Shown in pieces: positions 1 through 64,000 of a stretch of DNA of 64,000 nucleotides. Below the pieces are notes generated by a model, which was given only the letters and a program-made list of their open reading frames with translations, did not search any database and was not told the origin of the DNA. Within the stretch, counting starts at the first letter, position 1. Each line of letters opens with the position of its first letter. Made by a program: the position numbers and the translations under genes. The DNA comes from Methanococcus aeolicus Nankai-3 (GTDB lineage Archaea; AGJL01; Methanococci; Methanococcales; Methanococcaceae), in NCBI RefSeq assembly GCF_000017185.1, contig NC_009635.1, positions 1,325,189 to 1,389,188 on the forward strand. Direction: 5' to 3'.

Positions 1-242
1 GCATCAAATTTATTGGAGCCAGAGGCCACTGGCGTAAAAAAATCATTGTTATCATAGTAATTATCGGATAAATTTATAAATTCTTCCATCGAGGTTTTTA
101 ATTCATATTTTATTATTTCCTGGGCTGATTTTGATATTATGAGATTTGATTCAATATTTTCGTAATTTTTTAAAACTTCTAAAAGTCGTTTGGCATAAAT
201 TATACCACTTGCCCCACTAATACATATAATTATTTTTTTCAT
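1..242 (-). CDS. ubiX: UbiX-like flavin prenyltransferase, 3'-truncated by window edge
   Basis: Partial gene: only the first 80 or so residues are in the window, running off its left edge. The N-terminus reads MKKIIICISGASGIIYAKRL, the flavin-binding start typical of the UbiX/Pad1 family, followed by a conserved serine-rich turn (PVASGS). Family members prenylate FMN to make the cofactor of UbiD-type decarboxylases. The ATG at 242 is preceded by an AGAGA purine stretch. No partner gene is visible here. Assignment rests on the N-terminal Rossmann-like motif only. Confidence 0.8.
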   Translation of the reverse strand, partial: MKKIIICISGASGIIYAKRLLEVLKNYENIESNLIISKSAQEIIKYELKTSMEEFINLSDNYYDNNDFFTPVASGSNKFD

Positions 243-354
243 AAACATCTCTCTTTTAAAAATATTGTGTAAAAAATATTATAAAATGATAATATATATA
301 ATTTATATTAATACAATATATATAAATTAATAAATATTAGGGGTTATAAAAAAA

Positions 355-387
355 CCTCGAAATTTTCCTTTGAAAATTTATACGAGG
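355..387. terminator. Hairpin between ubiX promoter side and tRNA-Leu
   Basis: CCTCG at 355-359 pairs with CGAGG at 383-387, and an inner AAATTTTC pairs with GAAAATTT, leaving a CTTT loop. It lies just past the 3' end of the minus-strand tRNA-Leu, so it could end that transcript. It also resembles the mini-hairpins found in the repeats elsewhere in the window. Function is inferred from shape and position only. Confidence 0.35.
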
Positions 388-445
388 CCCACAGGCAGTA
401 GCAAAATCTTGATTTAACCTGATTTTCTCATTTCATTTGAAAATA

Positions 446-530
446 TGCGGGGGAAGGGATTCGAACCCTCGAACTCCTATGAGACTAGGCCCTCAACCTA
501 GCGCCTTTGGCCAGGCTTGGCAACCCCCGC
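446..530 (-). tRNA. tRNA-Leu (GAG)
   Basis: The minus strand folds as a class II tRNA: acceptor GCGGGGG/CCCCCGC with discriminator A at 446, D arm, anticodon stem CTAGG/CCTAG with loop TTGAGGG (anticodon GAG), a long variable arm and T arm with GGTTCGAATCC. The long variable arm and GAG anticodon give leucine. CCA is not encoded. A TATA-like box lies upstream around 560-575. Confidence 0.95.
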
Positions 531-547
531 ATTTAAATAAAAATCGC

Positions 548-606
548 ATAGGGTAGTTTTATATAATCATATATAAACTTTTCGTAGAAAAGTATTTATA
601 TTAGAT
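548..606. promoter_or_regulatory. Divergent promoter region between tRNA-Leu and tRNA-Met
   Basis: Two archaeal TATA-like boxes point outward. On the minus strand AAAAGTTTATATATG around 563-580 lies about 30-40 nt before tRNA-Leu. On the plus strand GAAAAGTATTTATATTAG at 587-605 precedes tRNA-Met by about 85 nt. The sequence is AT-rich with few other features. A GGAGCTCC octamer at 649 sits in the tRNA-Met leader. Confidence 0.5.
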
Positions 607-688
607 CGTAATAGTTAAAGATGCCTTGAAAATAATAAGTTATATTTAGGAGCTCCATGCAATATTGTATGGTCGTTCAATTGGAATT

Positions 689-804
689 GCCGAGGTGGCT
701 TAGGCTGGTTATAGCGCTCGGCTCATACGGATATTCCTAAGGGGTTTAATCCCCTTGGGTCCTGGGAAACCGAGAGGCCGGGGGTTCGAGTCCCCCCCTC
801 GGCA
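689..804 (+). tRNA. Elongator tRNA-Met (CAT) with intron
   Basis: Acceptor GCCGAGG (689-695) pairs with CCTCGGC (797-803); discriminator A at 804. Anticodon stem CTCGG (717-721) pairs with CCGAG (770-774). The anticodon CAT is at 724-726. The 116-nt gene is too long by about 41 nt, and the excess fits an intron at about 728-768, at the canonical position 37/38, able to form a bulge-helix-bulge. Introns in tRNA-Met are known in Methanocaldococcus. The exact splice sites are inferred. Confidence 0.92.
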
Positions 805-857
805 TTTTTTTATAATAATATATATTTATGTATGTATATTTATTAATTATATTTTTT

Positions 858-2225
858 TTATTTTTTACATGGAGCTCCGAAGAAATTTATTTTTTCAATT
901 AATTCATTAAAAGCATCTAATTCAAAATTTAAAACTTCTTCTTTTGTCATTGTTCCGCTAACTTCTCCATCAACTGTCAATTTATCTACTCCCCTTAATA
1001 CTATTCTACCTTTTCCATCTCTGTTTAATATTTCCTCTGCTGCCCTATCATGAACAAATGCCATTGGTGGTATAAATACCGTATCTGTTAGGTTATCTAA
1101 ATTTACGGTTTCAAGATCTTTTGAAGTTATCAAATCAGAAATATCTTTATTTACTTTTACAATATTTATTGGGGTATCTTTGAATATTTTATTTAAATAT
1201 ATATAGGATATATTTCCTGTAATTATGGTGGCTTCTGATTTTATTTTTTCTCTTAATTTTATTAATAAATCTTCTTCATAGGCTATTGCAAATGGTGCAT
1301 TTGTTAATGGGTCATATAATGGTGTTCCTGTAATTCTTATTTTGTCTCCAAATTCCTCATAGGTTTCTTTTACTATGTTTTTAAATGCCTCGATATCATG
1401 GGGCTCAAATTCCTCTCCTTCAATTAATGGTTCATTTTCAAGTATTAATCCATGTTTGGTTCTATTCGCAAATCTCATCAATATTACGGCATGGGCTCCC
1501 CATTCTATTAAATCATTAATGGTTTTTTTTAATTCCTCGCCATCATTTACATTGGGCACTAAAATTATGGCACAATGAACTTCGCAATATTTACAAAGAT
1601 ATTTTAAACAATTTAGAGAATTTTCTGCATTGGGGTCATTTAGCCATTCTTCTCTTATTTTGGGGTTTGTGGAAAATACTGAAAATGTGGTTTCATCTAC
1701 TCCACAATTTATTAGTTGTTTTACGGTTTCAACCGATTTAAAACCTTTTCCAGATGTATATCCCAGGTGAATTTTTAAATTAAGCTGTTTTATGTAGTCG
1801 CAGAGCTCCGCCAATTGAGGATAAAAACTAACATCTCCACCACTGGTTATATTTATTTTATGGTATTCTTCAAAAAATAGGGCATTTTGTATTTGCTGAA
1901 TGGCAAACGGAAGCGGGATAAAGTCTCCATTTATCTCTCTTATTGAATTGGTGCAATAATCACAACCTATTTGAAATGTGCAATTTTTACAACCCAATGG
2001 AACAGGGTTGGAATTATTTACCTTTCTAAAATAGCAAAATTTACAAAATCCTCCGCAATTTTTCCCAGGTTCACCTTTTAAATCCACCAATAAAGACTTA
2101 TCGTAGTTTTTATTTTGGGGTAATTTTTTTCCAAGGTTGTCTTCGCTAAATCCAAAATCAAAATTGCTCATATTATCTATATTATTCATATTACTAAATT
2201 GATTAAAATTAAAGTTATTTTCCAT
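858..2225 (-). CDS. mmp10: Mmp10, McrA arginine C-methyltransferase (radical SAM)
   Basis: Methanogenesis marker protein 10, 455 aa. It is a cobalamin-dependent radical SAM enzyme that installs the 5-C-methylarginine of McrA. The radical SAM cluster motif is visible as [10 protein letters not shown] near residues 57-66, followed by further cysteines (CKNC, CDYC) near residues 79-91 that bind a second metal site in the family. The start ATG at 2225 has a GGAGAT Shine-Dalgarno. It is divergent from mcrB, as MJ0841 is beside mcr in M. jannaschii (from memory). Its target arginine is in mcrA in this same window. The Asn-rich first 30 residues look non-conserved. Confidence 0.93.
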
Positions 2226-2339
2226 GATTATCTCCTTTTTTGATAGGTGAGGGGGAGTTCAAAAAAATTAAAATTATGTGGGATAATATCGTATTGCAAG
2301 GAGCTCCCGAATAAAATATATGTTATATCTATTTATAAT

Positions 2340-2437
2340 TTATAGTCAATCTTCGGTCTTTTTCACTAAACCATCTCAAAATCGCAAAGCGATTTTTATG
2401 ATGGGACAAATAAGGGACAGGTATGAAGATTACTATA
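2340..2437. repeat. TATAGTTAATCTTC-ended intergenic element, copy A (short)
   Basis: Left end TATAGTCAATCTTCGGTC at 2341; right end GAAGATTACTATA ending at 2437. Inside are the mini-hairpin AAAATCGCAAAGCGATTTT and the paired motif GGACAAATAAGGGACAG. At about 98 nt this is the shortest copy, with the middle missing. It lies between mmp10 and the mcr promoter, about 160 bp before mcrB. Together these ends look like terminal inverted repeats of a MITE-like element. Confidence 0.75.
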
Positions 2438-2525
2438 TTTAAGAAAATTACATTGTTGTATTCTTATTAGGGTAATCCTTACAGCTATTTGTCTTATAAT
2501 ATAAATATGTTTTGATTTCTCTTCA

Positions 2526-2596
2526 ATGGAAAATATAATATATATATAAAAATATAGGTTATCGTGCATATATCAAATTTAGTAGGAGTGGTTCCT
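2526..2596 (+). promoter_or_regulatory. Probable mcr promoter and leader
   Basis: An AT block AAAATATAATATATATATAA at about 2529-2548 fits an archaeal TATA box, leaving a leader of about 25-45 nt before mcrB. The Shine-Dalgarno GGAGTGGT at 2585-2592 ends 4 nt before the ATG at 2597. The rest of the 2226-2596 spacer holds repeat copy A and one GGAGCTCC at 2300. No operator could be recognised. Confidence 0.45.
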
Positions 2597-3928
2597 ATGG
2601 TAAAGTATGAAGACAAAATAAACTTATATGATGCAAAAGGAAATCTTGCAGAAGAAAATGTACCATTAGAGGCTATTAGCCCCTTATACAACCCAGTTGT
2701 AAAAGATATGGTAAAGAGCATAAAAAGAACAGTAGCTGTTAATTTGGCAGGAATTGAAGCTACATTGAAAGCAGGAACAATTGGAGGTAAAGCTTGTAGA
2801 GTTCCAGGTAGAACACTTGACTTACCAATTGTAGACGAAGCAGAAGCAATAATGGATAAAGTTGAAAAGATATTAAAAATATCTGAAGACGACGATACAA
2901 ACATTAGAACAATAAACGGCGGAAAACAAGCTGTTGTGCAAGTTCCATCTAAAAGATTGGATATAGCTGCTGAATATTCAGTATCTATGTTAAGCACAGG
3001 TATGGCATTGAAAGAAGCTATTATTGATACATTTGATGTTGACATGTTTGATGGTTCCACAGTGCATGCAGCAATTGTAGGAAGATACCCACAAGTTATG
3101 GATTATATGGGTGGAAATATTGCTTCACTCTTAGGAGCTCCATCAAATATGGAAGGATTAGGTTATGCTTTAAGAAACATCATGGTAAATCACTATGTTG
3201 CTACAACAAAGAAAAACCTCATGAATGCAGTTGCATTTTCCTCAATTATGGAACAAACAGCAATGTTTGAAATGGGAGACGCAATTGGTTCATTCGAAAG
3301 AATGCACTTATTGGGTCTCGGATACCAAGGATTAAATGCAGATAACATTGTAATAGATTTAGTGAAAGCTAACGCAAGTGGAACAGTAGGAACTGTTGTA
3401 GCTTCCGTTGTAGAAAGAGCTCTTGAAGACAAAGTAATTGCAGAAGATAAAACAATGAATTCAGGATTCACAATGTATAAACCAGTAGATGTTGCTAAGT
3501 GGAATGCTTATGCAGCAGCAGGTTTAGTTGCAGCATCCATTGTAAATTGTGGTGCAGCAAGAGCAGCTCAAAATGTTGCTTCAACAATCTTATATTACAA
3601 TGATATCTTGGAATACGAAACAGGATTACCTGGAACTGACTACGGTAGATCCGAAGGTACAGCAGTAGGATTCAGTTTCTTCTCACACTCAATTTATGGT
3701 GGTGGAGGACCTGGTATCTTTACAGGAAACCACGTAGTAACAAGACACTCAAAAGGATTTGCTATACCGCCTGTAACAGCAGCATTATGTGTAGATGCAG
3801 GAACTCAGATGTTCTCACCTGAGAAAACATCAGCATTAGTTGGTGCAGTATACAGTGATATTCCAGAATTCAGAGAACCATTAAAACATGTAATTGAAGG
3901 AGCTATTGAGATAAAGGATAAAATTTAA
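2597..3928 (+). CDS. mcrB: Methyl-coenzyme M reductase subunit beta
   Basis: McrB, 443 aa, the usual family length. With McrA and McrG it forms the dimer of heterotrimers that reduces methyl-coenzyme M with coenzyme B to methane. The N-terminus [17 protein letters not shown] matches the family, so I start at ATG 2597 rather than the in-frame GTG at 2564, which has no ribosome site. The C-terminal glycine-rich stretch ([20 protein letters not shown], about 365-384) is the conserved active-site region. First gene of mcrBDCGA. A GGAGCTCC at 3134 encodes Gly-Ala-Pro. Confidence 0.98.
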
Positions 3929-3987
3929 ATTATCAATTGCTCATATATCTTTTATTCCCGGTATTTAACTTATTGGTAGGTAATATT

Positions 3988-4479
3988 ATGATTGAAATTG
4001 AAGTCTTTCCCCACAGATTTTTAAAGGCAGACACCACTGAAAAGTTCTTAAATGACATATATTCTATTGAAACCGTGGAACGAGTTATTGTCCATGGTCA
4101 GCCATTACCTAAAACCGTATATTATGGTCCTGCAAGAGGCACTCCTGTAAATCACCCTGAAAGAAAAGAAGTTCTTGTTAATGGTGTGCCTGTGGAGCTC
4201 ACTGTAATGGCAGGTAGATTTTGGATATTGTTGGAGAATGATAATGAATTAAATAAAATCGAGGAAATTTGTAAGTCATTATTTCCATACGGTTACAACT
4301 TAAATGTTGGTAAATTTACCAGGGATTCCCCGACCACAACAGATTATATGAAATACGGTGAAAAACTGGTAAATAGTATGGATAGAAAAATGATCGGCCT
4401 TACAGATCCAAGAAGTAAATTCGCATCCTCTGTTAAAATGATTCCAAAAAATGAAAATGCCGAATGTGAGCAAAATTAA
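3988..4479 (+). CDS. mcrD: Methyl-coenzyme M reductase operon protein D
   Basis: McrD, 163 aa. A small accessory protein thought to help assemble or activate the reductase; it is not part of the mature enzyme. I chose ATG 3988, giving MIEIEVFPHRFLKADTTEKF, the conserved family start, over an upstream in-frame start that adds a hydrophobic run with no homology. A GGTAGGT Shine-Dalgarno precedes it. The segment YGPARGTPVNHPER near residues 46-59 is characteristic. It sits between mcrB and mcrC as in other Methanococcales. Confidence 0.95.
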   Translation: MIEIEVFPHRFLKADTTEKFLNDIYSIETVERVIVHGQPLPKTVYYGPARGTPVNHPERKEVLVNGVPVELTVMAGRFWILLENDNELNKIEEICKSLFPYGYNLNVGKFTRDSPTTTDYMKYGEKLVNSMDRKMIGLTDPRSKFASSVKMIPKNENAECEQN

Positions 4480-4494
4480 GAGGATAGTGATTTT

Positions 4495-5091
4495 ATGCCA
4501 GTTGGTAGAAAAGAACAGATAGTCGATTGCAGGGCAGTAAGAGGATTAGGTGAAGGCGGAGGATTGGCCCAGAGAGGAACTTTTGCAGAGGGCCTTAAAA
4601 ATGATGTTGTTGTTGTGGCAATGTCTCCTGGGAGAAGACATATCACAAAACCAGTCTGTGAAATTACCTATGGAATAAGAGAAGCTGGAATTCAAACCAG
4701 TGTGCTTGTATTAAATGCGGGCTCTGGACTTCCGCATGATACTCCCAAAGGTAGTTTAGGTTCAACCTTTGGATTAAAACCAGAGGAGGCAAAACAGGTA
4801 AATCGACATAAACTTTGCATAGTTCATTTAGGTAATGTAAAAAGCCACATAATCTATAAGGCAAGACTATTTCTTAGGTATGTTAAAATACCTACAATTA
4901 TCGTATGCCAAACTCCCATAGATATGGAGGATTTTGCAAAGATTGGTGTTAAAACTAAAAATGTTATGCCTGTTAATCCCGATACTGAAGGCACCATTGT
5001 GGATATTATTACGGGGGTAGTAAGGGGAGAATCTGCTACCCAACTTAAAATTGACGAAACTATTGAAAAAATTAAGAACCATTTAAATTAA
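4495..5091 (+). CDS. mcrC: Methyl-coenzyme M reductase operon protein C
   Basis: McrC, 198 aa. Family members belong to the ATP-dependent complex that reductively activates the nickel of F430 in Mcr. The N-terminus [20 protein letters not shown] is family-typical, and a conserved cysteine, here in [11 protein letters not shown] context and in VCQTP near residue 137, is present. It starts 15 nt after mcrD with an AGTGAT ribosome site. The gene is intact and colinear with the operon. Confidence 0.95.
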
Positions 5092-5107
5092 ATTAAAAGG
5101 TGATTCT

Positions 5108-5890
5108 ATGGCATACACGCCTCAATTTTGTCCTGGTTCAACAACAGTAGCACAGAACAGAAGAGACCACATGAATCCAGATGTTCAATTGGAAAAATTA
5201 AGAGAAATCCCTGATGATGAAATAGTTAAAGTTATGGGACACAGACAGCCAGGAGAGGACTACAAAACAGTTCATCCTCCATTGGAAGAAATGGACATGC
5301 CTGAAGATTTTGTAAGAGATATAGTTGAACCTATGTCTGGTGCTAAGGAAGGACACAGAATTAGGTATATTCAGTTTGCAGATTCAATGTATAACGCACC
5401 TGCTCAACCATACGATAGGGCTAGAACTTACATGTGGAGATTTAGGGGAGTAGATACAGGAACACTCTCAGGAAGACAAGTTATCGAAATGAGAGAAAGC
5501 AACCTTGAAGAGATGTCCAAAAACTTCTGTATAGATACAGCATTCTTTGACCCTGCAACATGTGGTATGAGAGGAGCAACAGTACATGGACACTCATTAA
5601 GATTGGATGAAAATGGGTTAATGTTCGATGCTCTCCAAAGATATGTATTTGATGAAAAAACTGGTCATGTTTTATATGTAAAAGACCAAGTTGGAAGACC
5701 ATTGGATGAACCTGTTGATTTCGGGGAACCATTATCCACCGAAAAATTAAAGGAAATAACAACAATATATAGAAAAGATAGTATTGCAATGAGAGACGAC
5801 GAAGAAATAGTAACAGTAGTTAAAAGAATCCACAGAGCTAGAACTTTGGGAGGATACATGCCTACTGAAAAAATCTTCGAAGGATTGTAA
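5108..5890 (+). CDS. mcrG: Methyl-coenzyme M reductase subunit gamma
   Basis: McrG, 260 aa, full length. The gamma subunit closes the active-site channel and contacts coenzyme F430 and coenzyme M. The N-terminus MAYTPQFCPGSTTVAQNRRD and the segment ARTLGGYMPTEKIFEGL at the C-terminus are highly conserved. Shine-Dalgarno AGGTGAT lies 5 nt before the ATG, 16 nt after mcrC. Codons follow the biased set of a highly expressed gene (GGA, AGA, CAC, AAC). No GGAGCTCC occurs in it. Confidence 0.98.
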   Translation: MAYTPQFCPGSTTVAQNRRDHMNPDVQLEKLREIPDDEIVKVMGHRQPGEDYKTVHPPLEEMDMPEDFVRDIVEPMSGAKEGHRIRYIQFADSMYNAPAQPYDRARTYMWRFRGVDTGTLSGRQVIEMRESNLEEMSKNFCIDTAFFDPATCGMRGATVHGHSLRLDENGLMFDALQRYVFDEKTGHVLYVKDQVGRPLDEPVDFGEPLSTEKLKEITTIYRKDSIAMRDDEEIVTVVKRIHRARTLGGYMPTEKIFEGL

Positions 5891-5961
5891 GTGAAATACG
5901 ATACAGCAAATATTGAATATATTACTTAACCTACCTCTACTTACCTTTTGAGGTGAATTTT

Positions 5962-7620
5962 ATGGAAGCTGAAAAGAAATTATTCTTAAAAGCATTGAAA
6001 GAAAAGTTTGATGAAGACCCAAAGGAAAAATATACAAAATTCTACACCTACGGCGGATGGAAACAATCCAAAAGAAAAACAGAATTTGTTGAAGCAGCAA
6101 AGGATATCGCTGATAAAAGGGGAGGAATGCCGGGGTACAACCCAGATATCGGTGTTCCGCTCGGACAAAGAAAAATGATGTCCTATAAATTATCAGGTAC
6201 CGACGACTATGTTGAAGGTGATGATTTACACTTTATGAACAATGCTGCTATTCAACAATTGCACGATGACATTAGAAGAACAGTTATTGTTGGTATGGAT
6301 ACTGGACACATGGTATTGGAGAAAAGGCTAGGTGTAGAAGTTACTCCTGAAACCATCAACGAATATATGGAAACAATAAACCACGCTTTACCTGGTGGTG
6401 CTGTTGTTCAAGAACACATGGTGGAAGTAGACCCTGCATTAGCATGGGATTCATATGCTAAAATCTTCACAGGAGACGATGAGTTAGCTGACGAACTCGA
6501 TAAAAGAGTTTTAGTTGATATTAACAAATTGTTCCCAGAAGAACAAGCAGAAGAATTAAAAGCTGCTATCGGTAAAAAAACATACCAAATATCAAGAGTT
6601 CCTACATTAGTTGGTAGAGTATGTGATGGGGGAACCATTGCAAGATGGTCTGCTATGCAGATAGGAATGTCCTTCATTACAGCATACAAACTTTGTGCTG
6701 GGGAAGCTGCTATTGCTGATTTCTCATACGCAGCAAAACACGCTGATGTTATCGGAATGGGTACAGCACTTCCAGCAAGAAGGTCAAGAGGAGCAAATGA
6801 GCCAGGGGGAATTCCATTTGGTATTTTGTGTGATGTTGTTCAAACAACAAGAATCAGTGATGACCCAGTTGAGCAATCATTAGAGGTAGTTGCTACCGGA
6901 GCTATGTTATATGACCAAATCTGGTTAGGTGCATACATGTCTGGTGGTGTAGGATTTACCCAATATGCAACAGCAGCATACACTGATGACATCTTAGATG
7001 ATTTCTGCTACTATGGATTAGACTATGTAGAGAAAAAATTCGGTAGATGTGGAACAAAAGCTACAATGGATGTTGTAGAAGATATTGCAACAGAAGTTAC
7101 ACTTTATTCACTTGAACAATATGATGAATACCCAACATTATTGGAAGACCACTTTGGAGGTTCCCAAAGAGCAGCAGTTGCAGCAGCAGCGGCTGGTGTT
7201 TCAGTATGTATGGCAACAGGAAACTCAAATGCAGGAGTTAATGGATGGTATTTGAGCCAAATAATGCATAAAGAATACCACAGTAGGTTAGGATTCTACG
7301 GATACGACTTACAAGACCAGTGTGGAGCTTCAAACTCATTATCTATTAGAAATGACGAATCCTCACCATTGGAATTAAGAGGTCCAAACTATCCAAACTA
7401 TGCAATGAATGTTGGTCACCAAGGAGAATATGCAGGTATCACCCAAGCAGCACACTCTGCAAGAGGAGATGCTTTTGCTATGAATCCATTAATTAAAGTT
7501 GCATTTGCTGACCCATCATTAATATTTGACTTCGCACGACCAAGAAAATGTTGTGCAAGAGGAGCTCTCAGAGAGTTCGAAGTAGCAGGAGAAAGAGACC
7601 CAATCTTACCCGCAAAATAA
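5962..7620 (+). CDS. mcrA: Methyl-coenzyme M reductase subunit alpha
   Basis: McrA, 552 aa, the catalytic alpha subunit. By alignment from memory to the M. marburgensis enzyme: His260 ([10 protein letters not shown]) is the N-methylhistidine site, Arg274 ([14 protein letters not shown]) the Mmp10-methylated arginine, and the glycine in [12 protein letters not shown] near 448 the thioglycine. I use ATG 5962, with GAGGTGA upstream, not the in-frame GTG 5953 which overlaps that ribosome site. A 71-nt spacer follows mcrG. The last mcr gene; the mtr operon follows after about 230 bp. Confidence 0.99.
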
Positions 7621-7851
7621 TATAATTTGGGCATATATTACATAGAACATAAAGGGAGCTCCCTTTTATTGTTCCCTTTTTTAAATATATCTATTTATTT
7701 TTTTGTTCTGGATTTTGTTTAATTAAAGAAATATTTATTAGAAATAAACAATAATTAACCGCCTTTTGATGAAATCAAATCGAAAATAATATATATTATT
7801 AATCAATGACATATTTATTTAGATATTAATTTAATTTATGAGGTGAATCAC
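7621..7851 (+). promoter_or_regulatory. mcr-mtr spacer: T-rich terminator and mtr promoter
   Basis: After mcrA a near-perfect palindrome, AAAGGGAGCTCCCTTTT at 7651-7667 built on the GGAGCTCC octamer, is followed by a second CCCTTTTTT run, a plausible terminator. Further on, AAAATAATATATATTATTAA at about 7783-7802 fits a TATA box some 50 nt before mtrE, whose Shine-Dalgarno is GAGGTGA at 7840. These roles are inferred from position. Confidence 0.5.
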
Positions 7852-8754
7852 ATGGACCCAACATTGTTAGCTCTCGGAGCTCTTGCATTATCAGGAGCCG
7901 CTGCTACTGTGGCAGGATGTGCAGAAGATTTGGAATCTGATGTAGGTTCTCAGTCAAACCCTAACTCCCAGGTTCAATTAGGTCCTCAAATGGGGAATAT
8001 CCACAGATACTTTAACAAAGCTATCTCTGGGGAACCTGTATCCTATGGATTATATGTTGCTGCGGCTGGTGCTACTGCATGGGCATTGATGGGTATGAAT
8101 TTAAACCCTATTCTTGCAATTATAGTAGGTTCAGCAGTTGCTGCATTAGTTCACGGTGCTTACTCAGTAAGTGCATTTTTAGGTAGGATTGTAGGACAAT
8201 CAAAGAACTTTGGACAGCCAGTATATATGGATGTAATGATGGGCCATTTAGGCCCTATTGTAGGTCATGGTTTTATTGCCGTATTTTGTATGCTTTTTGC
8301 CGCATATTTGGCAGTTAATGCATTAGGAAATCCATTCCCATTACCATTGGTTGCATTAATATTTGGTATTACCGTAGGTGCTATTGGTTCCTCAACAGGG
8401 GATGTTCATTATGGTGCTGAAAGAGAATATCAAAAATACGCATTTGGCGGTGGAATACCTGTTGCCAACCAAGGAGATATAGACATTATGGCAGAAACTG
8501 GTATTAGAAATGGTTTAGATTCTTCATATTTCTGTTCAAAATTGGGTGGTCCTTTAACAGGTCTTGCGTTTGGTCTTATCATATTCCTTGATGGATGGAG
8601 GTCAATACTTGGAAATATAATAGGCGGAGATTTAATAACAAAGGCGGCTATTGCTATTGTGGTTGGTCTTATTGTGGTTATTACTACATTATTACTCAAC
8701 AGAAAAATCGAAGTATATGCTAGAAATAAATTTGGACCATATACAGATAGGTAA
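7852..8754 (+). CDS. mtrE: Methyl-H4MPT:coenzyme M methyltransferase subunit E
   Basis: MtrE, 300 aa, an integral membrane subunit of the sodium-pumping methyltransferase. I start at ATG 7852 (MDPTLLALGALALSGAAATV), 8 nt after GAGGTGA, instead of an upstream in-frame codon. About six hydrophobic segments are visible, for example near residues 55-75, 85-105, 135-180 and 255-285. The cytoplasmic loop GDVHYGAEREYQKYAFGGG is conserved. First gene of the eight-subunit mtr operon. Confidence 0.97.
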   Translation: MDPTLLALGALALSGAAATVAGCAEDLESDVGSQSNPNSQVQLGPQMGNIHRYFNKAISGEPVSYGLYVAAAGATAWALMGMNLNPILAIIVGSAVAALVHGAYSVSAFLGRIVGQSKNFGQPVYMDVMMGHLGPIVGHGFIAVFCMLFAAYLAVNALGNPFPLPLVALIFGITVGAIGSSTGDVHYGAEREYQKYAFGGGIPVANQGDIDIMAETGIRNGLDSSYFCSKLGGPLTGLAFGLIIFLDGWRSILGNIIGGDLITKAAIAIVVGLIVVITTLLLNRKIEVYARNKFGPYTDR

Positions 8755-8774
8755 AAAATATTTGGTGATGTATT

Positions 8775-9491
8775 ATGGTAAATATTGACATTGTAAGTTT
8801 GGCAATCCCTCTTGCAGAAATCACAATTGCGGGTGCCATTATTAATGCTAGTGTTCATTTTGTTCCAGTGGGTGGAGCTCCTGCGGCTATGGCTACTTCA
8901 ACAGGAGTAGGTACAGGAACTACACAGTTGGCAGCAGGTGCTGGGTTCACTGGTTTAATGGCTGCTGCAGCATTGGCAGCTCAATCAGGTATTAGTTTAA
9001 CAAATCCACTCCATTTAGCTCTTATTATGGCATCAGGAGCAGTGGGTTCTATGATTATGCTTGGATTAACTATGTTAATTGGGCAAATGATTTATGTATA
9101 TGGTATTGGAGTAGTTCCAGCAGCAGATAAAGTAGATAAAGACCCCTTTACAGGAGATTATCAAAAATCCTACATTACTCCGGGAACAACAGGACATGCA
9201 ATTCCAACAGTATGTTTTATAAGTGGTTTAATCGGAGCAGCACTTGGAGGTATTGGTGGAGGTCTTGCTTATATTGCATTTAAATTATTGGGATTCTCCT
9301 CAGAAGTTTCAGGAGTTATTGCAGTTGGGTTTTTCTTCTTGAATGCTGTTCTTGCATCATATAATATCGGGGGAACAACAGAAGGATTCCACGACCCAAA
9401 ATTCAAGAAAATACACTTCGGAATCGTAGCTTCATTTGTAGCTTCATTGTTATGTGGAGTTATTATTTCAGGAATGTCATTAGGAATTTAA
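8775..9491 (+). CDS. mtrD: Methyl-H4MPT:coenzyme M methyltransferase subunit D
   Basis: MtrD, 238 aa, membrane subunit of the methyltransferase. With MtrC and MtrE it forms the membrane part that moves sodium. Start ATG 8775 follows GGTGATG. The Gly/Ala-rich first third ([18 protein letters not shown], about 32-49) and a C-terminal [18 protein letters not shown] helix are family features. Six or so membrane segments are apparent. The only GGAGCTCC of the mtr operon is here, at 8874, coding Gly-Ala-Pro. Confidence 0.97.
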
Positions 9492-9660
9492 TATTATTGG
9501 ATTAGATATTAAATTCAAATACAATAATAGTAGTTGGATTGGCGGAAACATACCCCTATATATGCTATAAATTAATTGTATAAATTAAAAGTGAATATAA
9601 TATAATCTTTTCATCCATTTGGGAGAAAACTTTGTCAATTAACTAAATAGAGGTGTAATT
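9492..9660 (+). promoter_or_regulatory. mtrD-mtrC spacer, possible internal promoter
   Basis: A 169-nt gap is unusual in an otherwise tightly packed operon. It holds AT-rich stretches such as AAAAGTGAATATAATATAAT at about 9587-9606 that could act as a TATA box, and a GAGGTGTAATT ribosome site before mtrC. An internal promoter or a processing site is possible; nothing else is visible. Confidence 0.3.
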
Positions 9661-10488
9661 ATGAGTCATGGTGGTGGAGGACACGCAGCAGAAAGATATC
9701 CTGAAGGTCAGGTTTTATTAGCTGGTTCAGTTCTCGCAATCATTGGTATGTATATTGCACATTTTGCTACGCAATTTGGATATGGACAATTGTCTATGTT
9801 GGTGGGCGGACTTTTAGCAGTTGCGGCTACTGTGGCAGGTGCAAATACTACAAGAAAAGTAGCAGCTTATGGATTAGGAACAGGAGTTCCCTCCATTGGT
9901 ATGGCTGCATTAGGTATGGGGACAATTGCAACATTGGCAGGAATATTAATTCCCTCAGTATTGATATCACAGTTCGCATTTCCTAATGAAATAATTTATG
10001 CTATACCAATATTAATATCAATAGTGGCATTAATATTAGGTGTAGTTGTAGGAAAATTAACAGTAAATCCAATTGGAATGAAAGTTCCTATTATGGTTCA
10101 AAGTATGACTTACTTGTCATTAATGGGTGCATTATCTGTTTCAGGATTTTGTATAGCATTTGCAGGTGGTTTTACCCCTGATGTATTTATGGCAGGTGCA
10201 GTTAAAACTGGAATTATTGGATTGGCATTTATTGCAGCAGGTATGGCAATATTACATCCATTTAACGCATGTTTGGGTCCAAACGAAGACCATGGAAGAA
10301 CATTAAAATTGGCATTAGCTTGTGGATTGATAACATGGTTTATGTTTGCAGTAGCTAAGTTAGATGTTATTTCTTCAATTGTGTCATTAATACTTTGGGC
10401 ATTAGTTTATGTTTCATTTGTAAAACAATCATTAAACGATGCATGCGATGTATTATATACGCCAGAATTGCCTAAGAAGGAAGATTAA
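9661..10488 (+). CDS. mtrC: Methyl-H4MPT:coenzyme M methyltransferase subunit C
   Basis: MtrC, 275 aa, integral membrane subunit. The short cytoplasmic start [20 protein letters not shown] is followed by about eight hydrophobic segments. Conserved loop features include [20 protein letters not shown] near 140-159 and the acidic [18 protein letters not shown] near 201-218. The ribosome site is GAGGTG. MtrC, D and E together make up the membrane module linking methyl transfer from MtrA to sodium export. Confidence 0.97.
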
Positions 10489-10497
10489 GGTGGTATT

Positions 10498-10824
10498 ATG
10501 GAATTAGTTAAAATATGCCCAGAAATTGGAATTGTGATGGATGTCGATACAGGAATAGTTGCCGAAATGAGGAAAGATATTCTTGTAGTTGATTTAAATC
10601 CAATTAAAGAGGAAATAAATAAATTAGAAACATTATCCAAAGCATTTGAAAATTCGCTTGACCCAAGAAGTGCTCCATTAAAAGCATACGATGGAAGGGA
10701 CAATATATACAGTGTTGGAGGTCTATTCCAAAGTGCATTCTTTGGTTTCTGGATATCTTTATCAATATTAACATTGGGATTAATACTTGTAATAGGTTTA
10801 TATCCTAAATTAATAGGGTTATAA
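10498..10824 (+). CDS. mtrB: Methyl-H4MPT:coenzyme M methyltransferase subunit B
   Basis: MtrB, 108 aa, small subunit with a soluble N-terminal part and a single C-terminal membrane helix ([20 protein letters not shown], about 83-102). It starts 9 nt after mtrC with an AAGGTGG ribosome site within the mtrC stop region. The [20 protein letters not shown] segment near residues 42-61 is conserved. Its stop overlaps the start of the direct repeat carrying the two mtrA copies. Confidence 0.95.
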
Positions 10825-11373
10825 TTTGGAGGTGCTAATATATGGCAGATAAAAAAGCTCCTGCATCAGGATGGCCAATAGTAAGTGGCGAATATGTTGT
10901 AGGAAACCCAGAAAGCTGTGTAGCAGTTGTAACATTGGGTTCCCATGGTTTAGATGAAGCAGCTATTGAAGCAGGTGCTGCTATTTCAGGACCATGCCAC
11001 ACAGAAAATTTAGGGATTGAAAAAGTTGTAGCTAATTATATATCAAATCCAAACATTAGGTTTATGTTGGTTACTGGTTCCGAAGTTCAAGGACATATTA
11101 CAGGACAGTGCTTTAAAGCATTGTATGAAAATGGAATTGGAGATGATGGAGGAATTATTGGAGCAAAAGGAGCTATTCCATTTTTGGAAAATGCTGGACA
11201 AGATGCTATCAGTAGATTCCAAAATCAACTTGTGGAAATTGTAGATTTGATTGATGTTGAAGATACAGGTAAAATAAGCAGTGCTATTAAAGACTGTATT
11301 TCAAAAGACCCTGGTGCTTTCGAAGAAGATCCAATGATATTGGATTTAGAAGGCGGCGGTGGAGAAGCTGGAG
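10821..11373 (+). repeat. 553-bp direct repeat, left copy (mtrA N-terminal region)
   Basis: Bases 10821-11373 match 11584-12136 at a fixed offset of 763, covering the ribosome site, start codon and first 177 or so codons of both MtrA-type genes. I see only two differences: C/T at 11284 versus 12047 (Ala to Val) and C/T at 11354 versus 12117 (silent). The flanks on both sides are unrelated. Such identity, including silent sites and the leader, points to recent duplication or gene conversion. Confidence 0.93.
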
Positions 11374-11564
11374 CTGATGAATCTACATCAATAAAACCAG
11401 CTGCGCCAGAAACAGTATTATTGGAAGCAAGAATGAGAATGATATCTGAAAAAATAAATGATGCAGCATTAATAGCAAAATTCAATTCAGGATATTATAA
11501 TGGAAAAATACAAGGAATTGCAATAGGGTTGTTCCTATCTTTGTTAATATTCTCCTTGTTATAG
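10842..11564 (+). CDS. mtrA: Methyl-H4MPT:coenzyme M methyltransferase subunit A (corrinoid protein)
   Basis: MtrA, 240 aa. It carries the cobamide that accepts the methyl group from methyl-H4MPT (via MtrH) and passes it to coenzyme M. The corrinoid ligand is His85 in [10 protein letters not shown]. The soluble domain spans about 1-170, followed by a linker with [11 protein letters not shown], then a C-terminal membrane helix ([18 protein letters not shown]). The first 177 residues are almost identical to the next gene, which is an MtrA/MtrF fusion. This copy is the orthodox MtrA. Confidence 0.96.
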
Positions 11565-11583
11565 ATATATATTGCAGATATGA

Positions 11584-12136
11584 ATAATTTGGAGGTGCTA
11601 ATATATGGCAGATAAAAAAGCTCCTGCATCAGGATGGCCAATAGTAAGTGGCGAATATGTTGTAGGAAACCCAGAAAGCTGTGTAGCAGTTGTAACATTG
11701 GGTTCCCATGGTTTAGATGAAGCAGCTATTGAAGCAGGTGCTGCTATTTCAGGACCATGCCACACAGAAAATTTAGGGATTGAAAAAGTTGTAGCTAATT
11801 ATATATCAAATCCAAACATTAGGTTTATGTTGGTTACTGGTTCCGAAGTTCAAGGACATATTACAGGACAGTGCTTTAAAGCATTGTATGAAAATGGAAT
11901 TGGAGATGATGGAGGAATTATTGGAGCAAAAGGAGCTATTCCATTTTTGGAAAATGCTGGACAAGATGCTATCAGTAGATTCCAAAATCAACTTGTGGAA
12001 ATTGTAGATTTGATTGATGTTGAAGATACAGGTAAAATAAGCAGTGTTATTAAAGACTGTATTTCAAAAGACCCTGGTGCTTTCGAAGAAGATCCAATGA
12101 TATTGGATTTAGAAGGTGGCGGTGGAGAAGCTGGAG
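11584..12136 (+). repeat. 553-bp direct repeat, right copy
   Basis: Second copy of the repeat at 10821-11373. It includes the same leader ATAATTTGGAGGTGCTAATA and codes for residues 1-177 of the MtrA/MtrF fusion. Identity stops inside the glycine-rich linker (GGGGEAG), exactly where the two proteins begin to differ. The repeat makes the locus liable to deletion or conversion by recombination between copies. Confidence 0.93.
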
Positions 12137-12369
12137 ATGGAGACGGTGGCGAAGGATTTGCTATCGAGGGAATTCCTTCATCAGTTGAGCCAGATTTAGA
12201 ATATACAAAAAAATTCATGGACACTCTTGACTACAAAGTAAGTTTGATTACAAGAGAAGTTGGTCTGTCTTCTGGAACTCAGTTAAAATCCATTGAAGGA
12301 GCAATTTATGGTTCTATATTGGCCGTGGTGTTGGTAGGAATTCCAGTTCTATTAAAATTAGTATTGTAG
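11605..12369 (+). CDS. mtrF: MtrA-MtrF fusion subunit of the methyltransferase
   Basis: 254 aa. Residues 1-177 duplicate MtrA, including corrinoid-ligand His85; residues about 190-254 are MtrF-like, with [20 protein letters not shown] and the membrane helix [20 protein letters not shown]. Fusions of MtrA and MtrF are known in some methanogens, and this gene holds the mtrF position in the operon. Whether the extra MtrA domain binds cobamide in the complex is not shown. One substitution (Val for Ala near residue 148) separates it from MtrA. Could be annotated simply as MtrF. Confidence 0.92.
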
Positions 12370-12377
12370 GTGGTTGA

Positions 12378-12602
12378 ATGTCAGAAATACCAACTGTTAT
12401 AGTTCCATCAAAGGAATACAAAGAATTGCAGGAAAAATTAGATGGTATTGAACAAACCGTAGAAAATACCAATGCCGAAATTATCCAAACATTGGGTAAA
12501 AAAGCGGGAAGAGATGTTGGTATAGTATATGGGTTTGCAATAGGATTAGTATTTGTAATGGTAGTTGGAAAATTATTGCCAATATTTAGTAAATTCCTAT
12601 AA
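12378..12602 (+). CDS. mtrG: Methyl-H4MPT:coenzyme M methyltransferase subunit G
   Basis: MtrG, 74 aa, small single-span membrane subunit. N-terminal soluble part with a helical segment EYKELQEKLDGIEQTVENTN, then the membrane helix VGIVYGFAIGLVFVMVVG near residues 47-64. Starts 8 nt after the MtrA/F fusion with GTAGGTGG as ribosome site. Length and order are those of other mtr operons. Confidence 0.95.
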   Translation: MSEIPTVIVPSKEYKELQEKLDGIEQTVENTNAEIIQTLGKKAGRDVGIVYGFAIGLVFVMVVGKLLPIFSKFL

Positions 12603-12636
12603 AAAAATAAGGATATATATTATAAGGTGGTAATTG

Positions 12637-13596
12637 ATGTTCAAATTTGATAAAGAACAGATGGTTATTGAAATCGCAGGTAGAAAATTCGGCGGTCAGC
12701 CGGGAGAATACCCAACAGGTCTATCTGGAACAATATTTTATGCAAGACACAAAATTGTAGAAGATGAAATAAAAGGGATTTTCGATAAATCCGCAGCAGA
12801 AGCATTAATAAACAAACAAGCTGAAATGGAAGACACCACAGGAAACCCTGCATTAGTTCAGGTATTTGGTGGAAACCCAGAGGCATTAACAAAATATATC
12901 GACTTCGTAGCTGAAGTATGGGATGGTCCAATGTTATTGGACTCCACATCAGGAGAAGCTAGAATGGCAGCCGCTACAAGGGCAACCGAAGCAGGATATG
13001 CAAATCAATGTATTTACAACTCTATCAATGTTTCAATAGATGAGGCAGAATTCCAAAACTTGGTAGAAAGTGATATAGAAGCTTCCATTGTGTTGTGTTT
13101 CGACCCAATGGACCCATCAGTTGAAGGTAAATTAAATGTGTTGTTAGATGGTGGAAAAACAACAGATACAGGTATGCTTGATTTAGCTGAAAAAGCGGGA
13201 ATTAAATACCCATTAATTGATGTTGCATGTACTCCATTAGGAAGTGGTGCAGGTCAGTCTGTAAGGGCATCATTCGCTGTTAAAGCAAAATTAGGTCTTC
13301 CAGTAGGTAGTGGTATCCACAACATCCCATCAGCATGGGACTGGTTAAGAGATTTCAGAAAAGGATTAAGAGAAGCAGGACAAACCCAATTAGCAAAAGA
13401 TGTTCATCATGTTTGTGATATTGGAGCTAATATTGTTCAAACAATGGGTTCCGGAGACTTTGTTTTATACGGACCTATTGACAATGCAGAATTAGCATTC
13501 CCAGCAGTTGCTATGACCGATATGGTTATTGCAGAAACAGCAAAAGATATGGGAACAGTTCCAGTAGATACCCATCCAATAAACAAATTGTTATAA
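12637..13596 (+). CDS. mtrH: Methyl-H4MPT:coenzyme M methyltransferase subunit H
   Basis: MtrH, 319 aa, the soluble subunit that transfers the methyl group from methyl-tetrahydromethanopterin to the cob(I)amide of MtrA. It has a TIM-barrel fold of the methyltetrahydrofolate-binding family. N-terminus MFKFDKEQMVIEIAGRKFGG and the segment LPVGSGIHNIPSAWDW near 228-243 are conserved. ATG 12637 follows AAGGTGG; the TTG one codon upstream is less suitable. Last gene of the mtr operon. Confidence 0.97.
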   Translation: MFKFDKEQMVIEIAGRKFGGQPGEYPTGLSGTIFYARHKIVEDEIKGIFDKSAAEALINKQAEMEDTTGNPALVQVFGGNPEALTKYIDFVAEVWDGPMLLDSTSGEARMAAATRATEAGYANQCIYNSINVSIDEAEFQNLVESDIEASIVLCFDPMDPSVEGKLNVLLDGGKTTDTGMLDLAEKAGIKYPLIDVACTPLGSGAGQSVRASFAVKAKLGLPVGSGIHNIPSAWDWLRDFRKGLREAGQTQLAKDVHHVCDIGANIVQTMGSGDFVLYGPIDNAELAFPAVAMTDMVIAETAKDMGTVPVDTHPINKLL

Positions 13597-13779
13597 TGTG
13601 GTTGAAAAATAAATAAAATATATATTTTCTTTTTTATTATTTTTTAGGGTTTTTTATTCTAAAAATAGATTTTAATATTAAATTGCTATTTTGTAAATTT
13701 AAAATAATTATAAAAATAATTTATATTTAAAATTAAATAATATGATTTATAATTTAAGGAGCTCCCTATGTAATCCCCA
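13597..13779. terminator. T-rich terminator region after mtrH (convergent genes)
   Basis: Poly-T runs TTTTCTTTTTTATTATTTTTTAGGG at about 13625-13650 follow mtrH, fitting the oligo-T termination used in archaea. The spacer separates mtrH from a convergent minus-strand gene and also holds a GGAGCTCC at 13758. Nothing else is seen. Confidence 0.5.
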
Positions 13780-14307
13780 TTATACACTCCATATAATTGA
13801 AAAATCTTTTAGTGCCTTGGTAATTAATTCTTTTTTTCCTTCAATTATGATTTTATCGGCGTCTTCCTTACTATTTTCAAAAATAATACCATACCATTCA
13901 CTCAATTCCCCCAATATTTCACTGTGGAGCTCCCTATTTAACTTGACCCTAATGGTTTCGGCCCCCTTTCTTCTTTTAATTTCTACATTAAATGTGCTTT
14001 TATCCAGGGGAAATTCTATGTCTAACTCATTTCTACAAGCTTTACCCATTTTATCCAAATACTCTTTCGCTGTATCGATATCACATAATCCAAAAAGCAT
14101 CATTTGAACTTGGGATAGCTCTTTCTCAGCATCTCGCAAGGATTCAAAATTTGCATGTTCATCCATTAAATAAAAATGAATAATATTTTTAGCAATTCTG
14201 ATTTTAGAAATTGCATCATTTGAAACTGGCTTCCCCTCCTTTATTAATTTTGAAGCTAATTCCGACAAAACTACCCATTGTTTATCAATTCCTTTTGCAT
14301 CTTTCAT
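13780..14307 (-). CDS. Conserved protein, possibly DUF2096 family
   Basis: About 175 aa, soluble, with no signal peptide, membrane span or metal motif. It is helical at first (MKDAKGIDKQWVVLSELASK) and has a conserved-looking VEIKRRKGAETIRVKLNREL stretch near 104-123, compatible with an RNA- or nucleotide-binding beta strand but not diagnostic. I recall a DUF2096 gene downstream of mtr in methanococci, so the family name is tentative. ATG 14307 is preferred, with GTGAT upstream. It converges on mtrH. Function unknown. Confidence 0.75.
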   Translation of the reverse strand: MKDAKGIDKQWVVLSELASKLIKEGKPVSNDAISKIRIAKNIIHFYLMDEHANFESLRDAEKELSQVQMMLFGLCDIDTAKEYLDKMGKACRNELDIEFPLDKSTFNVEIKRRKGAETIRVKLNRELHSEILGELSEWYGIIFENSKEDADKIIIEGKKELITKALKDFSIIWSV

Positions 14308-14375
14308 TGTTATCACTAATTATTGATATTATATGTTAAATATTACATATTATAATATTGTCTATTATCCTATTA

Positions 14376-14666
14376 TCATTTCATATTCTTTATATATTCT
14401 TTTAACATTTCCTCGGAATCGTGGTTCATTAAAGAGTTTAATTCCTCTAATTTTGATTTAATTTGTTCTATGGTAGTATCTTTATCAATAAAAAATGCCT
14501 GATAACTTGTAGTTCCAGATATATTAAAAATTGCAACAGTATCATCGTCTTTTAATAATCTGTTGTCAAGTTTTGACCTAACTACAATATAATCAGCCAT
14601 ATCACTATCTAACCCCTCTTTAACAGATACAATGCCCGTCAAAGTAGCAATGAATGTTCGTTCCAT
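14376..14666 (-). CDS. Small conserved hypothetical protein (possibly DUF749)
   Basis: 96 aa. The visible pattern is an N-terminal beta-rich part (FIATLTGIVSVKEG), a VAIFNISGTTSYQAFFIDKD segment near 45-64 and a lysine/glutamate-rich C-terminal helix. A GGTGATA ribosome site precedes ATG 14666. It reminds me of the methanogen DUF749 family, but I am not sure. It sits between the preceding conserved gene and tatD on the same strand. No function can be given. Confidence 0.7.
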   Translation of the reverse strand: MERTFIATLTGIVSVKEGLDSDMADYIVVRSKLDNRLLKDDDTVAIFNISGTTSYQAFFIDKDTTIEQIKSKLEELNSLMNHDSEEMLKEYIKNMK

Positions 14667-14719
14667 ATTATCACCAAATAATTATCCTATATTTTTCATC
14701 ATATTTTTTATTATATATT

Positions 14720-15532
14720 TTAAATATTGAATAATATTTTTGTATTTCTATAAATAATATTAACAATTTCATCATAATTATATGTTTCTTCCTCTTTTTT
14801 TATGTCATATATTTTTTCTACAACCTTTATTACATTTGTTGGTAGGTTTTTTTCTCCCTTTATGGGGGATAAATATGGACTATCGGTTTCAACCACAATA
14901 TTTTCTAATTCAAGATTTTTTACAAGATTTACATGGAGCTCCGAGAAACATACCAAGGTAGATATTGAAATATAATGTCCTGCATTTATTAATTTATTTG
15001 CTAATTCAATATCTCCACTATAACAATGAAACATGGATATTATATTATTAAATTTACTACTGCCCGTTATGGTGTTATAACATTCCTCTTCCCTTCCTCT
15101 TGCATGAACTACAATTGGTTTGTTTAACTCATTTGCCAAATCTATAAATTTAACAAATATATTTTTTTGGCGGTCGGGATTATTAATATTCACCGTATTT
15201 ATGTCCAATCCAATTTCCCCTATTCCAACAATATTTTTTTCGTTTTTTAATATTAAATCATATACTTTATTTATTACATAATCATCTGCATTAGTGTAGC
15301 AGGGGTGAAACCCCAAAGTTAAATAAATATTATATATATCAGAATAATCTTTTTTAATTTTCAAAGCCCTCTCGCATCCACCAAGATTTGCACCACTTGT
15401 TATAATTTTAACATTATTATTCATTGCATTTTTAATAATGGCATCTCTGTTTTTATTAAATGATTTATCTTCAATATGACAATGGGAATCTATATAATTG
15501 TAGTTATTATTATTATTATTATTATTATTCAT
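14720..15532 (-). CDS. tatD: TatD-family metal-dependent hydrolase
   Basis: About 270 aa. The metal-binding signature DSHCHIEDKSF lies at the N-terminus; FHPCY (near 78), the GEIGLD motif (near 106), VVHARGR and the ETDSPYLSP motif near 235-243 complete a TatD-type TIM-barrel nuclease. Family members are Mg-dependent DNases. A run of about nine Asn codons (AAT repeats) precedes the barrel and looks like microsatellite expansion. I favour ATG 15532, preceded by GGGGCGA; an ATG at 15544 is also open. Confidence 0.88.
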   Translation of the reverse strand: MNNNNNNNNNYNYIDSHCHIEDKSFNKNRDAIIKNAMNNNVKIITSGANLGGCERALKIKKDYSDIYNIYLTLGFHPCYTNADDYVINKVYDLILKNEKNIVGIGEIGLDINTVNINNPDRQKNIFVKFIDLANELNKPIVVHARGREEECYNTITGSSKFNNIISMFHCYSGDIELANKLINAGHYISISTLVCFSELHVNLVKNLELENIVVETDSPYLSPIKGEKNLPTNVIKVVEKIYDIKKEEETYNYDEIVNIIYRNTKILFNI

Positions 15533-15551
15533 ATTTCGCCCCATTTAAATT

Positions 15552-16037
15552 TTATTTTTTTTCAATCACACTAAAATCCCAGTTATCTAATTCATTTAAT
15601 ATGGTTTCTTTTACGGCTTCTTCTTTTTCTTTTGTGGCATAAACATTAAAACCAAGGACTATTCTTACTACATCATCTCCATCTACTAATTTACATTTTC
15701 CAACACAGGCCAATTGTTTATCGAATCTTAAATATATTTTTCCTTTTTCTATTCTTGTAGATATGTCATTTTTTAATTTATTAACATTTCTTTCATCTCT
15801 TTTTAATAAATCCATAATTCTCTTAAATGTTTTTTTAGCTGGTTTTTTAGTTAATACTATTTCATGAATTCGTATTGGATTTCCAAAACATCCTTCTGTA
15901 TCTATTGTAGATATATTTATGTCGTCATCATCTATTTCCGGAGGAATAAAGTATGCCATACTACTTAATACTTTATCTTCGTCCTCTGTTATATGGGCTA
16001 TTGACGATATGGTTATATTATTTAATTTAATGTTCAT
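15552..16037 (-). CDS. RNA-binding protein, COG1325/DUF54-type (predicted exosome-related)
   Basis: 161 aa. The start IAHITEDEDKVLSSMAYFIP and the middle KLKNDISTRIEKGKIYLRFD match the archaeal RNA-binding family often linked by neighbourhood to exosome or ribosome functions, with an L5-like fold. No enzyme motif is present. ATG 16037 follows a GAGGGAT ribosome site. It lies upstream of tatD on the same strand, likely co-transcribed (20-nt gap). The exact role is not established. Confidence 0.75.
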   Translation of the reverse strand: MNIKLNNITISSIAHITEDEDKVLSSMAYFIPPEIDDDDINISTIDTEGCFGNPIRIHEIVLTKKPAKKTFKRIMDLLKRDERNVNKLKNDISTRIEKGKIYLRFDKQLACVGKCKLVDGDDVVRIVLGFNVYATKEKEEAVKETILNELDNWDFSVIEKK

Positions 16038-16347
16038 TATATCCCTCTATATAAATTGTTAATTTAAATTTAGATATTATTATTTAATTATTGTCTCTAA
16101 ATAGGAAATTTATTTACGGCAATTATCGAATAACAAAAAGATTTATATAATATTATATCATATTGTTGTATGTAATGATTAATAATGATGAATAATATTT
16201 TTGAATATCTATATTATTATTGCTATTAATATTAGCATTATTGTTTATTTTATAATTAACTATTATTTATGTTATGCTACATATAACATTACTATTCTTG
16301 TATTATGGCATATTGATTACAGCGTTATGTATTTTGAGGTGAATTGA
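16038..16347 (+). promoter_or_regulatory. Divergent spacer with por promoter
   Basis: The 310-bp spacer is almost entirely A+T. AACAAAAAGATTTATATAAT at about 16132-16151 is a good purine-rich BRE plus TATA box on the plus strand, giving a por leader of about 170 nt. The leader has repeated AATATTATTA-type stretches and GTTATG repeats but no clear hairpin. A GAGGTGA ribosome site lies before the first por gene. Confidence 0.5.
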
Positions 16348-16875
16348 ATGATAGAAGTTAGATTTCACGGGCGAGGAGGACAAGGAGCCGTAACCGCAGC
16401 ACAGCTTTTAGCAAAAGCAACCTTTATAGATGGAAATTTTGCCCAAGCATTTCCATTTTTCGGTGTTGAGAGAAGGGGAGCTCCGGTTATAGCTTTCACA
16501 AGAATCGACGATAAAAAAATAAGAATAAGAAGTCAGATATATGAACCAGATTATGTTGTAGTTCAAGACCCCTCTTTATTGGATTCTATAGATGTAAAAA
16601 GTGGATTAAAAGAAGGCGGTAAAATAATTATAAACACCACAAAGGACATAAAATTTGAGGGATATGATGTATTCTGTGTGGACGCAACAGGAATTGCACT
16701 TGATGTGTTAGGATTACCTATCGTAAATACATCAATATTGGGGGCATTCGCAGGAGTGACTGGAGAAGTGAGTATAGAAGCACTCAAAGAAGCTATAATG
16801 GATTCATTCCCTAAAAAATTAGCTGAGAAAAACGCAAAAGCAGCAGAAGTTGCATACAATGCCGTTAAAAAGTAA
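16348..16875 (+). CDS. porC: Pyruvate:ferredoxin oxidoreductase subunit gamma
   Basis: 175 aa gamma subunit (called porC or porG). Pyruvate oxidoreductase makes pyruvate from acetyl-CoA, CO2 and reduced ferredoxin in autotrophic methanogens. The start [20 protein letters not shown] is the conserved gamma-subunit motif, followed by [28 protein letters not shown] at 16477 encodes the Gly-Ala-Pro of that segment. First gene of a six-gene cluster porC-D-A-B-E-F. GAGGTGA is the ribosome site. Confidence 0.95.
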
Positions 16876-16942
16876 ATATGTAAAATACGGCATACTAAGA
16901 TACATACAATAAATAAATAGTATAAAATAATTAGGTGATTTT

Positions 16943-17203
16943 ATGACTACAATCGGTGCTATAATATATGAACCAGGGAGCTCCCGAAATAATAAAACTG
17001 GAAGTTGGAGGGTATTTATACCTACAATGGATAGCGATAAATGTATTATGTGCGAGAATTGCTTTATATTTTGTCCAGATTCCTCAATTATAGAGGGCGA
17101 AGATGGTAAATTTAAAATAGATTATGATTATTGCAAAGGGTGTTTGATTTGTGTAGAAGAATGTCCAGTTAATGCAGTAACCAGTGCAAGGGAAGAGAAA
17201 TAA
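16943..17203 (+). CDS. porD: Pyruvate:ferredoxin oxidoreductase subunit delta
   Basis: 86 aa delta subunit with two [4Fe-4S] motifs: CIMCENCFIFCPDSS and CKGCLICVEECPVNA. It conducts electrons between the thiamine-diphosphate site and external ferredoxins. It follows porC by 67 nt with an AGGTGAT ribosome site. The N-terminal EPGSSRNNKTGSWRVFIP extension is typical. GGAGCTCC at 16977 falls in the Gly-Ser-Ser of that extension. Confidence 0.94.
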   Translation: MTTIGAIIYEPGSSRNNKTGSWRVFIPTMDSDKCIMCENCFIFCPDSSIIEGEDGKFKIDYDYCKGCLICVEECPVNAVTSAREEK

Positions 17204-17329
17204 TTCATAATAATTATAATTATGGCAATGTCAATAGCAATAATAATTTGTTATAATTAAAAGGAATTCAATATAATTGTTTGTTATTTTAAGCAATATT
17301 TAACAATATACAAATAAAAGGTGTGATTC

Positions 17330-18490
17330 ATGAGTAAAGTTAAAATTATCACAGGAACATCCGCTGCTGCGGAAGCTGCACGATTATGTGATGTGGATGT
17401 TATTGCAGCATACCCAATAACACCTCAAACAACAGCCGTGGAAAAATTAGCTGAGTTTGTTGCAAATGGGGAATTAGATGCTGAATATATTAAAGTAGAA
17501 AGCGAACATTCGGCAATGAGTGCCTGTATGGGGGCAAGTGCCGTAGGTGCAAGAACATTTACAGCAACTTCTTCACAAGGATTGGCATTAATGCATGAAA
17601 TGTTATTTGCCGCAAGTGGAATGAGGCTTCCAATTATTATGATGAATGCAAATAGGGCTTTATCTGCACCAATCAACATTTGGAATGACCAGCAAGACAG
17701 TATTTCACAAAGAGATACCGGATGGATTCAAATGTATGCAGAGGACAACCAAGAAACTCTTGATTTAATAATACAGGCATTCAGGATAGGAGAGCATGAA
17801 GATGTATTACTACCTGTTATGGTTAATTTAGATGGATTTATATTAACCCATACAGTAGAGCCTGTAACATTACCTGATGAAGATGCAGTAAAAGAATTTG
17901 TTGGCATATACGAACCGAAACATACATACATGGACCCAGATAGACCTATTACCCAAGGTGCAGTTGGTGTTCCAGAATATTATATGGAGTCAAAATATGA
18001 TATTCAAAAAGCTATCGAAAATGCAGAAGATGTAATCTTAAAAATAAATAAAGAGTATTCTGAAAAATTCGGAGGAGTGAATGGAAACGGATTAATTGAA
18101 GAATACAATTTAGAAAATGCAAAAACTGTATTTGTGGCAATGGGTTCAATTTGTGGAACAATTAAAGAAGTAATTGATGGATTAAAAGAAAAAGGCGAAG
18201 AATACGGTTTATTAAGAGTAATTACATATAGGCCATTACCTACAAAACACATTAAAGAAGCCCTAAAAAATGCTGAAAATATAGCAATATTGGATAAAAA
18301 CATTGTTCTTGGTATGGATAAAGGAGCTTTATTTGTAGATTTGGCCCATACGCTGAAAGATAAAAAAACCGCTAATTACATTATTGGATTGGGTGGAAGA
18401 GATATAAAACCAGAGGATATTGAAGGCATAATAAAACATGCTGAAAATGCAGAAGATGGCGAAACAAAATGGGTTGGATTAAATCAATAA
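17330..18490 (+). CDS. porA: Pyruvate:ferredoxin oxidoreductase subunit alpha
   Basis: 386 aa alpha subunit. Conserved features: AAYPITPQTTAVEKLAEF (about 25-42), the substrate-binding loop ESEHSAMSACMGASAVGART (about 63-82), and the RALSAPINIWNDQQDS motif (about 109-124). Together with PorB it forms the thiamine-diphosphate core. A 126-nt AT-rich gap separates it from porD; AGGTGTGA precedes the start. Full length and intact. Confidence 0.96.
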   Translation: MSKVKIITGTSAAAEAARLCDVDVIAAYPITPQTTAVEKLAEFVANGELDAEYIKVESEHSAMSACMGASAVGARTFTATSSQGLALMHEMLFAASGMRLPIIMMNANRALSAPINIWNDQQDSISQRDTGWIQMYAEDNQETLDLIIQAFRIGEHEDVLLPVMVNLDGFILTHTVEPVTLPDEDAVKEFVGIYEPKHTYMDPDRPITQGAVGVPEYYMESKYDIQKAIENAEDVILKINKEYSEKFGGVNGNGLIEEYNLENAKTVFVAMGSICGTIKEVIDGLKEKGEEYGLLRVITYRPLPTKHIKEALKNAENIAILDKNIVLGMDKGALFVDLAHTLKDKKTANYIIGLGGRDIKPEDIEGIIKHAENAEDGETKWVGLNQ

Positions 18491-18526
18491 AAAACATTAT
18501 AAAAATAAATAAAATTAGGTGATTAT

Positions 18527-19420
18527 ATGACAAATCAATTTCCACGAGAGGAGCTCCTTGCACCGGGACATAGGGGATGTGCTGGTTGTGGGGCATCAAT
18601 TATTGTTAGACAGGCGTTAAAGGCAGCTGGAAAAGATACAATAGTAGCAAATGCAACAGGTTGTTTGGAGGTTATGACCACACCATATCCTGAAACAGCT
18701 TGGAATGTGCCTTGGATTCATGTTGCATTTGAGAATGTTGCAGCAGTTGCAAGTGGTATGGAAAGTGCTGTAAAAGCACTTCAAAGAAAAAGAGGAAAAT
18801 TCTCCGATAAAAAAATAAATGTTATAGCATTTGGTGGAGATGGAGGGACCGCAGATATTGGATTCCAAGCATTAAGTGGAGCAATGGAAAGAGGACATAA
18901 TATGCTCTACATAATGTATGATAATGAAGCATATATGAATACAGGAATTCAAAGAAGTAGTTCTACGCCATTAATGGCTTCAACTACAACATCACCAGCG
19001 GGTAGTGTAATTAGAGGAGAGGACATGCCTAAAAAAGACATGCCTATGATTGTAGCAGCTCATGGTGTTCCATATGTGGCTACGGCATGTTTAAGTTATC
19101 CTGAGGACTTCATGAAGAAAGTTAAAAAAGCATGCGAAATAGATGGGCCTGCTTTTATACATGTATTCCAACCATGTACCACAGGATGGAGATATGAAAC
19201 AAAAGATACTGTAAAATTGGGAAGATTGGCAGTAGAAACAGGAGTATTTCCATTGTATGAAATTGAGAATGGAGATTTTAAAATATCATACAAACCAGCT
19301 AAAAGAAAACCATTAATTGAATATTTAAAACCACAAAAAAGATATAGGCATCTAACAAATGAAGATGTTGAAATGTTACAAAAGGCAGTTGATGAGAAAT
19401 GCAAATTATTGGGATATTAA
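18527..19420 (+). CDS. porB: Pyruvate:ferredoxin oxidoreductase subunit beta
   Basis: 297 aa beta subunit binding thiamine diphosphate. The N-terminal [20 protein letters not shown] carries cluster cysteines; the ThDP motif is [17 protein letters not shown] (about 104-120) with the downstream [19 protein letters not shown] third conserved cysteine pair lies near FQPCTTGW. Ribosome site AGGTGAT. GGAGCTCC at 18550 codes Glu-Leu with rare GAG CTC codons. Confidence 0.96.
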
Positions 19421-19525
19421 ATAAAATTAAAAATTTAAATTATTATATAATTTTTTTTAATTAATAATTTTTAATTTTTAGCTTTTTAATTTAATATATT
19501 AGTTTATTGTTATGGCGGTGGAATT

Positions 19526-20047
19526 ATGAAAAAAATAATGATGAAAAATAATGAATGCGATAATTGCGGGGACTGTGTAAAAGCATGCATGGAGCTCCAC
19601 AAAATAAGCAGGATTGCAATATTGGAACATGAAGAAAAATATCTTCCAATAGTATGCCAACATTGTGCATCTGCACCATGTAAGGAGGTATGTCCAGTAG
19701 ATGCAATATATCATTTAGATGATGGAACCGTTTATTTAGATGAAGAAAAATGCATTGGATGTGGATTATGTCCTATGGCATGTCCATTTGGGGCAATTGT
19801 TATGTCCGATGTGGCAAATAAATGTATATTATGCTCTGAACAGGAAGGAGAATGTGCCTGTGTAAAAGCATGCTCAAAAAGATGTTTAGATGCTTTGGAT
19901 GTAAATGATACAATATTCTCTAAAAGAGACAAAGTTATTGAGAATTTTGCTAAATTAAACAAGCCTTCAAGTGGCAATAAAGGCAGAGGAAATATTGTCT
20001 CAAAAATAGCAAGCTCTGCAAAAGTAGGAAACCCATTAAAACAGTAA
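19526..20047 (+). CDS. porE: PorE, accessory iron-sulfur protein of pyruvate oxidoreductase
   Basis: 173 aa. Four clusters are suggested by CDNCGDCVKACMELH, CQHCASAPCKEVCPVDA, CIGCGLCPMACPFGA and CILCSEQEGECACVKAC, as in HycB-like electron carriers. In Methanococcus maripaludis PorE and PorF are needed for normal electron delivery to pyruvate synthesis (from memory). Separated from porB by 105 nt containing long T runs. The lysine/serine-rich tail after residue 150 has no cysteines. Confidence 0.92.
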   Translation: MKKIMMKNNECDNCGDCVKACMELHKISRIAILEHEEKYLPIVCQHCASAPCKEVCPVDAIYHLDDGTVYLDEEKCIGCGLCPMACPFGAIVMSDVANKCILCSEQEGECACVKACSKRCLDALDVNDTIFSKRDKVIENFAKLNKPSSGNKGRGNIVSKIASSAKVGNPLKQ

Positions 20048-20153
20048 ATTAAAATTATATATTAAAAAATTAGTTGGAATATCCTTACTACCTAGGAGCT
20101 CCTGAATAGATTCTATATTTTTCTTATTTTTATTTTATATTTTTGGTGAAATA

Positions 20154-20570
20154 ATGAAACTAATGCCAAATGTCAAAAATTGCGTGGATTGTAAAAGATG
20201 CGAAAGGGTATGCCCAAATAATGGCATGATTGTAATAGATGGGGTGCCATTAAAATGTATGCACTGTGAAGATGCACCTTGTTTAAATATATGTCCAGAA
20301 GGGGCAATTAAAAGAATAAATGATAAAGTAGTAGTAATTAGTGATGAATGTATCGGGTGCGAGTTATGTGTAAGTGCCTGTCCATTTGGGGCTATGAGAA
20401 TGGATTTAAGTTCAAAAGTTGCATATAAATGTAATGGATGCTATGAATTAGATGAAGAAGTATGTAAATTAGCCTGTCCAACAAATGCCCTTGATTACAG
20501 CGAAAAAGAAGTAGAGGAAAAACAAAAAATATATGTTTCCAAACTTAAAAAAATATATTCATATATTTAA
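20154..20570 (+). CDS. porF: PorF, accessory iron-sulfur protein of pyruvate oxidoreductase
   Basis: 138 aa. Cysteine motifs CVDCKRCERVCPNNG, CMHCEDAPCLNICPEGA, CIGCELCVSACPFGA and CNGCYELDEEVCKLACPTNA give about four [4Fe-4S] sites, the same layout as PorE. The two are likely paralogues working in series. Start ATG 20154 follows TTGGTGAA. The 106-nt spacer to porE holds GGAGCTCC at 20095. Confidence 0.92.
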   Translation: MKLMPNVKNCVDCKRCERVCPNNGMIVIDGVPLKCMHCEDAPCLNICPEGAIKRINDKVVVISDECIGCELCVSACPFGAMRMDLSSKVAYKCNGCYELDEEVCKLACPTNALDYSEKEVEEKQKIYVSKLKKIYSYI

Positions 20571-20605
20571 TTAATAATTTTTTATTTATTTTTTTATTCC
20601 TTTAT

Positions 20606-21112
20606 TCATTCTATTAAAATTATTTCTGGTTTTAAAACATCTTTTTTAATTTCGAACGACATAACCGTTTTTAATGGAAACCGCGGAACAGTTGGGCTAC
20701 CGGGATTTAATAACAATATATTTTTATTCAATTCTGGAATGGTTATTTTTTTTATAAGTGGTATATGAGTATGTCCTGATATAAGAACATCTAATTCATT
20801 TTCCAAACAATAATACTTCATTTTTAATAAATCTCCCCTCGGGTATATTTTATCTCCATGAAATATTCCGATTTTAAAACCATTTATCTCCAAAAATATT
20901 TCTTTTGGCAATGCCATAGTATCCATATTGCCTTTAACTGCAATAACTTCTGATACACCATCAATACTATTTAAATTATCCAATATACCATTTGAAGTAA
21001 TATCTCCACAATGTATTATTTTATTTACATTTTTAAATTTATCATATATTTCGTCAGGGAGCTCCCCCACTCTATCGGTTATATGGGTGTCTGAAATAAT
21101 TCCAAAAAGCAT
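20606..21112 (-). CDS. MJ0936/YfcE-type metallophosphoesterase
   Basis: 168 aa. Calcineurin-like motifs in order: GIISDTH (4-10), HCGDI (35-39), VKGNMD (59-64), GIFHGDKI (83-90) and ISGHTHIPL (109-117). MJ0936 is a characterised Mn/Ni-dependent phosphodiesterase of this family. The physiological substrate is not known. It converges with porF. The start has GTGATTTT upstream. Confidence 0.9.
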   Translation of the reverse strand: MLFGIISDTHITDRVGELPDEIYDKFKNVNKIIHCGDITSNGILDNLNSIDGVSEVIAVKGNMDTMALPKEIFLEINGFKIGIFHGDKIYPRGDLLKMKYYCLENELDVLISGHTHIPLIKKITIPELNKNILLLNPGSPTVPRFPLKTVMSFEIKKDVLKPEIILIE

Positions 21113-21152
21113 AAAATCACAAAATTAAATTAATATATTGTTATCGTTTTTA

Positions 21153-21465
21153 AAAAAGTGGCTTCCTTGGGATGGATATGCAATTTACCATCCATTGCCC
21201 CTAAGTTCTGTTCAATTCCGCTACCCTATGGGCGTCGGAGTTCCGCCTACCGTTGCTCCCTTCCGGACCTGGCGGGGTTCGGCAAATAAAAAGAGTTTTC
21301 TCCATCCCTACAGATGGAGCTCCCTTACCACCTATACCCCATAGGACGAAATATCACCACAAAGCTCAGGAATGAATGGTAAATATACATACCTCTCCCA
21401 AGTTTTCGGCTTCTGCATAAAGGCGGTTTCAGATTACAAGGGACGCCTAACCCCCCAGCCTAGCC
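21153..21465 (-). ncRNA. ffs: Signal recognition particle 7S RNA
   Basis: The minus strand begins near GGCTAGGCTGGGGGGTTAGG and ends near CCAAGGAAGCCAC, about 310 nt. The domain IV hairpin is clear: CCAGGTCCGGAAGGGAGCA around 21262-21282 with its GGAA tetraloop and asymmetric loop, which binds SRP54. The 5' and 3' ends (TTACCATTC... and GGATGG...) can pair to form the long archaeal helices. A GGAGCTCC octamer lies inside it at 21316. Exact ends are estimated. Confidence 0.95.
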
Positions 21466-21483
21466 ATATTATACTTTATGTTA

Positions 21484-21510
21484 TCACTATATATACTTTG
21501 CGATAACGAT
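21484..21510 (-). promoter_or_regulatory. SRP RNA promoter (TATA box)
   Basis: On the minus strand GCAAAGTATATATAGTGATA at about 21487-21506 lies about 25-30 nt before the predicted 5' end of the SRP RNA, matching an archaeal BRE/TATA arrangement for a strongly expressed stable RNA. Confidence 0.6.
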
Positions 21511-21642
21511 AGACATAAACATTAATAAATCTTATGGTTATTATATATAATTATAGATATTACATATGCCCATATATGTAATAGAACACTATATAAACCA
21601 TAATATAATAAATATATATTAAATAAAAAAAAGAGGAATATT

Positions 21643-22743
21643 ATGAGATTGGTTAATGAGGCATTATCAAGTAATTCAGAAGAAATACATAATAAAAACG
21701 CGTCAAGAGATGATTTTGGAAATGCAAGTATAATAGTAATAGGATGCGGGGGCGCAGGAAATAATACTATCCATAGATTAACGGAAATAGGTATTGAAGG
21801 GGCCGAAACAATGGCTTTAAATACCGATAAACAACATTTAGAACATGTAAATGCAGATAAAAAAATTTTAATCGGCTCTACATTAACAAGAGGATTGGGG
21901 GCAGGAGGGTACCCAGAAATAGGAAAAAAATCCGCTGAATTGGCAAAAAATGTATTAGAAGATGTTTTAAAAAATGCTGATTTAGTGTTTGTTACAGCAG
22001 GGATGGGGGGAGGAACAGGAACAGGCTCCGCACCAGTTGTGGCAGAAATAGCAAAGGAAAATGGTGCCGTTGTTATTGGAATGGTTACATATCCATTTAA
22101 AATAGAAAGAGCAAGATTAAAAAAGGCTGACGAAGGACTTGCAAGACTAACAGAAGCTTGTGATACTGTTATTGTAATAGATAATAACAGACTGGTTGAG
22201 TTTGTTCCAAATTTGCCATTAAATGAGGCATTTAAAGTTGCCGATGAAATTATTGCTCAGGCAGTAAAAGGAATTACAGAAACAATATCTCAGAAGAGTC
22301 TTATTAATATTGACTATGCTGATGTTAGGTCTGTTATGACTGATGGTGGCGTTGCTATGATCGGGGTTGGAGAGGTAGATTATGAAACAAAAGGAGATAG
22401 AATAGAGAAAGTTGTTAAAGATACTTTGAGCTGCCCATTATTGGATGTGGATTATGCAGGAGCTACGGGTGCAATAATCCATATCACCGGAGGCACAGAT
22501 TTAACAATTGGTGAAGCAAATGCCATAGGAGAAGGTATAACTCAAAGTATGGACCAAAATGCAAATGTAATTTGGGGGGCTCGACTTGACCCATCAATGG
22601 AAGGGTGCATAAGAGTTATGACCATAATCACAGGAGTAAAATCCGCAAACATACTTGGGAAGGAAAAAAACAATGGAAGAAGGATAATCCCAAAAAACAC
22701 TCAAAAAACAAAATCCTCATTAAATATTGATTATATCGTATAA
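21643..22743 (+). CDS. ftsZ: Cell division GTPase FtsZ
   Basis: 366 aa. Tubulin-like GTPase forming the division ring. Motifs: [13 protein letters not shown] (about 34-46), the tubulin signature [11 protein letters not shown] (about 123-133), and [14 protein letters not shown] just before it; [18 protein letters not shown] follows. The C-terminal tail is short and basic. A TATA box ACACTATATAAACC at about 21589-21602 lies about 40 nt upstream, with AGAGGAA as ribosome site. Methanococcales have two FtsZ types; which this is cannot be decided here. Confidence 0.95.
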
Positions 22744-22823
22744 TTATAACCTAATATATATAATTAATATTTATATATTTATTTTCTACATATTATCCTT
22801 TCTTTTTTATATATTGTGAGATT

Positions 22824-23336
22824 ATGAAAGCACATCAACGATTACTATTAAGTTTGGATTCCAATAACTTTATAGACGAATTTAAAAAGATTCTTTTAGA
22901 ATTAAATGTTCCTTTGAAGGAATTTTCAGAATTGTCTGATATACCATATAGCACATTATATAAGGTAATTCAGGGCAGGGATTTTAGAATATCCACTTTA
23001 ATAAAAATAATAGATACAATTAAAAAATTTGAACAAAATGATAACGAATTAGATAAAATAGCCGTGATTGCAGCACGACCTGCTTTAAATCAAATTCAAC
23101 ATAAAATATTTTCAGTAAATGGAAAGGATTATTTATTAAAAGAATATCCTTCAAATACTCTTGAAGAATGCATAACAGCAGCAATACTGGCAGAACGAGA
23201 AGGCGTTAAGGCAATAATTTGTGCCCCCATTGTTAGTTCAAGTATTGAAAAAGTTGTAAGAATTCCGGTTGCAGTAGTTATTCCAAAAAAAGAAGAGTTT
23301 ATAAATGCTCTTAAAATAGTGGCAAATAAAATATAA
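22824..23336 (+). CDS. HTH regulator with C-terminal PrpR-N-like domain
   Basis: 170 aa. Residues about 18-65 form an HTH_3-like domain (LKEFSELSDIPYSTLYKVIQG). The second half, AVIAARPALNQIQHKIFSV and CITAAILAEREGVKAIICAP, resembles the sensing region of PrpR_N-type domains, suggesting a ligand-responsive regulator. This family is common in Methanococcales but I know no assigned target. It is 80 nt downstream of ftsZ on the same strand and could be co-transcribed. Confidence 0.75.
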   Translation: MKAHQRLLLSLDSNNFIDEFKKILLELNVPLKEFSELSDIPYSTLYKVIQGRDFRISTLIKIIDTIKKFEQNDNELDKIAVIAARPALNQIQHKIFSVNGKDYLLKEYPSNTLEECITAAILAEREGVKAIICAPIVSSSIEKVVRIPVAVVIPKKEEFINALKIVANKI

Positions 23337-23480
23337 TAAAGTTAATAAAAAGTAAAAAATAATGAAGAAACATAAATGAAGATATGATATATTTTATTTT
23401 AAATCATTATTATTAATAATTTTATTGTATTTCGTTCGGGAATTTTTTACGCCCTTTTGTGTCATATGACTTAGAGTTTA

Positions 23481-24266
23481 TTATTTTATTTTTTCAACAT
23501 AAGAATATATTCTATCTATATTTTTTAATAATATATTATTTATTTCATTTTCAAGATCTTCGTCTAAACAACTTACTGTTATGGCAGGAGTATTTACTTC
23601 ATCTATAAATTTTCTAATGTCTTTTTCGTGGAATAATATGCCTTCATAATATTTTAAATTGGGAAGGGCATATAATACACCATCTAACTCTTTTAAGTCA
23701 TTGCAAGAATCCATAACTGTATCTATTACAAGAGTCATACTTCCAGATGTTTTTGATACTTTTGAGGTTCTAAATGTATTTAAAAGACCTCTTTTTACGC
23801 CTTTATTCAATCTATCCACTGAATTATCTATATTATTTATATCTTTATCAAATGTACCTTTTGGATTTTCTACAATTAACACCGAAGGATTTAATTTTGA
23901 TATTATTTCAGGAGATAGGCCCCCAATTCCTGTTAAATCCACCACTAAATCAGGATTTAATTCGCCATTTCTTAAACTTAAATTAAATTTTGATGAGTCC
24001 ATAAATTTTATTTTTTCATTAATTATGATTTCTTTTAAATGTGGATGAACATCTACAAGTATTACTTCATCACAATCTTTTGTAAGGGCGTCCGCAACAA
24101 AATTACCACATAAATATGCCCCAAATACAATTGCCTGATTAAATTCTTCCCCCTCTAAAAAATATTTTATGGCATTTGCTTTTTTTTCTACTATGTTGTA
24201 TATAATATCATTAATTTTTATTTTAGAATTTATTGTTTTTACTGTTTCAGTAATTCCATATTTCAT
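23481..24266 (-). CDS. hcgC: HcgC, FeGP-cofactor pyridinol C3-methyltransferase
   Basis: 261 aa. HcgC uses S-adenosylmethionine to methylate the pyridinol precursor of the iron-guanylylpyridinol cofactor of [Fe]-hydrogenase (Hmd). Visible: an N-terminal helical domain, Rossmann segment AIVFGAYLCGNFVADAL, VILVDVHPHL and DLTGIGGLSPEII near residues 108-120. The gene order hcgC-hcgB-pheS matches MJ0489-0488-0487 as I recall it. GGTGATA ribosome site. Identified by motif recall and neighbourhood. Confidence 0.85.
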   Translation of the reverse strand: MKYGITETVKTINSKIKINDIIYNIVEKKANAIKYFLEGEEFNQAIVFGAYLCGNFVADALTKDCDEVILVDVHPHLKEIIINEKIKFMDSSKFNLSLRNGELNPDLVVDLTGIGGLSPEIISKLNPSVLIVENPKGTFDKDINNIDNSVDRLNKGVKRGLLNTFRTSKVSKTSGSMTLVIDTVMDSCNDLKELDGVLYALPNLKYYEGILFHEKDIRKFIDEVNTPAITVSCLDEDLENEINNILLKNIDRIYSYVEKIK

Positions 24267-24302
24267 AATATCACCAATAAAATTTATCTGTATAATAATA
24301 TA

Positions 24303-24806
24303 TCAAATACTAATATCAATATTAATTCCAATTCGTTCAAGTGCTTCATTAAGTTCATCTTTAACGGCATCTTCAATATCTTTTTTATGAATTAAAGATG
24401 TTGGGGAAAGGGACGCAGATAAACATCTACCTTTATTATTCATGATTATTAGCATGGAGCCAGAGCCCGGAGCTCCAAGCCTACCTCTTGCTATAACAAT
24501 ATCGGCATCGGAGGTATCCACTGCAATTAATCCTTTATTAATCGCTGGAAATCTAGTTAAATCAACAGAATTTGTGGGCAGGTCTAATTTTTCAATAGTT
24601 GGCAATGGTTTATCATAATTTTTAAATAAAGATATTAAGATGTTATTTATTATGTCAAATTTCTTTTTATTATTTGTAGCAACTACAATTTTTTTAGCAT
24701 TTAATATTTTATTTTGAATATATAGGAGCTCCTCTATTTTATCCCCGCATCTTTTATTAGTTATGGACTCCAAATATGCATCTTTTATTATTTTGTTGTT
24801 GTTCAT
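24303..24806 (-). CDS. hcgB: HcgB, FeGP-cofactor guanylyltransferase
   Basis: 167 aa. HcgB joins GMP from GTP to the pyridinol, a late step in FeGP cofactor synthesis. The conserved stretch DTSDADIVIARGRLGAPGSG (about 98-117) is the family hallmark (DUF3236). It is 36 nt upstream of hcgC and 45 nt downstream of pheS, all on the minus strand. GGAGCTCC occurs twice, at 24469 (Gly-Ala-Pro) and 24725 (Glu-Leu), using rare GAG CTC codons. Confidence 0.9.
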   Translation of the reverse strand: MNNNKIIKDAYLESITNKRCGDKIEELLYIQNKILNAKKIVVATNNKKKFDIINNILISLFKNYDKPLPTIEKLDLPTNSVDLTRFPAINKGLIAVDTSDADIVIARGRLGAPGSGSMLIIMNNKGRCLSASLSPTSLIHKKDIEDAVKDELNEALERIGINIDISI

Positions 24807-24851
24807 TATTTCTCTCTTTACAGTTATGAATATTAACTATAATATTTTATA

Positions 24852-26393
24852 CTATGCCTTTTTCAACCAATTTAATTCATTTTTATGGAGCTCCCTAATA
24901 TCTGTTAATCCCCATCTTAACATTGCCAATCTACTTAATCCAATTCCCCATGCCAAAACTGGTTTATTTATTCCCAATGGCTCTACTACTTCGGGCCTAA
25001 ATACTCCCGCACCAAGGAGCTCCAACCAACCTCTGCCCTCTACGAATACCTCGGCTTCCAATGATGGTTCTGTGAATGGGAAGTATGCAGGTCTAATTCT
25101 CACCTGTTCAAATCCTAATCTATTTAAAAATTCTTTTAATAATCCAATTAAATTGTCAAAATGCACACCCTCGGCTAATATTATGCCCTCACACTGATAA
25201 AACTCAGGCAAATGACTATAATCTATTGCCTCATTTCTAAATACTCTATCTATGCTAAATATTTTATGGGGTTTTTCTTTTTCTTCATCTGTTAATGAGG
25301 CTAAATATTTTATTGATGATACTGTTGTATGGGTTCTTAATACTGTTTTTTTGGATATTTCTTCATCAAATTCATATCTCCAGCCTTTTGATATTTTTTT
25401 ATCTCCTACCATTCCTTTTTCATGTATTGATTTAATATCCTTTACCATTTCAGGTATTTCTCCTTTATTTGGGTATCTTAAAAAGAATGTATCTTGCATA
25501 TCTCTTGCAGGATGGTCTTGCGGTTCAAATAAAACATCAAAATTCCAGAATTCTGTTTCTACAATTGGATTTTTTACCTCTTTAAATCCCATTCCAATTA
25601 ATACCTCTTTAACATCATTTATAATTCGTGTCATAGGGTGTAATTTAGCAGGATATACTTCCTCTGATGGTATTTTTGCATCATATGGTCTAATGTGGCA
25701 ATCTTTCCATTTCCCACTTACAATATGCTCCCTTGTTAGTTGGGATATTTCTTCTTTTATCTCAATGATGTTGTTTTTTATAAATTCAATACCTTTTTCC
25801 GTTAATTCTATTGCTCTATCTACTTCTTCCTCAATTGCTATAAATCCTCTTTTTTGGAGATTATTTATTAATTTCTTTTCTTCGTCATTGTAGTTATTTA
25901 AATCGCTGTTTTTGTTTTCTTCATTTATTTTTATTTTGTTTAATGTATTTTCTTCTTTATCTTCATACTGCAAATTTTCAATTATTATATTTCCTTTTTC
26001 TATTTTAGCTATTTTTTTCTTTTTTAAATTGCCTAATGCAGGATTTACTTCTGATTTGTCTAAAATATTGCCTAATTCTTTAATTGGGATATTTTTTAAA
26101 TCATTTTCAATCATATAATTTGCAACCTGTCGCTCTGGAAGTCCTTTTTCTACTACTTTTTTTCCTTCCTCCGTTAATTTGGCAATTTTTGATTTATTTT
26201 CGATAATATTAACTAATTTTTTATCTTCCGCAGATAACCAAAGAGCCGTTCTCATTACCTTTGTTTCCGAGCCCATTAGCTCATTTTTTGCTAATCCCTC
26301 AACAGATAATTTTGTAATATTTTTATTGTCATATGCCTCTTGAAATATTTTTAAAAGTTTTTTCTCGTCATTGTGTAGTTTAAAATCTTCCAT
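24852..26393 (-). CDS. pheS: Phenylalanyl-tRNA synthetase alpha subunit
   Basis: 513 aa, archaeal/eukaryal type. The N-terminal 200 or so residues form repeated winged-helix tRNA-binding domains; the class II catalytic core follows, with motif 1 near [21 protein letters not shown] (partly shown), motif 2 at [20 protein letters not shown] and motif 3 at [13 protein letters not shown] close to the end. The start has TTGGTGAA. Two GGAGCTCC octamers, at 24887 and 25016, lie in the catalytic domain. No pheT in the window. Confidence 0.96.
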
Positions 26394-26533
26394 AGCTTCA
26401 CCAAATATATAAAATATATTAATATGTTATTAGTCCTATTTTATAATAATAATTGATATAATAACTATATTTAATATAATTAATCATAACGAATATACGA
26501 AGGTAGAATATTTAATATTTGCGGGTGAATTTT

Positions 26534-27559
26534 TTGAATAATAATAGTAATAACAGTAATTGTAATAGTAATAATTACAATAACTACAATAATAGCAATA
26601 TTATTAAAAAAAACATAGTAAATGAAATTTACTCCGAAGGATACAAAATAGCCCAATATGGAGTATATATGAAAAAATTAAAGCCCTACAAAACATTTAA
26701 AATACCAGTTGATGCGAGATGCACATGCCCAAATAAAGATGGTAATATTGATACAAAGGGGTGTATTTTTTGCCCAAAAATGGGAAGGGATATTGTTCCG
26801 CCATATTGCAATTTAAAATATTCATTAAAAGAGCAAATCGAAACCCAATTAAAGCACCATAAAATAAAAGGGCTAAAAAAATTTTATATATATTTTTATC
26901 CTGCAACAAATACCTATGGTGATTTAGATAAATTAAAAGAATTATGGGATTTTGCACTATCTTATAAAGATGTAATAGGGTTATCTTTGGGAACTAGACC
27001 AGACTGTTTAAATGGTGGGGTATTGGATATACTTGAAGAATATGTAAAACAGGGCAAAGAAATTTGGATAGATTTGGGCATTCAAACTATGAACCAAAAA
27101 ACATTGGATTATTTAAATAGGGGGCATACCGTAGAGGATACAGAAAATGCCATTAAAAACTGTAAAAAAAGAAATATTTTTGTTTGCGGACATATTATAT
27201 TGGGACTACCAAATGAAGGTTGGAAAAATATGATGGATACGGCATATATATTGGGTGATTTAGAAATAGATGCCTTAAAAATATATCCGTTGTTGGTGCT
27301 TAAAAATACGGAATTAGAGCAATTATATTGGAAGGGAAAATATAGAACACTTGATAAACAACAATATGTTAAACTTGTTTGTGATTTTTTAGAGAGGAGC
27401 TCCCCATATACAATTATTCAAAGAATATTAAAAGACAGAGCTCCGAAAAATATTGTAATATCTCCAAAATGGAATATAGGTAGGTTACCACTGTTAAATG
27501 AAATATCAAATGAATTGAAAAAAAGAGGTACAAAACAAGGATTTTATTTTAATAAATAA
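26534..27559 (+). CDS. Radical SAM protein, YhcC/MJ1487 family (TIGR01212)
   Basis: About 341 aa. Radical SAM cluster at CTCPNKDGNIDTKGCIFC, with the extended spacing typical of the YhcC/COG1242 group; later IDLGIQTMNQKTLDYLNRGH and HIILGLPNEG are group motifs shared with Elp3-like enzymes. Its substrate is unknown. I choose TTG 26534, 5 nt after GGGTGAA; an in-frame TTG at 26519 overlaps no ribosome site. The first 30 residues are an Asn/Ser-rich repeat of AAT and AGT codons, not part of the fold. Confidence 0.85.
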   Translation: MNNNSNNSNCNSNNYNNYNNSNIIKKNIVNEIYSEGYKIAQYGVYMKKLKPYKTFKIPVDARCTCPNKDGNIDTKGCIFCPKMGRDIVPPYCNLKYSLKEQIETQLKHHKIKGLKKFYIYFYPATNTYGDLDKLKELWDFALSYKDVIGLSLGTRPDCLNGGVLDILEEYVKQGKEIWIDLGIQTMNQKTLDYLNRGHTVEDTENAIKNCKKRNIFVCGHIILGLPNEGWKNMMDTAYILGDLEIDALKIYPLLVLKNTELEQLYWKGKYRTLDKQQYVKLVCDFLERSSPYTIIQRILKDRAPKNIVISPKWNIGRLPLLNEISNELKKRGTKQGFYFNK

Positions 27560-27600
27560 AAACAAAAAAAGAAATAATAAATTAATTCATTAATAACCTA

Positions 27601-29340
27601 TTATAATTTGTTTTTAATATAATCTACAACTTCCTCTATTTTTATTCTAATTTGCTCTCTGGAATCTCTTTCCCTTATGGTGATGGTGTTATCCTCTAAG
27701 GTTTGACCATCTACTGTAATACAGAAGGGAGCTCCTACCTCGTCCATTCTCATATATCTTCTTCCTATTGCTCCGCTGTCATCATATTCTGCAAGAATTC
27801 CGTTTTTTCTTAAATTGTTCTTTATATCCATGGCAATTTCAGGCATACCTTGTTTATTAACTAATGGGAATACACCAACTTTAATCGGTGATACTGTTGG
27901 ATTAATACTTAAATAGGTTCTATCCTCTTCCTCATTAAAGGAATGTTCCAACAAACAGAATGTAATTCTATCTATTCCATGAGATGGCTCAATAACATGA
28001 GGTAAAACTTTCTCCCCCATAACTTTCTTTTGAACTTTTTTAGCCGTTAAATAGTCCTCCAATATTGTAAATTCTTTATCTCCTACTTTTAATATATATT
28101 CTTCTCCATTTTTAATGGTATTTACTAATTTTTCCATTTCATTATTATCTAATTCATTTAAGGCATCGCTTACTAATTTCATATCTTTTTTAAATACTTT
28201 GCCCACAACTTTATAATTTAATTCTATTTCGTAGGTCTCAATTTCCTTTGGTTCGTCATATTCTACAAATATGCTTAAATCTACACCGCTGTTCTCCATA
28301 TGTGCTTTTAAGTCAAAATCTGTTCTATCGGCGATACCTACACACTCAATCCAGCCAAATCTATCTGTGTATATTTCGGCATCCCAACAGTCAATAGCAT
28401 AATGTGCCATTTCATCTGGTAAATGCTGTCTAAATCTTAATTTGGAGCTGTCAATACCTATATCCAACAAAAACCTTTTTGTAATTGCTACAAAATATGC
28501 AATTGTTTCATGCCTAATAATATTATTTTCTACGGCATCTTTTAAAGACATATTTATTACTTTTTCATCTTTTGGCAATGATTCGTCCATTTGCCTACTT
28601 GCAGGTAATAGGGGTATTACATCATTTTCAACTTCTTTAAATTTCTTATGCTCCTTTATTGTAGGATGCACGAAAAATTCCGCCTCTGCCTGTGTAAATT
28701 CTCTTAATCTAATTACTCCCTGCCTTGGTGAAATCTCATTTCTGTATGCTTTTCCAATTTGTGCAACTCCAAAAGGAAGTTTATTTCTAAAAAACTGTGA
28801 TAATCTTCTAAATTGAATAAATATTCCCTGTGCTGTTTCTGGTCTCATATATCCTATTCTATTTCCACTTGGGCCTATTGAAGTAAGGAACATTAAATTA
28901 TAGCTTTTAACCTCTCCAAATTGTCCGCTACATTTTGGGCATGTGATTTTGTGAGTCTCCATTAATTGTTGTAATTCCTCTAAGGTTTTGCCCTCTGTAT
29001 CTATATCAATATTTTCCTCTATTATATGGTCTGCCCTGTATGATTCTAAACATTCTTTACATTCTATCATAGGGTCTGTAAAGTTATCCACATGCCCAGA
29101 AGCTTTTAAAACATCGTGGGGGGTTATTGTAGGGCAATCTATTTCGTAAAATTCCTCATTTGTAATATAATGTTTTCTCCATGTGTCTATGATGTTATTT
29201 TTTAACATTGCTCCTAATGGGGCATAATCTACAAATCCGGCTATACCACCATAAATTTCAAAGGAGCTCCATAAATATCCTCTTCTTTTTGCCAAATCCA
29301 TAACTTTTTCATATTTGTCTTTTGTGTTTGGAGTTTCCAT
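27601..29340 (-). CDS. glyS: Glycyl-tRNA synthetase (archaeal/eukaryal dimeric type)
   Basis: 579 aa. Class II synthetase: motif 1 region ending near YAPLGAMLKNNIIDTWRKHY (40-59), motif 2 FRNEISPRQGVIRLREFTQAE (partly shown), motif 3 EPSHGIDRITFCLLEH near 456-471; C-terminal anticodon domain with VFPLVNKQGMPEIA. A CxxC pair (CPKCSG) and CKEC in the insertion may bind zinc. GGTGATT ribosome site. Two GGAGCTCC octamers at 27728 and 29263. Confidence 0.96.
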   Translation of the reverse strand: METPNTKDKYEKVMDLAKRRGYLWSSFEIYGGIAGFVDYAPLGAMLKNNIIDTWRKHYITNEEFYEIDCPTITPHDVLKASGHVDNFTDPMIECKECLESYRADHIIEENIDIDTEGKTLEELQQLMETHKITCPKCSGQFGEVKSYNLMFLTSIGPSGNRIGYMRPETAQGIFIQFRRLSQFFRNKLPFGVAQIGKAYRNEISPRQGVIRLREFTQAEAEFFVHPTIKEHKKFKEVENDVIPLLPASRQMDESLPKDEKVINMSLKDAVENNIIRHETIAYFVAITKRFLLDIGIDSSKLRFRQHLPDEMAHYAIDCWDAEIYTDRFGWIECVGIADRTDFDLKAHMENSGVDLSIFVEYDEPKEIETYEIELNYKVVGKVFKKDMKLVSDALNELDNNEMEKLVNTIKNGEEYILKVGDKEFTILEDYLTAKKVQKKVMGEKVLPHVIEPSHGIDRITFCLLEHSFNEEEDRTYLSINPTVSPIKVGVFPLVNKQGMPEIAMDIKNNLRKNGILAEYDDSGAIGRRYMRMDEVGAPFCITVDGQTLEDNTITIRERDSREQIRIKIEEVVDYIKNKL

Positions 29341-29451
29341 TTAATCACCATTTTTTAATATATGATTTTTTAATATGGGTATATATTATATTATGATTAC
29401 ATTATATGCCCTACATTATATATTATTTATTTTATCTATATACAACTATAT

Positions 29452-30333
29452 TTACCATAGCACCGTGTTTTTATTATTTATTCTATCCAATAAAAATATC
29501 ATTAATGAGGAGGCTATTAAATCCGCCGTAGTTCCTGGATTTAATTTATTTCCTTCATTTGATAGAAATTTATCAAATTTTAATAACGACTCTTCATTAA
29601 AATTATTTAATACTTCTTTTGCTTTATCTGATACCATTTTTGAAGTATTTTCGTCTTTTTTTCTTGCTATTAGCGTATCTGGGTAATTTGAAAGTATGTT
29701 TAAAAATGTTTTTGTTGTTGCCAAATTTATATTGTTGTATTGTTCATAATATTTATTTAATAAATTATATCCTTCAAATGAAATATTAAATCCTTCTGTC
29801 CATTCATAAGATATATTATCCCAATCCGCCGATATTTTGAAAACATCGTATAGCGTTAAATTTTTTTCTCTTAATTCCTGTTTTGCATCGTTTTTTTGGG
29901 CATCTGGTCCTTCTTTTGGAGGATTTATATTTGGCATGGCTATTTCAATTGCCTCATAAACAGCAATTGCGTCATCTGTTGTAGTGTTTTTAACTGTGTT
30001 TTTTATTTCCCTTTTAAGTGTATTTATGTTAAATTCCTCCATCTGTCCTACTGTGGTGGCTATGGGGGTATGTAGCATAATTATACCTAAATTTGCATTA
30101 GATGGCGACCATTTTTTTGATTCTATAACTGCCAATTTTATATATTGTCCTATGTTTTGGGGGTCTTTTGAGGCTTTATATATTATGTCTCCAAAAGCTA
30201 CGCCCGAATTAAGGAAATGATGGTATTTTATGTCGTCATAGTCTTTATTTCTATGGACATTTCCCGGTTTAAAACTGCTAACCTCCAAACAACAGGCTAT
30301 TTGAGATGCTTTCATAATGTCAAATGAGTTCAT
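29452..30333 (-). CDS. CitG/MdcB-like triphosphoribosyl-dephospho-CoA synthase family protein
   Basis: About 293 aa. Family motifs: [18 protein letters not shown] near the start, [15 protein letters not shown] (about 94-108) and [20 protein letters not shown] at the C-terminus. Bacterial members attach a phosphoribosyl group to dephospho-CoA for citrate or malonate lyase; methanogens lack those enzymes, so the archaeal substrate is probably different. I take ATG 30333, 5 nt after GGTGAA. No neighbour explains it. Confidence 0.8.
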
Positions 30334-30514
30334 AAATTTCACCAATGAAAATTAAATAAAATAATGAGTAAAAAAGATAATATTTTTTATGTTTTATAGG
30401 TAAATTATAATTTATATTATAAAATAATATTGCAATTAGGGCAAAATAAAAAAATAGCAAAACAAAAATAGTTAAAATATAAAAATATAAAATATATTTA
30501 TTACTTGGTTTTTA

Positions 30515-32158
30515 TTAATTAGTTTCTTCCTTTTTCTTTCTATTACTATATCTATAATACACTCCTACAATTACTACAATTACTACAATTGCCATAACCA
30601 TAGTAGTTATTCCACTATCTTTATTATCTACGGTTAATTCAATGGCCTCTTGGGATATATATATACTGTCGTCTCCACTTTCCCTATCTCCTGTGCTACG
30701 GAGCTCCACAGTTAATCTATAATCTTTTGGTTCTGCATCTTTATCCACTTTAACCTCTATAATTGCAGTTCCAGTTTCTCCCGGTTTTAATGTTCCAATG
30801 TAATCAGTTTTTTCGTCAAATTCGAAAGGTTGAACCGCATTTTTTATGGCACTAACTTTTATTGATTCTCCCCTTGTATTCCCTATATTTTTAACAGTTA
30901 TTTTTATTTTGTTTTTTCCGGGTGTTAATGTCTGTTTTTCGGGTATTATTGCAATTATTGGCTTTGGTTGAACGAATATTTCTATATTTTGGGTTGTGTT
31001 GTGTTTTTGGTTGTATATGTCTAAATATTCCATAGTTAATGGAATGGTGTATTTTTTAGCAGGTGCGTATTTATCTACATCAATATAAAAGCTAACAGTT
31101 TTACTTTCTCCACCACTTAAACTTCCGAGAGATTTAAAGTTTGCGGAGCTCCAACTATCTTCAAATACTGAATCATTTAATTTTAATTTTAAAAGTATGT
31201 CCTTTGCCCTTCCCTGTCCGTTGTTTGTAATTGTAGCATCAATTCTTACTTTATCGTCGCTGGGTTTAATTTCTTTGGGAGTCGTTATTATATTGGAGAT
31301 TCCTAATAATATATCTCCTTGCACCACTACACCAATATTTATAATTTCGGTCTTTTCTGTTCCATCTTCGTCTATCCATTTTATAGTGGCAGGGATTAAA
31401 TAAGAACTTTCTGGTGTGCGTTCGTTTGTGTGTAAATTTAAATATATTGTATTTTGGGCATTTGGTTTTAGTGCTCCAATATAGAATTTTGTAGTTCCAA
31501 TGGGTGAAATAAGTTCATTTCCGCCTACTGATATTGTGCATTGTTTTGCCGTTCCTGTTCCTTTATTTATTATGTTTAATGGTATCGTGGAAGTTCTTGA
31601 AGGTATTAAAGCACTATTATCTTTATTATTGCCATTTCCAACAGTTATTTCAAAATTTGCCTTTCCATATACTGGAATATAATATATTTTTGTGAATTTT
31701 CGTTCTGTTTCTGTGGTTTCTCCGTTATCGGTTGAAACTTCGGTATATTCTACTGTTATATCTATTCTGTAATCTCTTGAAGTAGCTTCTTCATTTGCAT
31801 GTAATTTAAAGTAGGTAGTATCACTTTCACCAATATTTAAATGTGGAATATTTGCTGTCCCTTTTGTGGGATTAACTTGCTTTATTTCAAATGGATAATG
31901 TGGCGATATAGATACTTTAATATCTTTAATATTGTTGTCGCTATTGTCATTTACTACTTTTAGCCATAAATCTACATCGTCCCCGGGGTGTATAGTTGAA
32001 GGATTATATTGGAGCTCCCCCATTTGAACGGCATAATTTGAATTTATCGCCATCGATAAAAATGCCATAAGCAATATTGAATAAATGAATTTATTTATCA
32101 TTTTATTTTTCATATTATCTTTTTTGATTTTTCTAATTTTATTTTTTATTCTTTCCAT
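30515..32158 (-). CDS. Surface protein with CARDB/NEW3-like repeats and C-terminal anchor
   Basis: 547 aa. After a basic N-terminus, IYSILLMAFLSMAINSNYAV looks like a signal peptide; then four or so Ig-like modules of about 100 residues repeat the pattern of KNIGN/NNGQG turns followed by GE..T.YF or GESKTV strands; the C-terminus MVMAIVVIVVIVGVYYRYSN is a membrane anchor with a basic tail. Such COG1361 proteins are extracytoplasmic. It is 10 nt downstream of the RND gene, so they likely act together in export or envelope upkeep. Three GGAGCTCC octamers. Confidence 0.8.
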   Translation of the reverse strand: MERIKNKIRKIKKDNMKNKMINKFIYSILLMAFLSMAINSNYAVQMGELQYNPSTIHPGDDVDLWLKVVNDNSDNNIKDIKVSISPHYPFEIKQVNPTKGTANIPHLNIGESDTTYFKLHANEEATSRDYRIDITVEYTEVSTDNGETTETERKFTKIYYIPVYGKANFEITVGNGNNKDNSALIPSRTSTIPLNIINKGTGTAKQCTISVGGNELISPIGTTKFYIGALKPNAQNTIYLNLHTNERTPESSYLIPATIKWIDEDGTEKTEIINIGVVVQGDILLGISNIITTPKEIKPSDDKVRIDATITNNGQGRAKDILLKLKLNDSVFEDSWSSANFKSLGSLSGGESKTVSFYIDVDKYAPAKKYTIPLTMEYLDIYNQKHNTTQNIEIFVQPKPIIAIIPEKQTLTPGKNKIKITVKNIGNTRGESIKVSAIKNAVQPFEFDEKTDYIGTLKPGETGTAIIEVKVDKDAEPKDYRLTVELRSTGDRESGDDSIYISQEAIELTVDNKDSGITTMVMAIVVIVVIVGVYYRYSNRKKKEETN

Positions 32159-32168
32159 GGTATTACCT

Positions 32169-33311
32169 CTAATTTTCTGTTGATGCCATTTTTCTAATTG
32201 CTGGCAAAATATATTTTTCCTCTATTACAATTAAGGCAGGTAGCAAAGTCATAACTGCAACCATACAGAAAAATATACCCAATCCACAAACCTTACCTAA
32301 ATTAGCCATCATAGGAAGTGGCGCGAAAGTTAGGGCAGTGAAACCAGCAATTGTTGTTGCTGTGGTGGCAAATACGGCTGAACCAGTCGATACCACGGCT
32401 ATTTCTAAGGCGTCCCCAATATTTTTTCCATATTTCCGTTCCTCATTATATCTGTGCATTAAATGTATTCCATAATCAATACCCATACCCAGTAATAAAG
32501 AACCCATTCCAGCTGTTGCCATATCTAATGGTATGCCAAATAATCCCATTGCCCCACCAGTCCATACCACAGATATTAGAATTGGAATAAGTGGCATGGT
32601 GGCAGACAACGGTTTTTTGAAATATAGGAATAATACAATTAATACACCAATTAAACCCAATCCAGTTGTATAGGCTTGACTAATTCCCATTAATTTGCCC
32701 ATTAAATCTCCCATTGCAGGGCTTCCTGTGGGTATAATTTCTACACCTTCTGGAACCGGAGCTCCTTCAAGTCTGTCATATACCTCTTTCATAATAGCTT
32801 TACTATCTCCTGAATCACTGTCTAAATTGATAGTAATCATTGAAAAATCATTATTATACATTCCCCGTTTTTTATCATCGGGCAAATTTTTATATATTTC
32901 CTTTACCGTTTCTATGTCATTTGGGATAATTCCATTATTTTCATTAACTATTGTATCGGTTGGAGTGGATACACGAGTTATGTAATCCGAATCTTCAAAT
33001 GTGTCTTTAAGGTATTTGACTAATTCAAAAACACGGGGGTCTCTGATGTCATCAACTTTGTTGCTGTTGTCGCTGTCTTTTAATTTTATAGCTACTATAA
33101 CTACATTACCTCCTCCAAATTCATCTTTTACTTCATTGAATGATATTATTACAGGGTCATCTTGGGGAAGCATTTTATCAAATGCAGTTTGAGATTTTAC
33201 ATTTGTTGCAGATATTCCAGCGAATATTGTTAATACAATAATTATTAAAACCGTTAAATACGGCTTTTTTTCTGAAAATTTTGCAGTTTTTTTGAGCATT
33301 TTTTTAATCAT
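32169..33311 (-). CDS. Half-size RND/MMPL-family membrane protein (MJ1562-like)
   Basis: 380 aa, about half the size of a standard RND pump. One N-terminal membrane segment (YLTVLIIIVLTIFAGISATN), a 160-residue external domain, then five membrane segments including GMGSLLLGMGIDYGIHLMHRY, the conserved RND core with an acidic residue for proton coupling. Two copies would be needed to make a full-length pump. The operon is regulator, this gene, surface protein. Its cargo is unknown; hydrophobic compounds or lipids are the usual guess. Confidence 0.85.
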   Translation of the reverse strand: MIKKMLKKTAKFSEKKPYLTVLIIIVLTIFAGISATNVKSQTAFDKMLPQDDPVIISFNEVKDEFGGGNVVIVAIKLKDSDNSNKVDDIRDPRVFELVKYLKDTFEDSDYITRVSTPTDTIVNENNGIIPNDIETVKEIYKNLPDDKKRGMYNNDFSMITINLDSDSGDSKAIMKEVYDRLEGAPVPEGVEIIPTGSPAMGDLMGKLMGISQAYTTGLGLIGVLIVLFLYFKKPLSATMPLIPILISVVWTGGAMGLFGIPLDMATAGMGSLLLGMGIDYGIHLMHRYNEERKYGKNIGDALEIAVVSTGSAVFATTATTIAGFTALTFAPLPMMANLGKVCGLGIFFCMVAVMTLLPALIVIEEKYILPAIRKMASTEN

Positions 33312-33328
33312 GTTATAATCACCATTAA

Positions 33329-33907
33329 TTAATCTGGCTTTTCGTTATCATTGTTATGCTCGCAAAAAGTTTTCGAACATCCACTATTACTATTTTTATT
33401 TATCTCTTTAATTGTCACCAATATTTTTTTTAACAATTTTTCCATTTTTTCAAGATTTTGTAATTTATCTAGTATCAATTCGTTTTCTCCGTTTGATTTT
33501 TCATTTAATTCTCTTAATTTAGTACTGGCATCCAAAAAAAGGGCATGTTTATGTCCGACTATGTCCAATATCGACGAGAAACCACACAATGGTTCATAAT
33601 ATTGTTTTCTTTCCCCTTTTACCCAAACTTTTTTTATGAATCCTAATTTTTCAAGTTTGTTTAAATTCATGCTTACATTCCCTCTGCTTATGCCCAATTC
33701 TTCCATTATATCATCAATACATAGAGGATTATGTGAAGCATAGATACATCCATAAACTTCTCCGACTGATTTACTTAATCCATGAATCTTTGAAATCTTT
33801 GAAAATAATTCTATGATTGTTTTTTTCATTTCTTCATTTATTTCTTCTTTCATTTTATTGTCCTTTTCTTTGAGTTCATTTTTAGTAATGTTATTGTGCA
33901 ATTCCAT
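33329..33907 (-). CDS. GbsR/MarR-type transcriptional regulator (MJ1563-like)
   Basis: 192 aa. A winged helix spans about residues 45-110: SVGEVYGCIYASHNPLCIDD, IMEELGISRGNVSMNLNKLE and the wing WVKGERKQYYEP. The C-terminal half is helical and may dimerise; the last 15 residues hold cysteines and histidine (CSKTFCEHNNDN), possibly a metal or redox sensor. First gene of the three-gene operon with RND and surface protein, ending 17 nt before the next start, so probably its own regulator. Confidence 0.85.
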   Translation of the reverse strand: MELHNNITKNELKEKDNKMKEEINEEMKKTIIELFSKISKIHGLSKSVGEVYGCIYASHNPLCIDDIMEELGISRGNVSMNLNKLEKLGFIKKVWVKGERKQYYEPLCGFSSILDIVGHKHALFLDASTKLRELNEKSNGENELILDKLQNLEKMEKLLKKILVTIKEINKNSNSGCSKTFCEHNNDNEKPD

Positions 33908-33932
33908 ATTATCACTTATTTTGCAGTTTTTT

Positions 33933-34160
33933 TATAGTTAATCTTCGGTCTTTTTCAACACAGTTAATCTTCGGACTAAGAAAGACAAACAAGGGACGAT
34001 TCTTGAATATTAAATATGAACTGTGATACAATACGCAAAATCTCCATATTACTAAAAATGAAGAAATTCATTTACAAAATCTTCGATTTTGTACAAAATC
34101 TCAAAGAGATTTTATTTAATAATTGGACGGATAAGGGACAGTTATTGAAGATTAACTATA
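33933..34160. repeat. TATAGTTAATCTTC-ended element, copy B (composite)
   Basis: Left end TATAGTTAATCTTCGGTC at 33933; a second left-type end CAGTTAATCTTCGGAC starts at 33961; right end GGACAGTTATTGAAGATTAACTATA finishes at 34160. Left and right ends are perfect 14-nt inverted repeats. Inside are two hairpins, ACAAAATCTTCGATTTTGT and AAAATCTCAAAGAGATTTT. The doubled left end suggests nesting or rearrangement of two copies. It occupies most of the spacer between the GbsR gene and the GfcR gene. Confidence 0.8.
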
Positions 34161-34322
34161 ATCATCTATTCACCATATTTGTAAGTTTCAAAAATTTCAA
34201 AATTTATTGAAACTTTTGAATAATTTATTATCGTGTTAATATCATTTAAATATTTTTCTAATTAATTTATGTAAATATACAAATATAATAAAAATAATAG
34301 GGTCATTAATCTATATTAATAA

Positions 34323-34577
34323 ATAATAAAAAATAATATATAAAGCAATAACAGCAAGATATGGTAAAATTCATAGTTCGTTGGGAGCTCCTTATAAAAT
34401 TCTATAAGTTCACCGGAATGACATTTAAATACACAAAAATTTTATGGCCCTTGAACAAACTTTTTGAACATATTATAAATATAATAAAAAATAATATATA
34501 AAGCAATAACAGCAAAATATGAACAAACTTTTTGAACACACTATAAATTGTGGGTTTTAATATTTTGGGTGAAAAAT
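34323..34577 (+). promoter_or_regulatory. Repeated promoter segments upstream of the GfcR-like gene
   Basis: A 41-bp segment at 34323-34363 recurs at 34481-34521 with one difference; it contains AAAAAATAATATATAAAGCA, a TATA-like box. A 28-bp segment GAACAAACTTTTTGAACA plus YAYTATAAAT occurs at 34453-34480 and 34521-34548, each with the direct repeat GAACA. These look like duplicated promoter/operator sites and fit autoregulation by the downstream gene. GGAGCTCC at 34384 lies between them. Confidence 0.55.
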
Positions 34578-35198
34578 ATGAACAAAAAACTAATTGAAAA
34601 AGCACTAAAATTAAGAGATGAAGGATTTGCAACCGCAGGTATTGCAGATGAATTAAATGTATCAGTAGATACGGCACTTTATTTAATATTAAATGGCGAA
34701 AGATTATTAACCCAATCAGAGGAAAAGGCTGAAACGAAAGAAAAAAACATAGATATATATGTTGAATGGGATAGTATTAAAATGTCATCAAAAAGATTAA
34801 AGAACATAGCCCTAATAATGGCTGATATGTTGAAAGATGTTGAATTTGATGGTATTGTGGGAATATCTTCTGGAGGTGTTCCATTGGCAACTTTAATGTC
34901 TGAACATTTGGACAAAACCTTTTCGGTATATACTCCAAAAAAACACCTTCACGGCAACAAAAAAAGTTCAAATTTAGAAAAAACCTGTTCTATTATGGAT
35001 ACTGGTGAATTTGTAATTGTAGATGATGTTTTAACTTCTGGAAAAACGATGGCAGAAACAATAAAAGCCATAAAGTGTTGTGGAGTTCCAAAAAAAGCAA
35101 TAGTTATAATTGATAAAAGTGGATTAAAAGAAATAGAGGGGGTTCCAGTAGAGGCACTATTTAGGGTTGGAACAGTTGAAGTAAGTAAATCAGAATAA
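34578..35198 (+). CDS. gfcR: GfcR-like regulator (HTH plus phosphoribosyltransferase domain)
   Basis: 206 aa. Residues 1-45 form a helix-turn-helix (EGFATAGIADELNVSVDTAL); residues about 75-200 are a PRTase fold with VGISSGGVPLATLMSEHL and the PRPP loop VIVDDVLTSGKTMAET. These proteins were long called orotate phosphoribosyltransferase-like; the haloarchaeal relative GfcR regulates sugar metabolism. ATG 34578 follows GGGTGAA; the upstream in-frame start is weaker. It precedes the glutamate synthase set by 186 nt, but a link is only positional. Confidence 0.85.
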   Translation: MNKKLIEKALKLRDEGFATAGIADELNVSVDTALYLILNGERLLTQSEEKAETKEKNIDIYVEWDSIKMSSKRLKNIALIMADMLKDVEFDGIVGISSGGVPLATLMSEHLDKTFSVYTPKKHLHGNKKSSNLEKTCSIMDTGEFVIVDDVLTSGKTMAETIKAIKCCGVPKKAIVIIDKSGLKEIEGVPVEALFRVGTVEVSKSE

Positions 35199-35384
35199 AA
35201 ATATAAATATATAATAACCAACATAATAAATAATAAATGATGTATAATATTAATACTCTCCTTTTATTACATTTTTTTAACAAATTATATAAATGACTTT
35301 TTTTATAATACATTAAACTTATGTAAAGTTAGCGTATAAAGTTAAAGTTAATATAATTATATAATATTTTATTGGAGGATTATC

Positions 35385-36470
35385 ATGTGTGGAATCATTG
35401 GATTTATAAGTCGAGATAAAAAATTAATCCGTGGAGATAAAATAGCCATAGCTTTGGACAGCCTAAAAGAAAGGGGAAACGGACAAGGTTCTGGTTATGT
35501 GGGATATGGAATATATCCAAAATACAAAGATAGCTACGCTATACATGTATTTTTAGACAACAATCCACAGTATATGGATATAAAAGAAAATGTAAAACAA
35601 GTTCTTGAAAAATATGGGTATGTTCTTAATGATGAGGAAATACCTACAAAAGACGGAATAATAGAAAAAGAATTTATACCATGGAGGTTTTTCTATGATT
35701 TCGATGAAAAATATGCGGATAGTGAAAAAGATCTCATGGTAGATATGGTAATGGAAATTAATGATAAAATAGATGGTGCTTTTGTATTTTCAAGTGGTAA
35801 AAACATGGGAATATTTAAAGCATCTGCATGGCCAATGGAAGTTGCCGAATTTTACAAATTAGATGAATATGAAGGATATATGTGGTTATCCCATGCAAGA
35901 TATCCAACAAATACAAGAGGCTGGTGGGGTGGAGCTCACCCATTCAATTTATTAAATTGGTCTGTTGTTCATAATGGAGAAATCACAAGCTACGGAACAA
36001 ATAAAAGATATGTTGAGAGCTTTGGATATAAATGTAGGCTATTAACAGATACGGAAGTTGTAGCATATATATTCGACCTCCTTATACGAAAACACGAAAT
36101 TCCTGTGGAATATGCTTTAAGTGCAGTAGCTCCAAAATTCTGGAAAGAAATAGATACTATGGAAGATGAAGAAAGGGAGCTCCATGAATCAATTAGAATG
36201 ACCTACGGCGGAGCTACATTAAATGGACCTTTTGCCATAATCGTTGGAACAGAGGAAGGAATGATGTTTATGAATGGAGAAACCAATGATGGCAATAGTT
36301 TAATAGGTATAACCGACAGAATAAAACTCAGACCATTAATTGTTGGAGAAAAAGACGATTTATTATTTGTATCTAGTGAAGAAGCGGCAATAAGAAAAAT
36401 ATGCCCTGAATTAGATAAAGTATGGATGCCAGATGCAGGGGAGCCTGTTTTAGCAAGAATTAATAAATAA
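35385..36470 (+). CDS. Glutamate synthase, glutaminase (class II amidotransferase) subunit
   Basis: 361 aa. The protein starts MCGIIGF; after Met removal Cys is the nucleophile of class II glutaminase domains. Further conserved: [20 protein letters not shown] (about 166-185), [18 protein letters not shown] and [11 protein letters not shown]. It corresponds to the first domain of bacterial GltB, encoded here as its own gene. Ribosome site GGAGGAT. A TATA-like AAATTATATAAATG lies at about 35282-35295. First of four glutamate-synthase-related genes. Confidence 0.9.
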
Positions 36471-36543
36471 AGATAAAATAACTAAAATAATATATTAAAA
36501 TATATTAAATATATTACAATAATTAACAGTAGGAAGTGATATA

Positions 36544-38076
36544 ATGATACCTTCGACAGTTCCACCAACCATGAAAGTTGAAGTTGATTATAATAAATGC
36601 ATGCTTTGCGAGAGATGTGTAAATGAATGCTCGTGGGGAGTTTATAGGCGAGAAGGTAATAGAATTATAAGCTACTCAAATAGGTGCGGTGCATGTCATA
36701 GATGTGTATCAATGTGCCCAAGAGATGCTATTAATATATCTACCCAATCAATAGATTATAGGCCCCATCCATTATGGACAAAAGAGGCAAGAGAAGACAT
36801 AATAAATCAATCAAAAACAGGCTGTATTCTTTTAAGCGGTATGGGAAATGCAAAAGAATACCCAATTTATTTTGATAAAATTGTGTTGGATGCCTGTCAA
36901 GTTACAAATCCATCAATTGACCCGTTAAGGGAGCCAATGGAATTAAGGACTTACATAGGTAAAAAACCTAAAAAATTAGAATTTGAAATGGTAGAAGAAG
37001 AAGTAGATGGAAAGAAAATTAAAAAACAAAAATTAAAAACAAAAGTTGCTCCAAATATAAAGTTGGAAACTCCAATTATGATAGGACACATGTCTTATGG
37101 AGCTCTCTCATTAAATGCCCACCAAGCAATGGCAAGAGCCGTTAAAGAATGTGGAACTTTCATGGGGACCGGAGAAGGAGGGCTTCACAGAAGTATATAT
37201 CCTTATGCCGATAATGTAATTACCCAGGTTGCATCTGGTAGATTTGGAGTAAATGAGGAATATCTTTCAAAAGGAGCTGCAATTGAGATAAAAATAGGAC
37301 AAGGAGCAAAACCAGGAATTGGAGGGCATCTCCCCGGGGAAAAAGTATCTGCTGAGGTTTCATTAACAAGAATGATTCCAGAAGGTAGTGATGCTATTTC
37401 ACCAGCTCCACACCACGATATTTATTCAATTGAAGATTTGGCACAGCTTGTAAGAAGTTTAAAAGAAGCTACAAGATGGAAAGTTCCTGTATTTGTGAAA
37501 ATATCAGCAGTTCATAATGTTGCAGCTATTGCAAATGGAATAGCTACCAGCGATGCTGATGCCGTAGTAATTGACGGATTTAAGGGAGGAACAGGTGCAG
37601 CACCTAAGGTATTTAGAGATAATGTAGGAATACCAATAGAATTGGCTGTTGCAGCAGTTGACCAAAGATTGAGAGAAGAAGGAGTAAGAAACGAAATAAG
37701 TATTATAGCAAGTGGAGGGATAAGAAACTCCGCCGATGTATTTAAATTAATAGCTCTTGGTGCAGATGCAACCTATATCGGAACAGCTGTAATGATAGCT
37801 ATGGGCTGTAGAGTATGTGGTAGATGTTACACAGGACAATGTGCATGGGGAATAGCCACACAAAAACCAGAGCTCGTAAGTAGGTTGGATGTAGAAGAAG
37901 GAGCAAAAAGAGTTGCAAATCTCATAAATGCATGGACACATGAAATACAGGAGCTCCTTGGTGCCGCAGGAATTAATTCTATTGAAAGTTTAAGAGGAAA
38001 CAGAGATAGGTTAAGAGGAGTAGGGCTAAATAAAACAGAATTAGAAGCACTTGGCATTGAACATGCTGGAATGTAA
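36544..38076 (+). CDS. Glutamate synthase, FMN-binding synthase subunit with ferredoxin domain
   Basis: 510 aa. N-terminal 2[4Fe-4S] domain (CMLCERCVNECSWGVY, CGACHRCVSMCPRDA), then the FMN-binding TIM barrel of glutamate synthase: HMSYGALSLNAHQAMARAVK, GQGAKPGIGGHLPGEKV and IDGFKGGTGAAP. The 3Fe-4S cysteine cluster CRVCGRCYTGQCAWG is near 420-434. It takes ammonia from the glutaminase subunit and makes glutamate from 2-oxoglutarate. Ribosome site AAGTGAT. Archaeal-type split GltB. Confidence 0.93.
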   Translation: MIPSTVPPTMKVEVDYNKCMLCERCVNECSWGVYRREGNRIISYSNRCGACHRCVSMCPRDAINISTQSIDYRPHPLWTKEAREDIINQSKTGCILLSGMGNAKEYPIYFDKIVLDACQVTNPSIDPLREPMELRTYIGKKPKKLEFEMVEEEVDGKKIKKQKLKTKVAPNIKLETPIMIGHMSYGALSLNAHQAMARAVKECGTFMGTGEGGLHRSIYPYADNVITQVASGRFGVNEEYLSKGAAIEIKIGQGAKPGIGGHLPGEKVSAEVSLTRMIPEGSDAISPAPHHDIYSIEDLAQLVRSLKEATRWKVPVFVKISAVHNVAAIANGIATSDADAVVIDGFKGGTGAAPKVFRDNVGIPIELAVAAVDQRLREEGVRNEISIIASGGIRNSADVFKLIALGADATYIGTAVMIAMGCRVCGRCYTGQCAWGIATQKPELVSRLDVEEGAKRVANLINAWTHEIQELLGAAGINSIESLRGNRDRLRGVGLNKTELEALGIEHAGM

Positions 38077-38109
38077 TCTATAATCATATATTATAAATTA
38101 CCCAAAATT

Positions 38110-38368
38110 ATGGCGAATCGACAATTAATTAATATCCTTTAAATTTGCAAACTCTTTTAGGGTTTGCCCCTCACCATCGTGATTCAAAAAACCTTTGGTT
38201 TTTTCATCAAATGATGTCTAAAACAGTTAAGATTAAATATTTCCTAATCCGTAATTAAGCATAATTTATAGGCTTAACTGCGAGGAATTTAATAAAAATC
38301 ACGAAGTGATTTTTATAGCTCGAAGCTTCGCTTCGATAATAGTATATAATTGTCTGTCGATTTGCCAT
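38110..38368. repeat. Second MITE-like element inside the glutamate synthase cluster
   Basis: Ends: ATGGCGAATCGACAATTA from 38110, and TTGTCTGTCGATTTGCCAT finishing at about 38368; the inverted match is ATGGC-A-AATCGACA with one mismatch and a short offset. Inside are four hairpins: AAACTCTTTTAGGGTTT, AAAAAACCTTTGGTTTTTT, AAAAATCACGAAGTGATTTTT and TCGAAGCTTCGCTTCGA. It fills the 350-bp gap between the second and third glutamate synthase genes and probably separates their transcripts or lies within one. Confidence 0.6.
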
Positions 38369-38432
38369 TATAAATATTAATAAATCTATTTATATCTTTT
38401 ATTTTTACAATTATAATATTTATGGTGAGATG

Positions 38433-39218
38433 ATGGATAAATCAACAACAGAAGTAGTATTGGACGCCAACAACTTTGAATATAGGGAGTTAAATGAAAA
38501 AATCCATACTATTTTAAATGAATATCCAAATTTAGAAAAACTTATTTTAAAAAATGTTTTGGGTCAAAGATTTATCGGAAATGGAATTCAAAAAGAAATA
38601 ACAATAGAAATATATGGAGTTCCAGGCGGAGACCTTGGAATGTTCATGAATGGACCAACAATTATAGTTCATGGAAATGCTGACCACGCACCGGGAAATA
38701 CTATGGATAGTGGTAAAATTGTAATCCATGGAAGTGGCGGGGATGCCACTGGACACTCTATGAGAGGAGGAAAACTATTTGTTAGGGACAATGTTGGATA
38801 TAGAAGTGGAATCCACATGAAAGAATATAAGGAAAAATTCCCGATATTGGTCATAGGCGGAGAAATAAAGGATTTTTTAGGAGAATATATGGCAGGAGGA
38901 ATTCTTATTGGACTCAATATGGATAACGAGGGAAATGATTTAGGAAAAATAAATTCAAAAATGCTTGGAACTGGAATTCACGGCGGAAGCATATATATTA
39001 GGGAGAGCATCGATAAATCCCAATTAGGAGTTGCTGCGGATATTAAAGAATTCACAGACGAAGACAGAGCAAAAATTACGCCATATATTGAAGAATTTTG
39101 TAAAGATTTTAATTATAGCGAAGAAATAAAAAATAAGCTTTTGAATTCAAATTATACAAAAATAGCTCCAATCTCGAAAAGACCATTCGAAAAATTATAT
39201 ACTCCTGATTTAAGATAA
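38433..39218 (+). CDS. Glutamate synthase, GXGXG-domain subunit
   Basis: About 261 aa. It is the right-handed beta-helix C-terminal domain of GltB as a stand-alone protein: repeated G-x-x-G-x-x-x-G turns such as GVPGGDLGMFMNGPTIIVHG, GKIVIHGSGGDATGHSMRGG and YMAGGILIGLN. In glutamate synthase this domain packs against the channel for ammonia. Of two adjacent ATGs I prefer 38433, 4 nt after GGTGA; 38430 is too close. It lies 352 nt after the FMN subunit gene. Confidence 0.88.
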   Translation: MDKSTTEVVLDANNFEYRELNEKIHTILNEYPNLEKLILKNVLGQRFIGNGIQKEITIEIYGVPGGDLGMFMNGPTIIVHGNADHAPGNTMDSGKIVIHGSGGDATGHSMRGGKLFVRDNVGYRSGIHMKEYKEKFPILVIGGEIKDFLGEYMAGGILIGLNMDNEGNDLGKINSKMLGTGIHGGSIYIRESIDKSQLGVAADIKEFTDEDRAKITPYIEEFCKDFNYSEEIKNKLLNSNYTKIAPISKRPFEKLYTPDLR

Positions 39219-39337
39219 ATAATCAATAAGTATAGATAATAATTAATTATTATAATGATAATATTTAGAAATATTGGTAATAATATCGGTGATTAATAAA
39301 TATAACTCATAAACATAAAACATAAACGGTGTTAATT

Positions 39338-40411
39338 ATGAATTCTTATTTAAATTTGAAAGAGGAAGTTTGGGACAAAGATATTTGTTCGGGTTGTGGT
39401 GCATGTGTAGCAGTGTGCCCCGTAGATAATATCTATTTTAAAGAAGATAGCCCTATAAAATTCATATGTGATGAATGTGCATGTATAATCTCCCCTGTTG
39501 AAGAAATAGAATACCCAGTTTCTGCTGAATTCTGTAAGACAACTCTTTACGATGTCCCTTGTGGTGCATGTTATGGCGCCTGCCCAAGAACAAAAAATAA
39601 AGTTATTCCAACGGTGAAAAACGGAATTGGTAGAGTGCTACAAAGTGTAAAGGCAAAATCTAAAATAGAAGTAAAAGAAGCCCAAAGTGGAGGCGTAGTT
39701 TCTGCCATATTGGCAAGTGCTTTTGATGAAGGATTAATTGATGGTGCCATTGTAATGATGGAGGACAAATGGACAATGGAACCACAATCCTATTTAGCAA
39801 CATCAAAAGAGGAAGTTTTAAAATCCGCAGGAAGTAGATATAACTGGAATGTGCCAATACTTAGGGCTTTAAAAGATGCCGTAATGGTTAAAAAGTTAAA
39901 GAAAATAGCAATTGTAGGAACTCCATGTGTAATGAATGCAGTGCATCAAATAATGGCATCAGACAATGACCTTTTAAAACCATTTAAAGATACAATAAGG
40001 TTAAAAATAGGTTTATTCTGTTTCGAAACCTACAATTATGAAAAAATGATGGAAATATTTGAAAAAAATAATATAAATCCATGGGATGTTCGGAAGATGG
40101 ACATAGAAAAAGGAAAATTATTAATTAAACTTAGAGATGGCGAAGTTATTAAGTTTAAATTAGATGAAGTAGAAGATGCAATGAGGGCAGGATGTAAAGT
40201 TTGCGGTGATTTTTCAGGAATTGTGGCAGACCTCTCTGTTGGAAATGTGGGAGCTCCCTCAAATTATTCAACCATTCTTATAAGAAATGATTGGGGAGCA
40301 GGATTTTTCAAAAGAGCCGTAGATAATGAATATGTTGAATATGGAGAAGGAGTAAATATGAATGCAGTAGAAAAACTTGTTAAATTAAAAAAACAAAGAG
40401 TAAAACAATAA
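39338..40411 (+). CDS. FrhB-like F420-dependent electron-input subunit
   Basis: 357 aa. N-terminal [4Fe-4S] motif CSGCGACVAVCPVDN and further cysteines CDECAC, CGACYGACPR; then the FrhB/FdhB core with QSGGVVSAILASAFDEGLID, SAGSRYNWNVPILRAL and the CxxC of CKVCGDFSG. Relatives bind FAD and oxidise or reduce coenzyme F420. Next to a split glutamate synthase lacking the usual NADPH beta subunit, it most likely feeds F420H2 electrons to the FMN subunit; a similar cluster is in M. jannaschii (MJ1349-1351, from memory). Start ATG 39338 after GGTG. Confidence 0.88.
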   Translation: MNSYLNLKEEVWDKDICSGCGACVAVCPVDNIYFKEDSPIKFICDECACIISPVEEIEYPVSAEFCKTTLYDVPCGACYGACPRTKNKVIPTVKNGIGRVLQSVKAKSKIEVKEAQSGGVVSAILASAFDEGLIDGAIVMMEDKWTMEPQSYLATSKEEVLKSAGSRYNWNVPILRALKDAVMVKKLKKIAIVGTPCVMNAVHQIMASDNDLLKPFKDTIRLKIGLFCFETYNYEKMMEIFEKNNINPWDVRKMDIEKGKLLIKLRDGEVIKFKLDEVEDAMRAGCKVCGDFSGIVADLSVGNVGAPSNYSTILIRNDWGAGFFKRAVDNEYVEYGEGVNMNAVEKLVKLKKQRVKQ

Positions 40412-40429
40412 ATATAAATATATAATACA

Positions 40430-40900
40430 CTATTTTTTTATTATTTTTTTATTGCACCATCTTTTAACAATTTCCTTTATTATATCGTAGGAACTATGGA
40501 AATCACAATTAGTATATTCCTTAGTTTTTACAATTTCAACATCTAATCCTAATTTTTTCAATTCGTTTTTTAAATTTTCAGCATCAAAAGTAATTTGGTC
40601 AGGACCTAAAACTATAATATCTGGTTTTATTTTAAGAATAGGTTCTAATTTATCAGTTAAACTACCCAATATAGCTTTATCAACCGGTTTAATCGCCTCT
40701 ATCATTTCTCTTCTCTGATTCTCTGGTATTACCGGTTTTCTACCTTTTATTTTTTTTACGGTTTCATCTCTTGCTATTACTACAATCAATTCATCTCCTA
40801 AACTTTTGGCATATTTTAAAGTATTGTGATGTCCAGGATGGAGTAAATCAAAAGTTCCCGCAGTTAGCACTATTTTTTTAGTTTTATCGTTGGTTTTCAT
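40430..40900 (-). CDS. ribL: FAD synthetase RibL (archaeal nucleotidyltransferase)
   Basis: 156 aa. The nucleotidyltransferase motif is [20 protein letters not shown] (HxGH at about 21-24); later [13 protein letters not shown], and a C-terminal pair of cysteines, one in TNCDFHSS and one near KRWCNKK, as in the characterised MJ1179 FAD synthetase, whose cysteines are redox sensitive. It makes FAD from FMN and CTP or ATP. It converges with the FrhB-like flavoprotein gene; 18 nt separate the stops. Confidence 0.9.
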
Positions 40901-41023
40901 ATTACCATCTAATTATTATTTATAAATAATATAAAAAAAATTAAAATAAAAATATATTGTGGAGCGGAGCTCCTTAATAAAAAAATAATATATAATGCTA
41001 AAAAGAAAAAAATTATTTATTAA

Positions 41024-41227
41024 TTACATTTTTAAAGCCATTTTTATGTCGTCAGCTTTAACAGTTTTTCTTCCTGCATGTTTTGCTAATTCTACGGATT
41101 CTTTTGCAATGTCCATTGCTATATCCTCTAATACTTCAACTAATACCTTAGCTGCTTCTTCACTTACTCTTTCAGCTCCTGCTGATTTTAATATTCTTAC
41201 TACTGGTGCAACTGGAAGTTCTGCCAT
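41024..41227 (-). CDS. Archaeal histone
   Basis: 67 aa, a minimal histone fold: helix 1 [15 protein letters not shown], helix 2 [20 protein letters not shown] and helix 3 [13 protein letters not shown], with the conserved ARR-like [11 protein letters not shown] loop. Dimers and larger stacks wrap DNA. Ribosome site AAGGTGA. Upstream, CCAAAAGATTTATATATTG at about 41270-41288 on the minus strand is a strong BRE/TATA. A GGAGCTCC lies just beyond its stop at 40966. Confidence 0.97.
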
Positions 41228-41752
41228 AATATCACCTTTTTTGATTATATCTTAATCCTTATGCGGGGCAATATATAAATCTTTTGGAAAATATCTTTAA
41301 TTAATCCCATATTATATATATTGGGCTGATTAATTATTGTATGTTCGAAAAGTCAAATTCCTCGAATTTGTTAAGTAAATCATAGATTAGATGAAATCCT
41401 GCGGATTTCATTGCTCAAACCTTGTTTGATTTACTAAATCAAAGAGCTATAAAAATCCCAAAGGGATTTTTATTTAATTCGTTCTTTATGTGTACTATGT
41501 ATCTTGTTGTATTTAACCTAATACAGCACAAAATACTAAGAACCAAATAGTTTATAGTGCAAAGAGTTCCCGAATGGACTATCCAATGGTATATCACAAG
41601 AAGCATATGGGCCCAATGATAATTTATTATAGTATAATATAGATAAAATATTTTACACCGATTTAATCTGATATGCTATTTATAGGTAAATAAAGAAGTA
41701 AATAAGAAATAATAGATAATAAATAAGTAAAGAAAGAAGCAATGGTGGTAAT
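41228..41752. other. Long spacer with hairpins and degenerate repeat pieces
   Basis: About 525 bp without a gene. The first 65 bp form the histone promoter (minus). From 41340 there are hairpins: AAATTCCTCGAATTT, GAAATCCTGCGGATTTC, and AAAAATCCCAAAGGGATTTTT at 41453-41473. The stretch 41540-41610, with ATACTAAG and GAGTTCCCGAATGGACTAT, resembles parts of 51440-51515 and 62720-62780. It looks like an eroded intergenic element of a third family; no coding sequence is seen. Confidence 0.45.
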
Positions 41753-42328
41753 ATTAACAAAAAGGAAATAATCGAATGGATTGTTTTTATAGTTGTGCTT
41801 TTAATTGTATGGAGTCATATAAATGTGGTGGTATCGGATAGTATGGTTCCAGTAATGGAACGGGGGGATTTTGTAATTGTATCCAACGCAAACTGGGAAT
41901 TTAATCCAAATGATGTTCAAGTTGGGGATATTGTTGTATATAAAGCACATTGGGCAACAGATAATTACACGATAATAGAAAGCAACATATTGGTAAATAA
42001 TAAACTTCTTTATTTATTAGATGGACCTACAACTAAACCAGTAATACATAGGGTTATAGATAAAGTGCAGTATAAAAATAATACCTATATAGTTACAAAA
42101 GGAGATAACAATCCAATCAATGACCCAGAGTTAATTTCAGTAAATCAAATAAAACAAAAAGTAATAACAATAAATGGAGCTCCCTTAGTAATCCCATATA
42201 TAGGATACATTTCAATAATATTAAAAGAAAATATAATATTGGCCAGTTTGCTTATTATTCTGTTGTATGCTTATGATTATATAAGGGGAGATAACAAACG
42301 GAAAAACAATAAACAGAAAACACAATAA
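41753..42328 (+). CDS. Signal peptidase I (archaeal type), probable ATT start
   Basis: About 191 aa. Catalytic Ser in VSDSMVPVMERGD and the archaeal/eukaryal histidine in TKPVIHRVIDKV, with GDNNPIND downstream; a C-terminal membrane segment (ENIILASLLIILLYAYDYI). The N-terminal anchor, NKKEIIEWIVFIVVLLIVWS, is in frame only if translation starts at ATT 41753, 3 nt after GGTGGT. The first canonical codon, GTG 41795, cuts the anchor in half and has no ribosome site. Either a rare ATT start, or a base change or sequencing error. Cleaves secreted protein signals. Confidence 0.8.
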   Translation: MNKKEIIEWIVFIVVLLIVWSHINVVVSDSMVPVMERGDFVIVSNANWEFNPNDVQVGDIVVYKAHWATDNYTIIESNILVNNKLLYLLDGPTTKPVIHRVIDKVQYKNNTYIVTKGDNNPINDPELISVNQIKQKVITINGAPLVIPYIGYISIILKENIILASLLIILLYAYDYIRGDNKRKNNKQKTQ

Positions 42329-42333
42329 AAATT

Positions 42334-42520
42334 TATAGTCAATCTTCGGTCTTTTTCAATAAACTGTCTCAAAATCGCAAAGCGATTTTTACGATCGTAT
42401 AAATTTTTCAGAGAAAAATTTAGAGATCATATTAAAGCTAAAATCTTTATCATATCGCAACAAATGAAGAAATTTATAATAAGTTAGGACAGATAAAGGA
42501 CATTTATTGAACTTATTATA
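42334..42520. repeat. TATAGTTAATCTTC-ended element, copy C
   Basis: Left end TATAGTCAATCTTCGGTC, inner hairpin AAAATCGCAAAGCGATTTTTACGA, AAATTTTTCAGAGAAAAATTT, then GGACAGATAAAGGACATTTATTGAACTTATTATA. The right end is eroded compared with copies B, D and E. About 187 nt, lying 5 nt after the signal peptidase stop and before the convergent reductase gene, so it may serve both as terminator. Confidence 0.75.
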
Positions 42521-42534
42521 ATATTATATAATTT

Positions 42535-43710
42535 TTATATAATATCTTTAAAATATTTTAATAGAGATGGTGCCCTTTTCACCGCTCTAAATGCTATTTT
42601 TGCCACATCAATTTCTTCCAATCTTTCATCCATAGCGTCTGCCAAAGCATTTAACTCTTTTTCACTGAATTTTTGAAGAACTTTTTTATATTTTAATTCA
42701 TCCATTAATAATTTATAATATTTTTCTTTCCATCTATTTTCATATTCTACTAAATAATCTTCTGAACAATTGTTGCTTTTAATGGCTTCTCCCGCAACTT
42801 TTCCTGCAATTGAACCACAGCTTAATGACAAATAGATACCTCCGCCAGATATTGGACTGATTTGCCCAGCGGCATCACCAACAACCATGAAATTATCGGC
42901 CACAGTTTTTTCAATTGGCCCTCCAACCGGAGCTCCACCACATTTAAATTCAATTGGTGTGGCATTATCCAACCTTCCTTCCAACAATGGATGTTCTAAA
43001 AATTCATTTAAGTAATCGATGGCTTTCTTTTTACTGTCTATAATTCCCAAACCTACATTTGCAGTTTCTCCTTTTGGGAATATCCACACATACCCTTTGG
43101 GACAAATATCTCCGAAATAAAATTCCATCATATTTTTATCAAGTAATTTAACATTGGTCATTTCATACTCGGCACAGGAACATATTTCTGTGACTTTTTT
43201 CTTGCACTTTATTCCTGCCATTTCTGCAATTGAGCTTTCAACACCATCAGCAGCAATTACAATTTTTGCTTTTATGGCGTATATCTGTCCAAGATGATTG
43301 ACAATAACAGTATATTTTTCGCCATCATAATCTAATCCTACGACTCTACTTTTAATGGCTATTTTAGTTCCAACATTTGCACTTCTAACTGCAAGGTGTT
43401 TGTCGAATATTTTTCTTTCTACAACATACCCTTGTGTTTTTCCTCCTTTAACAATTATTTTTTTACCATTTGGGGCAACTAATATTCCTCCATCAATTTT
43501 ACTCCTAATAAATGAAGGGTCGGGATTTATTCCAAATTCATCAAGATATGGGACAGCTTCTGCACATCTAACCGGAGTTCCAATTTCTTGGGATTTATCT
43601 ATTAATAGGGTTTTTGCACCATTTATTGACGAATGATATGATGCCATACTCCCTCCTGGACCTGCACCGATAACAATAACATCGTATTCACTATCAAGTA
43701 ATTCTCTCAT
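42535..43710 (-). CDS. Geranylgeranyl reductase (archaeal lipid saturation)
   Basis: 391 aa. FAD-binding [25 protein letters not shown] near residues 9-27, with the family motif VRCAEAV, and the second FAD motif [20 protein letters not shown]. It reduces the geranylgeranyl chains of archaeol phospholipids. I start at ATG 43710 (GGAGGAG ribosome site) instead of a 23-codon upstream extension. The next gene upstream is a 2[4Fe-4S] ferredoxin, 2 nt away, very likely its electron donor. Confidence 0.92.
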
Positions 43711-43712
43711 AT

Positions 43713-43886
43713 TTACTCCTCCAAAGTATTTAGTGCATTTAATGGACAAACAATTGCACAAAGTCCGCAACTGTTGCATTTTTCATTATCTATTATAACT
43801 GTATTTTCTATTAATTCAATTGCGAGTCTATTACATACTCCAACACAAGCTCCGCAATATCCGCATTTTTCAATATTGACTTCCAT
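43713..43886 (-). CDS. 2[4Fe-4S] ferredoxin
   Basis: 57 aa. Two classical motifs, [15 protein letters not shown] and [15 protein letters not shown], fill the protein. Start ATG 43886 (MEVNIEKC), with AGTGATATA upstream, gives the usual ferredoxin length; the upstream in-frame start only adds an unconserved leader. Its stop lies 2 nt before the reductase start, so they are translationally coupled. Likely passes electrons to geranylgeranyl reductase. Confidence 0.92.
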
Positions 43887-44066
43887 TATATCACTTTTAA
43901 AATATGGCGTATTAATTGTAGGTATATCGGCTAACACATAACAATTGCACTATTATATGTCTTAACGACTAATTTTGCTCAATTACTTGTTATGGGCATG
44001 CATATTCAATCAACTGCCGATTCACTGTATTTATTCATTTGTTATTGTTTTCATAACTTTTATATA

Positions 44067-44717
44067 TTACCTTAGTTTTAGTCGTGGAATCATAGCACTT
44101 AATATTGCATCTTTACATAAATCTATTCTATTTAATGCACCATTGGTGATGTATCCTATAATACCTTCATTTTTGCCTATGTCTTGAATATTGTATATAT
44201 TTTGAACTGCAATGCTACATTCAACTCCTTTTTTTATTTCAGTTACTATTTCTTCTGGCAATTCAAATCCCTTGGAGCTCCCAATAGTGTAATCTAATCC
44301 GTTATATATGGCACATATATGCATGTCTAAATATTTTCCCCCCATTTCTATAAGTCCAGCTTCTATTCCAATACCATATAAACAAGATTTTGAATTAAAG
44401 GCTTCTTTTGCCCTGTTAATGGCTCCTTTTGATGTTTCTTCCAATCCAACTGGTTGGGGCGATACCCCACTATCTGTATTTATTCCTTTAACCAATACGC
44501 TTCCAATGGTATTGGTAATCACCTCTTCTACGGCTTTTATCTTTACTGGGTTTTCACTTCCAACGGTTACTACCTTTAGCTTGTGCCCTGCTGGACCTCC
44601 CCGTAGTAGTTTTGCCTTTTCTATGCAATCCTCATTATTGCATATAAAACTACCAAACATAAAATTTTTGGCGGGAGCTCCACATATTTCGCACTGTTTA
44701 TTTTCGTATAATGTCAT
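44067..44717 (-). CDS. DUF84 non-canonical purine NTP pyrophosphatase with zinc ribbon
   Basis: About 216 aa. Residues 8-35 hold a zinc ribbon, CEICGAPAKNFMFGSFIC followed by C of NNEDC; the main domain KVVTVGSENPVKIKAVEEV, GVSPQPVGLEETSKGAINRA and GIGIEAGLIEMGGKYLD is the inosine/xanthosine triphosphatase (YjjX/DUF84) family. It removes ITP or XTP from the nucleotide pool. ATG 44717, with GAGGAG, overlaps nothing and starts 1 nt after the stop of the RNase P gene. The zinc ribbon is an addition to the usual fold. Confidence 0.82.
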   Translation of the reverse strand: MTLYENKQCEICGAPAKNFMFGSFICNNEDCIEKAKLLRGGPAGHKLKVVTVGSENPVKIKAVEEVITNTIGSVLVKGINTDSGVSPQPVGLEETSKGAINRAKEAFNSKSCLYGIGIEAGLIEMGGKYLDMHICAIYNGLDYTIGSSKGFELPEEIVTEIKKGVECSIAVQNIYNIQDIGKNEGIIGYITNGALNRIDLCKDAILSAMIPRLKLR

Positions 44718-44718
44718 A

Positions 44719-45441
44719 TTACTCCTCAATGCATTCATTATTTTTATTGGTAAATACCTCAATGCCATACCTAATTACAGATTTATCTTTTAAATAAGTT
44801 CTATAATTGGCAATTTTATATGGGGTATCCATTATTTTATTTGAATAATTAATATCTTCTGTCAGAGTATTTAAAAAACTTCTCAAATCTTTTGGGGCTT
44901 TTATCCCATATATATTTTTTGCACTGCTGGATATAACAACGGGAGTATCATATTTTTTTGCTAAAAATAGGTTTCTCCTAAATGACCATATAATTTTTGC
45001 CCTATCATAATGCTGTTTTTCCAATAGATTTTTGAAGTTTAATTCTATTGCCACCCTATGGGAGCTCCCCAATCTTGCAAGAATATGGTCTATGCCATTA
45101 TCCATTCTATATCGTTCTGGTGAAGACAATATATCTACGGCATGAGTTTCAAGTGCCGTTCTATTGATTGTAATATCTCCACCACCTACAAGAATAACAT
45201 CTACTTTATCCCTGTATTTTTTAACTAATTTTGTAATGTCCCGCGGAGATTTTGATTTTGATATTATTTTTAGTCCGGAATATACCTTAAAATCCTGTGT
45301 TTCTCCGTATTTTTTAATTTCTTCAAATTTTTCTTTGTTGTATTCATTATTTTGAACGGCTATTGAACCATTCCATCCAATTTCTTTTAATAAATCAATT
45401 CCATCATTATCAAAAATATAATTAATATCAAGGAGCTCCAT
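44719..45441 (-). CDS. rnp3: Ribonuclease P protein component 3 (Rpp30-like)
   Basis: About 240 aa. TIM-barrel RNase P protein: DVILVGGGDITINRTALETH, VDILSSPERYRMDNGIDH and RVAIELNFKNLLEK are family signatures, with VISSSAKNIYGIKAPKDLRS later. Works with Pop5 and the RNase P RNA in tRNA 5' maturation. I use ATG 45441, after GGTTGAAT, rather than the GTG/ATG three codons earlier. The start codon itself overlaps GGAGCTCC (ATG GAG CTC CTT). Confidence 0.9.
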   Translation of the reverse strand: MELLDINYIFDNDGIDLLKEIGWNGSIAVQNNEYNKEKFEEIKKYGETQDFKVYSGLKIISKSKSPRDITKLVKKYRDKVDVILVGGGDITINRTALETHAVDILSSPERYRMDNGIDHILARLGSSHRVAIELNFKNLLEKQHYDRAKIIWSFRRNLFLAKKYDTPVVISSSAKNIYGIKAPKDLRSFLNTLTEDINYSNKIMDTPYKIANYRTYLKDKSVIRYGIEVFTNKNNECIEE

Positions 45442-45567
45442 AGTATTCAACCATTTTATTTATTAATAATGCATATTAAAAAAAGATATAATTTATAATA
45501 TAATTCTATTATAATATAATTTTAAATTATCGATATAAAAATGTAAAAAGGAAATATTAATAAAATT

Positions 45568-45761
45568 TATAGTCAATCTTCGACCGTTTTCATATAAAAT
45601 ATGCCATATTAAAAAGCCAAACTATATTATTATATTAATAAAAACGGAGTAAATGTACCCAATAATTTCTCAAAACTCCGAAGGAGTTTTTACGACCTCA
45701 AAATTCCAGAGGAATTTTTACAATAGGACAAATAAAGGACAGTTATTGAAGATTAACTATA
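45568..45761. repeat. TATAGTTAATCTTC-ended element, copy D
   Basis: Left end TATAGTCAATCTTCGACC, right end GGACAGTTATTGAAGATTAACTATA ending at 45761, 2 nt from the stop codon of the DUF211 gene. Two mini-hairpins lie inside: CTCAAAACTCCGAAGGAGTTTTTACGA and CTCAAAATTCCAGAGGAATTTTTACA. The interior left half is closely similar to copy G at the right end of the window. About 194 nt. Confidence 0.82.
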
Positions 45762-45762
45762 A

Positions 45763-46053
45763 TTATCTATCTTGGGGCGTTATTACTTTTTCTATAATTG
45801 TTTTTCCAGCTGCAACTTCATCTATACTATGAATTACCCCGTTCATTGATTCAATTATTTCTTTTATGGGTTTATAGTCTATATCATTACCTTCAATTGT
45901 TATTTTAATATTTTCCGTCTGTTTATCTATTTCATATACGGAAATATTTACTCCCTCTACCTTATCCAATGCACATAACTTCATAGATATGTCTGTTATT
46001 TTAGGCTCATGCACCTTTAAAACATCTAATACGATTCTTCTTAATCCTGGCAA
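45763..46053 (-). CDS. DUF211 family protein
   Basis: About 96 aa. The start GLRRIVLDVLKVHEPKITD and the alternating pattern of a ferredoxin-like ACT-type fold (VEGVNISVYEIDKQTENIKI, YKPIKEIIESMNGVIHSIDE) match archaeal DUF211, whose function is unknown; a metal-binding or sensor role has been suggested for similar folds. I take TTG 46053 with GGAGG 8 nt upstream; an in-frame ATG at 46068 would include that ribosome site in the gene. Confidence 0.75.
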   Translation of the reverse strand: MPGLRRIVLDVLKVHEPKITDISMKLCALDKVEGVNISVYEIDKQTENIKITIEGNDIDYKPIKEIIESMNGVIHSIDEVAAGKTIIEKVITPQDR

Positions 46054-46121
46054 TTTCCATTCCTCCATACAGATTGTTATGCATATATGTATTATCATTT
46101 ATTATTTATATCATTTATTAT

Positions 46122-48944
46122 TTATATTTTATAACTATGGGCATTTTCATCAAGTATCCCAATTTTGGCCAATAAAGCACTTAATTGTATTCTTTCATTT
46201 GCTCCTTCTACCATTCTAAAATCACATTCTCCAATATATTCTGCAAGAACTACCTTATTTTTTTCTTCAATATCTAAATTAGGGAGCTCCCTAAATATCT
46301 GCACAACAATATCTTCTCCACTCATTCCCCAATCTATCATTAAACTATATAGGAGCTCCCGGGCTTCCATAAATTTACCTTTTAAAGATAATTGAATCAT
46401 TTTTCTAATTTCATCGGGTCTTGCTTTAAAGGATACTTTATAAACTATCTCTTCGTCTATTGTGGTTGAAACTGTTGATGCAGTTTGTAGAACATTTATG
46501 GCTTTTCTTAAATCTCCTTCTGATACATAAATTATGGCATCTATACCACTATCTTTTATAACAATATTTTCATTTTGGGCTATTTCAGTTAGTTTTTTTA
46601 CGATATCTTCTCTTTTCAATGGTGAAAACCTGAATATGGCACATCTTGATTGAATTGGGGGGATTATTCGGCTCGGATAGTTGCAATTATGGGATACAAA
46701 TCCATTGGCAATAAATGAATGGTCATTATGACAGGTAATATCATAAACATCCTTGTGTCCAATGTATTCTTTTTTTATTATTTTCTCCGATACATATTTA
46801 TTATCTACTACTTTATCTATAAACTGTTCATAAGTCATATAGTCTCTTGGCAAACCTATTTTTTTGCCTTTCATCTGATTTAATACAAAATCAACCGATA
46901 CCTCATATTTTTTTGCAGTTTTTCGAATGCTGTTTCCAGTTGTTTTTATCTCATTTATTGCATTATTTCCTATTTCTTTTAATATGTTATTTTTATAATA
47001 ACTTTTTATTCTGAGATATTCTCCAACAATCCGTGCAAAATTGTCCTTTTCATAGGCATAGGATATTTTGGATAGGTATTTAATGTAATTTTCATCATTT
47101 GGTGCAACTATTAACTCAATTAAATATTTATTATCAATGGTTCTTTCATTTATTTTTGAATCAATATCAAATTCTTTCAACATGCATTTAATATCTTCAA
47201 AGAACATCTTTGTTTTATTCAGTGCTTCTTTTTCACATCTTAACGATAACTTTATACAGTTTGCGTTGTATTTTTTTATGTTGGGTTTGGTTCCATCGGC
47301 ACCAAACAATCCCCTAATAAATTCCCTCTTTACAAATTTATTTCCTTCTTTTATCCATTCTGGGACTTTATATCCAATTTTTGTTTTATTGCCTATTTCA
47401 ATACCCCAATACATTAACAATAAATAAAGTGTTCTGTTATCAATATATATTGAAGAGGTAATGCCTTGAACTGTTCTTTCACCTATTTTATTGGTTATTT
47501 CTTTTTCTATTATTCCTGAGCATTTGATATTGAGCTCTGTTAAATCGTTTATTATTTGTTTCAACTCATTATTAGTTGAGGTAATTACAATTCTTTTTTC
47601 CTCAGTTTTTGCTAAGTGCCCATCTCCAATTATAAAACCAACTAATCTTGCAAACATTCCTGCGTTCTTGCTATCATAGGTTATACTGTCCCAGTTTCTT
47701 TCTTTGATATTTTTTATATGGTTTTGTGCAAAGCCTTTAACTCCATGATTTAATAATTTTTTAAATGCAGTATAGCTTATTTTTATATTATGCTCTCTTT
47801 CAATTATTCGTTTAATATCCATTATATTTCTTAGGATTATTGGTGAGTTTTTAGAGGTATTTTTTATGAATTGAGTTTTTTTGGATTTATTTATGTTCCT
47901 GTTGATATACTTTTTATTTTCAATGTTCTGCAATATTTGATTTAACCTACCTCTTGAAAGACCAACTGTTTTTTGGAGCTCCTCCCTACTTATACCCTCC
48001 TCTGGAATTGAATTTAATATTTCACATTCTCTATCGGTTAGCCCTTCATGTAATTTTGCATAAAGTTCCAGAGCTCTATTTAATATTACTTCTTTATCCT
48101 TTGTGGTTAATTGGCTAAATTCATCCGCTTCTCCTAATCTCTTATAGTTGCCCTGCAATTCAATTTCTTCAAGGAAATTGTAGAAATCTTTAAGATTTAT
48201 TATTTTTCTACTGTCCTCCTTATATTCAACCCCTTCAAGTGTAGGGTATATTAGAAGCTCATCTCCTTCATTTAATTGAGATATTTTCATCCATCTGTTA
48301 TTTGTTAAAAATTTATGGTCTTCTGTTGCTTCGATGGTTCTACCACTTTCAAGAGTGATTTTATATACTGGATGTCCGACCATTTCTGAGTTGTATTTAA
48401 CTCCTGCTAAAACCAAGTCTTCCCCATTTCTATTTAAAACAGTTTTAATTTTTCTTTCTTCGAATAGTTTTAAATAATCACTGATTTTTAGCTCTCTCTC
48501 GTCAGCAGTGTATATTTTAGCATTTTCAGTTAAACAACTCAATATAAACCTACATATATCCGAATATTTTTCCATAGTTCTTCTAAGGGCATTTTGGGCA
48601 TCACTTGTTAGGGCATCACTTTCATCCAAAAATATTATTTTAAATGGTGCATCTCCAATAGGTTTTGTTCTTGCAAAGTTTTTTACTTTTGTTCTCACCA
48701 CATCAATACCTCTTTCGTCGGAACTGTTGAGTTCCAAAAAATTATCTTTCCAAGTATCGCCGTATAAATCCTTTGCAAGGCACAATGCAGATGTCGTTTT
48801 GCCTAAACCCGGCGGACCACTGAATAGCATATGTGGGAGGGATTCTTTTTCTACATAATTTTTAAGGCGGGTTATAATGGCATCATGTCCTGTAATCTCA
48901 TTCAATGTTTTTGGACGGTATTTTTCAACCCATGGTTTTTCCAT
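46122..48944 (-). CDS. rfcS: Replication factor C small subunit with intein
   Basis: 940 aa precursor; exteins total 323 aa, normal for RfcS. N-extein (1-136): Walker A GPPGLGKT (43-50), Walker B IFLDESD. C-extein (754-940): SRC arginine-finger motif (QSRCAIFRF) and the collar helices. RfcS loads the PCNA clamp with RfcL. The intein sits between FILS and CNYPSR, in the conserved sensor-1 strand. Two GGAGCTCC octamers occur in the C-extein and one in the intein. RfcL is not in the window. Confidence 0.95.
46686..48536 (-). other. Intein in RfcS with LAGLIDADG endonuclease and extra HTH
   Basis: Residues 137-753 (617 aa). Splicing elements: Cys137 at the start ([13 protein letters not shown]), TEDH at 207-210 (block B), and ending [12 protein letters not shown] followed by Cys754. 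DOD endonuclease motifs [10 protein letters not shown] (434-443) and [10 protein letters not shown] (542-551). Between the splicing half and the endonuclease lies a winged-helix-like segment ([26 protein letters not shown], about 301-340), and a second HTH-like stretch ([16 protein letters not shown]) near 673-688. All catalytic residues appear intact. Confidence 0.93.
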
Positions 48945-49001
48945 ATTTTCACCGAATAACAGATATATTATATTTATTATCCTCTGTTTTTGCTGTGTAT
49001 A

Positions 49002-50120
49002 TTATTTATTAACATAATTTAAAATTTCTCCCATTCTTGATTTTACAATATTTCTTTTTCCCAACACTTTGGCATGGGCGTCAAGCTCAATAATTCCATA
49101 ATCATAAACTTCTTTTATGGGAATATATAGTCTTGGACCATCACTTATACCTATTGTAATTATATCTTTATTTATATTTTTCAATTCTTCAATAAATAGG
49201 GCATGCGGAGCTCCTGAAACAACTACAATATCGGGCTTAATTTTTTTTAATATTTCCATGGCTTTATGTCCTGTTATAGGGTATTCATCTAAACCGCCAG
49301 TGATATAATCAATGGTTATGTTATTATTTGAATATTCTTTTAACAGGTTTTTTGCATCATTTTTAATTTTACTAAGTCCTATATTTTGGTCTAAATTTGC
49401 TATATTTATTATTTTGTTATTACTTTTATTTTTTTCATTAAATTTATTGATTTCAATCAATGGGTGAGCAAATAAATAACTAGTTTCTTTTTTTGCATTT
49501 AAAACACAGGCAATTTTTAAATTTTTAGCATTTTTTAATATTTCCATAACTTTATCTAAATCATCATCATAAACAGGTTTTATATATTTACTTTTTGCCA
49601 TTCCCCTCGTTTTTTCAATTTCTGTTGCCTTTTCAAGCATCTCTTTTTGCCTGTTAAATTCTTGCTCATCAATTATTAATAAATCTAAGCAAGTTTCCAT
49701 TGTTCTAATTGCCCCGATGGTGTTGTCATTTAGTCCGCTGTGAATATCCACTGGGATTATTACAACTTCTTTTCCATTTTTCTCTTTAAAGTCATCAATA
49801 GGGCTAAATATGTCCTCCCCTATTATCATACTTGCACAGGTTCCCACAATTCCGATAATATATTTATCTTTGTTGGGGTCATTATTTTCTAAATAATTTA
49901 TTACTTCATCTATTGTATTATTTAGTTTTTCCAGAGCTCCAAATATGAAATCGTTTTCATCCATTGCAGTGGTAAAAACTCTAACTCCGTCCATTTCTAA
50001 TAATCTGGCAGTTCTGAAACAGCAACCGCTTGGTCCATGCAATATTATGGCATCTATTCCAATATCTCTCAATTGATACATTGACGCAGCTATTGGAGAT
50101 GGTCTTGGGTGTAATATCAT
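49002..50120 (-). CDS. cfbD: CfbD, catalytic subunit of F430 reductive cyclase
   Basis: 372 aa. NifD-like protein (formerly NflD) that with CfbC reduces and cyclises Ni-sirohydrochlorin a,c-diamide on the way to coenzyme F430, the nickel cofactor of Mcr. The N-terminus MILHPRPSPIAASMYQLRDI and HGPSGCCFRTARLLEMDG (cluster cysteines near 33-34), GTCASMIIGED (third cysteine near 113) are family features. GGAGAT ribosome site. cfbC is not in the window. Shares the pathway start with hemC at 62.8 kb. Confidence 0.9.
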   Translation of the reverse strand: MILHPRPSPIAASMYQLRDIGIDAIILHGPSGCCFRTARLLEMDGVRVFTTAMDENDFIFGALEKLNNTIDEVINYLENNDPNKDKYIIGIVGTCASMIIGEDIFSPIDDFKEKNGKEVVIIPVDIHSGLNDNTIGAIRTMETCLDLLIIDEQEFNRQKEMLEKATEIEKTRGMAKSKYIKPVYDDDLDKVMEILKNAKNLKIACVLNAKKETSYLFAHPLIEINKFNEKNKSNNKIINIANLDQNIGLSKIKNDAKNLLKEYSNNNITIDYITGGLDEYPITGHKAMEILKKIKPDIVVVSGAPHALFIEELKNINKDIITIGISDGPRLYIPIKEVYDYGIIELDAHAKVLGKRNIVKSRMGEILNYVNK

Positions 50121-50189
50121 TTTATCTCCTTTCCTATCGGTATATATGTTATATGTGTTTGTGTGTGTTATAAAGTCGTAATATGTTTA

Positions 50190-51224
50190 TTATGGTTTTA
50201 AACCGCCATACAATAGGCTTTCTGTTTCATTAAATCCGGCCATTAAATTTAAATTATGAATTGCCTGCCCACTTGCTCCTTTTACCAAATTGTCTATGGC
50301 AGAAACCACCACAATTCTACCATGTCTATCTATTTCAAAACCACCAATATCGCAGAAATTAGAACCTCTTACACCTGTTAGCGTGGGAGCTCCTTCTTCG
50401 AATATTCTTACAAATGGTTCGTTTTTGTAGAATTCATTATAAATATCAATAATGATATCCCTATCAATATCTGTATTTTTTAAATATGAATGGGTTGTTG
50501 ATAATATTCCTCTTGTAAGTGGTGCTAAATGTGGGGTAAATGATAATTTAATATTATTTGATATATTTAATTTTTCCAACTCTTTTTCAATTTCTGGGCT
50601 ATGTCTGTGGGTTGTCATTTTGTAGGGTAATATATTTTCATTTACGCTTGGATAGTGGGTTGTTTCCGATGGATTTACGCCTGCTCCACTAACTCCTGTT
50701 TTTGAATCCACAATTATCCTATTTTCAATTATTCCCTCTTTTACAAGTGGGGCTAATGCCAATATTGAACCAGTAGGAAAACAGCCCGGATTTGCTACTA
50801 ACTGGGCTTTTTTAATTTCATTTCTATGTAATTCTGGTAATCCATATACAGCAGGGAGCTCCCCTGTATGAGTTAAATTATACCATTTTTCATATAATGA
50901 TAAATCTTCAAATCTATAATCTCCACTTAAATCAATTATTTTTGACCCTGTTTCATATAATTCTGGCACAATTTTCATCGATGCACCATGAGGGGTGGCA
51001 CAAAATACAAAATCAGAATCCAAATTACTTGGGGATATATTTTCAAAAACTAAATTATCAATATTTTTAATATTTTTTAAATTTGGATGGACTTTTGTAA
51101 TATTTACTCCATCCATTTTTCTAGAAGTAATATGCTTTATTTCAACTTGGGGGTGGTTTAAAAGTATTCTTAATAATTCACTTCCCGTATATCCTGTTCC
51201 GCCTATTATGGATATTGTAACCAT
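50190..51224 (-). CDS. argC: N-acetyl-gamma-glutamyl-phosphate reductase
   Basis: 344 aa. NADPH-binding motif [20 protein letters not shown] at the N-terminus; catalytic cysteine in [18 protein letters not shown] (about 143-160); [11 protein letters not shown] and the C-terminal [18 protein letters not shown] are family motifs. Third step of arginine/ornithine synthesis. GGTGATTATTTTATG gives a clear start. Two GGAGCTCC octamers, at 50386 and 50855. Confidence 0.96.
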
Positions 51225-51527
51225 AAAATAATCACCATTTTTTAAAATAAATATATAAATTATATTATATATTTATTTTTATTTTTTTATCTTATTTTTT
51301 TATCTATGATTTACAATATGTTTGAAAATAAGTTTTATAGTTGGCCTAGGAACTTTTTATATTTAAGAAAGGCAAAGCCTTTTTTACGGTCAAAAGCAGA
51401 GCTTTTTTATGATTTAATATTATAGTAATACTACCAATATCGGGCATGTTTGTGTCGTATACTAAGTAATATAGAACATTAAAGGAACAATCGTTCTGGA
51501 CAGACTATCTATGTTAAAATATCTAGT
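51225..51527. other. Spacer with paired mini-hairpins (third repeat type)
   Basis: The argC promoter side is A+T only. From 51331 to about 51516: hairpins AAAGGCAAAGCCTTTTTTACGG and AAAAGCAGAGCTTTTTTATGA stand side by side, then ATACTAAG and GGAACAATCGTTCTGGACAGACTAT, pieces resembling 41540-41610 and 62720-62780. No gene or clear terminal inverted repeat is seen. Confidence 0.45.
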
Positions 51528-52094
51528 TTATTTCATTGGACAAATATATTCACACTCTTTGCAGAATATGCAGGAATCAACATCTACTTTAATTATGCAA
51601 TTTTTAATATAATCATTTGGAGAAATAATTTCATTCAATGGACAGAATTCTATGCACGATAAACAATTTTTGCATTTATTTGCATTTATTTTTATCTTAT
51701 TATTTTTAACATATATGGCTTTATTGGGGCATTTTGATATACATAAACCACATTTATTGCACCCTTTTTTAATTACTGGCGTTTCAGGAATGGGAATTTC
51801 TTGCTGTATAATTGGTATGGTACATACTAAATTACAATATCCGCATTGTGTACATTTTTTAGCATCTATGGTATGTCTGTTTAAATATATTGCATTATTT
51901 GGGCATACCTCGATACATGCACTACAATATGTGCAAATCGTATTCCTTTGCTTAAAAATTTGTATGGCATTTGTGGGGCAAGATTTTACACACATCCCAC
52001 AACCAATACAATTTAACAAAACAGGATTTTCTGTTTTTCCGTTTGTTATGGTGTGTTTTTTACTAAATATGTTTTTAAAAATATTTTTTAGCAT
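51528..52094 (-). CDS. Polyferredoxin with about six [4Fe-4S] motifs
   Basis: 188 aa. Cysteine motifs in order: CIGCGMCVKSCPTNA, CTYCSACIEVCPNNA, CTQCGYCNLVCTIPI, CNKCGLCISKCPNKA, CKNCLSCIEFCPLNE and CIFCKECEYICPMK, so up to six clusters in three tandem two-cluster modules. The lysine-rich first 20 residues are not a signal peptide. It is the last gene before the 5S/tRNA block. Similar polyferredoxins accompany hydrogenases, but no partner gene is near. Confidence 0.88.
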   Translation of the reverse strand: MLKNIFKNIFSKKHTITNGKTENPVLLNCIGCGMCVKSCPTNAIQIFKQRNTICTYCSACIEVCPNNAIYLNRHTIDAKKCTQCGYCNLVCTIPIIQQEIPIPETPVIKKGCNKCGLCISKCPNKAIYVKNNKIKINANKCKNCLSCIEFCPLNEIISPNDYIKNCIIKVDVDSCIFCKECEYICPMK

Positions 52095-52164
52095 GATGTC
52101 ACGGGGTTATATCTTAATAATTTATAATATTTAAATATATGAATACTATTTCCTATAAAAAAAA

Positions 52165-52281
52165 GGGTGACAGCGTCTCCCTGTTTCCACCGAATGGCAG
52201 TACTTAGGGAATCGCTGGAGGGCTTGATTTCCGAGATCGGAATGGGATCGGATATAACACCTCCGCTATGACCGTCAAACC
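52165..52281 (-). rRNA. rrf: 5S ribosomal RNA, copy 1
   Basis: 117 nt on the minus strand starting GGTTTGACGGTCATAGCGGA and ending CGCTGTCACCC, with the conserved GATCCCATTCCGA loop and the archaeal CCGATC elements. The terminal helix pairs GGTTTGACGG... with ...GTCACCC imperfectly. Identical in sequence to copies 2 and 3 as far as I can compare. Last gene of the cluster in the transcription direction. Confidence 0.95.
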
Positions 52282-52315
52282 AAAATTGGCCGATAACCAA
52301 TGAATGAATTATTTA

Positions 52316-52390
52316 CGCTCTGGCCGGGATTTGAACCCGAGTCACAGGAGTGACAGTCCTGTATGATAGGCCGAGCTACACCACCAGAGC
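52316..52390 (-). tRNA. tRNA-Asp (GTC), copy 1
   Basis: Minus strand: acceptor GCTCTGG/CCAGAGC, discriminator G at 52316, anticodon stem CAGGA/TCCTG around loop CTGTCAC, anticodon GTC, T loop GGTTCAAATCC. No encoded CCA. Lies between 5S copies 1 and 2. Confidence 0.96.
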
Positions 52391-52404
52391 AACATATTAA
52401 AAAT

Positions 52405-52521
52405 GGGTGACAGCGTCTCCCTGTTTCCACCGAATGGCAGTACTTAGGGAATCGCTGGAGGGCTTGATTTCCGAGATCGGAATGGGATCGGATATAACAC
52501 CTCCGCTATGACCGTCAAACC
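52405..52521 (-). rRNA. rrf: 5S ribosomal RNA, copy 2
   Basis: Same 117-nt sequence as copies 1 and 3, here flanked by tRNA-Lys (upstream) and tRNA-Asp (downstream) in the minus direction. Part of duplication unit 1. No 16S or 23S gene lies in the window, so this is a 5S/tRNA cluster detached from a main rRNA operon. Confidence 0.95.
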
Positions 52522-52555
52522 AAAATAACACAAGTGTATTATTAAAGTATTGTAA

Positions 52556-52629
52556 CGGGCCCGAAGGGATTCGAACCCTCGACCGCCTGATTAAAAGTCA
52601 GGCGCTCTACCAGACTAAGCTACGGGCCC
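52556..52629 (-). tRNA. tRNA-Lys (TTT), copy 1
   Basis: Minus strand: acceptor GGGCCCG/CGGGCCC, discriminator G at 52556, anticodon stem CCTGA/TCAGG with loop CTTTTAA, anticodon TTT, T loop GGTTCGAATCC. Duplicated in unit 2. Confidence 0.96.
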
Positions 52630-52692
52630 AATGTTTGCATATGTGTAATTTATTTGAGTAAATTAATAATGTCGTAAAATGTAAAATATTTA

Positions 52693-52767
52693 CGCTCTGG
52701 CCGGGATTTGAACCCGAGTCACAGGAGTGACAGTCCTGTATGATAGGCCGAGCTACACCACCAGAGC
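52693..52767 (-). tRNA. tRNA-Asp (GTC), copy 2
   Basis: Identical to tRNA-Asp copy 1 at 52316-52390, including the flanking ATTTAC. Anticodon GTC in loop CTGTCAC. Discriminator G at 52693. Confidence 0.96.
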
Positions 52768-52781
52768 AACATATTAAAAAT

Positions 52782-52898
52782 GGGTGACAGCGTCTCCCTG
52801 TTTCCACCGAATGGCAGTACTTAGGGAATCGCTGGAGGGCTTGATTTCCGAGATCGGAATGGGATCGGATATAACACCTCCGCTATGACCGTCAAACC
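52782..52898 (-). rRNA. rrf: 5S ribosomal RNA, copy 3
   Basis: 117 nt, same sequence as the other two copies. First 5S to be transcribed in the cluster, following tRNA-Thr, -Pro, -Tyr and -Lys. Flanked by CAAAATAACACAAGTG on its 5' side, the same as copy 2, whereas copy 1 differs there. Confidence 0.95.
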
Positions 52899-52932
52899 AA
52901 AATAACACAAGTGTATTATTAAAGTATTGTAA

Positions 52933-53006
52933 CGGGCCCGAAGGGATTCGAACCCTCGACCGCCTGATTAAAAGTCAGGCGCTCTACCAGACTAAGCTAC
53001 GGGCCC
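52933..53006 (-). tRNA. tRNA-Lys (TTT), copy 2
   Basis: Identical to tRNA-Lys copy 1. Acceptor GGGCCCG, anticodon TTT, discriminator G at 52933. Five bases separate it from tRNA-Tyr. Confidence 0.96.
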
Positions 53007-53011
53007 AATGG

Positions 53012-53084
53012 TCCGGTGGGCCGGATTTGAACCAGCGACATGCGGATCTACAGTCCGCCGCTCTACCAACTGAACTACCACCGG
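53012..53084 (-). tRNA. tRNA-Tyr (GTA)
   Basis: Minus strand starts CCGGTGGTAGTTCAG, the archaeal C1-G72 tyrosine identity, with discriminator A at 53012. Anticodon stem GCGGA/TCCGC, loop CTGTAGA, anticodon GTA. Unlike some archaeal tRNA-Tyr genes there is no intron. Confidence 0.95.
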
Positions 53085-53111
53085 ATAATGGTATGTATTA
53101 ATAATAAATGG

Positions 53112-53186
53112 TGGGCTTGCCCAGATTCGAACTGGGGTCTCAGGATCCCAAATCCCAAAGGATGGACCAGGCTACCCTACAAGCCC
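53112..53186 (-). tRNA. tRNA-Pro (TGG)
   Basis: Minus strand: acceptor GGGCTTG/CAAGCCC, discriminator A at 53112, anticodon loop TTTGGGA with anticodon TGG, T arm CCCAGTTCGAATCTGGG. Stem TGGGA/TCCTG contains G-T pairs, normal for this tRNA. Confidence 0.95.
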
Positions 53187-53218
53187 ATTGCTTTTATTTG
53201 TTGCGTTTAGATGTCCCA

Positions 53219-53292
53219 AGCCCCGGGGGGGATTCGAACCCCCGACCACCTGATTACAAGTCAGGCGCTCTACCAGGCTGAGCCACCGAGGC
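53219..53292 (-). tRNA. tRNA-Thr (TGT)
   Basis: Minus strand: acceptor GCCTCGG/CCGGGGC with one G-T pair, discriminator T at 53219 as is usual for archaeal tRNA-Thr, anticodon stem CCTGA/TCAGG with loop CTTGTAA, anticodon TGT. First gene of the cluster transcript. Confidence 0.95.
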
Positions 53293-53305
53293 ATTTTGTT
53301 CGCAA

Positions 53306-53345
53306 ACTGAATAATGATATACTACTATATAAACTTTTTGGTTTC
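53306..53345 (-). promoter_or_regulatory. Promoter of the tRNA/5S cluster
   Basis: On the minus strand ACCAAAAAGTTTATATAGTA at about 53323-53342 is a consensus-like BRE plus TATA box about 30-40 nt before tRNA-Thr. The same AAAAGTTTATATA string precedes tRNA-Leu at 563-580, as expected for stable-RNA promoters. Confidence 0.7.
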
Positions 53346-53394
53346 ATATATTTTAATATTTGATTATAAAAATTAAAAATAATATATGATATAT

Positions 53395-53505
53395 TTAGTG
53401 AATTACTCCCCCCTTACGGAAGGGGCTTCCTGACTCATAGGGGATTCTAACATCCCCTCCGCAGGCACAACGGACTCTCCCAGCCCTGACTTAATATAGT
53501 TTTAG
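53395..53505 (-). ncRNA. TnpB omega-RNA-like right end (IS200/IS605 type), apparently orphan
   Basis: Minus strand from about 53495: GGCTGGGAGAGTCCG, TGCCTGCGGA, hairpin GGGGATGTTAGAATCCCC, then TCAGGAAGCCCCTTCCGTAA and GGGGGGAGTAATTCAC at the end. This order and the terminal GAAGCCCC...GGGG(A)GT..TTCAC hairpin are the hallmark of IS605-type right ends, which encode the omega/reRNA scaffold of TnpB. The sequence immediately beyond, below 53397, would be the guide. No tnpB gene precedes it, only 264 bp. Assigned by recall of the motif. Confidence 0.6.
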
Positions 53506-53696
53506 AAGACTTAAACAAAGATGGTTATAAAATAATTTATCATCTGAGCAGCACTCTCAGCCTTCTCAGACGATAATGGAGTAGGTATCTCTATAATTAC
53601 ATGGTCATATATAGTAATACCACCATATAAATGTTTTGCCCGCATTTCCGAGCGAAGCGAAGGAAATATATGAAAACCAAAAGTTTTTATCATAAT
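53433..53696 (-). pseudogene. Short remnant between two IS605-like ends
   Basis: The 264 bp hold one open frame on the minus strand (53511-53693, 60 aa, from MIKTFGFHIF to the C-terminus ITIFV) with TIYDHVIIEIPTPLS, faintly like the DHVHxxIxIP strand of IS200 TnpA, but this is too weak to name. A hairpin TTTCCGAGCGAAGCGAAGGAAA at about 53646-53667 is of the mini-hairpin type. It may be what is left of an element after deletion of its transposase genes. Could equally be non-coding. Confidence 0.3.
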
Positions 53697-53732
53697 TCAT
53701 CCCCTCTCTTACGGAAGGGGACTTCTTATGAA
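53697..53732 (-). repeat. Second IS605-like right-end hairpin
   Basis: Minus strand AAGAAGTCCCCTTCCGTAAG then AGAGGGGATGAATT: the same hairpin as at 53400-53432 (CCCCTTCCGTAAG...GGGG), same orientation, about 300 bp away. It suggests either two insertions or a duplicated end that brackets the remnant between them. It lies 12 nt beyond the pdxS stop region. Confidence 0.5.
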
Positions 53733-53743
53733 ATAAATTAAAA

Positions 53744-54643
53744 TTAAATTCCTCTCTTTGCAAGGAGCTCCTTTTCAGGAATTGCATCAACATTAATTCC
53801 AACCATGGCTTCTCCAAGATTTTTACTTACTTCTGCTATTACATCTGGCTTATCATAGTTGTATGTAGCTTCAACAATTGCCCTAGCTCTTTCCTCTGGG
53901 TTTCCTGATTTAAATATTCCAGAACCTACAAATACACCATCACAGCCCAACTGCATCATTAAAGCCGCATCTGCTGGTGTTGCAATACCTCCTGCTGCAA
54001 AATTAACTACTGGAAGTCTTTTTAATTCTGCTACTTCATACACTAAATCCATAGGCACTTTTAATTCATTTCTTGCCATTTGAACAAGCTCTCTATCGCA
54101 TCCCATTTCATAGTATCCAACTACTTTTGCAATACCTTCATTTACGGCCCTCATATGTTTTACAGCTTCAATTACATCTCCTGTTCCAGCTTCTCCTTTT
54201 GTTCTTATCATTGCAGCTCCTTCGTCGATTCTTCTTAAAGCTTCTCCGAGATTTCTTGCACCGCATACAAATGGAATATCAAAAGCATTTTTGTCTATAT
54301 GGTGAATTTCGTCAGCTGGTGTTAATACCTCACTTTCATCAACCATATCTATACCAAGGGATTCTAATGCCTGAGCTTCAACAAAATGACCAATTCTAGC
54401 CTTTGCCATAACTGGAATTGAAACTTCGTCTTTTATTTCTAAAATCATTTCAGGGTCGGACATTCTTGAAACTCCGCCTTCTGCTCTAATATCGGCTGGA
54501 ACTCTTTCCAAAGCCATTACAGCTGCTGCCCCTGCATCTTCTGCTATTCTTGCTTGTTCTGGATTTGTAACATCCATTACAACACCATGTTTTACCATTT
54601 TTGCAAATCCTCTTTTTAATAATTCTGTTCCAATTTTTTTCAT
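53744..54643 (-). CDS. pdxS: Pyridoxal 5'-phosphate synthase subunit PdxS
   Basis: 299 aa. Makes PLP from ribose 5-phosphate, glyceraldehyde 3-phosphate and ammonia with the glutaminase PdxT. Conserved: [40 protein letters not shown] with a catalytic lysine, [18 protein letters not shown] with the second lysine region and phosphate loop, and [14 protein letters not shown]. Archaeal/bacterial lengths agree. GAGGCAT ribosome site. pdxT is not in the window. PLP feeds the aminotransferase at 61.4 kb. Confidence 0.97.
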
Positions 54644-54689
54644 AATTATGCCTCTTTATTATTTTTTTAAATTTTATAGTATTTTATGG

Positions 54690-54804
54690 CGGTGTGTTAG
54701 AAAAGTCTGCTAGAAAAGTCAAATATAGGATAAATGTAAAATATTTGTTAAATATATTTTATGAATTATAAAACTTTATTCTATAAATAGCCCCTAACAC
54801 ACAG
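54690..54804. repeat. Inverted repeat in the pdxS-pcm spacer
   Basis: GTGTGTTAG at 54692-54700 is matched by CTAACACAC at 54794-54802, spanning 111 nt; next to the left arm, TAGAAAAGTC occurs twice in a row (54699-54708 and 54711-54720). It lies upstream of pdxS on the minus strand, so it could be a leader structure, or the ends of another small element. The rest of the 54644-54881 spacer is A+T only. Confidence 0.4.
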
Positions 54805-54881
54805 CATATAAACACACCTTATTAATTATGACTTTTAATATGTTTTTAATATATTTTTTATATATTTAATATTATCGAAAA

Positions 54882-55532
54882 TTAATATTCATTATGCCAT
54901 CCATTTTTACCTATGAGTGGAACAAATGCAACAGCACCCAAATTTTTTTTAATTATATTTCCATTCTTTTTTTCCAATAATATTAAATCTTGAATATATA
55001 GACCAACAGGTGCCACCAATTTTCCCCCTTTTTTCAACTGTTCAATTAATGAGTTAGGTATGTCGGGTCCCGATGCAGTCAGATATATTTTATCATATGG
55101 TGCAAACTCGGAGCTCCCCAAAGTTCCATTACCACAAATTACCTTAACATTTGTATATCCCAGTTTTTTTAATGTACTTTCAGCTTTTTCGGCAAGTTCT
55201 GGAATTCTTTCTATTGTAATTACCTGCCCATTTTTTCCGACAATTTCAGCAACGACTGCGGCATGATAGCCAGAGCCCGTTCCAATTTCAAGAACTTTAT
55301 CGCCTTCTTTTAAATCAAGGGCATCACATATTATGGCAACCATATGAATTGCTGAAATTGTTTGACCATGCCCGATATTTAATGGTGTGTCAACATATGC
55401 ATAATCATGGAGCTCCGCAGGAATAAATTCATGCCTTGGAACTGTTAAAAGTGCTTTTGAAACCATTTTATTTTTTAAATATCCTGCGTTTATTAATCCT
55501 TTAACAATTGCTTCCATTTTTTTTATTGTCAT
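54882..55532 (-). CDS. pcm: Protein-L-isoaspartate O-methyltransferase
   Basis: 216 aa. S-adenosylmethionine-dependent repair of isoaspartyl residues. Motifs: [40 protein letters not shown] (pre-motif I), motif [18 protein letters not shown] near residues 80-96, and [11 protein letters not shown] (motif III). GAGAGT ribosome site. Two GGAGCTCC octamers at 55110 and 55409, both in the coding region, one at the Glu-Leu-His of the conserved N-terminal motif. Confidence 0.95.
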
Positions 55533-55576
55533 AATATATACTCTCTTTTAGATTATAGATATTATATATATTAATA

Positions 55577-56818
55577 TTATTTTCTATCTCTTCTTTCTAT
55601 TTTCTTTTTATCTTCTTTTACTATTGCAAGATATGCCATGGAACATATTATAAATGAAGATATCACGGCAAATTTATACATATTAGATAAACCAACATAA
55701 TCAGCCACAAAACCAAGAACTACGGCACCAATAAACATACCAATGTTTAAACTGGTGGTAAAAAATCCCATGGCACTACCTTTTTTATGTGACAATATTT
55801 CTTTCATAGATAGTGCATTAATGGCAGGAGTATATATTGCATTACCAACAGCCATTATCATAAGAGCTCCAAGCATGGTTAAAAAGGAATAGCTTTCAGA
55901 TAATGACCAAACCCCAACTGATGCAATTATTAGCCCAATAATTATTAATATATTGCCTTTTTTATCATATATCTTCCCAAAAGCTCTCTGTAATATCCCC
56001 ATAACTAAATTTGTAGAGGCTATTAAAAATCCAACTTCTCCCAATCCAATATTGAAGCCATGGGCATATATTGCCAAATAACCCACAACTCCTGCTGTGG
56101 TTGCCATATATGTTGTATTCATAATATAAGAGGCTAAAAAATATTTATTTTTCAAAAATTCAAATGATATTAATTTTTGTTTGTAGTTTTGTAAATTGTC
56201 CCGTTTATAAAATAATAATTTATCAGTATATTGAAAATCGCCATTTTCATTTACCATTATATTTTTTAATTTAAAATAACTAACAATAAAGGCAAAAAAG
56301 GTAATTGCTCCACAAAAATAAAATGGTGTAGTCAATCCATACCACTCTGCGAGAAATCCTCCAATTAATGGACCTGTGGCAAATCCAAGAGCTATTGCAC
56401 TACTGAATAATCCCATATATTCTCCAAGTTTTTCCCTTGGAGCTATTGACGCAACATAGGCTCCGGCAACAGGAGTAATAAATGAGGAGAATACACCATT
56501 TAATACTCTAACAAATATTAATCCAATAACAGAAGCTACAAAGGCGTAGGATAGCGTAAAAATCCCGCAGAAAAATGTTCCGATTAATATGAATATCTTT
56601 TTTCCATATTTGTCCGATAAACTCCCAACAGGCATTTGAGCTATGGTTCTTGCTATTGCAAAAGAGCCAAAAATAAGTCCTATGTCTAAGTTTGACGCCC
56701 CTAAGCTTTTAGCATAAATAGACATAAGTGGAGCTATTAACCCAATTCCTAACATTGTTATAAATGTTGTAATCCATAATATTATTACCGTTTCCATTGG
56801 ATTTGTGTTTTTATTCAT
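55577..56818 (-). CDS. MFS transporter
   Basis: About 413 aa with 12 predicted membrane segments. Signature after helix 2: VGSLSDKYGKKIFILIGTFF (the GxxSDxxGRK loop), repeated more weakly after helix 8 as FGKIYDKKGNILIIIGL. Drug:H+ antiporter-1-like. The central loop (about 185-225) is cytoplasmic and basic. I use ATG 56818 (MNKNTNPMETVIILWITTF), after GGAAAT; an ATG 14 codons upstream is also open. Substrate unknown. Confidence 0.88.
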   Translation of the reverse strand: MNKNTNPMETVIILWITTFITMLGIGLIAPLMSIYAKSLGASNLDIGLIFGSFAIARTIAQMPVGSLSDKYGKKIFILIGTFFCGIFTLSYAFVASVIGLIFVRVLNGVFSSFITPVAGAYVASIAPREKLGEYMGLFSSAIALGFATGPLIGGFLAEWYGLTTPFYFCGAITFFAFIVSYFKLKNIMVNENGDFQYTDKLLFYKRDNLQNYKQKLISFEFLKNKYFLASYIMNTTYMATTAGVVGYLAIYAHGFNIGLGEVGFLIASTNLVMGILQRAFGKIYDKKGNILIIIGLIIASVGVWSLSESYSFLTMLGALMIMAVGNAIYTPAINALSMKEILSHKKGSAMGFFTTSLNIGMFIGAVVLGFVADYVGLSNMYKFAVISSFIICSMAYLAIVKEDKKKIERRDRK

Positions 56819-56910
56819 TATATTTCCATTTTTGTTTTTGTTTGGTATGTTATATGGCATGTTTATGGTTATATATATTAATTTTCATATCTTTTATATC
56901 TATTTTCAAT

Positions 56911-58185
56911 TTATTTCTTAATCCATTTATCCAATGTTGTTTTTGGTTTATTGGACGAAAACTTTTGGTCATTGTCGCTTTCCGCTTTGCTTCCATACCA
57001 CTTAATTTTTGGTTTTAGAATACTTATTTTTCCATATTCTCCCCCTCCACCAGGATAAATATATATTTTATTTTTTCTAAACAAATAAATGATTTTTCCA
57101 ACTTTTTCATTTATTTTTTTTAAATCCTCTATATTTATATTTATGAGCACGGTAATTTCATTACCATATGCTTCAATATATTGTTGCCATATTGAATCCA
57201 CAGCTTTTGTGCCTATGTTTTTATTAATTGAAAGGGAGATTATTTGAGATAGGGGAATTATTTTATGATAGGGGGGCCTATCTGGTAAATTATTATTATT
57301 ATTATTATTATTATTTTGGAGCTCCCTACTTCTATCCAATACTCCCTTTTTAATTCTCCCGCCACATTCGGCACATTTGTAGTTTAACTGTTTGGCATCA
57401 TTTATGTTGTATCTCAAATAGCACCGAGAACAGGCAGTTAAATAATATTTTCCAAGAGCAGGGTCAAGACCATAATTTGCAATGATTTTATTTTTATTAT
57501 CTTTATTGTTTGCATCATTGTAATTTTTGTTTTTTAATACCTGTTTTATCTCTTCAAAATTATGTTCAAAATTCCCAAGATTATTTATTTCAATTCTATT
57601 AAATTCTCGCCCCAATCTATGCGGATAAAATGAATGGGCATCAGAATTACTTAAAAATGGAATGTCCTTTAATTCTTCAATTGAGTTTGCCATCTCTGTA
57701 TCTGCTGAAAGTCCCAATTCAAGAAAATCCGGCTTTTCATAATAGCAATCATATATTGAATTAAATGATTTATAAATACTTGTGTAGGGAGTAAAAGCAT
57801 GAGCTGGACCTATTAGTCCTTCAATTTCTTTAATAATTTTAAAAAGTTCTTTTCCATTTAATACCACTTTGGGTCGCCCCTCACCATCTATATTTTTTGA
57901 ATATGTTTTTAGGAGCTCCCTTAATTCTTCAACTTTTGAAATATTTGGAATAAAAATTAAATGGTGAATTCTATTTTCGTCCTCGATTTCCGTGGTAAGT
58001 AGTAAATTATTACTATTGTTGTGATGTTTGATTTCTTTTAAATATATGGGGTGAAGACAATCCCCAGTTCCAATAATTTCGAGCCCTTTCTTTTTTCCAT
58101 ATTTTATTATATTTTCAATATTCATAAATTTTGAAGTCCCCTTAGAATATCGTGAGTGAATATGTAAATCGGCATTTACTATCAA
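56911..58185 (-). CDS. PHP-domain phosphoesterase/nuclease-like protein (TIGR00375-type)
   Basis: 424 aa. PHP metal motif NADLHIHSRYSKGTS at the N-terminus, then GTGDCLHP, TEIED and SNSDAHSFYPHRLGREFNRI near 195-214. A zinc ribbon with CSRCYLRY and CAECGG lies near 270-290, and a helix-hairpin-like C-terminal part (IEDLKKINEKVGKIIYLFRK). A nine-Asn run from AAT repeats is near 300. Start is TTG 58185 after GGTGAT. Family role unknown; the fold suggests phosphoester hydrolysis on nucleic acids. Confidence 0.8.
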   Translation of the reverse strand: MIVNADLHIHSRYSKGTSKFMNIENIIKYGKKKGLEIIGTGDCLHPIYLKEIKHHNNSNNLLLTTEIEDENRIHHLIFIPNISKVEELRELLKTYSKNIDGEGRPKVVLNGKELFKIIKEIEGLIGPAHAFTPYTSIYKSFNSIYDCYYEKPDFLELGLSADTEMANSIEELKDIPFLSNSDAHSFYPHRLGREFNRIEINNLGNFEHNFEEIKQVLKNKNYNDANNKDNKNKIIANYGLDPALGKYYLTACSRCYLRYNINDAKQLNYKCAECGGRIKKGVLDRSRELQNNNNNNNNNLPDRPPYHKIIPLSQIISLSINKNIGTKAVDSIWQQYIEAYGNEITVLININIEDLKKINEKVGKIIYLFRKNKIYIYPGGGGEYGKISILKPKIKWYGSKAESDNDQKFSSNKPKTTLDKWIKK

Positions 58186-58278
58186 ATTATCACCAAAAAA
58201 AGCACAAAAATAAATAAATTTTTAAAAAAAATAAATAAATATTTTAAATTCACAGGATTTAAAATTATATATTGGTCT

Positions 58279-58725
58279 TTATTCTTCATCTTCAAGACTT
58301 TTTAAAAATGAGGCTATTTTTTTAACCACTATTTTGGCATCTTCCTCATTTGTGGGATACACTACATTAATTATTGGAACGCCTTTTCTCCTTATGGTAT
58401 ATTTTGAAAGCTCATTAGTTCTTGCACAACCAACACATCCAAATCCAATGGGGGCTTCTTCCATAATAATTGCAGCTTCTGCTTCTTCAATCAATGGGCC
58501 AATCATGGACATTCTGCCCCTTACTCCTGATGGAACTTCAATTGCAGCATAATGCAATCCTTTTTTGGGGTCTTCATCTGTCATATTTAATGGTGGACTA
58601 TCTATTTCAGCACTTCTTACTTTGTCACCAATTGAATTATTTATCATTAATGGCTTATGTCCAAATCTTTCCACAAGGTCTCCAAGAATTAAGCTATTTG
58701 GGGGGTAAATAAATACTTTTTTCAT
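58279..58725 (-). CDS. Methanogenesis marker protein 5
   Basis: 148 aa. [20 protein letters not shown] and [20 protein letters not shown], with the CVGC pair, match the small family found in nearly all methanogens as marker 5; its function is not established. The distribution suggests a role in Mcr assembly or F430 metabolism. ATG 58725 with AGGTAAT. It stands alone between the PHP gene and DUF2111. Confidence 0.8.
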
Positions 58726-58949
58726 AATATTACCTATTATTTATTATTTACATTGATAATTCAATTATATTTTTAATTAATTATTTTATATACTATACTA
58801 TATATTGTAATTTTATTATATTATTATTCCTTAAAAGTCTTTTTTAAAGGCTCAATCGTTCCAAAATGGAATTTATTATTTTATTAATTTCATTATATAT
58901 TAATTCTCTATTCACGACACTATCGGCGATATAATTATTTAAATTTTTA

Positions 58950-59339
58950 TTAATATGTATATGCTTCATCTGGTAGGTATTTTGCTAATTCTGGTCGTTT
59001 TGATATTGCCAATATTTCTTCAAACATTCCGCCAGTAATATCTACAATCCCCACAGCCCCTAATACTTCTTCTCCATCTTTTATTGGAACTACAATAACT
59101 GGAAGTCCTTTGTATGGTCCAACAATGGCACTGACTTTTAATGTTTGACCTGTTTCAATTGCCATTTTTAAAACATGCCCCTCATAATTATCATCTACGA
59201 CTTTGTCTTTTTCAATCCTTACTCCTGCATTTTCTTTTGACCGCATTGCCACCGGAACCTTGTTAGTTAATATATGTATTGCATAAGCAATAGGTAATAT
59301 GTCCTTAGAATCTCCCTTTTTCAGTGCTTCTTTTAGCAT
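58950..59339 (-). CDS. DUF2111-type conserved protein
   Basis: About 129 aa. GQTLKVSAIVGPYKGLPVIV and PIKDGEEVLGAVGIVDITGG form a small alpha/beta domain resembling PAS/GAF-like sensors; the family is restricted to methanogens. ATG 59339, with GGTGATG upstream, is preferred over one seven codons earlier that would overlap that site. The family name is from memory; the function is unknown. Confidence 0.75.
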   Translation of the reverse strand: MLKEALKKGDSKDILPIAYAIHILTNKVPVAMRSKENAGVRIEKDKVVDDNYEGHVLKMAIETGQTLKVSAIVGPYKGLPVIVVPIKDGEEVLGAVGIVDITGGMFEEILAISKRPELAKYLPDEAYTY

Positions 59340-59411
59340 TATTACATCACCCGTAATCATGGAATTGTCTATTGTAATAATATATGAAGAACATATTATT
59401 TAAAATTAGTA

Positions 59412-59601
59412 GATGGTTAATCTTCGGTCTTTTTCACTAAACCGTCTCAAAATCGCAAAGCGATTTTTACGATCGTATAAATTTTTCAGAGGAAAATTTA
59501 GAGATGCTATGATTAAAGCTAAAATCTACGATATTACTAAAAACGAAAAAATATTAATAACTATTGGACAAACAAAGGACAGTTATTGAAGATTAACTAT
59601 A
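59412..59601. repeat. TATAGTTAATCTTC-ended element, copy E
   Basis: Left end ATGGTTAATCTTCGGTCTTT, inner hairpin AAAATCGCAAAGCGATTTTTACGA identical to that in copy C, AAATTTTTCAGAGGAAAATTT, then GGACAAACAAAGGACAG and the right end TTGAAGATTAACTATA. About 190 nt. It is the closest relative of copy C, sharing most of 60 nt inside. It occupies half of the spacer between divergently placed DUF2111 and purD; the rest is A+T only. Confidence 0.82.
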
Positions 59602-59741
59602 TATGCAAAAATGAGAATACGATTAAAAAATAATGAAAATTATAATATACTATAAAATATAATATACTATAAAAAATATTATAAAACAATGAATATTAAT
59701 TAAATAGAATTATACTACAAGTACAAATTAATGGTGATGTT

Positions 59742-61079
59742 ATGAAAATTTTACTTATTGGCGGTGGAGCTCGGGAGCATGCTATTGCTCAGGCATTAAA
59801 AAGAAATCCTTCAACAGAATTATATACTCTTATGAAAAATAAAAATCCAGGGATATTTGCTATTTCTGAAAAAGTATCATTTAACAGTGAAACCGATTTA
59901 GATGCAATAAAATCATTTGCGGAAGAAATAAAACCAGAATTAGTAGTTATAGGTCCGGAAGCTCCCCTTGGAGTTGGGGCTTCGGATATGTTATGGGACA
60001 TGGGAGCTCCCACAGTAGGTCCAAAAAAATTACCTGCTCAAATTGAGACAAGCAAAGAATTTATGAGAAATTTATTTAAAAAATACAACATAAAAGGCTC
60101 ATTAAAATATGGTGCATTTAATCAATATGATGGAGTAGAAGACTTTATAGACTCAATGACAGAATTAAATATGGCCGTAGTAGTTAAACCTGCGGGATTA
60201 ACTGGTGGAAAAGGTGTAAAGGTAGTAGGGGAGCAATTAAAAGACAACGAAGAAGCAAAAGAATATGCAAAAGAGATATTCGAAAAAAGTATAGGGGGCG
60301 GACAATTAATAATTGAGGAAAAGCTTGTAGGTGTGGAATTTACACTTCATGGGTTTGTAGATGGAAACAATATTGTATTTATGCCACCAGTTCAAGACCA
60401 TCCTCATGCATATGAAGATGACGAAGGACCTATAACAGGAGGTATGGGTTCATATTCTTGCCCAGACCATAATTTGCCATTTTTAACAGATAATGACTTA
60501 AATAATGCAAAGGAAATAATGAAAAATACCGTAGAGGCAATTAAAAAAGAAGTTGGAGAATATAAAGGATTTTTATATGGTCAATTTATGCTAACTGTTG
60601 ATGGGCCTAAAATAATAGAATATAATGCGAGGTTCGGAGACCCTGAGGCAATGAATTTACTACCCATATTAAAAACCGACTTTGTAGAAGTATGTTTGGC
60701 CATAGCAAATGGTGAATTAGATAAAATAAATATTGAATTTGACAATAAAGCCACAGTTTGTAAATATCTTGTTCCAGACGGATATCCACTTAATCCAGTA
60801 AAAGACAAAGAAATATTTGTTGAAGAAGATAAAATTGCCGAAACTGGTGCAATATTAAATTATGCTTCAATAAATGAAAAAGATGGTAAATTATATATTA
60901 CTGGTTCAAGAAGTGCCTCTGTTGTGGGGGTTGCCCCTACAATTGAAGAAGCTGAAAAAATTGCAGAAAATGCTGTTCAATATATAAAAGGAGCCGTATT
61001 TTATAGGAAAGATATTGGAACAGAAAAATTAATTAATAAAAGAATAGTAAGAATGAAGGAGCTCCGGGGCAATAATTAA
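59742..61079 (+). CDS. purD: Phosphoribosylamine-glycine ligase
   Basis: 445 aa. ATP-grasp ligase of purine synthesis step 2. N-terminus [39 protein letters not shown], and [20 protein letters not shown] of the ATP-grasp domain, then [12 protein letters not shown] and [15 protein letters not shown] (metal-binding). ATG 59742 follows GGTGATG. The C-terminus has KELR encoded AAG GAG CTC CGG, overlapping a GGAGCTCC at 61058. Full length. Confidence 0.96.
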
Positions 61080-61117
61080 TTAATAATATTATGGTATTTA
61101 TGCCAATAAAATAATTA

Positions 61118-61252
61118 TATAGTCAATCTTCGGACTATTTCACTAAATCATTTTTTATAGTTAAACTAAATTTCTTTAATAAATTACCAAAACCAAAGAA
61201 ATCTGGCTTATATATGGGATGGATAAAAGACAATTATTGAAGATTAACTATA
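61118..61252. repeat. TATAGTTAATCTTC-ended element, copy F (short)
   Basis: Left end TATAGTCAATCTTCGGAC, right end TTATTGAAGATTAACTATA, about 135 nt. The middle lacks the mini-hairpin and has AAATTTCTTTAATAAATTACC and ACCAAAGAAATCTGG instead. It lies about 40 bp after purD and is followed by about 120 bp of pure A+T before the aminotransferase gene. Confidence 0.78.
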
Positions 61253-61376
61253 AATATCCATAATTAACAATAAAAAAACTTATATAATAAAAATCATAAA
61301 ACATCATAAAATAAAGGAATAATAATTAATAAATAATTAATAAATAATTAATAATACAATAATATATGGCGATATT

Positions 61377-62540
61377 ATGAGAAAAATGGACTATACTAAA
61401 TTATTGATGATTCCGGGGCCTACAATGGTTCCAAACACAGTTTTAACATCAATGGCCAACCCAATAATCGGACATAGGACTGCGGATTACGGGGAGCTCC
61501 TTGAAGATACAACCGAAAAAATGAAAAAAGTATTCATGACAAAAAATGACACCTATTTAATTACAGGTTCGGGAACATCAGTTATGGATATGGCTATTTC
61601 AAACACAGTAGATAAAGGAGATAAGGTATTAACCATAGTAAATGGAAACTTTGGAGATAGATTTTATAAAATTGCCAAAATTTATGCCGGAGATGGGGAC
61701 AACCTTATTAAATTAGAAAATGAATGGGGGGACAGTGCAGAACCTGAAAAAGTAAAAGAGATTTTAGAAGCCCACCCAGACATTAAAGTAGTTACAGTAG
61801 TTCATAACGAAACATCAACAGGAGTTAAAAACCCAATCGAAGAAATAGGAAATGTAGTAAAGGATTATGATGCCCTATATATTGTAGATACAGTTTCATC
61901 ATTAGGGGGCGACTATGTAGCCGTTGATAAATTTAACATTGATATTTGTGTGACAGGTTCCCAAAAATGTATTGCAGCTCCACCGGGAATGGCAGCACTA
62001 TGTGTTAGCGAGAAGGCGTGGAAAGTAATAAATGAAACAGAAACAAAATCCTTTTATTTAGATGTAAAAACCTATAAAAAGAAATATGATGATAAAAAGG
62101 AAACTCCATTCACCCCATCAGTAACATTAACTTATGCTATGAATGAAGCTTTGGATATTGTGCTAAATGAAGGACTTGAAAACAGATACAAAAGGCATGA
62201 AAAATTAGCAAAAGCTACAATAGCAGGATTTGAAGCTATGGGATTAGAATTATTCGCAAAAGAACGAGCAAGGTCAGTAACTGTAACCTCTGTAAAATAT
62301 CCAGAGGGAATAGTTGATAAAGAATTTAGGGGAATTATGACCAATAAATACGGTATAAGTTTGGCAGGAGGACAGGCACATCTTGGCGGAAAAATATTTA
62401 GAATGGGACATATGGGGGAGGCAAAAGAATACCATATATTGGGAACTTTGGCAGCTATTGAAATGGCATTTAACGAATTGGGCATAGACGCAACAGGCGG
62501 AGTAGATGCCGCAAAAAAAGTATTAAATAGCGAAATATAA
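61377..62540 (+). CDS. Class V aminotransferase (broad-specificity, MJ0959-like)
   Basis: 387 aa. PLP lysine in DICVTGSQKCIAAPPGMAAL (about 190-209); the start LLMIPGPTMVPNTVLTSMAN and IIGHRTADYGEL are class V features. The M. jannaschii relative was shown to act on several substrates including phosphohydroxypyruvate (phosphoserine synthesis for Cys-tRNA) and aspartate, from memory. Ribosome site GGCGAT. GGAGCTCC at 61493 encodes Glu-Leu-Leu as GAG CTC CTT. Confidence 0.88.
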   Translation: MRKMDYTKLLMIPGPTMVPNTVLTSMANPIIGHRTADYGELLEDTTEKMKKVFMTKNDTYLITGSGTSVMDMAISNTVDKGDKVLTIVNGNFGDRFYKIAKIYAGDGDNLIKLENEWGDSAEPEKVKEILEAHPDIKVVTVVHNETSTGVKNPIEEIGNVVKDYDALYIVDTVSSLGGDYVAVDKFNIDICVTGSQKCIAAPPGMAALCVSEKAWKVINETETKSFYLDVKTYKKKYDDKKETPFTPSVTLTYAMNEALDIVLNEGLENRYKRHEKLAKATIAGFEAMGLELFAKERARSVTVTSVKYPEGIVDKEFRGIMTNKYGISLAGGQAHLGGKIFRMGHMGEAKEYHILGTLAAIEMAFNELGIDATGGVDAAKKVLNSEI

Positions 62541-62856
62541 ATAATATTAAGTATTTAATATGTATATATTTAATATATCCATATTCATTTTTTATTTTAA
62601 TTTTTTATTTTTTTCACGCGGTAGAAAAATCTACAATATCTTTTGGATATTGAACAAAAGCAAAGCTTTTTTATAATAATATCGATTTGTATAATTGCAA
62701 TATTTAAAATGTATTATTTTTAAATACTAATTTATGGAGACATTAAAAGAACAAACTTTACAGATGGACTATAATGCAAAGTGTTCGTCGATTTACTATA
62801 TATACTATATAATTATTCAAAATGGTTTAATATTTAATGGTTTCAATGGTGGAATT
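62541..62856 (+). other. Spacer before hemC with hairpins
   Basis: About 316 bp. After a T-rich stretch, GTAGAAAAATCTAC at 62623-62636 and AAAAGCAAAGCTTTTTTAT at about 62653-62671 form hairpins; from 62730, GGAGACATTAAAAGAACAAA and GATGGACTATAATGC resemble the third repeat type. An open frame in phase with hemC crosses part of it (from 62734), but it lacks a ribosome site and homology, so I treat it as non-coding. Confidence 0.45.
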
Positions 62857-63762
62857 TTGAAAATAATAATAGGAACAAGAGGAAGTAAATTAGCACTTAC
62901 TCAAACAAACTATATTAAAGCTCTTTTAGAAAATTTAAATGAAAATATTGATATTGAAGTAAAAATAGTTAAAACCACAGGGGATAAAGACCAATCTTCA
63001 AAATTATCAGAATTGGGGTTGGGAGTATTTACAAAAGAATTGGATTTAAAAATGCTAAATAATGAAATAGATATTGCAGTGCATAGCTTAAAAGATGTCC
63101 CTACGGTTTGGAACGAAAATTTAACAATAGCTTCAACTCCAAAAAGAGAAAGTTATGCCGATTTAATATTGTGGAATAAGGAAGATAATGATATAAATAT
63201 TGAAAAATGCAATGAAAAAGATAATATAATTGTTGGAACATCCAGTATACGAAGACAGGAGTTTTTAAAAATAAAATACCCAAATTTAAAAACCAAGTTA
63301 TTACGGGGGAATGTAGATACTAGATTAAATAAATTAAGAAATAAAGAGTATGACGCCATAATATTGGCAGAAGCAGGTTTAAATAGATTAAAAATGGATT
63401 TATCTGATTTTAACTACGAAAGATTAAATATACTTCCTGCTCCTGCTCAGGGGGTAGTAGGGGTAGCATCACGAACCGACAATAAAGAAGTAATATCCAT
63501 ATTACAAAAAATAAACCATAAAAAGACATTTTTAGAGGCACTAGCTGAACGATATGCACTAAGAGAATATGGTGGTGGATGTCAGGCACCTTTCGGAGCT
63601 CTCTCAAAATATGATGAAGAAAATAAAATATTAAATTTAAAATGTTCCGTAGTAATTGGCAACACAATAAAATCAAAAGAAGAGAATATTAATTGTGATA
63701 TAATGGATATTGAAGGGGCTAAAAATTTAGGCATTAAAATTGGAAAATATATAAAACAATAA
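62857..63762 (+). CDS. hemC: Porphobilinogen deaminase
   Basis: 301 aa. Builds hydroxymethylbilane, precursor of F430, cobamide and siroheme. Conserved: IIIGTRGSKLALTQTNYIKA at the start, AVHSLKDVPT, GTSSIRRQ, LRGNVDTRL, and the dipyrromethane cysteine in YGGGCQAPFGALS near 236-248. I choose TTG 62857, 4 nt after GGTGG; upstream in-frame ATGs would add about 41 residues of non-homologous sequence. It supplies the same pathway as cfbD. Confidence 0.93.
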   Translation: MKIIIGTRGSKLALTQTNYIKALLENLNENIDIEVKIVKTTGDKDQSSKLSELGLGVFTKELDLKMLNNEIDIAVHSLKDVPTVWNENLTIASTPKRESYADLILWNKEDNDINIEKCNEKDNIIVGTSSIRRQEFLKIKYPNLKTKLLRGNVDTRLNKLRNKEYDAIILAEAGLNRLKMDLSDFNYERLNILPAPAQGVVGVASRTDNKEVISILQKINHKKTFLEALAERYALREYGGGCQAPFGALSKYDEENKILNLKCSVVIGNTIKSKEENINCDIMDIEGAKNLGIKIGKYIKQ

Positions 63763-63831
63763 ACAATATAAAGTATTATAATAAAAACAGTAGATTATAA
63801 TATACTATATAATATATATCTTGCTGCTGTA

Positions 63832-63966
63832 TGTGGTTTATCTTCGGTCGTTTTCATATATAGTATGCGATAATTAAAACGCCAAAATATTATTATATTA
63901 CTAAAAACGAAGTAAATATGCGCGTAATTTAGGACATATAAAAGACATTTAATTGAACTTACTATA
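63832..63966. repeat. TATAGTTAATCTTC-ended element, copy G (eroded)
   Basis: Left end TGTGGTTTATCTTCGGTCGT, right end GGACATATAAAAGACATTTA and TTGAACTTACTATA. The interior, TTTTCATATATAGTATGCGA and ATTATTATATTACTAAAAACGAAGTAAATATGC, closely follows copy D. About 135 nt, lacking mini-hairpins. It is the last annotated element; the window ends 34 nt later. Confidence 0.7.
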
Positions 63967-63994
63967 AATGATACATATAAAATGAGTGATATCT

Positions 63995-64000
63995 ATGGAT
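63995..64000 (+). CDS. Possible start of next gene (2 codons only)
   Basis: ATGGAT at the window edge follows GAGTGAT at 63984-63990, the ribosome-site type used throughout the window. Nothing can be said of the product. Confidence 0.3.

Follow-up and report, generated by a model that had tools for sequence, protein, structure and literature searches.

Two MtrA corrinoid domains on different anchors, probably kept alike by gene conversion, in the mtr operon of Methanococcus aeolicus and its relatives

The window analysed here, a stretch of 64,000 nt from Methanococcus aeolicus Nankai-3 that forms part of a single-contig genome of 1,569,500 bp, harbors a complete mtr operon in the order mcrCGA-mtrE-D-C-B-A-(A-F)-G-H (Table 1). 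Comparison of the window sequence with itself revealed two 553-nt copies, in register at an offset of 763 nt, with two mismatches. This repeat, reported in a preliminary description of the sequence and now placed at exact positions, is far beyond what chance would produce. It takes in a 21-nt leader with a GGAGGTG ribosome site, and the first 177 residues are common to mtrA-1 and to the MtrA-MtrF fusion except at residue 148, where the first mismatch (C at 11284, T at 12047) gives Ala148 in mtrA-1 and Val148 in the fusion. The second mismatch (C at 11354, T at 12117) lies in a Gly codon and is silent. Downstream of the repeat, copy 1 continues into the MtrA stalk and membrane helix and copy 2 into MtrF.

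Table 1. Positions of the repeat, the mtr genes and the sites discussed in the text (window coordinates unless a contig is named)
Feature	Position	Strand	Remarks
mtrE	7843..8754	+	from operon position, counterparts in relatives and known mtrEDCBAFGH order
mtrD	8775..9491	+	from operon position, counterparts in relatives and known mtrEDCBAFGH order
mtrC	9661..10488	+	from operon position, counterparts in relatives and known mtrEDCBAFGH order
mtrB	10498..10824	+	PF05440; final bases overlap the repeated leader
Repeat copy 1	10821..11373	+	leader, corrinoid domain, Connectase site, start of Gly-rich linker
mtrA-1	10842..11564	+	240 aa; corrinoid domain with its own stalk/membrane helix; PF04208, TIGR01111
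His85 codon, copy 1 (lower cobalt ligand)	11094..11096	+	invariant in all copies compared
Connectase recognition site, MtrA-1	11304..11348	+	15 residues; motif per PMC10154401
Repeat copy 2	11584..12136	+	553 nt, 2 mismatches to copy 1
mtrA-2a (MtrA-MtrF fusion)	11605..12369	+	254 aa; PF04208 and PF09472
His85 codon, copy 2 (fusion)	11857..11859	+	invariant in all copies compared
Connectase recognition site, MtrA-F fusion	12067..12111	+	same 15 residues as MtrA-1; motif per PMC10154401
MtrF part of fusion	12169..12369	+	PF09472 from residue 189; TIGR02507 at 189-252
mtrG	12378..12602	+	PF04210
mtrH	12637..13596	+	from operon position, counterparts in relatives and known mtrEDCBAFGH order
Stub-clade genomes	G028 L098:7992-8321		matching ORFs in G022, G024, G025, G026, G030, G032

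Domain models confirm that one copy leads to an MtrA membrane helix and the other to MtrF, as had been read from the sequence. The MtrA domain PF04208 passes its cut-off of 25 bits in both proteins (275.5 bits for mtrA-1, 274 bits for the fusion), and TIGR01111 scores 371.7 bits on mtrA-1 (cut-off 249). The MtrF domain of the fusion is recognized by PF09472 (55.5 bits, cut-off 22) and TIGR02507 (60.9 bits, cut-off 25), while the 70-position equivalog model PRK13275 gives 52 bits on the MtrF part, under its cut-off of 64. His85, the lower cobalt ligand (PMC4915002, PMC12774963), is intact in both copies, as are Glu55 and GAIPFLEN; the lower-ligand His, Glu54/55 and the GAIPF meander are kept in both copies and in all relatives compared. 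An AlphaFold model of MtrA-F, built on a 19-row alignment, had a mean pLDDT of 47.5 and was too poor for a fold search; the sequence match to solved MtrA (5L8X, 8Q3V, 9QTQ) was used in its place. A search of the whole genome found no third MtrA domain elsewhere.

Neither the pair nor its conversion is new, since Wang et al. 2015 (PMC4632066) described mtrA-1 with an mtrA-mtrF fusion in Methanococcales and an mtrA-mtrG fusion in Methanomicrobiales, reported that the domains are held alike by long-lasting gene conversion, and included M. aeolicus Nankai-3 in their data (Figure 2). As far as the literature consulted shows, what is new are the three architectures within the order and a clade of seven genomes without the mtrA-1 corrinoid domain.

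We searched 36 Methanococcales genomes and recovered 31 operons, 11 of them dual, i.e. with both MtrA-1 and MtrA-F. At four-fold sites, the two copies differ at 1 of 71 positions in this genome and at 11 of 812 over the 11 dual genomes pooled, nine of these eleven differences being in G016; between species, a median of 44% of such sites differ, and 22 of 65 do so between this genome and its least distant dual relative. The equalisation of the copies by gene conversion, suggested in the preliminary description and already published, is thus well borne out. Apart from G016, the copies within dual genomes differ at 0–8 tract positions. In the domain tree, the two copies from one genome, or from near-identical species, pair together, and a topology that unites the fusion copies in a single clade is rejected (p-AU = 2e-51); the copies therefore evolve in concert, paralogues pairing within genomes rather than fusion copies forming one orthologous clade across species. 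The tract begins at the ribosome-site leader in every dual genome, and in 10 of the 11 it extends from −14 to −27 up to about +516 to +536, ending just past residue 172, where homology ends. G016 is a mosaic, with 12 differences over 300 positions in the core (nt 60–360) and 39 over 156 at the 3′ edge, and its mtrA-1 has QDPDA in place of KDPGA with the cobalamin residues kept, a pattern which shows that gene conversion has apparently lapsed in part. Overall, we infer from these patterns, which support it, that recurrent gene conversion spans the leader, the domain and the Connectase site.

Three architectures are found among the 31 operons. The dual state is present in 11, from five genera; MtrA with a free MtrF occurs in another 11, including G004 and G023; and in seven, an MtrA stub of 106–127 aa accompanies a full MtrA-F fusion. 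The seven stub genomes form one clade (support 93/100 in the mcr/mtr protein tree) and come from independent sources, namely single-cell and metagenome assemblies and one single-contig genome (G028). No further full MtrA domain was found in these seven genomes, and the MtrA domain of their fusion has all cobalamin residues. Because this clade carries its MtrA domain on the fusion only, the fused corrinoid domain must work, and relatives lacking any other MtrA domain thus strongly support a working fused carrier. The stub retains its ribosome site, with traces of the MtrA N-terminus in G026 and G030, and the pN/pS of its anchor tail (0.04–0.18) indicates a working protein. It follows that the anchor is needed even without its own domain and that the MtrF-borne domain suffices; since single-domain genomes of either kind exist, two carriers are not generally essential. 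Such an anchor stub of MtrA is easily overlooked in annotation. Among ten Methanomicrobiales genomes, mostly with a single MtrA match, there was no clear case of an anchor-only MtrA, one 119-aa frame being present in G098.

Mapped on the mcr/mtr protein tree, the three states are accounted for by four changes, and the dual state would most simply be ancestral to the family. The free MtrF of G029 and of G005/6/10/13 is similar to the fused type (IEGIP...), which suggests that it may be a fusion that lost its MtrA domain. Two genomes with the fusion and no mtrA-1, G001 and G034, were excluded from the counts as possible repeat collapses; where mtrA-1 would be expected, G001 (L093 5564-7622, reversed strand) carries mtrC-mtrB duplicated exactly over 898 bp, either a rearrangement or an assembly error. 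A Methanothermococcus-like mtr contig binned in a “Bacteroidales” MAG (L091:1-1000; JASGMZ010000055.1) is scrambled at the mtrA repeat. Three genomes (G019, G020, G021) have a partly conserved AT-rich spacer of 266–297 bp between mtrA-1 and the fusion, which other species lack. MtrB, MtrF and MtrG of G023 (L095) resemble the divergent M. jannaschii-type stalk, at 38–55% identity to the window, and its MtrA is 87% identical to that of the window; stalk genes were possibly exchanged between lineages.

MtrF has a single match in each of the 27 good-quality Methanococcales genomes (27/27). The fusion is therefore the only MtrF of dual species, M. aeolicus included, and, barring cleavage, each of their complexes contains the fused carrier. 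In the M. aeolicus fusion gene, we found no internal in-frame start, preceded by a ribosome site, from which a free MtrF could be made. The fusions of G015, G017 and G018 have GGAGG or GGTGG shortly before an in-frame ATG at codon 184, the exact start of MtrF, and these M. maripaludis-like genomes might also make a free MtrF from the internal start. Assuming that MtrA-1 and MtrA-F are both present 1:1 and that MtrA-F is uncut, the methyltransferase would likely have two corrinoid sites per protomer; purification of a Methanococcus complex did not come up in the literature consulted. The preliminary description had proposed such sites “in this organism”: the dual state does occur here, and the restriction to one organism proved too narrow, given its spread over the order.

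In solved structures, the stalk is made up of MtrA, B, F and G, and the corrinoid domain, disordered on a Glu/Gly-rich linker, moves back and forth between MtrH and the cavity of MtrCDE (PMC10998594). The sheet beneath MtrH is built from the N-termini of MtrB, F and G, and the M. mazei complex contains three MtrH dimers, i.e. six sites, versus three MtrA (PMC12774963). In dual species, the first carrier would hang on the MtrA stalk helix and the second on the N-terminus of MtrF in the same stalk; fusion to this N-terminus (to MtrG in Methanomicrobiales) would place the extra carrier at the sheet under MtrH. The two mobile carriers of each protomer would then alternate between MtrH, where the methyl group would be loaded from CH3-H4MPT, and the MtrCDE cavity, where it would be unloaded to coenzyme M with Na+ export. 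Conversion would equalise the carrier only and never the anchors, because homology stops at the Gly/Glu linker. A crossover between the repeats would remove the MtrA-1 anchor; such deletions should be lost, and conversion should persist, because this anchor is under strong purifying selection even when domainless. Overall, we consider it quite probable, and the best explanation, that the carrier domain was duplicated onto MtrA and MtrF anchors and equalised by conversion, providing two mobile carriers per protomer.

It is rather improbable that in dual species one domain alone is the carrier, the other being a gene-dosage or structural passenger homogenised by conversion. Relatives with a single domain do thrive, and the mtrA-1 of G016 has diverged, its Connectase motif included; however, every cobalamin residue is present in both copies, even in this diverged copy 1, each position is the sole one in some genomes, and both genes are cited as essential in M. 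maripaludis by Wang et al. (PMC4632066). The near-identity of the copies, taken alone, would also be compatible with a duplication and fusion that arose recently and separately from lineage to lineage, rather than with an old pair held alike by conversion. We hold this to be very unlikely, as the layout and the fusion point are the same in 11 genomes of five genera, the anchors have diverged (the MtrF part is 46–63% identical to that of M. aeolicus), G016 is a mosaic and the old fusion is still found in the stub clade. Finally, an artificial duplication or collapse in the assembly, a concern already raised in the preliminary description, can practically be discounted: although the repeat does break short-read assemblies, with L091 scrambled exactly there and G001 and G034 without mtrA-1 at the join, the copies in the window differ from each other and run into distinct tails, and ten further genomes, single-contig ones among them, share the layout.

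Connectase is a protein ligase whose natural substrate is the MtrA linker: it cleaves KD-/-PGA and ligates the left-hand part to whichever partner starts with PGA and ten residues (PMC10154401, PMC11961121). MtrA-1 and MtrA-F both have K-D-P-G-A at residues 155–159, followed by the same ten residues as in MtrA, and the site of both copies, which the preliminary description does not mention, falls within the conversion tract. It is present in both copies in 10 of the 11 dual Methanococcales and in most of the Methanomicrobiales pairs examined. The genome of the window encodes Connectase (G000:C1:1247667-1248236, E 5e-58), and its family, PF09894, occurs in 33 of the 36 genomes, this one included, and in six of the seven stub genomes. 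The occurrence of the site on two different anchors would in principle permit an exchange between these.

In the stub clade, fusion and stub each carry part of the Connectase site, which is split at the scissile bond. All seven fusions keep the donor half, ten residues from P7 to P3′, and the fusion has Glu-Glu at P9′-P10′; all seven stubs keep the acceptor half from P1′ to P16′ (PGAxDE[E/D]PMILDLEGG), have Asn replacing Asp at P1, and do not keep P7 to P2. The stub sequence across the divided site reads EN-/-PGAIDEEPMILDL. The corresponding segment of the M. marburgensis linker precedes residue 178, where the ordered model starts, so that its conservation is not obviously structural; the segment either serves Connectase or has an unseen role beside the anchor. 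A tentative reading, which we deem rather doubtful, is that the carrier domain could be a cargo exchangeable by Connectase between MtrA and MtrF anchors, the site being divided in the stub clade, where a complete MtrA might be assembled post-translationally from two proteins. Alternatively, the change from Asp to Asn at P1 could turn the stub into a docking site that Connectase cannot cleave. In the literature consulted, PMC12774963 alone mentions both Connectase and MtrF, and it makes no connection between the two. The presence of the site in both copies offers a concrete handle on the cellular role of Connectase.

Mtr serves methanogenesis as its Na+ pump, and the question at issue is how its single mobile carrier links the transfer of methyl groups with pumping. 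Should both carriers be functional, their number would be six and equal that of the six MtrH sites of M. mazei. Dual, MtrA-only and MtrF-only species together constitute a natural experiment that reveals the anchor required by the carrier, and Methanococcus, being amenable to genetics, allows the question to be put to the test.

The Mtr complexes of Methanothermobacter marburgensis (8Q3V) and Methanosarcina mazei (9QTQ) have the same subunits, with a mobile corrinoid domain, a Glu/Gly linker and the His84/His85 ligand, but differ in their free MtrF and single corrinoid domain per protomer, M. mazei having six MtrH against three MtrA. The pair of Wang et al. is identical in genes, order, MtrF fusion and within-genome homogenisation, and the window shows no difference from it; the anchor-only relatives, the tract limits including the leader, and the Connectase site are absent from the main text of that study (PMC4632066). 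The MtrA-MtrG fusions of Methanomicrobiales (PMC4632066; PMC2686161) likewise place a second MtrA domain on another stalk subunit and are also homogenised, at 92.4% on average (PMC4632066), whereas their partner is MtrG and their origin independent. With the Connectase-MtrA system (PMC10154401, PMC11961121), the locus shares the MtrA linker KDPGA plus about ten residues and the genome shares the Connectase gene, but here the site sits on two different anchors.
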